40,976 bases of DNA from NCBI GenBank assembly GCA_905371715.1, contig CAJPLV010000009.1, forward strand, positions 1 to 40,976, read 5' to 3'. Numbering within the stretch: the stretch's first letter is position 1; each line of letters opens with the position of its first letter. The notes beneath the pieces were generated by a model that ran no database searches, was not told where the DNA came from, and saw only the letters and a program-made list of their open reading frames with translations. The position numbers and the translations under genes are program-made. The stretch comes from Candidatus Saccharimonadota bacterium (GTDB taxonomy: Bacteria > Patescibacteriota > Saccharimonadia > Saccharimonadales > Saccharimonadaceae). This document shows, in pieces, positions 1 through 40,976 of this stretch.

Positions 1-403
1 AATTGAAACGTGTCTTTATTGAGCTTATCCTTTGCGGTTGAGGTGTTAATGGAGGGGAAGCCTTGACAGTATTAACAATATAGTGTATAATGTTGTTACT
101 AATGAGTGAGTGACGTCCTGATGGTATGACGCCCTCGCGGCGCGCCCCCTTCTCCATCTTGTCCTCGCCATTATCATCATCGCTGGTCAAATGCCCAACG
201 TCGGTGATATTTTGTGTTCGAACAACTGGAATATCTTGCCAGCGTAATAGTCGCACCAACACATCCCAATAGATATAGCCGACCCAATTGCCGATGTGCG
301 GCTGCGAATACACCGTCAGCCCGCAGGTGTACATGCGAACCGTCTGCCCATCGAGCGGCTGGAGTTCATCTTTGTGGCGCGTGAGGGTGTTGTAGAGTTT
401 CAA
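1..403 (-). CDS. cysS: cysteinyl-tRNA synthetase, N-terminal fragment (truncated)
   Basis: Charges tRNA-Cys with cysteine in the cytoplasm. The reading frame begins at a TTG at 403 and reads MKLYNTLTRHKDEL, the usual CysRS opening. It then shows MYTCGLTVY with the first zinc-ligand cysteine (C27), the HIGN class I signature (residues 36-39) and ITDVGHL...GEDKMEKGARREG (residues 66-91). An in-frame stop just upstream rules out a longer start. After about residue 92 (near base 130) the frame stays open to the window edge but no longer resembles CysRS, and bases 1-130 become AT-rich. The gene is therefore either interrupted there or joined to foreign sequence by the assembly. Family and start are secure; the 3' part is not. 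Confidence 0.8.
   Translation of the reverse strand, partial: MKLYNTLTRHKDELQPLDGQTVRMYTCGLTVYSQPHIGNWVGYIYWDVLVRLLRWQDIPVVRTQNITDVGHLTSDDDNGEDKMEKGARREGVIPSGRHSLISNNIIHYIVNTVKASPPLTPQPQRISSIKTRFN
63..91 (+). promoter_or_regulatory. consensus sigma70-type promoter with operator-like dyad
   Basis: TTGACA (63-68), a 17-nt spacer and TATAAT (86-91) form a perfect consensus promoter pointing right. The arms TAACAA (73-78) and TTGTTA (93-98) form a dyad around the -10, as an operator would. No convincing gene follows on the plus strand; it points antisense into the cysS fragment. It lies in the stretch where cysS homology is lost. Confidence 0.5.
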
Positions 404-489
404 GGACCTATTTTACAGGAAAATTGGCGGTCTGCTATGAGTTTATATTTGTAGACGAAACTAGACTAAGCATGCAACAAATACAGTAG

Positions 490-1074
490 TTACTTTTTAA
501 GCATATCTGGTAGGGGCGAATCAAAGGTGACGTTTCGTATTGAGGCGATGGTATCAAATGGAGTCAAGTGGGGATATTGTGCTCGGTAAGCCGCCATAAC
601 ATCGCCAAAAATTGCATCGCCCCATGAAAGACCGAGAGCCTCGGCGGTTTCCCTGACTATATGTTCATCGTTCGCTTCGATTTCGATATACGGCGCTAGC
701 CATGGCCATTCATCGATGACAATTTCGGCATCACCTAACCGCCACGTTTCGCGTTTGGACTCTTGGAAAGAAGTATATGGGAGACCAGCAGCCTCTAGGA
801 TAGCGATGGTTTCTTCAAAATTATCGACGTTCACCTCGTACTCTTTGGCGCCGTCAACGGATAGCTTGTCAAATTGCTTGTAAGTCATCGTCACGCAGTC
901 GCCCTCGTCGCGGACGCGCAAATAGCCTTTGTTCTGCTTCATTTCGGGGCTGTCAATTGTCACTCGCCGCATTAGCCGCTCAGGCTTTTCGGATGATCCG
1001 CCAAGAGACCGCAGCTTCTGCCGAATCTCAGAGGTACTTATGTTGACAAATTTAGCTTCATACTCGGTTTTCAT
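490..1074 (-). CDS. CYTH domain protein (adenylate cyclase class IV / thiamine triphosphatase-like)
   Basis: A CYTH fold binds triphosphate substrates with divalent metal inside an eight-strand tunnel; members hydrolyse ThTP or tripolyphosphate or make cAMP. The signature ExExK is present near the N-terminus (EYEAK), followed by GYLRVRDEG with paired arginines, a TYK strand, EYEV, and the acidic IDEWPW...IEIEA metal/substrate strand. The domain fills residues 4-160 and leaves a short C-terminal extension. I chose the ATG at 1074 because an AAGGA lies about 11 nt upstream; a GTG at 1083 is also possible but would sit almost on that site. It lies 40 bp downstream of the chimeric gene at 1114-1560 and is probably co-transcribed. 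The actual substrate cannot be read from sequence. Confidence 0.82.
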   Translation of the reverse strand: MKTEYEAKFVNISTSEIRQKLRSLGGSSEKPERLMRRVTIDSPEMKQNKGYLRVRDEGDCVTMTYKQFDKLSVDGAKEYEVNVDNFEETIAILEAAGLPYTSFQESKRETWRLGDAEIVIDEWPWLAPYIEIEANDEHIVRETAEALGLSWGDAIFGDVMAAYRAQYPHLTPFDTIASIRNVTFDSPLPDMLKK

Positions 1075-1113
1075 TGTAGTCACATTCCTTGTATTAAGTT
1101 GGTTTACTAAAAG

Positions 1114-1560
1114 TTATGCTGAAAGTTCACTAAGGCTACGAATCCTGGTGATACTTATTGGTATTTTTTTGTTATTGATGGTTACTTCTGTAGAGTCGCC
1201 AACTGATAGATCAAGTATGGCTTTGCCAATAGGGCTAAATATTGTCACGCCTTTAACATCACTGCGTCCCCTGCATCGTGGGTTAGGTAATAGGGTTGTT
1301 TTGCTATAGGCGCTTGCAACAGGGGTTTCCTCGTTATGACAAAAACTGCAGGTCATTCCGCAGGAGTCGATAATTTTAGGCCTAATACCTTCATCTATAC
1401 TGATCGTAACTGGAATGGCCCGTTCTTTAATGATCAAGTCTTTGATGTCTTGGTCATTAATGCTATCGAGGTCTATCATTTCTGCAAAGCTCAGGGGTAC
1501 TTTGCTATCTAATCCATGATCTTCGTGTGATTTGCTGCCTATAAACTCCTTGGGACGCAT
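1114..1560 (-). CDS. small protein joining a radical-SAM CxxxCxxC segment to a GreA-like C-terminal domain
   Basis: 148 residues. Residues 59-80 contain RPKIIDSCGMTCSFCHNEE, which carries the CxxxCxxC motif that binds the 4Fe-4S cluster in radical SAM enzymes, with the flanking residues typical of one MoaA-like family. The TIM-barrel body (200 or more residues) that should follow is absent. Instead, after about 25 residues, SPIGKAILDLSVGDSTEV matches the C-terminal FKBP-like domain of GreA/GreB, where SPIGKALLGKKVGD is usual. This is either a truncated radical SAM gene fused to a transcript-cleavage-factor domain or a new small domain arrangement. A TATAAT 5 nt before the ATG and no Shine-Dalgarno suggest a leaderless mRNA. 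Function unknown. Confidence 0.6.
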   Translation of the reverse strand: MRPKEFIGSKSHEDHGLDSKVPLSFAEMIDLDSINDQDIKDLIIKERAIPVTISIDEGIRPKIIDSCGMTCSFCHNEETPVASAYSKTTLLPNPRCRGRSDVKGVTIFSPIGKAILDLSVGDSTEVTINNKKIPISITRIRSLSELSA

Positions 1561-1565
1561 ATAGT

Positions 1566-1571
1566 ATTATA
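1566..1571 (-). promoter_or_regulatory. -10 box, leaderless-type, for the 1114-1560 gene
   Basis: TATAAT ends 5 nt before the ATG at 1560, so transcription should begin at or within the start codon. No good -35 at 17 nt is seen. Confidence 0.5.
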
Positions 1572-1626
1572 TAGCGTAGCTAAAGGAGGAAATCAAGCAT
1601 TCGTCGTTGCCGCGCCTACTTTATGG

Positions 1627-1632
1627 TACAAT
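1627..1632 (+). promoter_or_regulatory. extended -10 promoter of prfA
   Basis: TGG directly before TACAAT gives an extended -10; the ATG of prfA follows after 8 nt. No Shine-Dalgarno lies between, so the mRNA is predicted to be leaderless or nearly so. Confidence 0.55.
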
Positions 1633-1640
1633 AGAAGAAC

Positions 1641-2708
1641 ATGGCTCGTATTACTCTTGATTTGACCGCCCTAGAGGTCGAATACTCAGCACTGAGTAAG
1701 TTTTTAGCGCAACCCGACGCATATAACGACCCGCAGTTTACCGCTAAGAACAAGCGGTTCAGCGAACTTGAGGCAATCATTGCTAAAGCAACAGAGCGCA
1801 AGCAGGTTGAGCAGCAACTTGCCGAAGCGAGAGAGCTTGCTGCTGGCAATGATGAGCTTGCCGAAATCGCCAAAGCAGAAATTCCTGAAGACGAAGCAAA
1901 GTTAGCACAACTTGAAGAGGATCTATTTATATTACTTACACCAAAAGATCCGAACGATGAAAAGAACATCATCATGGAGATCCGCGCGGGCGCAGGCGGC
2001 GATGAGGCGAGCTTGTTTGCCGCTGAATTGTACCGCATGTACCTGCGCTGGTGTGAAGCCCATAGCTACAAAACCGAGCTGCTAAGCGATTCTGCCAATG
2101 ATTCTGGTGGCTACAAAGAAGTTATCTTCAAAATCTCCGGCGACTCACCGTATGCACGACTTAAGTTTGAGGGCGGCGTCCACCGCGTACAACGCGTACC
2201 CGTTACCGAAAGCCAAGGACGCGTTCACACCAGTACGGCCACTGTCGCGGTATTACCAGAAGCAGAAGAAACTGACATTGAGATAAACCCGAAAGATTTA
2301 CGCGTTGATATCTACCGTTCAAGCGGCAATGGTGGACAATCGGTCAATACCACCGATTCCGCCGTACGTATTACCCACTTGCCAACCGGCTTAGTCGTAC
2401 AAAATCAAGACGAGAAATCGCAAATCAAGAACCGCGAAAAAGCGATGAGCGTATTGCGCAGCCGCCTACTCCAAATGAAAATCGACGAAGATAATGCAAA
2501 ACTGTCCGCCGAACGGCGCGCGCTCGTCGGTACGGGGGATCGCAGTGAAAAAATTCGCACGTATAATTTTCCGCAGGATCGCATCACTGACCACCGCATT
2601 CACTATAGCCGCAGCAATATTCCGGCAGCGATGAACGGTGATATTGACGATATCATTGAGCGATTACAAGCGTATGAGCGCGAACTAAAAGCACAGCATA
2701 CACAATAA
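1641..2708 (+). CDS. prfA: peptide chain release factor 1
   Basis: Recognises UAA and UAG in the ribosomal A site and triggers hydrolysis of peptidyl-tRNA. The 355-residue length is normal for RF1. The peptidyl-transferase motif GGQ lies in [17 protein letters not shown]. The anticodon-mimic tripeptide is PVT (in [14 protein letters not shown]), fitting the PxT rule of RF1 rather than the SPF of RF2. The domain 2 entry sequence [21 protein letters not shown] is intact. The next gene, prmC, encodes the methylase of the GGQ glutamine, a common pairing. No selenocysteine or UGA-recoding sign is seen. Confidence 0.98.
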
Positions 2709-2717
2709 ATAAAAGAT

Positions 2718-2746
2718 TTGCCCTAGCTACGCACATCATGTACAAT
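2718..2746 (+). promoter_or_regulatory. promoter of prmC
   Basis: TTGCCC (2718-2723), a 17-nt spacer and TACAAT (2741-2746), 10 nt before the prmC ATG at 2757. It would let prmC be expressed apart from prfA with a leader of only about 3 nt. Confidence 0.5.
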
Positions 2747-2756
2747 CCCACATAAG

Positions 2757-3587
2757 ATGGCAGTCGCGAACATCCCGACATCAATTCAAGCCTGGCTGCG
2801 CGATAGCGCAGAAATGCTTGCAGATGCCGGCATTACAAGCGCGCTACTTGACGCTGAACTGATATTAGCACACACTGTGCGCAAAAATCGTACATGGCTG
2901 CATGCGCATCGCGACGAGCGCCTGACCGAACGCCAGCTCGAAATCGCTAACGCGAGGCTGCAACTGCGGCTTGATCGAACACCGCTCGCCTATATCATCG
3001 GACATAAGGACTTTTACGGTCGATTATTCAAAGTGACACCAAGCGTGCTGATTCCGCGCCCGGAATCAGAGGCAATTATCACCTGCCTACGTCAATACGA
3101 ACCACACGCCGGACGCCTCGTTGATGTTGGTACAGGAAGCGGCTGCCTGGGAATTACGGCGAAATTGGAACTACCAGCACTTGATGTCACGCTTACCGAT
3201 AATAGCCGCCACGCACTTGCGGTAGCGCGCGAAAATGCAACAAGGCTGCACGCGCACGTCGACATTATACAGAGCGATCTATTAAGCGCCACATTCGGTA
3301 CATTTGACGGTATCATTGCGAATCTTCCGTACGTTGACGCGTCATGGGAGCGCTCGCCGGAAACAAATTGCGAACCCGCTGAGGCACTCTTTGCGAGCAA
3401 CAATGGGCTAGCGCTGATTAATAAGCTGCTTGCTCAAACGGGTACCGCGCTGAATAATAGCGGATGGCTTTACCTTGAAGCCGATCCGCGACAGCATACA
3501 ACAATTATAGCTAGAGCATCAAGGCTACAGCTCGTTCATCGTGCCACTGATGGATTTTGCCTCGTGTTTCAAAAACATGCTAATTAA
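2757..3587 (+). CDS. prmC: release factor glutamine N5-methyltransferase
   Basis: Methylates the glutamine of the GGQ motif in release factors using S-adenosylmethionine. The N-terminal helical recognition domain covers residues 1-85; the Rossmann methyltransferase follows, with motif I VDVGTGSGCLGI (near residue 122) and motif IV IIANLPYVDASW. The canonical motif IV is NPPY; here it is NLPY, keeping the Asn and Tyr that hold the glutamine. PRPESE before motif I is also typical. It starts 48 bp after prfA, its substrate gene, and ends 1 bp from the convergent htrA-like gene. Length (276) is normal. Confidence 0.95.
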   Translation: MAVANIPTSIQAWLRDSAEMLADAGITSALLDAELILAHTVRKNRTWLHAHRDERLTERQLEIANARLQLRLDRTPLAYIIGHKDFYGRLFKVTPSVLIPRPESEAIITCLRQYEPHAGRLVDVGTGSGCLGITAKLELPALDVTLTDNSRHALAVARENATRLHAHVDIIQSDLLSATFGTFDGIIANLPYVDASWERSPETNCEPAEALFASNNGLALINKLLAQTGTALNNSGWLYLEADPRQHTTIIARASRLQLVHRATDGFCLVFQKHAN

Positions 3588-3588
3588 A

Positions 3589-4818
3589 TTATTCGGCGTA
3601 AGCGCCCAGCGTAACCTTGACAGTTTGCTCTTTGCCGCCGCGCAGAATCGTTAATTCCACGACATCATTTGGCGTGTACTGACCGATCAGGCTAGAAAAC
3701 CCATTACTTTCGCCTACTGCTGTGCCATTCACCTTCGTAATAATATCCCCGTCTTGAATGCCTGCTTTGCTTGCCGGACTATCAGGTTGCACGCTTGAGC
3801 TATTATCGCTTGCTACGTACGCGCCTTTCGCCACCGGCAAATGGTAGCGTTTCGCCAATGCCGGCGTAATATCAACGTACCGAATGCCGATATAGGCACG
3901 CCTGACACGATTGCCCGCTAGTACACTCTTCATCGTTCCTTTCACGGCATTAATCGGAATTGCAAAACCAATCCCTGTCGCACCCGAAGCAACCGCCGTA
4001 TTAATGCCGATAACCTGCCCGGCATAATTCAACAGCGGTCCACCCGAGTTACCCGAATTGATCGCTGCGTCGGTCTGGAACATGTCACTGAGCGATTCGT
4101 TTGATCCGCCCGCTTCATCGCTTGCCGAAAGTGACCGCCCTTTGCCTGAGATAATACCGCTTGACACTGTGTTGCGGTATTGCCCAAGCGCATTACCGAT
4201 CGCGACAACGTGCTGGCCTGTACGCACCGTAGATGAATCGCCGATTTCGGCAGCGCGCAGGTTAGTAACGCCGTTAATCTTCAGATAGGCTACATCATTC
4301 AACGGATCTACCCCGACAATTTTCACATCATCATACGCCGTGCCGTCGTCCAGCACAACCTGCACAGTACTTGCGTTAGCGACAACATGACGATTCGTTA
4401 GAATATAACCATCGCGACTAATGACAATTCCTGTTCCTGCCGCCCGAGCTTGCGCCGCACCGTATATAGTCCGCTTAGTTGTATTCGTCACTATCGACAC
4501 CACGCTCGGTGATACTTTTTCTATCACGTTCGAGACTGACGCTTCGCTCGCTGTTGCCGTCGTATTGCCATCACGCGTTGGTGTCAACGTAGTACTACGA
4601 TGAGTGTTTACATATAGATACACACCCGCCGATACCACACTCGTAATAAGCACAATAGAGAGAATAGCTGATATAACAATCCACGGAAGCGCACGGCGCG
4701 GTTGCTTCAGTGGCGGTGAAACTGGCGGGCTAGCGACCAAAGCCGGAGACGTCGGCGCGGTACTTGGCACAGCCGTTTCATGCTTTGCCTTTTTTGCTGT
4801 ATTCTTCGTATCTGTCAT
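3589..4818 (-). CDS. HtrA/DegP-like membrane-anchored serine protease with PDZ domain
   Basis: An envelope quality-control protease that degrades damaged exported proteins. After a Thr/Pro-rich cytoplasmic tail comes one transmembrane helix (about residues 45-70), a low-complexity linker, a trypsin-like domain and a C-terminal PDZ domain (about 308-405). The catalytic triad is His144 (TNRHVV), Asp175 (DPLNDVAYLK) and Ser258 (GNSGGPL). This layout matches the one-TM, one-PDZ HtrA type of Gram-positive bacteria. The ATG at 4818 is preferred because AAAGGTG lies 7 nt upstream; an upstream in-frame start at 4848 would add ten unlikely residues. It follows the membrane protein gene by 50 bp and converges with prmC. 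Confidence 0.93.
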   Translation of the reverse strand: MTDTKNTAKKAKHETAVPSTAPTSPALVASPPVSPPLKQPRRALPWIVISAILSIVLITSVVSAGVYLYVNTHRSTTLTPTRDGNTTATASEASVSNVIEKVSPSVVSIVTNTTKRTIYGAAQARAAGTGIVISRDGYILTNRHVVANASTVQVVLDDGTAYDDVKIVGVDPLNDVAYLKINGVTNLRAAEIGDSSTVRTGQHVVAIGNALGQYRNTVSSGIISGKGRSLSASDEAGGSNESLSDMFQTDAAINSGNSGGPLLNYAGQVIGINTAVASGATGIGFAIPINAVKGTMKSVLAGNRVRRAYIGIRYVDITPALAKRYHLPVAKGAYVASDNSSSVQPDSPASKAGIQDGDIITKVNGTAVGESNGFSSLIGQYTPNDVVELTILRGGKEQTVKVTLGAYAE

Positions 4819-4868
4819 ACTATTCACCTTTCTTTGAACCATTTTCAAAAATATGGCTTAAAACCGCC

Positions 4869-5648
4869 TTAAAGCGCGTCGCTGCCATAGATAGCGGCAA
4901 GCACATAGGCAGCAATCACGACAAGCGCAGTAAGCGCAACGGGCGGTATGATGTCGTTACGGCGCACCTCGCCGTACGCATGGTAGCTATAGTATGCCCG
5001 TTCGGCAACAAAATAAAACAGCGTTGTAAACAACGCAAACTGTGATAATCGAATCGGGCTAATGCCTGGAATTGCATACGCCGCCATCCAGTGATACGAA
5101 ATCCACGCTAATTCTGCTGTTACAACGCCAAAAACAAAACTGTATAAATTGCTATACGGCTCATCATACGTATTCATCACATGACGCATAGCGATACAGC
5201 CGATAATCCACGACGCCGCAACGAAACACACTGGATTCCACTCGTGCATCATCATCGAAACGGTAGTCAACCCCAAGAAAAGCGCCGTTCCTGCCTGTAT
5301 AACAACGTAGGTGTGTTTTGAACGCGGTTTGATGATCAATAACCACACGATATAGAGCACCGTCAATGCCGCCTGCACACCAACCGACCCCGTCATACAA
5401 TATACAAGCGTCACATAACTTAGCCCGACAATAAGGTCGACTGTATTCGCAATCAGATTCGCCAGCCAAAACCGCGGACGCACTGCCAAAACACGCCATT
5501 TGCTCATAAATACAAGTGCTACGGCAATCCACGGCGATCCAGATACGTAGGTCACAGCAAACATCGCAAGCGCGAGCAGCACATTGAGCAAAATATACAT
5601 CGCTTCGCTAATACGCGAACGGCGTTTGTGTGATTTTATCAAATCCAT
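4869..5648 (-). CDS. multi-pass membrane protein of unknown function
   Basis: 259 residues with a basic N-terminus (KSHKRRSR) and seven or so hydrophobic stretches, for example MYILLNVLLALAMFAVTYV, a segment at VGLSYVTLVYC and VALTALVVIAAYVLAAIYG at the C-terminus. No catalytic or transport motif that I recognise. The gene lies between the LCP-family gene (stop 30 bp upstream) and the htrA-like gene, so a role in the cell envelope is possible but only by position. A TATAAT 7 nt before the ATG suggests a leaderless transcript. Confidence 0.8.
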   Translation of the reverse strand: MDLIKSHKRRSRISEAMYILLNVLLALAMFAVTYVSGSPWIAVALVFMSKWRVLAVRPRFWLANLIANTVDLIVGLSYVTLVYCMTGSVGVQAALTVLYIVWLLIIKPRSKHTYVVIQAGTALFLGLTTVSMMMHEWNPVCFVAASWIIGCIAMRHVMNTYDEPYSNLYSFVFGVVTAELAWISYHWMAAYAIPGISPIRLSQFALFTTLFYFVAERAYYSYHAYGEVRRNDIIPPVALTALVVIAAYVLAAIYGSDAL

Positions 5649-5655
5649 CGTTTTT

Positions 5656-5661
5656 ATTATA
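5656..5661 (-). promoter_or_regulatory. -10 box, leaderless-type, for the 4869-5648 gene
   Basis: TATAAT exactly 7 nt before the ATG at 5648, placing the expected start of transcription on the start codon. No Shine-Dalgarno in between. Confidence 0.5.
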
Positions 5662-5678
5662 CTATGAATCGCGTTTAT

Positions 5679-7391
5679 TTACCGGCTTTTTGAGCTTTGC
5701 GCCTTTGTAATGATAATTACGTAATCAGTATTCGCGCTATATGTCGCGCCCGATAATTCACTGCCTGGCGATACACTCGTATGATAGAGTGACTTCAATT
5801 TCTCTTCAGTTGCTGATTTTGTCTTTTCGCCCACACGATAGATCTTATTTGACGAATACGTTTGCCCGCTCGGCACATTGCCAACCGTATTAACTGCTAT
5901 GCCAAGCTCCTCAAGCTTGGTCGCCTCAGCCTGCGCCGCTCCTGCAATCCCAGAACCATTCAGGATAACGACGCGCGGCTCTTCTCGCGTAATCGCCGTT
6001 GCGTAAATATGCTTCTTAATATACGCCTGCAAACCGCTGTAATTATATGTACCCGCCACTGGTATCACTGCGCTCGCACCGCCAACCGTGCCGGTCGTTA
6101 GAATTGCCGGTTCGGCATCAATCAGGCTGACACTTTTAATTTCATCCTGCTTGATCGACTGCATCAAGCTAACAAGTGTTCGCACTTCACCTGTCTCAAA
6201 GTTTGTACGCAAGTTCGCGCCAATCGCATCAACAAGCTTTGTGACTTTCGAGAAATCAGTGAGCGTGCCTGTACTAAGCGCTTTTTCGCGGATCGCCATC
6301 ATAATTTTTTGCTGATTTTTCTCGCGGTCGAAATTCGATTGCTCAAATCCATAGGTTGGCGCAATATCGCCGCGCGCCATTGCAAGATACAGCGCATGCT
6401 CAGCATCAAGCTCAACCTCGCCGTTCGGATAGCTAATGTAATGTCCGCGCGGGCAACGCTCCTGCTTCTCCGCCCGCGTCGTACCACATTTCCAGTCAAA
6501 ATTGCTATCCATCACTCCGCGCGGATCGCGGCTTTCAATATTCACTTTAATGCCACCGATTGCGCTTACCAAGTCGCGCATTACCGAATAATTTACATGC
6601 ACGCTATACTGCAAATCCATGCCTAAAATTTCACCCACAAACGAACGCGTTTCTTTCTGGCGTTCGTCTTCCGCGCTATCCGATTTCCAGTCGTTATTTA
6701 CGCAATTGAAATACACGTTAATTTTGCCCGCATACCCCGCGTCACAGGCGCGTCCGTACTTCACGTATAGATCGCGCGGAACGCTAACCATATACGCGTT
6801 TTTCTTGTTTTGGTCGATGCTCAACACCATCATTGAGTCAGTTAGATACCCTGCTTCGTGCCCTTCGTCATCTTCAGATGTACCGAGAATAAGAATATTT
6901 GAACGACCGTTCGCATCCTGCTTGAGAGGTTTCTGCTGCACCAGCCCAAACAAGTCGCCCTTAAAGACCGACTTGCTCGCCATTAACGCACGATATGCAA
7001 ACCAGCCGGCGGTCAGTACAATAATCAAGATGAACGCGATAATCCCGCGTTTAATAATTTTGCGGCGACGAGATATTGGTTTTTTAGATTTTTTGCCGCG
7101 TTTTTTTCGACCGTCCGGTGCCGTCGGCGCATCAAGATCAGACAGATTGCCAATCTCTCGCAATGACGCGTCAATATCTGCGCGATCGGAGTTTCTAATA
7201 GTCGACGGACGCTGTGCTGCTCGCGATATCGCCGGCGAAGATAACGGCTTCGGCGATGCCGCGTGATTCGCACCAGACACCGCGATACGCCGCCGCACGC
7301 CGCTGCCGCTCGGCGAACGCCCTAAGCCTTCCGCCGATACTTCCGGCAATTGGCGCCGCGGAACAAAACCGTCTACTGCTCGTTTACTCAT
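5679..7391 (-). CDS. LytR-CpsA-Psr (LCP) family protein with LytR_C domain
   Basis: LCP enzymes move undecaprenyl-linked glycopolymers onto peptidoglycan at the outer membrane face. The protein has a 110-residue basic, Ser/Pro-rich cytoplasmic region, one transmembrane helix (about 115-134), the LCP domain from about 164 and a C-terminal LytR_C domain (about 475-565). LCP landmarks include NILILGTSEDDEG, DSMMVLSIDQ, YMVSVPRDLYV and the arginine/aspartate residues that bind the lipid pyrophosphate. At 570 residues it is long because of the N-terminal tail. A TATAGT lies 10 nt before the ATG. It suggests a Gram-positive-type wall with attached polymers. Confidence 0.92.
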   Translation of the reverse strand: MSKRAVDGFVPRRQLPEVSAEGLGRSPSGSGVRRRIAVSGANHAASPKPLSSPAISRAAQRPSTIRNSDRADIDASLREIGNLSDLDAPTAPDGRKKRGKKSKKPISRRRKIIKRGIIAFILIIVLTAGWFAYRALMASKSVFKGDLFGLVQQKPLKQDANGRSNILILGTSEDDEGHEAGYLTDSMMVLSIDQNKKNAYMVSVPRDLYVKYGRACDAGYAGKINVYFNCVNNDWKSDSAEDERQKETRSFVGEILGMDLQYSVHVNYSVMRDLVSAIGGIKVNIESRDPRGVMDSNFDWKCGTTRAEKQERCPRGHYISYPNGEVELDAEHALYLAMARGDIAPTYGFEQSNFDREKNQQKIMMAIREKALSTGTLTDFSKVTKLVDAIGANLRTNFETGEVRTLVSLMQSIKQDEIKSVSLIDAEPAILTTGTVGGASAVIPVAGTYNYSGLQAYIKKHIYATAITREEPRVVILNGSGIAGAAQAEATKLEELGIAVNTVGNVPSGQTYSSNKIYRVGEKTKSATEEKLKSLYHTSVSPGSELSGATYSANTDYVIIITKAQSSKSR

Positions 7392-7401
7392 ACTCCTGTT
7401 T

Positions 7402-7407
7402 ACTATA
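7402..7407 (-). promoter_or_regulatory. -10 box of the LCP gene
   Basis: TATAGT ends 10 nt before the ATG at 7391. An AGGAG touches the start codon but is too close to act as a normal Shine-Dalgarno. Confidence 0.4.
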
Positions 7408-7452
7408 GCGGAAATGCGCAGAAAATAAAACCATCGCGGCTATGGTTTCCGT

Positions 7453-7481
7453 TTGTTTTTTTGGGACGCGGCGGGTATAGT
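7453..7481 (+). promoter_or_regulatory. promoter of lepB, leaderless-type
   Basis: TTGTTT (7453-7458), a 17-nt spacer and TATAGT (7476-7481). The ATG at 7489 follows after exactly 7 nt, so the mRNA should start at the start codon. This decides the start of lepB. Confidence 0.5.
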
Positions 7482-7488
7482 AAGAAAG

Positions 7489-8097
7489 ATGGAAGCAAGT
7501 TATTTAACGCGTCATCCACGGTTGAAGGACATTCTTAATTTCATTGGATTTGTTCTGCTTGTCCTGATCGGCACGCTGCTGATCAACACCTACGTATTTC
7601 GCAGTTTTTCGGTATCTGGACACAGTATGGACCATACGCTTGCCGATGGCGACCGGCTTATCGTCGACCGGCTGCCTGTAACTGCGGCTTTACTCAAAAA
7701 TAAACCGTACGTGCCAAACCGCGGGCAAATTATCGTCTTCAAAAACCCGCGTTTTTTAGCCGGCATGCATGATGAATTTATCGTGAAGCGCGTCATCGCA
7801 TTTCCTGGCGAGCGCGTTACTGTCAAAGACGGCACGCTTACTGTATACAATCGCGAGCATCCAAACGGATTTCACCCCGATGACGAGTACCGCAGAGGCG
7901 GCGTCGGACCGCAGAGCCCGTCAAGCGGCGACGTCGACACAGCCGTACCTGAAGGCGTACTGTTTGTCGCTGGCGACAATCGTATCGGCAGCAGCTCGTA
8001 CGACTCGCGCACTGGACTCGGCTTTGTTCCTAACCACGACGTCGTCGGACCAGTTTCAGTGCGTCTCTTTCCTTTCTCAAAAATAACGACTTTCTAA
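7489..8097 (+). CDS. lepB: signal peptidase I
   Basis: Removes signal peptides from exported proteins at the outer membrane face. One N-terminal transmembrane helix (about 17-36) precedes the catalytic Ser46 in SVSGHSMDHTL and the general base Lys100 in FIVKRVIAFPGE. Box D/E, GDNRIGSSSYDSRTGLGFV, is present near the C-terminus. 202 residues is typical of Gram-positive SPase I. The ATG at 7489 is chosen over an upstream in-frame ATG (7453) because a -10 box lies between the two and the shorter form begins in the usual way. It converges with parB, whose stop codon is 2 bp away. Confidence 0.95.
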   Translation: MEASYLTRHPRLKDILNFIGFVLLVLIGTLLINTYVFRSFSVSGHSMDHTLADGDRLIVDRLPVTAALLKNKPYVPNRGQIIVFKNPRFLAGMHDEFIVKRVIAFPGERVTVKDGTLTVYNREHPNGFHPDDEYRRGGVGPQSPSSGDVDTAVPEGVLFVAGDNRIGSSSYDSRTGLGFVPNHDVVGPVSVRLFPFSKITTF

Positions 8098-8099
8098 CT

Positions 8100-8984
8100 C
8101 TAGCCAAGCAATTTCGAAATCCGCTCAAAATCCGCGTGATCCTGAAATGAAATAACGATTTGTCCTGAACCGCGGCGATTTGTTCGCACCTCAACCGGCG
8201 TCTTAAATCGATCGGCAAAACGAGTCTGTTCTTTAACGTAGCGCGGTTTACGCGGCGCTGGCTGGCGCGTCGTACGGCCGCTTAACCCATTCGCTTTCTG
8301 GCGGCGTACATAGCTTTCAATTGCACGCGCGCTCCAGCCCTCTTTTATAATGCGCGGAATAATTTCGTCAACCACATCCTCCGGCAAGCCAATCAACGGG
8401 CGCGCCTGCCCTTCGCGGATATCGCCCGCTATAATCGCGTCGCGCGCCGACGCTGGCAACCGCAATAAACGCAGCGTATTACTAACCGCCGCCGACGTTT
8501 TGCCGCCAACACGCTGTCCGATCTCCTCAAGCGTTAAGTTGAACTGATCGCGCAATTTTAGATATGCCGTCGCCGTCTCAAGCGGGTTCAAATCGCTACG
8601 CTGCAAGTTCTCGATGAGCGACAGCTCTAACTTATGCTGGCTTGACAGCGTCCGTACCAATGCCGGAATTTTTTCAAGCCCCGCTCGCTGCGATGCGCGA
8701 AACCGCCGCTCGCCCGCAACAATTTTATAGCCCTGCGTATCCGGCGCCACAACGATCGGCTGCAACACGCCATGCTCCTTTACCGACGCCGCCAGTTCGT
8801 CAAGCGACACTTCATCAAACGCGCGGCGCGGCTGGTTCGGATCTGGCGCTATCTCACTGAGCTTAATATAGCGCAAATCACTTACACGGTCATCTTGCTC
8901 AGATGTCGGATCAAACGACTCGTCCAACAACTCTGTTGGAATCAATGAATCAAAACTTCGTCCCAAACCCTTTTTAGCCGACAC
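8100..8984 (-). CDS. parB: chromosome partitioning protein ParB
   Basis: A CTP-dependent DNA clamp that loads at parS and spreads along the origin region for segregation by ParA. It opens with the usual SAKKGLGRSFDSLIP, then the ParB/Srx domain with the CTP-binding GERRFRASQRAGL, an HTH (LTLEEIGQRVGGKTSAAVSNTLRLL) and a C-terminal dimerisation region ending in QDHADFERISKLLG. I chose the GTG at 8984 because AAGGAGG sits 9 nt upstream; a TTG at 8990 would be only 3 nt from it. The start overlaps the end of parA by 11 nt, so the two are translationally coupled. No parS-like palindrome was found in this window. Confidence 0.95.
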   Translation of the reverse strand: MSAKKGLGRSFDSLIPTELLDESFDPTSEQDDRVSDLRYIKLSEIAPDPNQPRRAFDEVSLDELAASVKEHGVLQPIVVAPDTQGYKIVAGERRFRASQRAGLEKIPALVRTLSSQHKLELSLIENLQRSDLNPLETATAYLKLRDQFNLTLEEIGQRVGGKTSAAVSNTLRLLRLPASARDAIIAGDIREGQARPLIGLPEDVVDEIIPRIIKEGWSARAIESYVRRQKANGLSGRTTRQPAPRKPRYVKEQTRFADRFKTPVEVRTNRRGSGQIVISFQDHADFERISKLLG

Positions 8985-9738
8985 GATCAAGCACCTCCTT
9001 TGTCACTGCTTTATAGGCGCGCGCACCCTTGCTAAACCGATCATACGCGCCAATCGGCAGCCCATGGCTCGGCGCTTCGGCGAGCCGCACATTGCGCGGA
9101 ATCTTCGTTTTGAATACTTTCGCTGGAAAATGCTTAGAAATTTCATCAAGCACTTGCGTTGACAACGACGTGCGGCCATCAACCATCGTCGGCAGTACGC
9201 CAATCAGGTCAAGCGTCGGGTTAAGGTTTTTACGAATCAGCTTCATCGTTTCAAGCAGCTGCCCTAAGCCCTCAAGCGCATAGAACTCCGCCTGCACTGG
9301 CAGCAGCACGTACTGCGCCGCAATCAGCGCGTTGACCGTCAGCAAACTTAAACTCGGCGGACAGTCAATAATAACAAAATCGTACTGCGTCGGCGTTAAT
9401 TGAATCGCATATTTTAGCCGGCTGAACCGGTGCTGCACCTGCGTCAATTCCACCTCAGCATTTGCTAATTCCGGCGTCGTCGGCGCAATCCACAGGTTGG
9501 TAAACTCGGTCGGCATTACTGCATCAATGAGCTTTTTTTTGCCCATAATAACTTCCGTCATCGTCGTATCAAGCGATTGCTTATCAATTGACAGCCCGCT
9601 CGTCGCATTACCCTGCGGGTCAAAGTCAATCAATAATGTCCGCTTACCGTTCTTAGCTAAATAATACGCAAGATTGATTGACGTCGTTGTTTTGCCGACG
9701 CCGCCTTTTTGATTAGTTACTGCGATAATCGTTGCCAC
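8974..9738 (-). CDS. parA: chromosome partitioning ATPase ParA/Soj
   Basis: A deviant-Walker ATPase that forms gradients on the nucleoid and pulls ParB-parS complexes apart. The deviant Walker A motif KGGVGKTTT lies at residues 11-19, Walker A' is FDPQGNATSG and Walker B is DFVIIDCPPSLSLL. 254 residues is the normal chromosomal Soj size without an N-terminal HTH, so a chromosomal rather than a plasmid system is likely. GTG start; the stop overlaps parB. A TGG-TATAAT promoter lies about 29 nt upstream. Confidence 0.96.
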   Translation of the reverse strand: MATIIAVTNQKGGVGKTTTSINLAYYLAKNGKRTLLIDFDPQGNATSGLSIDKQSLDTTMTEVIMGKKKLIDAVMPTEFTNLWIAPTTPELANAEVELTQVQHRFSRLKYAIQLTPTQYDFVIIDCPPSLSLLTVNALIAAQYVLLPVQAEFYALEGLGQLLETMKLIRKNLNPTLDLIGVLPTMVDGRTSLSTQVLDEISKHFPAKVFKTKIPRNVRLAEAPSHGLPIGAYDRFSKGARAYKAVTKEVLDRVG

Positions 9739-9767
9739 GCTGTTTCTATTCCCTCTCTTTAGACTCT

Positions 9768-9773
9768 ATTATA
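9768..9773 (-). promoter_or_regulatory. extended -10 promoter of parAB
   Basis: TGG followed by TATAAT on the minus strand, 29 nt before the parA GTG; a GAGAGGG lies in the leader. Just beyond it is the rplU terminator, so parAB forms its own unit. Confidence 0.5.
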
Positions 9774-9814
9774 CCATGAGCTGAATCAAGAAGACAAAAA
9801 ACTATCCTAGACAC

Positions 9815-9851
9815 GAAAAAACTCCTCGGAGAGATTATACGAGGAGTTTTT
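9815..9851 (-). terminator. intrinsic terminator after rplU
   Basis: Arms AAAAACTCCTCG (9816-9827) and CGAGGAGTTTTT (9840-9851) form a 12-bp hairpin with T-runs on both sides. It lies 5 bp after the rplU stop codon and could act in both directions. Confidence 0.85.
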
Positions 9852-9856
9852 CATTG

Positions 9857-10162
9857 CTATTTGATCGCTGTAATTTCGATAAGCGAGTATTTTTGGCGAT
9901 GACCGCTCTCTTTGTGGACGCGTTTTTTCGCTTTGTAGCGAATGACGCGGATCTTGTCGCCTTTTACCAGCGCTTCGACAACTTCTGCTTTAACTTTCAC
10001 GCCCTTCACTACAGGAGTACCAATCGCGACTTTATCGCCGTCGATAGTCATGAGTGCGTCGAGTGTGAGCTCTTTTGTGCCTTCCGGGAGGAGATCCACC
10101 CGTAGGGTCTCTTTTTCGCCGACAAGATACTGCTTGCCAGAGATTTTTACGACTGCTTTCAT
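9857..10162 (-). CDS. rplU: 50S ribosomal protein L21
   Basis: A large-subunit protein that binds 23S rRNA domain I. Complete at 101 residues: it opens MKAVVKISGKQYLV and ends RVHKESGHRQKYSLIEITAIK, matching the L21 C-terminal signature (rxGHRQxxtxvxI). An AAGGAA site precedes the ATG. The usual partner rpmA (L27) does not follow; instead a terminator and parA come next. A TACAAT upstream (near 10200) may give it its own promoter apart from galU. Confidence 0.96.
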   Translation of the reverse strand: MKAVVKISGKQYLVGEKETLRVDLLPEGTKELTLDALMTIDGDKVAIGTPVVKGVKVKAEVVEALVKGDKIRVIRYKAKKRVHKESGHRQKYSLIEITAIK

Positions 10163-10240
10163 TTCGTTCCTTAAACGTTAATTTAACTCAGATCCGTTAT
10201 ATTGTAGCAGAGTATGCTAATTATTGCAATGGCGGAATAG

Positions 10241-11056
10241 CTACAGACCGCACACAACATTATTCGCATGCAGCCAACCCTCAAGCGACCCGCCATCCAG
10301 ATGTTGTCCAACTGCCGGCACGACTTTCACCGCGCCGCCAGCTTGTGCGAACCGCGTAACAGCATCAGTTAGCTCGTACTCGCCCCGCGGCGATACTGCG
10401 ACATCAGCGCACGAGTCGATCGCCTGCTTAGTCAAAACATATTTGCCGATATTAGCGTAATCGCTCGGTGCCTCTTCAGGGCGTGGCTTCTCAACAATTT
10501 CGCGAAAATGACCACTCTCATCAATGACAATCGCACCGTAGCGGCTAATACTTTCGTGTGGTACTTCTTTTGCCAGTATACTGCACTCACCCGCCGGCGT
10601 CGCCGCAATAAGGCGCGCTACTTCGCTTGAACCATCAGGATTATACATGAAATCATCACCCATCAGCACAACCGCTGATTCATCCGTGTTAATGTAATCG
10701 CTCGCGAGGGCTACCGGCACCGCCGTACCGTACTTTCCGTAGCTCGGCTGCGTCACGAAGTGCATATTAGCTTTGAGCGGCGCGATAAGCGGCAGCATAT
10801 CCTCTTTGCCCTTGCGCCGCAGATAATCGTTTAGATGAATATTGCTGCGATAGTACGCCTCAAGCTGCGAACTCTGCTCGCTCACGACAAAAATAAACTC
10901 GCGGATACCCGCCGCTAAGCAGTCCTGCACAACATAGTCAATAATCGGGCGCTTGCCAACAGGCAGCATGCACTTTTCAATCGCTTTGGTGATCGGCAGC
11001 ATACGCGTTCCCCAACCCGCCACCGGAATAATTGCTTTAATGATTTCCGCCATCAA
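10241..11056 (-). CDS. galU: UTP-glucose-1-phosphate uridylyltransferase
   Basis: Makes UDP-glucose from UTP and glucose-1-phosphate, feeding wall and surface glycopolymer synthesis. The nucleotidyltransferase signature AGWGTRMLPITKAIEKCMLPV-type loop lies at residues 13-33, followed by VVLMGDDFM with the metal-binding aspartates, RYGAIVID, IVEKPRPEEAPS and the C-terminal DGGSLEGWLHANN. 271 residues is slightly short for GalU (about 290) but all motifs are present. AAAAGGAG lies 5 nt before the first of two adjacent ATG codons. It follows ileS by 39 bp and is probably co-transcribed with it under T-box control. Confidence 0.92.
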   Translation of the reverse strand: MMAEIIKAIIPVAGWGTRMLPITKAIEKCMLPVGKRPIIDYVVQDCLAAGIREFIFVVSEQSSQLEAYYRSNIHLNDYLRRKGKEDMLPLIAPLKANMHFVTQPSYGKYGTAVPVALASDYINTDESAVVLMGDDFMYNPDGSSEVARLIAATPAGECSILAKEVPHESISRYGAIVIDESGHFREIVEKPRPEEAPSDYANIGKYVLTKQAIDSCADVAVSPRGEYELTDAVTRFAQAGGAVKVVPAVGQHLDGGSLEGWLHANNVVCGL

Positions 11057-11095
11057 GTCTCCTTTTCATTTGATAATCGTTATTTTTGCTGATAA

Positions 11096-14032
11096 CTACG
11101 CTGTACGCTTCAAAAATATTTTCAAGTCTCTATTTCCTTCAATTTTCACTTCTTCTTCGTACATATCATCTGATATTGGTCCGAGTTTCAATGTCAACGT
11201 CTCGCCTTCAATAATTCTCGCGTGTTCATCAATAGCTTTGTTCAACTTGTTGTCATTGGACCTTAACCCTAAAATAATATGATCATCGACACTCAAGCCG
11301 GCCTTCTTGCGCGCGCTTTGGACGTGGCGAATAATTTCGCGCGCCAGGCCCTCGCGCTTGAGCTCAGGAGTAATCTCTGTGTCTATTGCAACATTATCGC
11401 CATATAATACACGTTTGACATTCAGTTCCTCCAGCAAAATCGGCGTAAAATCAAATGTCTTACCTTTCTCGGGAACCGTCACGCACGCGAGCGGTTGGCG
11501 TACTTTCACTCCAGCCTTAGCACGCAAGCTCAAACCTTCATTGATGTATTCGCGCACGCGCGCCATTTCATCAATGACTAATTCGTTCACTGTGCCTGCC
11601 GGCAGCCAATCTTTCAAGTGAACCGACTCGTCGTCGCCTGTTAAATTATGATGCAACTCATCCGCTAAAAACGGCGTAAACGGCGCAAGCAAATAGCTTA
11701 ACCGCACCAACACGTAATGGAGCGTTTTATACGCATCGTTCTTATCCGCGTCGTCTTCCGATTTCCAGAAGCGGCGGCGGCTGCGGCGCACATACCAATT
11801 GCTTGCATCGTCTAAGAATGGCAGGATCGGACTAAGCGCGTCCGGAATATTATATCCGTCCATATGCTTTTCGACCACCGCAACCAGCTGATGCAGGCGG
11901 CTGACAATCCAAATATCTAGCGGGTTTGTTAAATCGTTAAGCGGATCCTGTAATGCGCCGTCAAATTCCCAACCATCAACCTCTGCATACATCGTGAAGA
12001 AATCGTACATATTCCAAATCATACTGAGCTTGCGCGCCACGTCGCCAACATCTTTATCGTGCAGCGCAAAATCCTCGCCATTAAGCAGCGGGCTTGATAG
12101 CAGCAAAAAACGCAGACTATCAGCGCTAAACTTATCCATCAGCTCATTCGGGTCAGTAAAGTTACCGTAACTTTTACTCATTTTGCGGCCGTCGTTGCCT
12201 GCCACCACACCAGTCGTCACCACATGCTTAAACGGACTTTCGCCAAACAAACCAACGCTAACGACGTGCATATAATAGAACCATGCCCGCACTTGGCCAA
12301 TATACTCAACCACAAAATCGCCTGGGAAGTTTTCCTCAAACTTCGCTTTGTTCTCAAACGGATAGTGGAACTGTGCAAATGGCATACTGCCCGACTCGAA
12401 CCAGCCATCCAGCACTTTATCAATGCGTATATAATGAACACGCTCGCCCTGATAATCAGCCGGCGGCACATCGCCTTCAGGCGTCAAGTCAAACTCAATC
12501 GCATCAATCCACGGACGGTGATAGTCGTCAAGCTCTGCGCCGCTCAATTCTTTCAACTCTGCATACGAACCGACAACAATTTGCCGCTTATTACCCTGTT
12601 CATCGCGCAGCGTATTACCATCCGCGTCAACCGCTTCCCAAACCGGCATCGCTGTTGCCCAGAAACGATCGCGCGACAAATTCCAATCTGGCGCTTGTTC
12701 AATATTTTTCTCAAACCGCCCATGCTTTAGGTGCTCAGGAAACCACGTAATCTGTTCGGAATTTTTCGCAAGCATCAACTCCTTCTGCCCCTGCACGTCA
12801 TAGAACCAACTCGGGTGCGCCCGATACATCAAGCGCGTGCCGCAGCGATGACAATGCGGATAGCTGTGGCGAATATAGTCGATCTTCCAAACGACGCCGC
12901 GCTCTTTCAGCTCTTTAGCGATGCGCTTATTACTTTCCCAAACATTCTCGCCTTTCCAGTCGCCCTCAGTGAAGAAGCCGTTTTCGTCAATAACGTGCAC
13001 AACGGGAATATTATTAGCTTGAGCAAGATTAAAATCCTCCTCGCCATATGCCGGCGCAATATGGACAATGCCGGTACCATCATCAGCCGACACATATCCA
13101 GCTGAATAAATTTTGTGTGCGTGCTCGCCGCGATTTACGCCCAATAATGGCTTATAGTTCAGGCCAACGAGCGACTCGCCAGAGTACTCAGTAATAATTG
13201 TATACGGCAGCGTCTCATGTTTTTCATTCGTCAATGCTTTATCAAGCAGGTTTTTCGCCAACACAAACCGTTCGCCTTCAACTTCAACCTCAGCATACGT
13301 CAAATCAGCATTCACTGCTAGAGCCGTATTTGCCGATAGCGTCCACGGCGTTGTCGTCCAAACCAACAGCGTTCTCCCGTCCTCCAGTTGAAAGCGCACA
13401 TATACGCTTGGGTCGGTCACATCTTGGTATGCGCCTGCATCCATCGTCACCTCAGCTTTTGACAGCGGCGTCGCATCGCGCGTGCAATACATGAGCACTC
13501 GCTCACCCTCATAAATTTTGCCTTTATTATGCAGCTCTTTAAACGCCCACCAAACACTCTCCATGTATTCTTTGTCCATGGTTTTGTAGGCATTATCCAT
13601 ATCTACCCAGCGACCAATCCGATCAATCGTATCGTTCCACAGACTACTGGTCTGCACCATATTTTCACGCGCAGTCGTGATGTACTTTTCCAGGCTAATC
13701 GTCGTACCGATAGCGCGGCGATCTTTAATGCCTAGCTTCTTCTCAGTAAACACTTCCGCCGGCAATCCATGGCAGTCCCAACCCCACACGCGCTCAACGC
13801 GCTTACCTTTCATAGTCTGATAGCGCGGCACAGCATCTTTGACAATGCTTGAGAGTAATGTACCATGGTGCGGCACGCCAGTGATAAATGGCGGGCCGTC
13901 ATAAAATACATAATGGTTGTCTTCTGAACGCTGTTCGACCGATTTTTCAAATGTTCTGTCGACTTTCCAACGCTTCACCCAATCTTTTTCGTATTCTGCC
14001 GCCCGCCGGCGTGTACCGTGTTTGAATTTCAT
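11096..14032 (-). CDS. ileS: isoleucyl-tRNA synthetase
   Basis: Charges tRNA-Ile and edits valine. 978 residues. The class I signatures are HHGT at 55-58 (HIGH motif) and KMSKSYGNF near 615. The opening FYDGPPFITGVPHHGT and the stretch WGWDCHGLPAEVFTEKKLG are of the eukaryotic-like, type 2 IleRS class often associated with mupirocin tolerance; this subtype call is from memory of the family. The editing (CP1) insertion includes LLVWTTTPWTLSANTAL. AAAGGAG lies 7 nt before the ATG. Upstream is a T-box riboswitch with an isoleucine (AUC) specifier, so expression should rise when tRNA-Ile is uncharged. galU follows. Confidence 0.97.
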   Translation of the reverse strand: MKFKHGTRRRAAEYEKDWVKRWKVDRTFEKSVEQRSEDNHYVFYDGPPFITGVPHHGTLLSSIVKDAVPRYQTMKGKRVERVWGWDCHGLPAEVFTEKKLGIKDRRAIGTTISLEKYITTARENMVQTSSLWNDTIDRIGRWVDMDNAYKTMDKEYMESVWWAFKELHNKGKIYEGERVLMYCTRDATPLSKAEVTMDAGAYQDVTDPSVYVRFQLEDGRTLLVWTTTPWTLSANTALAVNADLTYAEVEVEGERFVLAKNLLDKALTNEKHETLPYTIITEYSGESLVGLNYKPLLGVNRGEHAHKIYSAGYVSADDGTGIVHIAPAYGEEDFNLAQANNIPVVHVIDENGFFTEGDWKGENVWESNKRIAKELKERGVVWKIDYIRHSYPHCHRCGTRLMYRAHPSWFYDVQGQKELMLAKNSEQITWFPEHLKHGRFEKNIEQAPDWNLSRDRFWATAMPVWEAVDADGNTLRDEQGNKRQIVVGSYAELKELSGAELDDYHRPWIDAIEFDLTPEGDVPPADYQGERVHYIRIDKVLDGWFESGSMPFAQFHYPFENKAKFEENFPGDFVVEYIGQVRAWFYYMHVVSVGLFGESPFKHVVTTGVVAGNDGRKMSKSYGNFTDPNELMDKFSADSLRFLLLSSPLLNGEDFALHDKDVGDVARKLSMIWNMYDFFTMYAEVDGWEFDGALQDPLNDLTNPLDIWIVSRLHQLVAVVEKHMDGYNIPDALSPILPFLDDASNWYVRRSRRRFWKSEDDADKNDAYKTLHYVLVRLSYLLAPFTPFLADELHHNLTGDDESVHLKDWLPAGTVNELVIDEMARVREYINEGLSLRAKAGVKVRQPLACVTVPEKGKTFDFTPILLEELNVKRVLYGDNVAIDTEITPELKREGLAREIIRHVQSARKKAGLSVDDHIILGLRSNDNKLNKAIDEHARIIEGETLTLKLGPISDDMYEEEVKIEGNRDLKIFLKRTA

Positions 14033-14050
14033 TCGTATTCTCCTTTCTAC

Positions 14051-14260
14051 AAATAAAAATCACCTCTCTTGACTTCGAGAATCCGCAAGAAGCATGCATG
14101 CGGACGGTACCATCTCGATTCCAAAAGAAGTGATTCTTTCAGCGCTTAATTACTCGTTTACGCCGAGTGAACGCCAGGTTCTACTGAGCTAAAGGCTGTT
14201 CTTCCTGGGGCATTCTCTTGCACGAAGAGATCGCGGGCGATAACCGCTCAGATGCTTCGC
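14051..14260 (-). promoter_or_regulatory. T-box riboswitch (isoleucine) in the ileS leader
   Basis: Read on the minus strand, stem I is a short hairpin (GCGG/CCGC, 14244-14247 with 14233-14236) on a CGAAG/CTTCG base, with a 7-nt loop TTATCGC containing the specifier ATC (14239-14241). Two linker hairpins follow (CCAGG/CCTGG and ACTCG/CGAGT). The antiterminator is complete: helix TCGAGA/TCTCGA (14113-14118 with 14075-14080), the 7-nt bulge TGGTACC (14106-14112) and helix GTCCGCA/TGCGGA. TGGT pairs with an ACCA tRNA tail, and tRNA-Ile(GAT) at 40220-40296 ends in ACCA. An AATCACTTCT/AGAGGTGATT pairing followed by TTTATTT may be the terminator. The specifier in a terminal loop resembles the ultrashort ileS T-boxes of Actinobacteria. 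Confidence 0.85.
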
Positions 14261-14265
14261 CTTTA

Positions 14266-14294
14266 ATTGTACGAGCTTTTTTAGCGAAAAGCAA
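14266..14294 (-). promoter_or_regulatory. promoter of the ileS T-box unit
   Basis: TTGCTT (14289-14294), a 17-nt spacer and TACAAT (14266-14271). The predicted start near 14259 falls at the first base of stem I. The promoter abuts the stop codon of the LiaF-like gene. Confidence 0.7.
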
Positions 14295-14298
14295 CGAT

Positions 14299-14961
14299 TT
14301 ATTTCAGTTCAATGCCGCCAAAAAAGCACTCGCCGCGAATATACAGCGTTTTCTTCGCTTTCGCGCCATGGTTGGTCTTGTCATCAACGCCGCCAAGAAT
14401 AGCAGTCACCTCATTTTTTATAGCTACGTCGTTCGGTACAATAATATCAACGCCACCAAACAAAACAAACAGCTCAATAACCGCGCCGTCCTGAATATCA
14501 GACTGGCGCAGGTCAAGATCAACACCACCAAATACCGAAGAAATAGTCCCGCCAGTATATTCACCTTCTACTTTTTCACTTTGCCCCGACCATGCCGCTG
14601 CCATATGCTTGACTTTCATTTTTGATATTTTGCCGTCTTTCACGAGTGAAAACAACACTGCAAAACCGACAGCGATAAACAAAATTGGCCATACAATCTG
14701 CCAAAAGTTAACATCAACAATGTGAAGTGCACGGAGACCGATCGTTGCCCCTGCAGACAAGAATAACAAACCCCAAATCCACCGCGAACGCTTTACAAGA
14801 ATCATGCACCCCACGAGGATCAGCCAAAGCGACAAGAACCCGCCCCATAGCTCTCCCCAGTAGTCAAAAGAGATAACATGAAGGTTACGTAACAATAAAA
14901 GCAACCCTATCGCTACAGCCGCAAGACCAAGATATGCTCGTATAACTATATTATGCTTCAT
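14299..14961 (-). CDS. LiaF-like membrane protein (envelope stress sensor family)
   Basis: 220 residues: four hydrophobic segments in the first 110 residues arranged as two repeats (each with the pattern ...LLLLRNLHVISFDYWGEL... / ...GLRALHIVDVNFWQIVWP...), then a beta-rich C-terminal domain with repeated GGVD/FGG motifs (FGGVDLDL, FGGVDIIVP, LGGVDD, FGGIELK). This is the layout of LiaI/LiaF-like proteins with the 'cell wall-active antibiotics response' C-terminal domain, which in Firmicutes hold back LiaRS signalling. No two-component genes are adjacent, so the partner is unknown. A TGC-TATACT box 6 nt before the ATG indicates a leaderless mRNA. Confidence 0.85.
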   Translation of the reverse strand: MKHNIVIRAYLGLAAVAIGLLLLLRNLHVISFDYWGELWGGFLSLWLILVGCMILVKRSRWIWGLLFLSAGATIGLRALHIVDVNFWQIVWPILFIAVGFAVLFSLVKDGKISKMKVKHMAAAWSGQSEKVEGEYTGGTISSVFGGVDLDLRQSDIQDGAVIELFVLFGGVDIIVPNDVAIKNEVTAILGGVDDKTNHGAKAKKTLYIRGECFFGGIELK

Positions 14962-14967
14962 GCACTC

Positions 14968-14973
14968 AGTATA
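14968..14973 (-). promoter_or_regulatory. extended -10 box, leaderless-type, for the LiaF-like gene
   Basis: TGC directly followed by TATACT, 6 nt before the ATG at 14961; no Shine-Dalgarno. Confidence 0.55.
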
Positions 14974-15004
14974 GCATACGCCGCGTAAAAAGAAAGTTTC
15001 CAGA

Positions 15005-15616
15005 TTATACTAACTTATCGCCATATTTAAGCACAATCAACGCGCATATCGCAACCGCGATAGCAACAAAAACGACAACATCGTAATTTTGCTGAACACA
15101 TTTTTTAGACGGCACCAATTTTGCGGAAATCATCGGGCTATCCGTCAGTACATTATGGCGAATAAGCGCAAAAAGCACGAGCAGCACTGCTACATCTGTC
15201 GCCAAACACCACGGGCACAACGCACCAATTACAATGTAGCTCATATAAAACATCCAGCCCGCAAAACCCAGACTCACCCATCCGCCAGCCTCGGCGGCGC
15301 ACATAAACCAACGCGGAAATCGCGTACGCGCCAGTCCAGCAACAGCAATTGTGATAAATACCGGGTACGCCACCATGCCGACGAAACTGTTCGGAATATC
15401 GCCGACAACATGCGCCGACCAATGTTTTGCTACCGAACTGCAGCTCATCGCAGCGTTCAAATCGCAGCCAAGCACTTTACTGCTGTCCTTTGCGATCGTT
15501 AGCGCTTCGTGCGACAATACGATTGATGCTACAAGCCCAATTGCCGATCCAATAAGCAACACGCCAAACACGATAACCCGCTGGCGGTCTGTCAAAGCGC
15601 TAGTCTTGGACGGCAT
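15005..15616 (-). CDS. vitamin K epoxide reductase (VKOR) family protein
   Basis: Bacterial VKOR homologues reoxidise thiol oxidases during disulfide formation outside the membrane and pass electrons to quinone. 203 residues with four core transmembrane helices and a fifth at the C-terminus. The four expected cysteines are present: loop pair Cys51 and Cys59 (GCDLNAAMSCSSV) and active-site CPWC (134-137). The last gene of the ftsA-ftsZ-nrdR unit; its start overlaps the thioredoxin-like gene by 17 nt, implying translational coupling. No DsbA-like domain is fused, unlike some VKORs. Confidence 0.93.
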   Translation of the reverse strand: MPSKTSALTDRQRVIVFGVLLIGSAIGLVASIVLSHEALTIAKDSSKVLGCDLNAAMSCSSVAKHWSAHVVGDIPNSFVGMVAYPVFITIAVAGLARTRFPRWFMCAAEAGGWVSLGFAGWMFYMSYIVIGALCPWCLATDVAVLLVLFALIRHNVLTDSPMISAKLVPSKKCVQQNYDVVVFVAIAVAICALIVLKYGDKLV

Positions 15617-15866
15617 AATAACTTACCTCGCTAATCAACGGTAACGGCAAACCGCGCCACATAGCTTGCAGCTGGCTATCTGCACTTAACGCAACAATCG
15701 TTGGATACTCAACAATATCATACGCCCGGCAAAACGACTCGCCCTCGCGCGATTCCGGATCAAGCACCTCAAGTTCATGTCCTGTCTGGCGCGCCATATC
15801 ATCAACAAAGGTCGCAACTTGGCGGCTATAATCAGTATCGTCTTTTGAAACAACAACGACACGCAT
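15600..15866 (-). CDS. thioredoxin/glutaredoxin-fold protein without CxxC
   Basis: 88 residues, the size of a minimal thioredoxin fold. The N-terminal strand MRVVVVSKDD leads to the helix where CxxC should lie, but that site reads DDTDYSRQV. The cis-proline loop is preserved (IVEYPTIVAL), and the only cysteine is in SFCRAYD. It is therefore unlikely to do dithiol chemistry itself; it may bind a partner or use the single cysteine. It overlaps the VKOR gene by 17 nt and starts on the base where nrdR ends, which links it to VKOR. Family assignment is from fold pattern, so moderately sure. Confidence 0.72.
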   Translation of the reverse strand: MRVVVVSKDDTDYSRQVATFVDDMARQTGHELEVLDPESREGESFCRAYDIVEYPTIVALSADSQLQAMWRGLPLPLISEVSYYAVQD

Positions 15867-16321
15867 CAGGATTGCTTGCTCCGCTTACGCTGTTCAAGAA
15901 TTTTCACAAAATCATCAAGCGTCTCAAACTTTTGGAATACGCTCGCGAACCGAACGTACGCTACTTCGTTGCAGGCGGCGAGCTCGTCAAGCACAAGTTC
16001 GCCGATCTGGCGCGACGGTATTTCGGTTTCACCTAAACCATACAGTCTATCCTCGACCCGATCAATAATCTCTTCGACTTCAACCTCCGACTTGAAAAAC
16101 TTTCCAACCGAACGGCGAATTGCGTTTGCCAATTTTGTCCGTTCAAACAACTCGCGCGAACTATCTTTTTTAATTACCGCCAAATTTGGGCGTTCAACAC
16201 GCTCGTACGTCGTAAACCGATGCTTGCCATCAAGCGTTTCGCGGCGGCGGCGAATTGTGATTCCGTCCGCCGACTCGCGCGACTCAAGGACGCGGCTATT
16301 TCCAATTTTTATCGTATGCAT
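15866..16321 (-). CDS. nrdR: NrdR-like ATP-cone regulator lacking the zinc-ribbon cysteines
   Basis: NrdR represses ribonucleotide reductase genes; its zinc ribbon binds NrdR boxes and its ATP-cone senses dATP/ATP. 151 residues, collinear with NrdR: DSR-like VLESR, SADGITIRRRRE, RFTTYERVE, then a full ATP-cone (about 48-138) with AYVRFASVFQKFETLDDF. The family N-terminus MxCPFC and CLxCxxRFTT should carry four cysteines; here these read MHTIKIG and TLDGKHRFTT, so all four zinc ligands are gone. The protein may fold without metal, bind DNA differently or have lost DNA binding. The gene follows ftsZ by 15 bp with AGGAGAA overlapping the ftsZ stop. Confidence 0.9.
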   Translation of the reverse strand: MHTIKIGNSRVLESRESADGITIRRRRETLDGKHRFTTYERVERPNLAVIKKDSSRELFERTKLANAIRRSVGKFFKSEVEVEEIIDRVEDRLYGLGETEIPSRQIGELVLDELAACNEVAYVRFASVFQKFETLDDFVKILEQRKRSKQS

Positions 16322-16336
16322 CGCGAAAAACTTCTC

Positions 16337-17542
16337 CTATTCATCGGATGATTTATGTTTCTTGCGGCGGCGCAAAAATGCTGGCGTGTCATCATCATCG
16401 TCATCCATCGGTTGATTCCAAATATCAGTCGTTGACTCGCCGGCAAACTGCGCTGCAGCGTCGGCGTGCGACAAGTTCATATCAATATCATCAACCGGAG
16501 TGCTTGAGTCTTCAGTTGGCGCAACAGGCGCCGCCGGCGTCAAACTTGCCGGCTGCTCTAATTCTTCGGCTTGCTGCTGGAAAAACTCGCTATCAAAACC
16601 CGTTGCAATTACGGTAATAATCAACTCGTCTTCAAGCTCGGGCTTTAGAGTCGCGCCAAAAATAATATTCGCGTCCGGCGACACAGCGCTCGTAATAATT
16701 TCTGCCGCCTCTTGAATTTCCGCCATACTCATATCATAGCCGCCAGTGACGTTAAATAGCACGCCTTTCGCGCCGTCGATCGACACCTCAATCAGCGGGC
16801 TTTCAATCGCCTGCTGCGCCGCCTGCGCTGCACGGTTTTCGCCGCTCGCTCGACCAATACCCATCAACGCCGAACCGGCATTGCTCATAATCGCTTTCAC
16901 GTCGGCAAAGTCCAGGTTAATAAGCCCGTGCTCGGTAATTAGCTCCGAGATACCTTGCACGCCTTGGCGTAACACATCGTCAGCAATCTTAAATGTCTCA
17001 AGCAGCGGCGTGCGGCGGTCAATCGTTTGCAGCAACCGGTCATTTGGAATCGTGATGAGCGTATCAACACTTTTGCCCAATTGCGCAATCGCCCATTCGG
17101 CATTCTGCCGGCGTTTTTCACCTTCAAAACTAAATGGCTTCGTCGCAACACCAACGCATAAAATACCTAAGTCGCGCGCTACTTCAGCGACTACATGCCC
17201 CGCACCCGAACCAGTGCCGCCGCCAGCGCCAATCGTCACAAACACCATATCAGCGCCCTCAAGCGCTGCGCGAATTTCATCAATTGATTCGCGCGCTGCC
17301 GCTTCGCCAACCGCTGGATCCGCTCCTGCACCCAAGCCGTTCGTCGTACTATGACCAAGGTGGATTTTAACATCAGCCTTTGAATTATGCAGCGCCTGCG
17401 CGTCAGTGTTCATCGCGATAAATTGCACACCAACTAACCCGGCATCTTTCATCCGGTTTACCGCCGATCCGCCTGCGCCGCCGACGCCCACAACCTTTAT
17501 GCTTGCGAATGTCTCAATCTCACTTGGTTTTACTTCCGGCAT
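16337..17542 (-). CDS. ftsZ: cell division protein FtsZ
   Basis: A tubulin-like GTPase that forms the division ring. The GTP-binding G-box is GAGGGTGSGAGHVVAEVA (106-123; GGGTGSG in place of the usual GGGTGTG), preceded by VVGVGGAGGSAVNRM. The T7 region includes the synergy residues of NLDFADVKAIM. A variable linker leads to the C-terminal peptide TPAFLRRRKKHKSSDE, which matches the conserved FtsA-binding tail (IPAFLRR type). 401 residues, normal length. It follows ftsA by 60 bp and precedes nrdR. Confidence 0.98.
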   Translation of the reverse strand: MPEVKPSEIETFASIKVVGVGGAGGSAVNRMKDAGLVGVQFIAMNTDAQALHNSKADVKIHLGHSTTNGLGAGADPAVGEAAARESIDEIRAALEGADMVFVTIGAGGGTGSGAGHVVAEVARDLGILCVGVATKPFSFEGEKRRQNAEWAIAQLGKSVDTLITIPNDRLLQTIDRRTPLLETFKIADDVLRQGVQGISELITEHGLINLDFADVKAIMSNAGSALMGIGRASGENRAAQAAQQAIESPLIEVSIDGAKGVLFNVTGGYDMSMAEIQEAAEIITSAVSPDANIIFGATLKPELEDELIITVIATGFDSEFFQQQAEELEQPASLTPAAPVAPTEDSSTPVDDIDMNLSHADAAAQFAGESTTDIWNQPMDDDDDDTPAFLRRRKKHKSSDE

Positions 17543-17602
17543 TGCAACTCCTTATACCCCTTACTATTCCTCACGTTACCTACTAGTATACCACTCTTTT
17601 GC

Positions 17603-18823
17603 TTACGGCTTGAATTTGCTCAGAAGCGATTTAATAAATCCACCCGACTTTTTCGACGTACTGCCACCATGCGGACGTACCGTTGCCGTCTCAGCATCAA
17701 CCAACATCAGCCCAACCGCTGCTGCAAAGTGCGGTTTATCAATTTCGTCTGCTACACCGCCAAATCCATGCGGCTTACCGACGCGTGCAGCAACGCCCAG
17801 CTGCGATTTCGCATACCCCGCTATTCCTTTCAGGTTCGCCGTGCCGCCCGTCAGTACCGCACCGCTCGGCAACTGACCGGCACGCCCCGCTTTTTTGAGC
17901 TCTTTATTTACCAATTCAAAAATTTCTTCAAGCCGTGCTTCCACGATTTCATCAATCTCTGCTTGGTCAAAAAACAGAGTTTCCTTCTCGTGTTTTATGC
18001 TTACTTTACGAGGTTCGCTACGTGCTATTGCCGCTGAGTACTGCAACTTTACTTTCTCAGCAACTTCCGGATCAGTTTTCAGTCCAATTGCCAAATCATT
18101 CGTAATATTAACGCCGCCCATCGACACAACCCCGACGTATTGTAGATCGCCTTCTTCAAACACCGCCACGCTTGTTGTTGCACCACCTAAATCGACGACC
18201 GCCACGCCATTTTCAATTTGCGACTCATTCAATACCGCCTTAGCAGCCGCCATCACCGACGGAATCGTTGCGTGCGGCTTCACGGTCGCGAGTTCAACGG
18301 CTTTTTGCAAATTCGCGACATACGGCGCCATTGCCGACACGACATTTGCGTTAATCTCCAAACGCGTACCTGTCATGCCAACTGGGTCTTTAATGCCGCC
18401 CTGCCCATCAAGCGTATAACTAAACGGTACAACCTCAAGGATCTCACGATTCGCTGGCACTTTACCTGTTGTCGCCACATCCTCTAATCGCGACACGTCT
18501 TCTTCAGCAACTTCATGATCTGCCATGCCGACCGCGATCATACCATCGGCTTTTGTACTGACAATATGTGAACCATTCACACTAATCGTCGCCGCGTTTA
18601 CTTCGTAACCGCTCATACGCTCTGCATCGCCAAGTGCCTGATCAATCGCCTGCGCCGGCCCGTTCAAGTTTGACACCGTACCTTTTCGCATACCACTATT
18701 TGGCGCCTGACCAACGCCAACAATCGTCGGCGTACCAGTCGTTGGGTCAATATGACCAACGACACATCGAACCATCGTCGTACCAATATCAATACCAACT
18801 GCATATCGAGATTGTTCTTGCAT
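17603..18823 (-). CDS. ftsA: cell division protein FtsA
   Basis: An actin-like ATPase that anchors FtsZ to the membrane. 406 residues with the phosphate-1 loop YAVGIDIGTTMVRCVVG, an SHS2 (1C) region, phosphate-2 VAVVDLGGATTSVAVF and the adenosine motif AVLTGGTANLKGI. The C-terminus GGFIKSLLSKFKP is a short amphipathic helix suited to membrane binding. A TGC-TATAAT box lies 8 nt before the ATG, so ftsA heads the ftsA-ftsZ-nrdR-redox unit with a nearly leaderless mRNA. map ends 35 bp upstream. Confidence 0.97.
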   Translation of the reverse strand: MQEQSRYAVGIDIGTTMVRCVVGHIDPTTGTPTIVGVGQAPNSGMRKGTVSNLNGPAQAIDQALGDAERMSGYEVNAATISVNGSHIVSTKADGMIAVGMADHEVAEEDVSRLEDVATTGKVPANREILEVVPFSYTLDGQGGIKDPVGMTGTRLEINANVVSAMAPYVANLQKAVELATVKPHATIPSVMAAAKAVLNESQIENGVAVVDLGGATTSVAVFEEGDLQYVGVVSMGGVNITNDLAIGLKTDPEVAEKVKLQYSAAIARSEPRKVSIKHEKETLFFDQAEIDEIVEARLEEIFELVNKELKKAGRAGQLPSGAVLTGGTANLKGIAGYAKSQLGVAARVGKPHGFGGVADEIDKPHFAAAVGLMLVDAETATVRPHGGSTSKKSGGFIKSLLSKFKP

Positions 18824-18831
18824 ATATGGTT

Positions 18832-18837
18832 ATTATA
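18832..18837 (-). promoter_or_regulatory. extended -10 promoter of ftsA
   Basis: TGC followed by TATAAT, 8 nt before the ftsA ATG (18823); no Shine-Dalgarno between them. Confidence 0.6.
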
Positions 18838-18858
18838 GCATAACCTGTATAAAATCGC

Positions 18859-19623
18859 CTATGCTTGCGTAATGATTTCTGCACCGTGCTCGGTGATTAA
18901 AATCGTGTGCTCAAAATGCGCCGCTAGGCTGCCGTCGCGCGTCGCATACGTCCAACCATCGTCCAATTGGATAATCCGCTCGCCGCCAAGCGTCGCCATC
19001 GGCTCAATTGCCACTGTGTCGCCCGGCTGCAGCAGTACACCCGTTCCTTTGCGTCCGTAGTTCGGGATGTCCGGCGGCATATGCATGCGTAGTCCCACGC
19101 CGTGCCCAACCAGCTCGCGCACAATCCCAAGTTTACCGTTCTGCAGGACTTTTTCGATCGCCGCACCAATGTCGCCTGTCCGAACCGTCCCTTTTATCGC
19201 ATCAATCCCCGCATACAAACTGCGTTCGGTTGTCGCAAGTAAGTGCTTCACTGCGCCTTTCGGTTCGTCATCAACTACCATCGTAAACGCCGAGTCAGTT
19301 TTCATACCCTTGTATGTAATCACTAAATCAAAACTAGCGACGTCGCCCTTCTGCAGTGCATCGTCATTTGGCGCGCCGTGTACAATTTCGTCGTTCACAC
19401 TAATGCAAATCGCACCCGGAAAGTTCACTTCTGGCGTCTTATAGGTTATTTCCGCACCATACCCAACAATTTTTTGCGCGACAAAATCATCTATTTCGCG
19501 TTTTGTTTGCCCAGCATGCACAAATCCGCGGATATCGGCAAAAACCCGCGCCAAAATCTTGCCGCCTTCGCGCATTGCTTGAATTTGCTCGGGCGTTTTC
19601 ACGCCGGTAATTAATTCGGACAT
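18859..19623 (-). CDS. map: methionine aminopeptidase, type I
   Basis: Removes the initiator methionine after deformylation (def at 25595 and fmt at 26139 are also in this window). The five metal ligands and the catalytic histidine are all present: His82 (EIVHGAP), Asp99 (ASFDLVITYKG), Asp110 (KTDSAFT), His174 (VGHGVGLRMH), Glu207 (VAIEPMA) and Glu238 (HFEHTIL). 254 residues is the normal type Ia length, without the zinc-finger extension. The start overlaps the end of adk by 13 nt, an arrangement like the adk-map pair of many Gram-positive genomes. Confidence 0.97.
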   Translation of the reverse strand: MSELITGVKTPEQIQAMREGGKILARVFADIRGFVHAGQTKREIDDFVAQKIVGYGAEITYKTPEVNFPGAICISVNDEIVHGAPNDDALQKGDVASFDLVITYKGMKTDSAFTMVVDDEPKGAVKHLLATTERSLYAGIDAIKGTVRTGDIGAAIEKVLQNGKLGIVRELVGHGVGLRMHMPPDIPNYGRKGTGVLLQPGDTVAIEPMATLGGERIIQLDDGWTYATRDGSLAAHFEHTILITEHGAEIITQA

Positions 19624-20162
19624 ACGCGCTTCACCTCGTCGTAAATCCTATCGTGCACCTCGCCAGCGCTGCCCGTACCGTCTAGGTGGATAATTTTCAC
19701 GCCCGCTTCAGCAAAAATTCCAAGCACCGGATACATCTTTTGGCGGTATATAGTCATACGCCGCGCAATCGTATCAGGCGTATCTTCCATGCGCCCGCGC
19801 TTCTCTAGGCGCCGCATGATTTCTTGTTCTGGCACTTCTAGCACTACGACGATATCTATCTTCTCGTCCATGCGCTCCATATAATCATCAAGCCACGCCG
19901 CCTGCTCTTTCGTGCGCGGAAAACCATCCACGATGATATTCGGGTATTTTTTATCACGCGCATCCTGTACGGCACGCTCAAATACATGATATGTCAGTTC
20001 GTCGCTTACCAATTCACCGCTTTTCAGCGTCGCAATTACTGCCGGATCATCGCTCTGGCGCAGCATCTCACCAGTACTAAGCCACTTCCACCCCTGGCGC
20101 ACTGCTAACATTTGCCCCTGCATGCTTTTACCCGCGCCCGTCGGGCCAAACAATAAAATCAT
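19611..20162 (-). CDS. adk: adenylate kinase (short lid)
   Basis: Interconverts ATP + AMP and 2 ADP. P-loop GPTGAGKS at 6-13, the AMP-binding segment with LSTGEMLR, and FPRTKEQ for the NMP-bind loop. The lid is the short form (KRGRMEDTPDTIARRM) with no zinc-binding insertion. 183 residues fits this class. Some residues differ from E. coli Adk (for example GPTGAGKSMQ for GxPGAGKGTQ), so a related NMP kinase is possible, but position before map favours Adk. AAAGGAG lies about 10 nt before the ATG. Confidence 0.87.
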   Translation of the reverse strand: MILLFGPTGAGKSMQGQMLAVRQGWKWLSTGEMLRQSDDPAVIATLKSGELVSDELTYHVFERAVQDARDKKYPNIIVDGFPRTKEQAAWLDDYMERMDEKIDIVVVLEVPEQEIMRRLEKRGRMEDTPDTIARRMTIYRQKMYPVLGIFAEAGVKIIHLDGTGSAGEVHDRIYDEVKRVCPN

Positions 20163-20184
20163 CGCTACAATCTCCTTTGTTTAT

Positions 20185-20640
20185 TTATTTCGTTAACGCT
20201 TGTTTAACTAATTTCGCGATCACCGCACCGTCGGCCTTATTGCCGGCTGCCGCTTTTACCGCGCCAACCACTTGCCCCATACTGCGCAGATCGTTCACGC
20301 CAAGTTCTACGATTTTCTCGTTAATTAATTGTTGCAACTCTACTTCGGTCATTTGCTCCGGTAAATACGCCTGTAAAATCGCCACCTCTTTCTCTTCCGG
20401 CTCCGCTAAGTCAATGCGGTCGTTCTCGCGATAGATCGCCGCCGACTCGCGCCGCTTCTTAATTTCGCGCGCGATCACTTTTTCGACCGCTTCGTCGCTC
20501 AAACCGTCATCGCGCTTATTCTGTTTGACTTCCTCGTCTAAGATTGCTGCGCTTAAATTACGCAGCGTATCGCCCAAAAAACGATTGCCGCCAAGTAGGG
20601 CGGCTTTCATTTCATCTCTGATACGCTGCTTTAACGCCAT
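20185..20640 (-). CDS. yqeY: GatB/YqeY domain protein
   Basis: Stand-alone version of the C-terminal tRNA-binding domain of GatB amidotransferase. 151 residues, all-helical, with LRDEMKAALLGGN..., the RR/ES repeat region KKRRESAAIYRENDR, EVAILQAYLPEQMTE and the C-terminal MGQVVGAVKAAAGNKADGAVI that is diagnostic for the family. It starts 3 bp after the rpsU stop; the rpsU-yqeY pairing is widespread. Cellular role not established. Confidence 0.94.
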   Translation of the reverse strand: MALKQRIRDEMKAALLGGNRFLGDTLRNLSAAILDEEVKQNKRDDGLSDEAVEKVIAREIKKRRESAAIYRENDRIDLAEPEEKEVAILQAYLPEQMTEVELQQLINEKIVELGVNDLRSMGQVVGAVKAAAGNKADGAVIAKLVKQALTK

Positions 20641-20643
20641 TGG

Positions 20644-20859
20644 CTAGCGCACTCCTAAGCGAATCTTCGCCAGCTTTTCCGCTTTTCGTTCTTTACGAAG
20701 GATCGCTTTGTTGCGGCGATCAGTTTTACTCATCGCTTTCTCAAAGCGCATCACAGCCTTTGCTTTTGCGAGTTTTCCGCTTTGCAATACGCGGCGGTTA
20801 AAGCGGCGAAGAATATTTTCATTCGCCTCGCGTTCATCTTTCCGTGTAACTTGTACCAT
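20644..20859 (-). CDS. rpsU: 30S ribosomal protein S21
   Basis: Small-subunit protein near the anti-Shine-Dalgarno region. 71 residues, MVQVTRKDEREANENILRRF then a Lys/Arg-rich helix. An upstream in-frame ATG at 20871 overlaps the TATAAT box, so it cannot be on the transcript; the ATG at 20859 gives the normal S21 start MVQV and a leader of about 3 nt. Heads the rpsU-yqeY-adk-map unit. Confidence 0.93.
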   Translation of the reverse strand: MVQVTRKDEREANENILRRFNRRVLQSGKLAKAKAVMRFEKAMSKTDRRNKAILRKERKAEKLAKIRLGVR

Positions 20860-20869
20860 ATCGTTTGTC

Positions 20870-20875
20870 ATTATA
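20870..20875 (-). promoter_or_regulatory. extended -10 promoter of rpsU
   Basis: TGG followed by TATAAT, 10 nt before the rpsU ATG at 20859. It rules out the longer S21 start. Confidence 0.6.
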
Positions 20876-20902
20876 CCAGATGGCAAGAGTTTTTACAATC
20901 AC

Positions 20903-22537
20903 CTACTGTAGTTCAACATGCAGCAACCGCCCTTCAACCGTGCGCACACCGTTCCACTCATTAATATTTGGCTGAAACCATGCCGCAATCTCATCGCCCG
21001 GTTCGCGGAAAAACGATTCCGGCGCGTTAAATGCGAGCACCTGTAGCGTCTTTTCACCTGCATCACGCAGTGCTATTTTCACATGCTGCCCGTTCGCTCC
21101 CATACGCCGTACGCCTGCAACTACCGCATGCGCAATTTTTAGAATCGGCTCAGGGTTGCCGTTGCCAAACGGCTCCATCCGAGCAATTTGTTCAACTAGC
21201 TCTTCCGTTATTTCTGTAAAATCTTTAATTTCAACATCGGCATGTGGTTGCAAAAAAGACGTTTGATTTATCAAATTCAAACTATCATAAAACTCATTGA
21301 CCCGCCTGCGAAACGCTGGAATCTGCACCGTCTCAAGTGTCACGCCTGCTGCCGCGCCGTGCCCACCGCCACGCAAGACAATATCGTCGGCGGCACGTAC
21401 CGCATCCGCTGCTGAAAAATCACCAAAACTGCGCGCCGAACCTGTCGCCGTATCACCGCGAATACCAATAATAAATACCGGCTTTTTATACGTCTCGACT
21501 AATTTCGACGCCACAATGCCAATCACGCCATGATTCCAGCCTTCGCTCGCCACCACCAGCACGCGGTCATCCGCCATGCCATCCGCTTGTTCACAAGCTT
21601 GCTTAAAAATCTCATCCTGAATTGAACGCCGTTCAACATTAAACGCCTCCAACTTTTCACTTGCCGCCAGCGCCTCTATTCCGTCTGTTGCTGTCAGCAT
21701 ATCCAAACTATGCTGCGCTGTGTCTAGCCGTCCCGCCGCATTCATACGCGGGCCGAGCCCAAACCCCAAATGCCGTGCATTTACCGTCCCTGGTTCAATA
21801 CCGCTCACTGCCATCAGTGCTTTTAGCCCGGTACGCCGCTGCTTCTTCAGCACCTCCAGCCCCCAGTACACGTTTGCCCGGTTCTCATCTGCTAATGTCA
21901 CAATATCGCATACTGTCCCTAACGCCACCAAATCAAGCAACCACTTTTCGTACCCGTCAGGCAACCCGTCTAGCCGCGTCTGCAGTGCCTGCACGAGTTT
22001 AAACGCCACACCCGCGCCGCACAAATCACGAAATGGATACTCATGGTCAGCATATTTTGGATTAACTGTCGCGACTGCTGGCGGGCGTGTCGGCGCAATA
22101 TTATGGTGGTCTGTCACCACCGTATCAATACCGAGATCAGCTGCGTATGCAATCTCCGTGTGGCACAAACTACCGCAGTCCACCGTCACAATCAGCTGCG
22201 CGCCCATATCGCGCACCTTATCAACTGCACCAATCGTCATGCCATAACCTTCGACAAACCGGTTTGGAATAAATGCGTCAAGATGTTGAAATCCAAAACT
22301 ATGAAATGCATCCAACAACAATGCCGTCGCGCTCAGTCCGTCAATATCATAGTCGCCATAGATAACGACTTTTTCCTGATGTTGGCGCGCGAGCACTAAC
22401 CGCGCCACCGCTTTATCCATCTCCGATAATAGGAATGGATCATATTTTGTTGCCGCATAATCCGGCGATAAAAATGCTTGACGCGCCGACACGTCATTTA
22501 ATCCACGTGCTGCTAAAATACGTTCAAACAGCGTCAT
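20903..22537 (-). CDS. recJ: single-stranded-DNA-specific exonuclease RecJ
   Basis: A 5'-3' exonuclease for recombination and mismatch repair. 544 residues. DHH-family motifs: IYGDYDIDGLSATALL (Asp62, Asp64, Asp66), the metal Asp in VTVDCGS, VVTDHHNIAP (DHH 143-145), and DHHA1 motif ARSFGDFSAADAV...GGGHGAAAGVTLE. The C-terminal OB-fold region is present. It opens directly with TLFERILAARGLNDVSARQAFL, the usual RecJ N-terminus. Its ATG overlaps the stop of the upstream winged-helix gene by 4 nt. Confidence 0.96.
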   Translation of the reverse strand: MTLFERILAARGLNDVSARQAFLSPDYAATKYDPFLLSEMDKAVARLVLARQHQEKVVIYGDYDIDGLSATALLLDAFHSFGFQHLDAFIPNRFVEGYGMTIGAVDKVRDMGAQLIVTVDCGSLCHTEIAYAADLGIDTVVTDHHNIAPTRPPAVATVNPKYADHEYPFRDLCGAGVAFKLVQALQTRLDGLPDGYEKWLLDLVALGTVCDIVTLADENRANVYWGLEVLKKQRRTGLKALMAVSGIEPGTVNARHLGFGLGPRMNAAGRLDTAQHSLDMLTATDGIEALAASEKLEAFNVERRSIQDEIFKQACEQADGMADDRVLVVASEGWNHGVIGIVASKLVETYKKPVFIIGIRGDTATGSARSFGDFSAADAVRAADDIVLRGGGHGAAAGVTLETVQIPAFRRRVNEFYDSLNLINQTSFLQPHADVEIKDFTEITEELVEQIARMEPFGNGNPEPILKIAHAVVAGVRRMGANGQHVKIALRDAGEKTLQVLAFNAPESFFREPGDEIAAWFQPNINEWNGVRTVEGRLLHVELQ

Positions 22538-22848
22538 CGCGGTTGAATATCAGACGTTGTCCGTTTTGGTCGATTGCTGCTTGCTTGCTGCTGCGATTTA
22601 ATCACGATGCTTTGCAGCTCTTTAAAAATCGGGAACTGCTTGTTGGTTGAATAAATCCGTGTATTGCCCTGTTTTTCAGCCATCAAAAAACCCACCTTTT
22701 CAAGCCGGCGTAACTCGCGCTGGATATTACCCGGGTCTTCTTTGATCAGCTTAGCGAGACCGCGCACATGCGTACGAAAATCTGGATATTTTGCGTATAC
22801 CACCACGATCTTTCGCCGAACCCTGGAGGTTATAAATACATCAAGCAC
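22534..22848 (-). CDS. winged-helix DNA-binding protein coupled to recJ
   Basis: 104 residues. A winged helix-turn-helix occupies residues 5-75: VRRKIVVVYAKYP, LAKLIKEDPGNIQRELRRLEKVGFL as the recognition helix, and the wing EKQGNTRIYSTNKQFPIF. The tail is basic and polar (KSQQQASSNRPKRTTSD). It resembles small ArsR/MarR-type wHTH proteins found beside DNA genes in CPR bacteria. GTG start with GAAAGG upstream; 4-nt overlap with recJ suggests co-translation. Target unknown. Confidence 0.78.
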   Translation of the reverse strand: MLDVFITSRVRRKIVVVYAKYPDFRTHVRGLAKLIKEDPGNIQRELRRLEKVGFLMAEKQGNTRIYSTNKQFPIFKELQSIVIKSQQQASSNRPKRTTSDIQPR

Positions 22849-22940
22849 GTGAACAGCCTTTCTTGCTTTTTATTAATACCACTGTTGCTTTTTATTCTAC
22901 ATTTTTTCTAGATGCAATTCAAGCCACTTGGCTGCTATAT

Positions 22941-23597
22941 TTACCGCCAATTCAAAATAATCTGGCTGATCTTCTTAATTGCCTCTTTACGTGTCGGAAC
23001 CGTATTGTCGGAATAATAGTGATTCACTCCCAAGTAATTTTCTTTCACATCAAGCACATGCAATTCGTCCGCCGTAACGTGTAACTGGTCCACCACCGAC
23101 ACCGTTGCAATCGGCGTCGCTACAACCAGTCTTTCTATTCGAATCGGTTTCAAAAAATCAAATGCTACGCTCAGCGCCGCACCATCAGCTAGCGCGTCCG
23201 ACACTAAAAATACAACGCGGTCTTTCAGCATCGCATCGTCAATCGTACCGCCGTCGCCGATCAATCGGTTGATACGACTGTACGCCTCGCGTTTCTGGTC
23301 GTCTAAGTAGCCATGAAATTCGCTCGTATACTCCTGAATTTCTCCTGTTGAAAATTCGCTGTTGTATGTAAAATTTCCGCGCTGCGATACCGCGCCAAAG
23401 CTCAGATTCTCGCCCGGTACATCAATATTCTCTGTCACAAGCATCATCAGCACACAGTGTAATTGCGCTGCAATCTGCTCGCCGACCAACACGCCGCCTT
23501 CTGTCAGTGCTACGACCGCGCAGTTCTCGTACCGATACTTATCAACAACCTGTGCAGCCAGTAATTGCCCAGCTTGTGCCCTGCTTTCAAAATACAT
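22941..23597 (-). CDS. phosphoribosyltransferase-fold protein
   Basis: 218 residues. Opening MYFESRAQAGQLLAAQVVDKY and ALTEGGVLVGEQIA are typical of the type I PRTase family of COG1926-like proteins. The PRPP loop reads VVFLVSDALADGAALS, where the consensus is VDDGIATGAT; one acidic residue and the TG are altered, so catalysis is uncertain. Substrate cannot be told. I use the ATG at 23597 because a TGC-TACTAT promoter lies 6 nt upstream; the longer open frame to 23723 would run through the promoter and into the divergent priA start. Confidence 0.75.
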   Translation of the reverse strand: MYFESRAQAGQLLAAQVVDKYRYENCAVVALTEGGVLVGEQIAAQLHCVLMMLVTENIDVPGENLSFGAVSQRGNFTYNSEFSTGEIQEYTSEFHGYLDDQKREAYSRINRLIGDGGTIDDAMLKDRVVFLVSDALADGAALSVAFDFLKPIRIERLVVATPIATVSVVDQLHVTADELHVLDVKENYLGVNHYYSDNTVPTRKEAIKKISQIILNWR

Positions 23598-23603
23598 ACG
23601 TTT

Positions 23604-23609
23604 ATAGTA
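23604..23609 (-). promoter_or_regulatory. extended -10 box of the phosphoribosyltransferase gene
   Basis: TGC followed by TACTAT, 6 nt before the ATG at 23597. It stands back to back with the priA promoter; the two start codons are 51 bp apart. Confidence 0.5.
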
Positions 23610-23635
23610 GCAGTCGCTCTCTCGTCTATGCAAGG

Positions 23636-23641
23636 TATAAT
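23636..23641 (+). promoter_or_regulatory. -10 box of priA, leaderless-type
   Basis: TATAAT exactly 7 nt before the in-frame ATG at 23649, so the transcript should begin at that ATG. A second, out-of-frame ATG lies inside the 7-nt gap. Confidence 0.55.
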
Positions 23642-23648
23642 ACCATGT

Positions 23649-25583
23649 ATGCACTATTACGACGTCGCACCGATCAAGATTGTTCGCGCTGGCAGCGATT
23701 ACTTTACCTACTGCAGCGAACAAGTTCTACAAATTGGACAACTCGTGACAATCCCAGTCGGCAAATTACTGCTAACTGGCGTCGTTATAAAACACACGCG
23801 AAAACCAGCATACGATACGCGTGCTGTTACATCTGCGCTTGATATCCCGCCGCTGCCAAATCCATTGCTCAAAACTGCTCTATGGATGGCTTGCTACTAC
23901 GCCGCACCCCTTGCGACCACATTGCAGACAATTTTGCCGCGCGGCCTCGCAAAAAAGCGACGCGCAGCAGCATATTCCCGCCAAACGATTTCGCGGAATC
24001 GAACACATTATTTACTCAACAAAGACCAGCAAGCCGCCGTTGATGCGCTCACGCAGCGTACAAATGGAACAGCCTTGCTGCACGGCGTTACCGGCAGCGG
24101 CAAAACCGCTGTTTACATCACCTATGCCAAGCATATTATGGCGCAGCAAAAATCCGTCATTATCCTTGTACCAGAAATCGCCCTCACTTCGCAGCTTATC
24201 GCAGAGTTTGAACAGCATTTTTCCGACATCTTACTAACCCATTCGCAGCAAACCGAGTCTGCGCGCCATCAGATTTGGCTCAATGCCCTTCAAAGCACCA
24301 TTCCGCGTATCGCCGTTGGTCCGCGCTCAGCGCTCTTTCTGCCGCTTACCCACATTGGCGCTATCATTATTGACGAAGCGCACGAACCAAGTTTCAAGCA
24401 AGATCAATCGCCACGCTATTCGGCTTTGCGCGTCGCCGCCACGCTTGGTGCGCATCATGGCGCGCCCGTTATTCAAGGTTCAGCAACGCCGCTCATCAAC
24501 GAGTATTACCTTGCCACACACACCAATAGCTCGATCATTACACTCCCTCGCCGTGCACAAGCCGCTCCGCCGCCGCACGTCGACATCATAAATATGACAT
24601 CAAAAACAAATTTTGTTCAACATCGTTTTTTATCCGACTCGCTCCTCGCCCGCATTACAGTCTCGCTTGAACACAAGCAGCAAATCCTACTTTTTCACAA
24701 CCGCCGCGGTAGCGCCAGTACGACACTCTGCACTAACTGCGGCTGGTCTGCAATCTGTCCGCGCTGCTTCGTGCCATTCACACTCCATATCGACAAGCAC
24801 ATACTGCAATGCCACATTTGCGGTAACACGGCGCCCGTACCAACTTCTTGCCCTGATTGCCACGAAACTGATATCGTTCATAAAGGCATCGGCACGAAAC
24901 TTATTGAATTGGAGATTAGGAAATTATTTCCGCACGCAACCGTTGCGCGCTTTGATGGCGATACCGCCGCCGCGCATACGCTTGAAAAGCGTTACCAAGA
25001 ACTCTACGACGGCACAATTGATATTATTATCGGCACACAAGTCGTCGCCAAAGGGCTTGACCTGCCGCACCTTGGCACTGTCGGCGTCATTCAGGCGGAC
25101 GCCGGGCTCGCTTTGCCCGATTTCATGGCGCGCGAACGTACCTTTCAACTATTGTCGCAGGTCGTCGGGCGCGTCGGGCGCACCAACCAGCAAGCTAGTG
25201 TTGTCATCCAATCATATCAACCGCACGACGAAACGATTCGCGCTGGCGCGGCACAAGATTATGCCGCCTTTTACACTACCGAACTCGCTAAACGCCGCAA
25301 AAGCCATTTTCCGCCGTTCACCTATTTGCTCAAACTCACGTGTATCTACAAAACCGAAAAAGCCGCCATCAATAACGCCCAAATACTTGCTAAAAAACTT
25401 CGCACAGATTATCCAAATCTATATATATATGGTCCAACTCCCGCTTTTTACGAACGGCAACGCGACACCTATCGCTGGCAAATCGTCGTTAAATCGCCAA
25501 CGCGCACCACCCTGCTCAACATCATCGCACAATTGCCGCCCACGCGCTGGCAGTATGACATCGACCCGATGAATCTGTTATAA
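23649..25583 (+). CDS. priA: primosomal protein N' (replication restart helicase PriA)
   Basis: Restarts stalled replication forks by loading the replicative helicase. 644 residues. N-terminal 3'-DNA-end binding domain (MHYYDVAPIKIV...), Walker A GVTGSGKT (146-153), DEAH (242-245), and the zinc region with eight cysteines in four CxxC pairs (361/364, 370/373, 388/391, 401/404), then helicase motif QVVAKGLDLPHLGTVGVIQAD and motif VI QVVGRVGR. The helicase core is complete. The start at 23649 is set by a TATAAT 7 nt upstream and by family alignment; an earlier open frame from 23565 is not needed. The stop overlaps the def promoter. Confidence 0.96.
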   Translation: MHYYDVAPIKIVRAGSDYFTYCSEQVLQIGQLVTIPVGKLLLTGVVIKHTRKPAYDTRAVTSALDIPPLPNPLLKTALWMACYYAAPLATTLQTILPRGLAKKRRAAAYSRQTISRNRTHYLLNKDQQAAVDALTQRTNGTALLHGVTGSGKTAVYITYAKHIMAQQKSVIILVPEIALTSQLIAEFEQHFSDILLTHSQQTESARHQIWLNALQSTIPRIAVGPRSALFLPLTHIGAIIIDEAHEPSFKQDQSPRYSALRVAATLGAHHGAPVIQGSATPLINEYYLATHTNSSIITLPRRAQAAPPPHVDIINMTSKTNFVQHRFLSDSLLARITVSLEHKQQILLFHNRRGSASTTLCTNCGWSAICPRCFVPFTLHIDKHILQCHICGNTAPVPTSCPDCHETDIVHKGIGTKLIELEIRKLFPHATVARFDGDTAAAHTLEKRYQELYDGTIDIIIGTQVVAKGLDLPHLGTVGVIQADAGLALPDFMARERTFQLLSQVVGRVGRTNQQASVVIQSYQPHDETIRAGAAQDYAAFYTTELAKRRKSHFPPFTYLLKLTCIYKTEKAAINNAQILAKKLRTDYPNLYIYGPTPAFYERQRDTYRWQIVVKSPTRTTLLNIIAQLPPTRWQYDIDPMNLL

Positions 25584-25584
25584 T
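25579..25584 (+). promoter_or_regulatory. extended -10 promoter of def
   Basis: TGT followed by TATAAT, laid over the priA stop codon TAA; the def GTG follows 10 nt later. Confidence 0.5.
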
Positions 25585-25594
25585 ATACAGAGTT

Positions 25595-26170
25595 GTGAAG
25601 AAAGAATCTATTATTACTCTACCAAATCCCCATCTGCGCCAAAAGTCGCAGAAAGTTCACGTCATCACCGAAGAAGTTAGCCAGCTCGTTAAGGATATGA
25701 CTGACGCAAGTATTGACTGGGAAGCGTCGCGTCCGCACGAAATCAGCGCCGCGCTCGCCGCCGTGCAAATTGACCGGCTTCACCGCGTCATTATCGTGCG
25801 CAACGATTTTGAAAACAAAGAAAACCAAGAATTTATCGCTCTCATTAATCCAGAAATTGTAAAATACGAAGGCGAGCTTGTTGAAGATTACGAGGGCTGC
25901 CTTAGCGTGCGCGATTTTTACGGCAAGGTACCGCGCTATAGCCGTGTCCGCGTCAAAGCGATGAATGTCGACGGCGACGAAATTCGCATCAAAGCCGAAG
26001 GATTTTTAGCACGCGTCATTCAGCATGAAATCGACCACTGCAATGGTATCGTATTTGTCGACCACATCCGCGATAAAACCGATGCATTTTACCGGCTAAA
26101 TGACAAGGGCGAGCTTGATCCGCTCGACTATGATACGCATGTCAAAGATAACCACGACCTCTGGGACTAA
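25595..26170 (+). CDS. def: peptide deformylase
   Basis: Removes the formyl group from new proteins with an Fe/Zn centre. Motif 2 EGCLS (Cys102) and motif 3 QHEIDH (His144, Glu145, His148) are intact. Motif 1 is ISAALAAVQ (50-58), where bacterial enzymes usually have GxGLAAxQ; the glycines are replaced by Ser/Ala, which is seen in divergent PDFs. 191 residues. GTG start, GTGAAGAAAGAATC. Followed by fmt with overlap, a classical def-fmt pair. Confidence 0.94.
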   Translation: MKKESIITLPNPHLRQKSQKVHVITEEVSQLVKDMTDASIDWEASRPHEISAALAAVQIDRLHRVIIVRNDFENKENQEFIALINPEIVKYEGELVEDYEGCLSVRDFYGKVPRYSRVRVKAMNVDGDEIRIKAEGFLARVIQHEIDHCNGIVFVDHIRDKTDAFYRLNDKGELDPLDYDTHVKDNHDLWD

Positions 26171-27059
26171 GCAGCCGCTTATCTTTTTCGGGACTGAAGA
26201 TTTCAGCTTATACAGTTTGCGTGCGCTCATCGAAAACGGATTTAATGTTGCTGCCATCGTCACCAAACCAGACACGCCGCGTGGGCGCCATCGCGTACTC
26301 ACTGCACCCGCCGTCAAAGTTTACGCCGCAGAGCATAATATACCCGTATGGCAACCGACTAAACTCAAAAATATCATAAATGATATAAAATTAATAAAAA
26401 ATCCTGCCGGCGTGCTTGTCAGTTACGGAAAAATTATTCCGCAAAGTGTTATTAATTTATTCACTCCTGGCATCATCAACGTTCATCCTTCTCTCCTACC
26501 AAAGTACCGCGGTCCATCACCAATTGAGTCCGCTATCGCCAATCGCGACAAAACCACAGGCGTGACGCTTATGCAGCTTACGAAAGACATGGACGCCGGA
26601 CCAATTTATTATCAAACACGCCACGGTCTGGACCAATCCGAGACTCGTCCTGAGTTATACAAGACGCTCGGCCAACTCGGTGCAGCGGCTCTCGCTGCGA
26701 AACTACCTAATATTTTGAGCGGCGCGCTTCAGCCAGCACCTCAAGACGACGCCAACGCCACCTACTGCCAGCTGCTAAGCCGCAGTGACACCGACCTTGA
26801 TCTAACCGCGCTTACCGCTGTCCAGACCGAGGCGCGCATTCGCGCCCATCTCGGGTTTCCGCGTTCGCGCGTCACCATCGGCTCATATAAACTCATCGTC
26901 ACCAAAGCGCACACTATTATGAATGCAAAAACGCCTCTTGATTTACCATGTGCAAACGGCGCATTTTTATCAATCGACGAGCTTATTGCCCCTAGCGGCA
27001 AGGCTATGTCTGCTGGCGAATTCTTGCGCGGCTATTTAATTCGACCAAAAACTAAATAA
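26139..27059 (+). CDS. fmt: methionyl-tRNA formyltransferase
   Basis: Formylates initiator Met-tRNA with 10-formyl-THF. N-terminal Rossmann part opens PLIFFGTEDFSLYSLRAL; the folate-binding and catalytic segment is GVLVSYGKIIPQ, INVHPSLLPKYRGPSPIESA with Asn, His and the SLLPxYRG signature, then GVTLMQLTKDMDAGPIYYQ. C-terminal OB-like domain is present but short. 306 residues from the ATG at 26139, which overlaps def by 32 nt; ATGs at 26130 and 26100 are also in frame and no Shine-Dalgarno decides. The presence of def and fmt shows normal formyl-Met initiation. Confidence 0.93.
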   Translation: MSKITTTSGTKQPLIFFGTEDFSLYSLRALIENGFNVAAIVTKPDTPRGRHRVLTAPAVKVYAAEHNIPVWQPTKLKNIINDIKLIKNPAGVLVSYGKIIPQSVINLFTPGIINVHPSLLPKYRGPSPIESAIANRDKTTGVTLMQLTKDMDAGPIYYQTRHGLDQSETRPELYKTLGQLGAAALAAKLPNILSGALQPAPQDDANATYCQLLSRSDTDLDLTALTAVQTEARIRAHLGFPRSRVTIGSYKLIVTKAHTIMNAKTPLDLPCANGAFLSIDELIAPSGKAMSAGEFLRGYLIRPKTK

Positions 27060-27128
27060 CCGCACAGCATATCACCAGACGGTTATCCAATGCCGCTTCT
27101 AAACCTACAAAAGGAAGGAGGACAGCAT

Positions 27129-27563
27129 CTACGCAGCGGATGCGTCGCCGCCTAAGATTGCATCACGATTCGCGATAATTTCCTGCTTCAACTCATTCAT
27201 CGTCTGCGCGACAACGTCTCGATAATTCGGGCGGTTCATCCCGAGCCATTTCAGGCTTGCATATTCAGCCAATAGCACATCCGCCGGCACATTATCAGGC
27301 ACGTTTGCGCGAAGCTGCTGGTATACCGCGTCTTGCTCATAGTTTGGTGCATTCGTTGCCAGCCACGCACTGACGCGGTCGCTCTTGCGGTCAATGAACG
27401 ACTCAAACTCATCAAGCTGCTGGTCGCTTAGCCCCTCGCTCAATTTCGTACCAACAATCATCTCTAACTGCTCGCGAAAATGCGCTAAGAACGCCTGCTT
27501 CTGGTCGTCCGGTAAGCTACCGAGCCCCACTTCTTGCAAAAAATTATCATCTAACTGAAACAT
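27129..27563 (-). CDS. DUF5663-like protein
   Basis: 144 residues, acidic and all-helical. It opens FQLDDNFLQEVGLGSLPDDQKQAF, which I associate with the DUF5663 family found mainly in CPR bacteria (from memory). A segment LSEGLSDQQLDEFESFID follows, then an Asn/Pro loop and two more helices. It is a paralogue of the next gene upstream (27608-28036): both start MF-x-x-DD, share LSDxxxxEFE, Y-x-x-x-R-x-x-x-x, and a final helix with D/NE. Function unknown; last gene in the cassette headed by the 767-residue protein. Confidence 0.78.
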   Translation of the reverse strand: MFQLDDNFLQEVGLGSLPDDQKQAFLAHFREQLEMIVGTKLSEGLSDQQLDEFESFIDRKSDRVSAWLATNAPNYEQDAVYQQLRANVPDNVPADVLLAEYASLKWLGMNRPNYRDVVAQTMNELKQEIIANRDAILGGDASAA

Positions 27564-27607
27564 TGTCCCTCCGTTTCTCTCCCTCTAGTATATAGAGCTT
27601 ACTCCGC

Positions 27608-28036
27608 TTATGCAATAAGTCCGAGCTGCTTATTGACCTCGTTGCGCATATCAATCAGCTCTTCAACATACTCGTCAAACACTTCCTGCATCATCTTGCC
27701 ATATCCAGGAATCGCATAACGCAGCCACAGTGCAGCTGCGTAAAAACTCATCGCCTCCTCGTCACTATCCATCAGCTGACGCACTGTCTTGTAGTCCTCG
27801 CGCGTCGCGTAATCACTGTGGAACTCTGCCAGCCAGCGCCGTGTGCGGTCGGGATTACCCTGCACATCTTCAAACTCGATGATTTCGTCGTCGCTCAGCT
27901 CCGGCAAAAACCGCTCCGCCACGCGCCGATTTAGCTCCTCTTGAATTTCCCGCTTGTATTTATCTTTTTGCTCTTCTGTCAGCATCGCTACATTGTAGCC
28001 GATTTTTGTCAGCAGAGCGTCATCAATATTAAACAT
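27608..28036 (-). CDS. DUF5663-like protein, second paralogue
   Basis: 142 residues. MFNIDDALLTKIGYNVAMLTEEQKDK at the start and LPELSDDEIIEFEDVQGN in the middle align with the neighbour at 27129-27563. C-terminus is a helix rich in Glu/Met (EVFDEYVEELIDMRNEV). Separated by 44 bp from its paralogue and 13 bp from the 767-residue gene, so likely one operon. No signal peptide or membrane segment; role unknown. Confidence 0.78.
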   Translation of the reverse strand: MFNIDDALLTKIGYNVAMLTEEQKDKYKREIQEELNRRVAERFLPELSDDEIIEFEDVQGNPDRTRRWLAEFHSDYATREDYKTVRQLMDSDEEAMSFYAAALWLRYAIPGYGKMMQEVFDEYVEELIDMRNEVNKQLGLIA

Positions 28037-28049
28037 TTACCCCTCCCTT

Positions 28050-30353
28050 TTATTTTTTGGCATATTGACTCAATACTTTCAGTACAGACGTAGTATTGCT
28101 ATCACCGTTTATAGACACCCATTCATTTGCGCCGCTTCCGTGCCATTCTACATCGTAACCATTTTGTGCAGCCATATCGGCTAGTTCATGCAATTTCGAT
28201 GCAGCATTTTCAGTACCAAAGTTATCTGCCGCCCAGTTCCATGGGAACTGATCTTCGTATGCGCTAAAGTCTGCATTTGTCAAAGCCTCACCACCAGAGT
28301 CACCAGAGCCGTGCATAAGCCTGTCCATCGCATCGTTCAAAGTTTTATTATTGCCGCTGTCACCGCTTGGGCTAAGATCGGCATTCGCGGTCTCATTTCC
28401 TGACGACGGAGCTTCAGTCTCAGGGGCGCTTGCTGCCGAGGCATCCGTTGACCATTTCTCCAATGCAGTATGAGCACCGAGGTTTGCCAACCTGCCCAAA
28501 CCAGCGCCAAGAGCAAACAGTCCCGCATTCGTTTCCGCCTCTTTTGCAGCACGGTCAGCATCTTCGTAACTTTTCTGCCGACTACCGTGCATCATCCAGT
28601 CAGCAAAATGTCCTATAGCCTCTTTACGAGGATCGACTCTATGCGCAGCCTCAGCTTCTTCACGCATCTTTGTAACTTCCGCAGTATCAAACTGCGCCTT
28701 CGCCTTGCCTTCGTCATCCTGATGATGCTTAAGGTTCTCGTCAGCAGCGGCCAACCGTGAACCACGATGGATAAGCATGCCAGCTCCGGTCGTTACTCCC
28801 GCTAGCACTGGTACACCAACTCCAAAAACAGGTAAAAGCGCACCGGTAGCAAAACCAGGACCAAAGTTCCGAAGCCGACGCCCCCATTTGCTGCCGCCAT
28901 TTAGCCACTTGCCGACAGAGGCAAGAAGTTTATCGCCAAAATGCCGCTTCTCTTGCCGTTCTGTCAGCTCATCATTGATCGCTTGGCGTACATTTACATC
29001 TAGTAGACTACGCAACTCACCAAACGCGATATCCGACTTCATCTGAGCAATTTCATCTTCACTAAGATCTGCTGTATTCTCAATATTCTCAGCCCGACTC
29101 TTCGCGAGCGCAAGTGCACACTCCTTCACCTTATCCTCCGCTTCACGGAGCTTTTGCTCTCGCCTCTCACGACCAATTATGCTGAGATTTTGCTTACCAA
29201 AACGGCGAAGAATCCAATTAATTGGCTTCTTGAACTTATATGTGATAAAATTTCCGCTCTTCGTTTCTGCGTCAGCCCGTAATTTCGCAAGCTCAGCGAC
29301 CGCAGCATCATACGCTTCTCGTTGCTGCTCATGCTCCAGACCTTCCTCTGCTTTATCCGGATTGTCTGGATGTTTATCTGAATCCTGATCCCGAGCAGTA
29401 GGCTCGTCATCATTCTCGCTATATAGAACGAGCTCCCTGCCCTTCTCACCTTCATTAAACGTTTCTAGCTGCTTCTGCAACTTCTTTTTCTCGTCCTCAA
29501 GTCTTTGTTTCTGATCTCTAGCGGCACGCTCATGACCTTCACGAAGAGGCTTGCCGTTTATCGCATGGTCGTATACCTCTATTTGCTCATCAAGATGAGT
29601 GATCTTTGATGAAATTTCACTACGCTCATCTTCAACCTCTTCCTCATGAGTCTTACTTACGGTTTCAGCTTTGACTTCGCTACTGTTATCTTTTTTTTGT
29701 TCGGTCTGTTCTTGTTGTGCGTTCGACTCAATAACAGTCATTTTGTATCGTAAATAATCTTTTATAGACTCTGACACAGTCGGATCAGCAAGCTTCTTGT
29801 AAATATCATCAATTTTTTCTTGATAACGAGTCTCTGTGGTTGATCCAGAGGAGGCCTCACCATTTTCGGTTGTCACTGGCGCAACGCTGCTGTCGCTATC
29901 AACCTGCTCCTTAGAACTTGAAACGGATGCCCCTCGTGGTTCTACAGCCTCCAGCGTCGGTACAGTTTGGCCTTTGACTACAACTTCCCTATGGTCCTTT
30001 GAGGTTGTTGTAGGAGTATCGTTTGCCGCAGATATATCATGGTCGTCATATCCAGCCGAAATACTATCAAGATCAGCGTCTGGGCCTAACGGAGGATTGA
30101 CAATATTGCCAGAAGAATCATGCATAACAGTATATCCCGTCGGAATCTCCGGAACACTGTCAGCAGAAGAATCAGATGAGCTACTACGCTTATCAGCGAA
30201 ACTAGCCTCAGCGACTTCTGATTCTATGCCTCCAGATGTCAATAATGGCTCAGTATGGTCTGCCGGCTGTATGACATCGCTTTCGGCGCGCTTAGGTTGA
30301 TACTCCCCAGCAGGACCTAGTCCAGACTTCCTGTGCATCCTACGTTCGCTCAT
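28050..30353 (-). CDS. large low-complexity/coiled-coil protein with one hydrophobic region, unknown
   Basis: 767 residues. The first 200 or so are Ser/Thr/Asp/Glu-rich and probably disordered. Residues roughly 170-460 are charged helices likely to form coiled coils, rich in Lys/Glu/Gln. A Gly/Val-rich hydrophobic stretch near 495-530 (FATGALLPVFGVGVPVLAGV) could cross or insert into a membrane. The last 150 are Asn/Ser/Gly-rich, ending DVEWHGSGANEWVSINGDSN. No enzyme motif. Two tandem promoters precede it. The ATG at 30353 is chosen; a TTG at 30368 touches the AGGA and is less likely. Possibly a surface or cytoskeletal protein specific to this group; that is a guess. Confidence 0.75.
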   Translation of the reverse strand: MSERRMHRKSGLGPAGEYQPKRAESDVIQPADHTEPLLTSGGIESEVAEASFADKRSSSSDSSADSVPEIPTGYTVMHDSSGNIVNPPLGPDADLDSISAGYDDHDISAANDTPTTTSKDHREVVVKGQTVPTLEAVEPRGASVSSSKEQVDSDSSVAPVTTENGEASSGSTTETRYQEKIDDIYKKLADPTVSESIKDYLRYKMTVIESNAQQEQTEQKKDNSSEVKAETVSKTHEEEVEDERSEISSKITHLDEQIEVYDHAINGKPLREGHERAARDQKQRLEDEKKKLQKQLETFNEGEKGRELVLYSENDDEPTARDQDSDKHPDNPDKAEEGLEHEQQREAYDAAVAELAKLRADAETKSGNFITYKFKKPINWILRRFGKQNLSIIGRERREQKLREAEDKVKECALALAKSRAENIENTADLSEDEIAQMKSDIAFGELRSLLDVNVRQAINDELTERQEKRHFGDKLLASVGKWLNGGSKWGRRLRNFGPGFATGALLPVFGVGVPVLAGVTTGAGMLIHRGSRLAAADENLKHHQDDEGKAKAQFDTAEVTKMREEAEAAHRVDPRKEAIGHFADWMMHGSRQKSYEDADRAAKEAETNAGLFALGAGLGRLANLGAHTALEKWSTDASAASAPETEAPSSGNETANADLSPSGDSGNNKTLNDAMDRLMHGSGDSGGEALTNADFSAYEDQFPWNWAADNFGTENAASKLHELADMAAQNGYDVEWHGSGANEWVSINGDSNTTSVLKVLSQYAKK

Positions 30354-30370
30354 TGTTATAACGTCCAATC

Positions 30371-30439
30371 CTATTTAAATTTTATCAAACTTTTTATATT
30401 ATACACCAACTTACACAAAAATGCAAGCTTTTTACTCAT
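30371..30439 (-). CDS. possible 22-residue leader peptide
   Basis: An ATG after a GGCGAGG, 11 nt past the first promoter's TATAAT, opens MSKKLAFLCKLVYNIKSLIK plus two residues, then stops 17 bp before the ATG of the 767-residue protein. The peptide is cationic and hydrophobic. The second promoter lies inside the ORF. It could be chance. Confidence 0.25.
   Translation of the reverse strand: MSKKLAFLCKLVYNIKSLIKFK
30398..30426 (-). promoter_or_regulatory. second promoter of the 767-residue protein gene
   Basis: TTGCAT (30421-30426), a 17-nt spacer and TATAAT (30398-30403). Predicted leader about 38 nt with no strong Shine-Dalgarno. Confidence 0.65.
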
Positions 30440-30450
30440 CCTCGCCACCT

Positions 30451-30479
30451 ATTATAGACGCGCCGTGCAACAACGTCAA
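30451..30479 (-). promoter_or_regulatory. first promoter of the 767-residue protein gene
   Basis: TTGACG (30474-30479), a 17-nt spacer and TATAAT (30451-30456), close to consensus. It lies 53 bp upstream of the second promoter. Confidence 0.7.
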
Positions 30480-30513
30480 GGGTGTTTTATGCAAATAACT
30501 ATGAAATTACCTG

Positions 30514-32286
30514 CTACAACGTCCGCTTCACCAACTCGCGCGTAAATAATTCCAGCGTATCGCCGATCTCCAATTGGAGCTTTTTGTGCGTGCGTATACT
30601 CAGCCCGCACATTTCACCTTCAAACACTTCTTTTGCCTCTTGCTGCTGGCGCTGCACCGACATCACTTCAACTTCGGCGATTTGCTCGCCGCTGCGCTTA
30701 ACGCGCGCCAACGTGTGCGCCACAACCTTTCCTTTTGCTACCATGCCGCCGCAAATCACCTCATCGCGCATCGTACGGAACACACCCTTCACATCAAGTA
30801 CGCCAATTTCCGTCTCAACAACATCCGGTTCAAGCATCTGCTCCATACTTTGGCGCGCGTCGTCTAGCAGCTCATAAATAACTTTAAACAAGCGCACCTG
30901 CACACGGTCGCGCATCGCGAGGCGCTTCACTGCCGGCGGTAAATCAACATTAAAGCCGTACACGATCGCTTGCGAGCTATCCGCCAAACGAATATCGCTT
31001 TCGTTAATATTGCCCACGCCGCTGCCGATCACGCGCAAGTCAATCGCGTCGCCCGTATCTACCAGGCGCAAGCTGTCCATCACCGAGGTGAGTGAGCCCT
31101 GCACATCCGCTTTCACAACGACATTAAACTCTTGGCTATCGTGCTTTCTTGTCATCATCTTCAACAGATCGGCACCTGTCACATTGGTGCTGGCAGCCTG
31201 TTTTTCGGCTTCAATCTTGGCGCGCTCTACTGCTAAGCGTGCAGTCTTTTCGTTCTTCACTACAGTGAATATATCGCCAAATTGCGGCAGTTCTTTGAAT
31301 CCCGTTACAGTGACCGGCGTCGACGGACCAGCCGACTTGATCGTTTCTCCCTTGTAGTTTAGCAGTGTGCGTACCTTACCGTACGACGTACCTGCCACGA
31401 GAAAATGTCCCGGCTTTAGCTGCCCTTGCTCAATGAGCAAATTCACCACTGAACCGCGGCCTTTTTCCATGTGCGCCTCAATCACCAAACCCTCCGCCGG
31501 CACATCAGCGTCAGCTTTCAATTCCTCCATATCAGCCACAAGCAGCACCATGTCGAGAAGTTTATCAAGATTTTCGCCCGTTTTTGCGCTTACCGACACC
31601 ATGATTGTATCGCCGCCCCATTCCTCCGGATTGAGCTGGTATTCGCTTGCCAACTGCGCTTTCACGCGATCAACGTTCGCGCCTTCTTTGTCGATCTTGT
31701 TGATTGCAACAACTATTTTCGCATTGGCGCTACGGGCGAATTTAATCGCCTCAACCGTCTGCGGCATCACGCCGTCATCTGCCGCCACCACGATAATTAC
31801 AACATCCGTAAGCGCCGCGCCGTGTTGGCGAAGTGCTGCAAACGCTTCGTGCCCTGGCGTGTCAAGCAGAGTAATCGTACGACCGTTCCGCCGCGTCTGG
31901 TATGCGCTAATATGCTGCGTAATACCGCCTGCTTCACCTTCAACTACTTTCGTATCAAGAATTGCGTCAAGTAACGTCGTCTTGCCGTGATCAACGTGCC
32001 CCATTACGGCAACGATCGGCGGGCGTACCGACGCATTTGCCGATGGTTTATGCAACCGCTGCACGGGCGACGAATCAACTTTTTTACGCCGCAGCTCAAC
32101 ATCCAGCTTTAACTCGTCAACGATAATTTCTGCCGTCTCAAAATCAATGCGCTGATTGATCGTCGCCACGATACCATTCTTGAATAATTCACCGACGAGC
32201 TGCGCAACTGGCAAATTGAGCGTTTCAGCGAGCTCTCCTACGGTAATTGAATCAGCAATCATCAATACTTTTTCGGATTTGCTCAT
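30514..32286 (-). CDS. infB: translation initiation factor IF-2
   Basis: A GTPase that places fMet-tRNA on the 30S subunit and helps subunits join. G1 is GHVDHGKTT (96-104), followed by DTPGHEAF and NKID. The C-terminal IF-2 domains 3 and C2 are complete (SDIRLADSSQAIVYGF, GKVVAHTLARVKRSGE). The N-terminus has only about 88 residues before the G domain, with one small IF2N-type domain, so the protein is 590 residues against 700-1000 in most bacteria; this small form is common in reduced genomes. AAAGGAG lies 6 nt before the ATG at 32286, which fixes the start; an in-frame ATG at 32322 is less likely. It follows rpsA by 61 bp. Confidence 0.96.
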   Translation of the reverse strand: MSKSEKVLMIADSITVGELAETLNLPVAQLVGELFKNGIVATINQRIDFETAEIIVDELKLDVELRRKKVDSSPVQRLHKPSANASVRPPIVAVMGHVDHGKTTLLDAILDTKVVEGEAGGITQHISAYQTRRNGRTITLLDTPGHEAFAALRQHGAALTDVVIIVVAADDGVMPQTVEAIKFARSANAKIVVAINKIDKEGANVDRVKAQLASEYQLNPEEWGGDTIMVSVSAKTGENLDKLLDMVLLVADMEELKADADVPAEGLVIEAHMEKGRGSVVNLLIEQGQLKPGHFLVAGTSYGKVRTLLNYKGETIKSAGPSTPVTVTGFKELPQFGDIFTVVKNEKTARLAVERAKIEAEKQAASTNVTGADLLKMMTRKHDSQEFNVVVKADVQGSLTSVMDSLRLVDTGDAIDLRVIGSGVGNINESDIRLADSSQAIVYGFNVDLPPAVKRLAMRDRVQVRLFKVIYELLDDARQSMEQMLEPDVVETEIGVLDVKGVFRTMRDEVICGGMVAKGKVVAHTLARVKRSGEQIAEVEVMSVQRQQQEAKEVFEGEMCGLSIRTHKKLQLEIGDTLELFTRELVKRTL

Positions 32287-32347
32287 TTCTTGCTCCTTTC
32301 CGCCCGCACCTCGCCGGGACAATTATCCATGAATAATTACATGGGTG

Positions 32348-33418
32348 CTATTTCTTTTTCTTATCAGTCAGCGTCAAGCTAACTTTGCGACCTTCTTTGT
32401 CGATATCCAAAATGACAAACCCTTTGCGCGCATTGAGCGTAAACACCTTCTCCGGGTCAACATCATTGCCACCGCCAATCTCCGAGACATGAACCAGCGC
32501 CTCAACTGCCGGACTAATCTGCACAAATGCCCCAAACGGCGTAATGCGCGTAACCGTACCCTCAACTTTATCGCCTTTCTTGAATTTATCGACTTCATCA
32601 AGCCACGGGTCTTTCGTCAGTTGCTTCATACTTAAACTCAGGCGCTCTTTGTCAATCGAAATAATCTTCGCCTCAACGCTTTGTCCGACTTTCACATAGT
32701 CAGACGTATTATTAACGCGCTCCCAGCTGATTTCCGAAATGTGAATCAAGCCTTCAATGCCATCAACATTCACAAATGCACCAAAATCAACCACGCCCGT
32801 GACCACGCCCGTGACCGTATCACCGACTTTGAGTTTCTCAAACCGCTCCGCTAGGCCGTCCTTGATTGCCTCTTTTTCCGAGAAAATCAACTTGTTTGCT
32901 TTGCGGTCGCAATCTAGGATACGAACTCGAATTGTTTGCCCAACTAGCGCATTCAACCGCGACAAAATTTCGTCTTTATCAGCGCTGCCAACACGCGGAT
33001 AATGCTCCGCCGACAACTGCGACACCGGCAAGAAACCGCGCACGCCTTCGTATTCTACCAGCAAACCGCCACGGTTTGCGTCGTGCGGCGTCACCTCAAT
33101 GATTTCGCCAGCGTCCATCTTTGCCTGAACCTCTTCCCAGCCGCGATCTTTCGCTGCTTTACGCAGGCTCAAAAGACTATAGCCGTTTTCGAGTTCTGTA
33201 TCAACGACGCTTGCCGCAACTTCATCGCCAACCGCTAGCTGCCGGCCAAAACCAACTTCGCGGCGCGGCACGAAACCGACGCCATGCGCGCCCAAATCAA
33301 TCAATACTTCATGTTTTCGCACGCTTAACACGTGCCCAGTAACCATTTCGCCTGCAACAAGCTGTTTTCCGCCGTCGCCGCTCAAAAGGTCATCCATTGT
33401 AATCGTGGCTTCTGCCAT
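32348..33418 (-). CDS. rpsA: 30S ribosomal protein S1 (four S1 domains)
   Basis: RNA-binding S1 domains that hold mRNA near the 30S subunit. Four repeats at roughly 20-90, 105-175, 192-262 and 278-350, each with a beta-barrel entry such as GTVTRITPFGAFVQI or GVVTGVVDFGAFVNVDGIEGLIHISEIS. E. coli S1 has six domains; four is usual for Gram-positive-type S1. 356 residues. Its 105-nt leader contains an AAAGGAG about 45 nt upstream of the ATG that is not used by any long ORF. Co-transcribed with infB by spacing. Confidence 0.94.
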   Translation of the reverse strand: MAEATITMDDLLSGDGGKQLVAGEMVTGHVLSVRKHEVLIDLGAHGVGFVPRREVGFGRQLAVGDEVAASVVDTELENGYSLLSLRKAAKDRGWEEVQAKMDAGEIIEVTPHDANRGGLLVEYEGVRGFLPVSQLSAEHYPRVGSADKDEILSRLNALVGQTIRVRILDCDRKANKLIFSEKEAIKDGLAERFEKLKVGDTVTGVVTGVVDFGAFVNVDGIEGLIHISEISWERVNNTSDYVKVGQSVEAKIISIDKERLSLSMKQLTKDPWLDEVDKFKKGDKVEGTVTRITPFGAFVQISPAVEALVHVSEIGGGNDVDPEKVFTLNARKGFVILDIDKEGRKVSLTLTDKKKK

Positions 33419-33528
33419 AAATACTCGTTATTAGCCGCCATCTATCATAGAAAGCCGCCAATACTCCTTTCTTAACGTTAATATTCTCTGAAGACACACT
33501 AAAATAGCTATGCCATCAACTACACTTT

Positions 33529-33557
33529 AGTATAGCGTATTTCACCCCTAGTGTCTA
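33529..33557 (-). promoter_or_regulatory. promoter of rpsA-infB
   Basis: TAGACA (33552-33557), a 17-nt spacer and TATACT (33529-33534). The -35 overlaps the stop codon of the LPATG gene. Predicted leader about 105 nt. Confidence 0.55.
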
Positions 33558-34157
33558 GATGAGCCGCTGCGAGCGAATATATGCCATACCGACACCCAAT
33601 AGAATGACGCCAGCAACCGCCGCAATAACCGCCTCGCCAGGACCGGTTGCCGGTAATTGGTTCGCCGCCGGCGCAGTCGACGTGTGCGGCAGCCCGGAGT
33701 TTGGCGACGTACTTGTTGTCGGTGTTGTTGCTGGCGCCGCGTTCGCTTGGCTACTCGGCTGAGTCTGAGTTGGTGCTAGCGCCGGTGTCGTCGTTGTACC
33801 CGCCTTTGCATCAGTCTTTTGTTCAGTCTTTACTTCGGTCGGCTTTTTATCCTCAGTTTTTTTGTTATCGGCTTTATTCTTATCTGCTTGCTGTTTCAAG
33901 ACAGTGTCAACTGAGTCTTTTTTATTACTTGTTTTATCGTTTGGCGTTGCTGTACTTGAATTTTTTGCCTCTTCTTTCTTGTTCGTATCCGCCGCGTCGG
34001 TCTTCACTGCTTCATCGGTCTTAGCCGTTTGCGTGGTATCGCTTGTTGATGTTGCACCGTGGCGCATTACATACACGCCGCCGGCAAGCGCCGTCGTTAG
34101 TAGCGCGCCAACCAGCACATATCCGATAACTGCTCCTTTTTCCTTCTGATGCGCCAT
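33555..34157 (-). CDS. LPATG-type sortase substrate with N-terminal membrane segment
   Basis: 200 residues. A transmembrane segment or signal anchor lies at about 9-31 (GAVIGYVLVGALLTTALAGG). A 130-residue Lys/Thr/Asp-rich linker of low complexity follows, suited to spanning a cell wall. The C-terminus has the sortase motif LPATG (168-172), a hydrophobic helix and a short basic tail RSQRLI. No sortase gene is in the window. AAAGGAG 6 nt before the ATG at 34157 fixes the start; the longer frame to 34220 is not needed. It implies a monoderm surface with sortase anchoring. Confidence 0.85.
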   Translation of the reverse strand: MAHQKEKGAVIGYVLVGALLTTALAGGVYVMRHGATSTSDTTQTAKTDEAVKTDAADTNKKEEAKNSSTATPNDKTSNKKDSVDTVLKQQADKNKADNKKTEDKKPTEVKTEQKTDAKAGTTTTPALAPTQTQPSSQANAAPATTPTTSTSPNSGLPHTSTAPAANQLPATGPGEAVIAAVAGVILLGVGMAYIRSQRLI

Positions 34158-34226
34158 CACCATCTCCTTTCCGAAAAACTCCTTTTGTCTATTATACCAT
34201 CTTTTCTGCATAAAAATCAACTGTGT

Positions 34227-34232
34227 TATGCT
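34227..34232 (+). promoter_or_regulatory. extended -10 box of the ROK kinase gene
   Basis: TGT followed by TATGCT, 6 nt before the ATG at 34239; no Shine-Dalgarno. Confidence 0.5.
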
Positions 34233-34238
34233 AGATAT

Positions 34239-35066
34239 ATGATAGTTACGATCGATACCGGTGGGACAAAAACGCTCGTCGCCTCGTTTGCAGACAACGG
34301 CAGAATGGGCGACTCGATCAAATTCCCCACGCCAAAAGAACCAGCCCAGTACACCGCAGAGCTAAAACGAATTATACGTGAACGCTACACGGACAAAAAA
34401 GTCGACGTTATCGTTATTGCACTGCCAGGAATCATTCGTAATGGCACTGCTGTTTGGTGTCAAAATCTCGGCTGGGCAAACTTTAGCGCGCATACGGCGC
34501 TCAAGAACCTTTTACCAGGCGTTCCTGTACTTATTGAGAATGACGCTAATCTCGCCGGACTATCGGAAACGCGCGCACTGCGCAGTATTCCTCGATCATC
34601 ACTCTACGTTACGATCAGCACCGGTATCGGGAGCGGTATCTGTACGAACGGCTACATAGACCCCGGCTTGCGCTATAGCGAAGCTGGACGAGCGCTTGTC
34701 GAATACAAAGGCAAAGTCCGGCAATGGGAGAGCTTCGCTTCGGGGCGCGCCATCGTCCGTGACTACAAAAAATTCGCCCGCGACATTAAAAATAAACGTA
34801 CATGGCGGCAAATCGCCGGGCGCATGTCGCGCGGATTTTTAGCAGTCGTCCCTATCGTACAGCCCGACGTTATTATTATCGGCGGCAGCGTCGGTACTTA
34901 CTTTGAACGCTACGGCGAATTTCTGTCCGAAATATTAACCGACCATTTGCCGCCGCACATTCCTTGCCCAAAGATTGTGCAAGCAAAACACCCTGAAGAA
35001 GCAGTTGTGTATGGATGTTATTACTATGGAAAAGATTACTTGGCTCTTGCCAAAACTGCGCGTTAA
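34239..35066 (+). CDS. ROK-family sugar kinase
   Basis: ATP-dependent kinase of the ROK superfamily (glucokinase, N-acetylhexosamine or mannose kinase). Phosphate-1 loop VTIDTGGTKTLVASF (residues 3-17), substrate Asn-Asp pair VLIENDANLAGLSE, STGIGSGIC phosphate-2 and C-terminal PDVIIIGGSVG. The usual ROK zinc motif CxCGxxGCxE is absent: that place reads EAGRALVEYKGKVRQWESFAS, so the structural zinc is missing. Exact sugar cannot be told. 275 residues. The start is set by a -10 box 6 nt upstream. The 3' end overlaps the next gene by 56 nt. Confidence 0.87.
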   Translation: MIVTIDTGGTKTLVASFADNGRMGDSIKFPTPKEPAQYTAELKRIIRERYTDKKVDVIVIALPGIIRNGTAVWCQNLGWANFSAHTALKNLLPGVPVLIENDANLAGLSETRALRSIPRSSLYVTISTGIGSGICTNGYIDPGLRYSEAGRALVEYKGKVRQWESFASGRAIVRDYKKFARDIKNKRTWRQIAGRMSRGFLAVVPIVQPDVIIIGGSVGTYFERYGEFLSEILTDHLPPHIPCPKIVQAKHPEEAVVYGCYYYGKDYLALAKTAR

Positions 35067-35514
35067 AGCAGCAGGCATACCGCACTTACAACACCTTACC
35101 ATCACTCCAGGCGAGATGTTTTGCTGGAATCATACTGCTTGTGCTATTACATATGACGCATCGGCTCGATATGCCGAAGCGCAGCTTCTACATGAATTCG
35201 GGCACGCACTGCTAAATCATAAGCAATATCTACGAGATATTGAGTTGCTCGCCATGGAACGCGCCGCGTGGGATCAGGCAATCACATTGGCGCACGAATT
35301 TAATGTTCAGATACACGAAGGCTATATTGAAGAAACACTTGATACCTACCGCGATTGGCTCCATGCACGATCACTTTGCCCTCACTGCGCTGCAACGGGC
35401 GTACAAACCAAACGTCACCACTATCAATGCCTTGCTTGTCTACATACATGGCGCGTTAATGATGCACGCACATGTCAGCTACGACGCTATCGCGCAACGA
35501 AAAATACCCCATAG
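35011..35514 (+). CDS. small HExxH metallopeptidase-like protein with C-terminal zinc ribbon
   Basis: 167 residues. HEFGH at 61-65 is a zinc metallopeptidase motif of the ImmA/IrrE or related kind, with Glu83 (AMERAAW) as a possible third ligand. Two CxxC pairs (Cys123/126 and Cys140/143) make a zinc ribbon that may bind nucleic acid or protein. No signal peptide, so cytoplasmic. The start is uncertain: ATG at 35011 or 35026, both inside the ROK gene and without a clear Shine-Dalgarno. The stop codon lies in the loop of the downstream terminator. Target unknown. Confidence 0.7.
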   Translation: MDVITMEKITWLLPKLRVKAAGIPHLQHLTITPGEMFCWNHTACAITYDASARYAEAQLLHEFGHALLNHKQYLRDIELLAMERAAWDQAITLAHEFNVQIHEGYIEETLDTYRDWLHARSLCPHCAATGVQTKRHHYQCLACLHTWRVNDARTCQLRRYRATKNTP

Positions 35515-35531
35515 GTTTCCGGGGTATTTTT
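35500..35531 (+). terminator. intrinsic terminator, probably bidirectional
   Basis: AAAAATACCCC (35500-35510) and GGGGTATTTTT (35521-35531) form a perfect 11-bp hairpin with a 10-nt loop. It ends the ROK-metallopeptidase unit on the plus strand and could also end the KGG gene on the minus strand. Confidence 0.88.
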
Positions 35532-35549
35532 CATACAAGTGATATGTAT

Positions 35550-35774
35550 TTACGCCGCAAGCGTCGCGTCGTCTTGCGCTACATTCTTGCTTTTACCGCG
35601 CCGCGAAATACGACCGCCCTTTGCGCCAGCGATACGCGCCAACGCCGGATTTGCCGCGAAGCCGCCCGTACGTCCGTTGCGACCGCCCTTTGCGCCAATT
35701 TTCGCGTAGAAATTAGGGTCTTTTGCTAAGTTTTTCTGTGCTGCTTTTTTGCCGCCTGCCTTTGTTCCTGCCAT
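35550..35774 (-). CDS. KGG-repeat stress-induced protein
   Basis: 74 residues, Gly/Lys/Ala-rich, with two copies of a KGG-containing unit (AKIGAKGGRNGRTGG and AGAKGGRISRRGK) and a related AGGKKAA at the start. The KGG motif is typical of bacterial stress-induced, disordered hydrophilic proteins (GsiB-like). Common in Saccharibacteria. GGGAGG lies 9 nt before the ATG. Its 90-nt leader carries a strong hairpin with a T-run. Confidence 0.85.
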   Translation of the reverse strand: MAGTKAGGKKAAQKNLAKDPNFYAKIGAKGGRNGRTGGFAANPALARIAGAKGGRISRRGKSKNVAQDDATLAA

Positions 35775-35809
35775 ATATCTAATCCTCCCTGCCCTGTAGG
35801 CAATATATT

Positions 35810-35853
35810 AAAAAGGGTCCCGGGAATCTCTTCACAAAAGATTACCAAAACCC
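35810..35853 (-). terminator. terminator-like hairpin in the KGG gene leader
   Basis: On the minus strand GGGT, GG and AATCTTTT pair with AAGAGATT, CC and ACCC around a 3-nt loop, then TTTTT. It sits between the promoter at 35872-35900 and the start codon at 35774, so it could attenuate this gene or act as an RNA thermometer or 5' stabiliser. Confidence 0.55.
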
Positions 35854-35871
35854 TCTCTTTACCTCACATAT

Positions 35872-35900
35872 ATTATATGTATGATTTAATTTTAGCACAA
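35872..35900 (-). promoter_or_regulatory. promoter of the KGG gene with dyad at -10
   Basis: TTGTGC (35895-35900), a 17-nt spacer and TATAAT (35872-35877). ACATATATTATATGT (35866-35880) is a 7-bp dyad around one base on top of the -10, as an operator would be. Confidence 0.6.
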
Positions 35901-35952
35901 ACACTTCAAACTGTCAATGGTTACAGAATACAAAATTATGATATAAAAACTA

Positions 35953-35981
35953 TTGCACTTATGCATCCGGTGCGATATTAT
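35953..35981 (+). promoter_or_regulatory. promoter of the candidate small RNA
   Basis: TTGCAC (35953-35958), a 17-nt spacer and TATTAT (35976-35981). Divergent from the KGG promoter, 52 bp away. Confidence 0.6.
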
Positions 35982-35985
35982 AGAT

Positions 35986-36097
35986 ATGCACCTGTTTGAA
36001 TCTTATCAAAAACCATAAGGTTCACCACAACAATTCTCGTTTTCTGCGAGATTCGAGAATGATACAGTAAGCCCCTTTCGGGCTTACTTTTGGTTTA
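35986..36097 (+). ncRNA. candidate small RNA with intrinsic terminator (or 10-residue leaderless ORF)
   Basis: A consensus-like promoter starts transcription near 35988 and a 9-bp hairpin AGTAAGCCC/GGGCTTACT with TTTT (36066-36091) ends it, giving about 105 nt. Between are hairpins AACC/GGTT and ATTCTCG/CGAGAAT (36033-36039 with 36054-36060); the latter competes with an inner TCTCG/CGAGA. A short frame MHLFESYQKP (35986-36018) begins 4 nt after the -10, where a leaderless start is expected. No long ORF is present. It does not resemble SRP RNA, tmRNA or 6S RNA. The rest of 36098-36297 holds only AT-rich sequence with a GTCCTTA/TAAGGAC hairpin (near 36139-36193) and no gene I recognise. Confidence 0.5.
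36066..36097 (+). terminator. terminator of the candidate small RNA
   Basis: AGTAAGCCC (36066-36074), loop CTTTC, GGGCTTACT (36080-36088), then TTTTGGTTT on the plus strand. Confidence 0.8.
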
Positions 36098-36297
36098 CAC
36101 GACGAGACTTAAATTAATCTCACTGCAGCTTAAAAAGAGTTGTCCTTATAGTTAGCGAGCAAATTTCCGATACTTAAGAGACTAAGGACTCACCAAATCC
36201 GGATTCTGCTAAATTAAATAGTTTATAAATCATGTATAGTTTTTCTCTGAATTAGTTAATTTTCTATATCTTGCGGCAGTAGATAATCACGCCAATC

Positions 36298-36329
36298 AAA
36301 AAAGACCACCCTATTCGGATGGTCTTTTT
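36298..36329 (-). terminator. rRNA unit terminator after 5S
   Basis: On the minus strand AAAAAGACCATCC pairs with GGGTGGTCTTTTT around AATA. It begins 5 bp after the 5S 3' end and closes the 23S-5S unit. Confidence 0.88.
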
Positions 36330-36333
36330 ATAA

Positions 36334-36441
36334 TTCGGCACCGTGCTAGTTTCCCACTTTCGCAGTATAATCGCCGCTGAGGAGCTTAACTTCTGTGTTC
36401 GGAATGAGAACAGGTGTTTCCTCCTCGCCATGGGCACCGAA
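36334..36441 (-). rRNA. rrf: 5S ribosomal RNA
   Basis: About 108 nt. The ends TTCGGTGCC and GGTGCCGAA pair as helix I with two G-U pairs. The conserved loop CATTCCGAACACAGAAGTTAAGC-type sequence and GGAAACACCTGTTC are in place. It follows 23S by a 180-bp spacer containing an 11-bp hairpin CCTTATCTACG/CGTAGATAAGG (36576-36586 with 36609-36619). Confidence 0.93.
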
Positions 36442-36531
36442 GAAAGGGGTTTAAAGCGCTTGGTCCCAGTATAGCTTCGCTGGTGGGCCAAACCCCTTAC
36501 TTCGATGTCCGTTTTTAGCCGGTTTGTAAAA

Positions 36532-36573
36532 GATTGACAGTGGTGCTCATGAACACCAATTACTAGTTAAGTC
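36532..36573 (-). repeat. 3' arm of the 23S rRNA processing stem
   Basis: CAATTACTAGTTAAGTC (36557-36573) is the exact reverse complement of 39735-39751, and GATTGAC (36532-36538) of 39772-39778. Together they form the long helix around pre-23S expected to be cut by RNase III. Confidence 0.8.
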
Positions 36574-36621
36574 TACCTTATCTACGATACAAATGCAAAC
36601 ATTCGCGCCGTAGATAAGGAC

Positions 36622-39729
<3,108 letters not shown>

Positions 39730-39734
39730 GCATT

Positions 39735-39778
39735 GACTTAACTAGTAATTGTTATCCACAACCCTAGTGCCGTCAATC
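39735..39778 (-). repeat. 5' arm of the 23S rRNA processing stem
   Basis: GACTTAACTAGTAATTG (39735-39751) and GTCAATC (39772-39778) pair with 36557-36573 and 36532-36538. A perfect TTATCCACA falls inside by chance. Confidence 0.8.
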
Positions 39779-39789
39779 TTTTCTTACAT

Positions 39790-39811
39790 CACTAAATTGT
39801 TAAATAACATG
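39790..39811 (-). promoter_or_regulatory. boxA-like antitermination site in the 23S leader
   Basis: Minus strand reads TGTTATTTAACAATTTAG, close to the rRNA boxA TGCTCTTTAACAATTTA. It lies about 80 nt upstream of mature 23S, in a 320-nt leader (39730-40048) that holds no gene and begins with a GTTCTT/AAGAAC hairpin (40019-40036). Confidence 0.5.
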
Positions 39812-40054
39812 TGCTCCTCCCGTCATACTTGAGCGCACATTTACCAGCGTCATAACAACCGGCGCACGTACAATCTACGTTCAAGCTGTGGTGGTTTTCC
39901 AACTTCATCCATCGTAGCATTTAGATAGCTGTTTGTCTATAGTTTCTACTGGAAAAAGTTGTTGTAATTTTGACTTACCAAAACACCTCTCCACGATTTG
40001 ATTCGTCAACCGCCAGAGGTTCTTATAGCTAAGAACATTCGCCTATATACATAT

Positions 40055-40084
40055 ATACTACCAGACGGGATGCTTTTGTGTCAA
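40055..40084 (-). promoter_or_regulatory. promoter of the 23S-5S unit
   Basis: TTGACA (40079-40084), an 18-nt spacer and TGG-TAGTAT (-10 at 40055-40060). The -35 overlaps the T-run of the tRNA-Val terminator. Confidence 0.65.
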
Positions 40085-40109
40085 TAAAACCCCGCTAACT
40101 TTTGCGAGG
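40083..40109 (-). terminator. terminator after tRNA-Val
   Basis: Minus strand CCTCGC, loop AAAAGTTA, GCGGGG (one U-G), then TTTTATT. It lies 10 bp after the tRNA 3' end and separates the tRNA unit from 23S. Confidence 0.65.
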
Positions 40110-40118
40110 CAATTTGTA

Positions 40119-40195
40119 TGGTGGGCGCTGAGGGGCTCGAACCCCCGACCCCCTCGGTGTAAACGAGGTGCTCTAGCCAACTGAGCTAAGCGCCC
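40119..40195 (-). tRNA. tRNA-Val (anticodon TAC)
   Basis: 77 nt with encoded CCA. Acceptor GGGCGCT pairs with AGCGCCC; anticodon stem CCTCG/CGAGG with loop TTTACAC; T-loop GTTCGAG. Confidence 0.97.
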
Positions 40196-40219
40196 ATACG
40201 GTGTACGATAATCAGTTCA

Positions 40220-40296
40220 TGGTGGGCGATGAGGGACTTGAACCTCCGACCTCGTCATTATCAGTGACGCGCTCTAACCAGCTGAGCTAATCGCCC
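40220..40296 (-). tRNA. tRNA-Ile (anticodon GAT)
   Basis: 77 nt with encoded CCA and discriminator A. Acceptor GGGCGAT/ATCGCCC; anticodon stem CGTCA/TGACG with loop CTGATAA; T-loop GTTCAAG. It fits the AUC specifier and the TGGT bulge of the ileS T-box. Confidence 0.97.
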
Positions 40297-40305
40297 ATGA
40301 TCCTA

Positions 40306-40382
40306 TGGTGGAGATACAGGGACTCAAACCCTGGACCCCCTGCTTGCAAAGCAGGTGCTCTAATCAACTGAGCTATATCCCC
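40306..40382 (-). tRNA. tRNA-Ala (anticodon TGC)
   Basis: 77 nt with encoded CCA. The G3-U70 wobble that identifies tRNA-Ala is present (GGGGATA with TATCTCC). Anticodon stem CCTGC/GCAGG, loop TTTGCAA. Confidence 0.97.
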
Positions 40383-40413
40383 GTAAACTATTTAATGTAC
40401 ATGAACTTTAATT

Positions 40414-40442
40414 ATTTTACTCTATACAGACTACGATATCAA
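40414..40442 (-). promoter_or_regulatory. promoter of the tRNA-Ala-Ile-Val unit
   Basis: TTGATA (40437-40442), a 17-nt spacer and TAAAAT (40414-40419), about 30 nt before tRNA-Ala. It interlocks with the divergent promoter of the small membrane-protein gene. Confidence 0.6.
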
Positions 40443-40446
40443 GTGG

Positions 40447-40452
40447 TATACT
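40447..40452 (+). promoter_or_regulatory. extended -10 box of the 40459 gene
   Basis: TGG followed by TATACT, 6 nt before the ATG at 40459; leaderless-type. Confidence 0.5.
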
Positions 40453-40458
40453 AAAAAT

Positions 40459-40698
40459 ATGACATATACATTTAGCTGGACATCGTTTGTTATCGGTTTC
40501 ATGATTTTGTGCGCAGGCGGTGCAGTCACGCTATGGCACAGGCAGCTCGCCGATATGTTTGGCGGGGGCGTTGGCAGCTATAGCCGTTACCAACTGTGCG
40601 GGTTGATTACATGCGGCGTCGGGATTGTCGTTATGGTCAACTTGCACGAGCTGCTTCTAGTCGCGTTCTTCAGTTTGTTCTTCGGCGGTAATAGATAA
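40459..40698 (+). CDS. small two-TM membrane protein between 16S and the tRNAs
   Basis: 79 residues with two hydrophobic segments (about 9-25, FVIGFMILCAGGAVTLW; and about 45-75, LCGLITCGVGIVVMVNLHEL onwards) joined by a polar loop RQLADMFGGGVGSYSRY. No known motif. It is transcribed against the rRNA genes, from its own TGG-TATACT box, and is followed after 22 bp by a terminator. A complete promoter-gene-terminator unit in this place supports a real gene. Function unknown. Confidence 0.72.
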   Translation: MTYTFSWTSFVIGFMILCAGGAVTLWHRQLADMFGGGVGSYSRYQLCGLITCGVGIVVMVNLHELLLVAFFSLFFGGNR

Positions 40699-40719
40699 GA
40701 TCTGTCCTGCGTTCATACA

Positions 40720-40760
40720 AATAAAATAAGAAGTCATCTAGAACCTCTTATTTTATTATT
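40720..40760 (+). terminator. terminator of the 40459 gene, possibly bidirectional
   Basis: AATAAAATAAGA (40720-40731) and TCTTATTTTATT (40746-40757) form a perfect 12-bp AT-rich hairpin with flanking T/A runs. On the minus strand it could stop transcription leaving 16S. Confidence 0.65.
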
Positions 40761-40824
40761 TACTATTCTAACAACTTAATTGTACAATAATCTATCAGAC
40801 TTTTCGAGATTTTTCGTAAGCTTT

Positions 40825-40877
40825 GTCTCGCCCTAAAGGGCTATAGTAAACACATAAGCTTAGTATGTTTACGAGAC
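40825..40877 (-). other. structured 16S 3' trailer
   Basis: GTCTCG (40825-40830) pairs with CGAGAC (40872-40877) and encloses two hairpins, GCCC/GGGC and GTAAACA/TGTTTAC, a three-way junction about 50 nt after 16S. Probably part of 16S processing. Nothing else is seen in 40761-40929. Confidence 0.45.
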
Positions 40878-40929
40878 CGACCTAGCTCTGGTAATGATTT
40901 CTCAACTACCAGGCATCGTTACTCCCTAG

Positions 40930-40976
40930 AAAGGAGGTAATCCATCCGCACCTTCCGGTACGGATACCTTGTTACG
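40930..40976 (-). rRNA. rrs: 16S ribosomal RNA, 3' end only
   Basis: Minus strand reads CGTAACAAGGTATCCGTACC then GGAAGGTGCGGATGGATTAC and CTCCTTT. This is the last 47 nt of 16S, with helix 45 and the anti-Shine-Dalgarno CCTCC. The usual GGATCACC reads GGATTACC here. The gene is cut by the window edge. Confidence 0.95.

Follow-up and report, generated by a model that had tools for sequence, protein, structure and literature searches.

An Ultrashort T-box Ahead of ileS in Saccharibacteria with a Terminator That Probably Opens Stem III

The ileS leader in the window, by which we mean the whole 40,976-nucleotide stretch of DNA analysed here, is a genuine T-box. We consider it likely that this T-box answers to tRNA-Ile and controls ileS by transcription attenuation through a terminator that displaces Stem III, where the steps that involve the tRNA are ones we infer. 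ileS is probably shut off by opening Stem III rather than the part that is used in a textbook T-box.

The ileS leader, its relatives and its aptamer

The leader lies on the minus strand, as do all features given with coordinates below, at about 14266-14040 as read from the window sequence. It precedes an ileS of 978 aa (11096..14032) that has the Pfam domains tRNA-synt_1 and Anticodon_1, is 59-72% identical to the ileS of 80 named loci, and has a Shine-Dalgarno (SD) sequence, AAAGGAG, at 14040..14046. Read 5' to 3', the leader holds Stem I, Stem II, a IIA/B-type pseudoknot, the purine string AAGCG, Stem III, the letters AA and an antiterminator with the bulge UGGUACC; then come the terminator 3' strand that pairs with AAUCACUUCUUUUG, the U run UUUUUAUUU, the SD and ileS. 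The first-pass annotation had placed the elements of an ileS-leader T-box here, and all of them are present, which confirms it. The 23S and 5S rRNA genes also lie inside the window. As for the gene itself, many ileS matches in the family of the nearest genome (e.g. in G043, G013 and G072) are interrupted, near residue 220 or farther on, within a single longer open frame of up to 1573 aa; this suggests sizeable insertions in frame, which may be inteins or additional domains.

ileS was located in 151 genomes of that family, the nearest genome being G001, and upstream DNA was read for 90 loci and the window; one locus, L072, had none. A covariance model, R1, was built from 29 leaders, and those other than the window's come from the family. 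Among the sources of family ileS loci R1 matches 66 of 90, a count that includes its 29 training rows; among named public records it matches 76 of 80 ileS loci, and some of these genomes are also in the family set. The titles of 56 of the 80 records carry Saccharibacteria, Saccharimonas-type names or TM7. Counted by genome, R1 matches 128 of 151 in the family (94 of 105 when only good genomes are taken), which covers 55 of 61 genera; across the phylum it matches 95 of 379, with 22 of those in the family. These sample sets overlap and the E-values of R1 are rough, and because R1 was trained on the enclosing-terminator design its matches favour that design. The idea of an ultrashort ileS T-box of Saccharibacterial origin is supported by the family sources, the named loci and the record titles alike.

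A check of covariance across Saccharibacterial ileS leaders had been proposed, and its outcome is positive. When the window structure is laid on a 66-row alignment, 88.0% of cells are paired, and both-side changes occur at 32 of 35 pairs, in 440 cells altogether; none of 500 shuffles is as high, and slid registers give 35-48%. The alignment is biased towards these helices, because it was fitted to a model that contains most of them. The other proposed check, a scan with Rfam RF00230, turned out differently. This generic T-box model, which is independent of the R1 alignment, gives the window 16.2 bits (E 0.27) and so falls short of its gathering score of 93 bits. At the curated cut-off an Rfam scan reports no T-box in the family genomes (0/101), although E is at or below 0.001 in 32 of the 101; 5 of 14 control genomes match, 2 of them over the cut-off.

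Stem I (14210..14255) is ultrashort. Its letters give an outer helix GCAU/AUGC, a K-turn-like GA/GA and an inner helix GCGG/CCGC, and the inner helix covaries. The tiny stem with ATC in a 7-nt terminal loop that the first-pass annotation described is found at 14247-14233 as the inner hairpin GCGG-UUAUCGC-CCGC, which has 4 bp and a 7-nt end loop with the specifier codon AUC (Ile) at 14239..14241. Of 115 unique matches, 113 were used for the Stem I and AUC counts, and in 112 of these AUC occupies an identical place in the loop; the sole exception, L077, is cut at its 5' end. The loop has 7 nt between standard pairs; in a hand count its two outer letters could pair in 25 of 113 leaders, though not in the window. 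In the 66-row alignment 99.6% of the inner-helix cells are paired, with changes on both sides. A lack of covariation in Stem I had been named beforehand as evidence against a T-box, and this helix came out in the T-box's favour. The outer helix is weakly supported, with -4.3 kcal/mol for cognate arms versus -3.8 for permuted ones and 3 of 5000 permutations as low. Of 113 leaders, 74 have the K-turn-like GA on the 5' side and 93 have it on the 3' side. By eye, an extra hairpin (14230-14214) lies in the outer part of Stem I in the window and in L002. Several relatives (L003, L012 and L035) seemingly have a hairpin inserted in the K-turn-like bulge of Stem I, again by eye; the window's insertion is on the opposite side.

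Stem II (14174..14208) covaries and has an S-turn-like loop, AAGAA/AGUAGAA. Its base has 96.5% of cells paired and both-side changes at 5 of 5 pairs in the 66-row alignment, and its UAGA is invariant in 29 of 29 rows; by analogy these letters would form an S-turn. The IIA/B-type pseudoknot is harder to treat. In the single register tried on the 66-row alignment only 29.4% of IIB cells are paired. Because this register is poor an energy test was used instead, and in 97 unique parsed leaders (5 did not parse) the cognate IIB pairing is better than the permuted one (0/5000). The parse used by this test is wrong for the window, so the window's pseudoknot (14152..14173, CG..CG and ACUCG/CGAGU) was identified by eye.

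The purine string AAGCG (14143..14147) follows the RRRxG motif, which is taken from PMC7583486. Among the 89 leaders kept for the terminator tests described below, RRRxG-Stem III-AA parses in 83 with RAGNG, a form that the parser required, and AA is present in 87. Stem III, CUGAAAGAA-UCAC-UUCUUUUGG at 14121..14142, covaries, and 98.0% of its cells are paired in the 66-row alignment. The antiterminator (14075..14118) is made of A1, UCGAGA/UCUCGA, and A2, GUCCGC/GCGGAU; both covary in the same alignment, with 100% and 91.1% of cells paired. The TGGTACC bulge that had been reported in it is there, at 14112-14106, and UGGUACC is shared by 75 of the 89 leaders; in 8 of the 89 the bulge N is not U. 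This N is C in L035 (genome G102), C in L015 (G018) and A in L017 (G059), and in each case the genome's tRNA-Ile(GAU) matches that of the window at all 77 bases, the discriminator A among them. A G-U pair closes the base of A2 in the window and in 51 of 89 leaders, and this pair is described as the primary steric sensor (PMC7583486). The presumed ligand, tRNA-Ile(GAU), lies at 40220..40296 with discriminator A and an encoded CCA, ending CGCCC-ACCA, so the earlier statement that a tRNA-Ile(GAT) ending in ACCA is in the window was correct.

The first-pass annotation had also claimed a promoter. The claim is weakly supported in the window, where a promoter-like site, TTGCTT-17 nt-TACAAT at 14266..14294, has 8 of 12 consensus letters and a strict promoter scan of the window finds none. 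It fares better among the leaders, 67 of 110 of which have a match of at least 9/12 against a mean of 9.0 in letter shuffles.

Stem III, the terminator and the control of ileS

The terminator 5' arm, AAUCACUUCUUUUG at 14122..14135, consists mostly of the loop and 3' arm of Stem III. The 3' arm, CAAGAGAGGUGAUU, lies at 14058..14071, and the U run, UUUUUAUUU, is read from the sequence at 14051..14059. Both arms are assigned by pairing energies and covariation. In the window the terminator helix encloses the antiterminator, continuing A1 after a small internal loop. The terminator duplex has -20.2 kcal/mol, against -6.3 for the Stem III hairpin and -4.9 for the terminator arm with the A1'/A2' strand; with a 12-nt piece of the Stem III region the terminator arm has -14.9 kcal/mol.

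The terminator tests draw on 142 matches. L196, cut at its 5' end, was left out, and the other 141 gave 115 unique leaders, of which 111 parsed; three had no T run in the slice and one had no motif. L217, L218, L229, L233 and L260 were removed after parsing (L233 and L218 are parser errors, and the T run of L217 and L260 comes only after 69-91 nt), six leaders of the sister genus g12 were set apart, and 89 unique leaders were kept. In these 89 the cognate terminator duplex has -16.5 kcal/mol versus -10.0 for permuted arms, and the Stem III arms have -7.8 versus -5.3 (0/5000 permutations in each case); the permutation controls ignore relatedness among leaders. The Stem III strand is preferred over A1'/A2' by at least 2 kcal/mol in 87 of 89 leaders when 34 nt are compared with 12 nt. 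At like length (12 nt versus 11-12 nt) it is clearly used in 81 of 89 and not clearly in the other 8. L249 looks canonical in the like-length comparison, and the dropped leader L229 leans canonical (-13.7 versus -10.8 kcal/mol).

Counted from A1 in a gap-free register, 86.4% of the terminator cells in the 89 leaders are paired, with 273 both-side changes. Sliding this register by one gives 54% and 61%, and permuting the arms between sequences 1000 times gives a mean of 69% and at most 74%. Stem III in a gap-free register is 90.5% paired in 83 of the 89 leaders, with a parser that chose the best of several starts. A TTTT run, which was a condition of the parse, starts 13-16 nt after A1' in 73 of 89.

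One strand, the loop and 3' strand of Stem III, thus covaries with two partners, the Stem III 5' strand and the terminator 3' arm. Stem III and the terminator cannot coexist because they reuse this same loop and 3' strand. This bears on a puzzle that the first-pass annotation had raised. The enclosure of the antiterminator by the terminator helix had been read correctly. The competitor is Stem III, and both pairings covary, which gives the mechanism a likely form. Two alternative pairings noted by eye in the window, UAAAGGC/GCCUUUA and CUGAGC/GCUCAG, were set aside; among the few relatives inspected they were seen only in L002.

When the 3' part is folded as a growing transcript in 6-nt steps, Stem III is predicted from nt 30 to nt 78, joined by the whole antiterminator at nt 72-78; by nt 84-90 the transcript is in the terminator fold. 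The predicted OFF state has -32.0 kcal/mol versus -20.3 for the ON state. Since OFF is better by 11.7 kcal/mol, the tRNA must act kinetically.

The switch would work as follows. Stem III and the antiterminator would fold first. Uncharged tRNA-Ile would pair with AUC and, through its ACCA, with UGGU, and the bound tRNA would keep Stem III joined to the antiterminator during the passage of the polymerase, so that ileS is read. With charged tRNA-Ile, the emerging terminator 3' arm would pair with the Stem III loop (UCAC) first and would then displace the Stem III 5' strand, so that the terminator forms and transcription stops before ileS. The antiterminator persists in the terminator state, so blocking by the tRNA rests on the published role of Stem III. 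One review makes Stem III and the purine string an indispensable part of the aminoacylation sensor (PMC7583486). Elsewhere the role of Stem III is called unclear, and shortening Stem III in glyQS had only a minor effect, which argues against a large role there (PMC6197855).

Control might instead be translational, as in the actinobacterial ultrashort ileS T-boxes, so that CUUCUUUU of Stem III would pair with the SD AGAAAGGAG when the tRNA is charged. An ultrashort Stem I goes mostly with translational T-boxes (PMC7583486, PMC10651847, PMC10482949), and the pairing with the SD is possible in the window at -7.1 kcal/mol. However, the same Stem III strand pairs with the terminator arm at -20.2 kcal/mol. 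The relatives also speak to this question. In 52 of the 142 matches, L077 and L196 included, the distance to the downstream ileS is 137 nt or more (up to 1071), and the longest ORF between switch and gene is at least 45 aa in 51 of these 52 and at least 150 aa in 29; the ORFs were called from the DNA alone, and at least 8 genomes occur twice in this set, under G handles and as named loci. With an ORF in between in 51 of 52 cases the switch cannot act directly on the ileS SD there, which favours transcriptional control, although the argument is inapplicable to the window, where the switch adjoins ileS. We believe translational control is improbable here. The hint in the first-pass annotation that transcription termination is used instead gains support from the covariation of the terminator and from the intervening ORFs.

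The other explanations seem weaker still. All six leaders of the sister genus g12 have the canonical switch, in which the terminator takes the antiterminator 3' strand. It is very unlikely in the window, where A1'/A2' pairs with the terminator arm at -4.9 kcal/mol and the Stem III region does so at -20.2, or at -14.9 for its 12-nt piece. It could also be argued that the leader is the remnant of a T-box, a constitutive terminator whose hairpin lowers ileS expression after the response to tRNA was lost; an OFF state predicted to be more stable by 11.7 kcal/mol would fit this. We think it quite unlikely: compensatory changes have maintained both alternative helices, the specifier and the bulge are conserved as well, and 55 of 61 genera have the element. 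Chance resemblance might account for the Rfam score of the window alone (16.2 bits, E 0.27), but conservation and covariation exclude it, and its probability is negligible. Attenuation by displacement of Stem III is the reading that we prefer over all of these.

Specifier codons and terminator designs beyond the window

Of the 95 matches from the phylum scan 60 were fetched, and one of these (L126) comes from the family. The downstream ORFs of 58 were compared with NCBIfam, leaving out L160, where the wrong ORF was picked, and L174, which has none. The best match was ileS for 36, valS for 15, an aspS-type family for 2, and other families or nothing for 5. A script picked a hairpin before Stem II at each locus. 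At the ileS loci its loop holds AUC in 27 of 36 and GUC in 0; at the valS loci it holds GUC in 12 of 15, one of which also has AUC. The script took another hairpin in 9 of 36 ileS and 3 of 15 valS loci, and these are counted as misses, though several show AUC or GUC by eye. No clear Asp codon was found in the script-picked Stem I hairpin of L163 or L175, the two loci before aspS-type genes. Taken at the level of sequence, the specifier codon follows the downstream gene in distant relatives, with AUC before ileS and GUC before valS.

The terminator is less constant. A rough classification of the 60 fetched loci gives 27 with an enclosing terminator, 13 with a self hairpin, 7 canonical, 5 that use the A2 5' strand and 8 unparsed. 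The six leaders of genus g12 (L080-L084 and L086) all have a canonical terminator, UUCCAAU/AUUGGAA, drawn from the A1 3' strand. A third design is found in 6 of 11 further family leaders to which Rfam pointed (L269, L270, L271, L275, L280 and, only narrowly, L277), in which the terminator pairs best with the A2 5' strand. The 5' arm of this design is the A2 5' strand plus the loop, such as GCCCGCCC with GGGCGGG. The canonical terminators of g12 and the six leaders on the A2 5' strand argue that the aptamer is kept while the terminator design changes.

Other T-boxes were noticed along the way. Five leaders reached through Rfam matches (L263, L264, L265, L267 and L268) are T-boxes before thrS-like ORFs, named by eye from the protein, with the bulge UGGAACC and Thr-like codons; their 5' part looks different. 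At L262, in a family genome, a T-box lies before a ValRS-like ORF of an archaeal-looking type, also by eye.

Comparison with known T-boxes

TBDB presents T-boxes as belonging to Gram-positive bacteria; its class II model was applied to Actinobacteria and also to class I hits that were truncated (PMC7778990). Patescibacteria are ultra-small bacteria with reduced genomes (PMC11665869). A literature search for T-boxes with Saccharibacteria, Patescibacteria or the candidate phyla radiation found none, with broader matches partly covered, so absence from print is not proven; the part of PMC12452182 that was available mentions neither Saccharibacteria nor Patescibacteria.

On balance we favour the view that Patescibacteria have an overlooked T-box class of their own. 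It would combine an ultrashort Class III-like aptamer with transcription terminators and occur throughout the phylum with Ile and Val codons. The main switch of this class would be strand displacement of Stem III, with a toehold in the loop, around an antiterminator that is still folded, and sister lineages would have been rewired to at least two other terminator designs. A short aptamer that is the mark of mostly translational T-boxes (PMC7583486) drives an apparently transcriptional switch here. The aptamer and the terminator, which were thought to go together, are separated, since related genera differ in which of three strands the terminator attaches to. Because the aptamer is kept while the terminator strand varies, the evolution of expression platforms becomes testable. 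Stem III also gains a possible direct job in the switch.

The closest known aptamer is of Class III, whose definition calls for a short Stem I that displays the specifier in an apical loop of 5 or 6 nt (PMC10482949). Like the Class III ileS T-box of Nocardia farcinica, the window's has a short Stem I that lacks the elbow-binding module, an end-loop specifier, a Stem II and ileS as its target (PMC10482949). A translational ileS T-box has a K-turn, an S-turn and a IIA/B pseudoknot (PMC10651847), and the window's leader has sequences that are K-turn-like, S-turn-like and of IIA/B type. The window's T-box differs from Class III in the 7 nt between standard Stem I pairs, against a loop of 5-6 nt. 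It differs from the N. farcinica example in that the platform ends in a terminator and a U run rather than an SD sequestrator, and in that the host belongs to the Patescibacteria and not the Actinobacteria.

With Class I, the Bacillus subtilis type of RF00230, it shares a presumed sensing of tRNA, an antiterminator with a UGGN bulge, the order purine string-Stem III-AA and a terminator with a U run; unlike Class I, it has no long Stem I. The terminator of known transcriptional T-boxes is built from the A1 and A2 3' strands (PMC7583486), whereas here the terminator 5' arm is a strand of Stem III. The ileS T-boxes of g12 Saccharibacteria have the same kind of aptamer and the same gene and differ in the terminator, which is canonical and uses the A1 3' strand. 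The T-box described here is not categorically new, because its sensor logic and its target are those of known T-boxes. What is new is the combination of a Class III-like aptamer with a terminator that displaces Stem III, together with its spread in the Patescibacteria.
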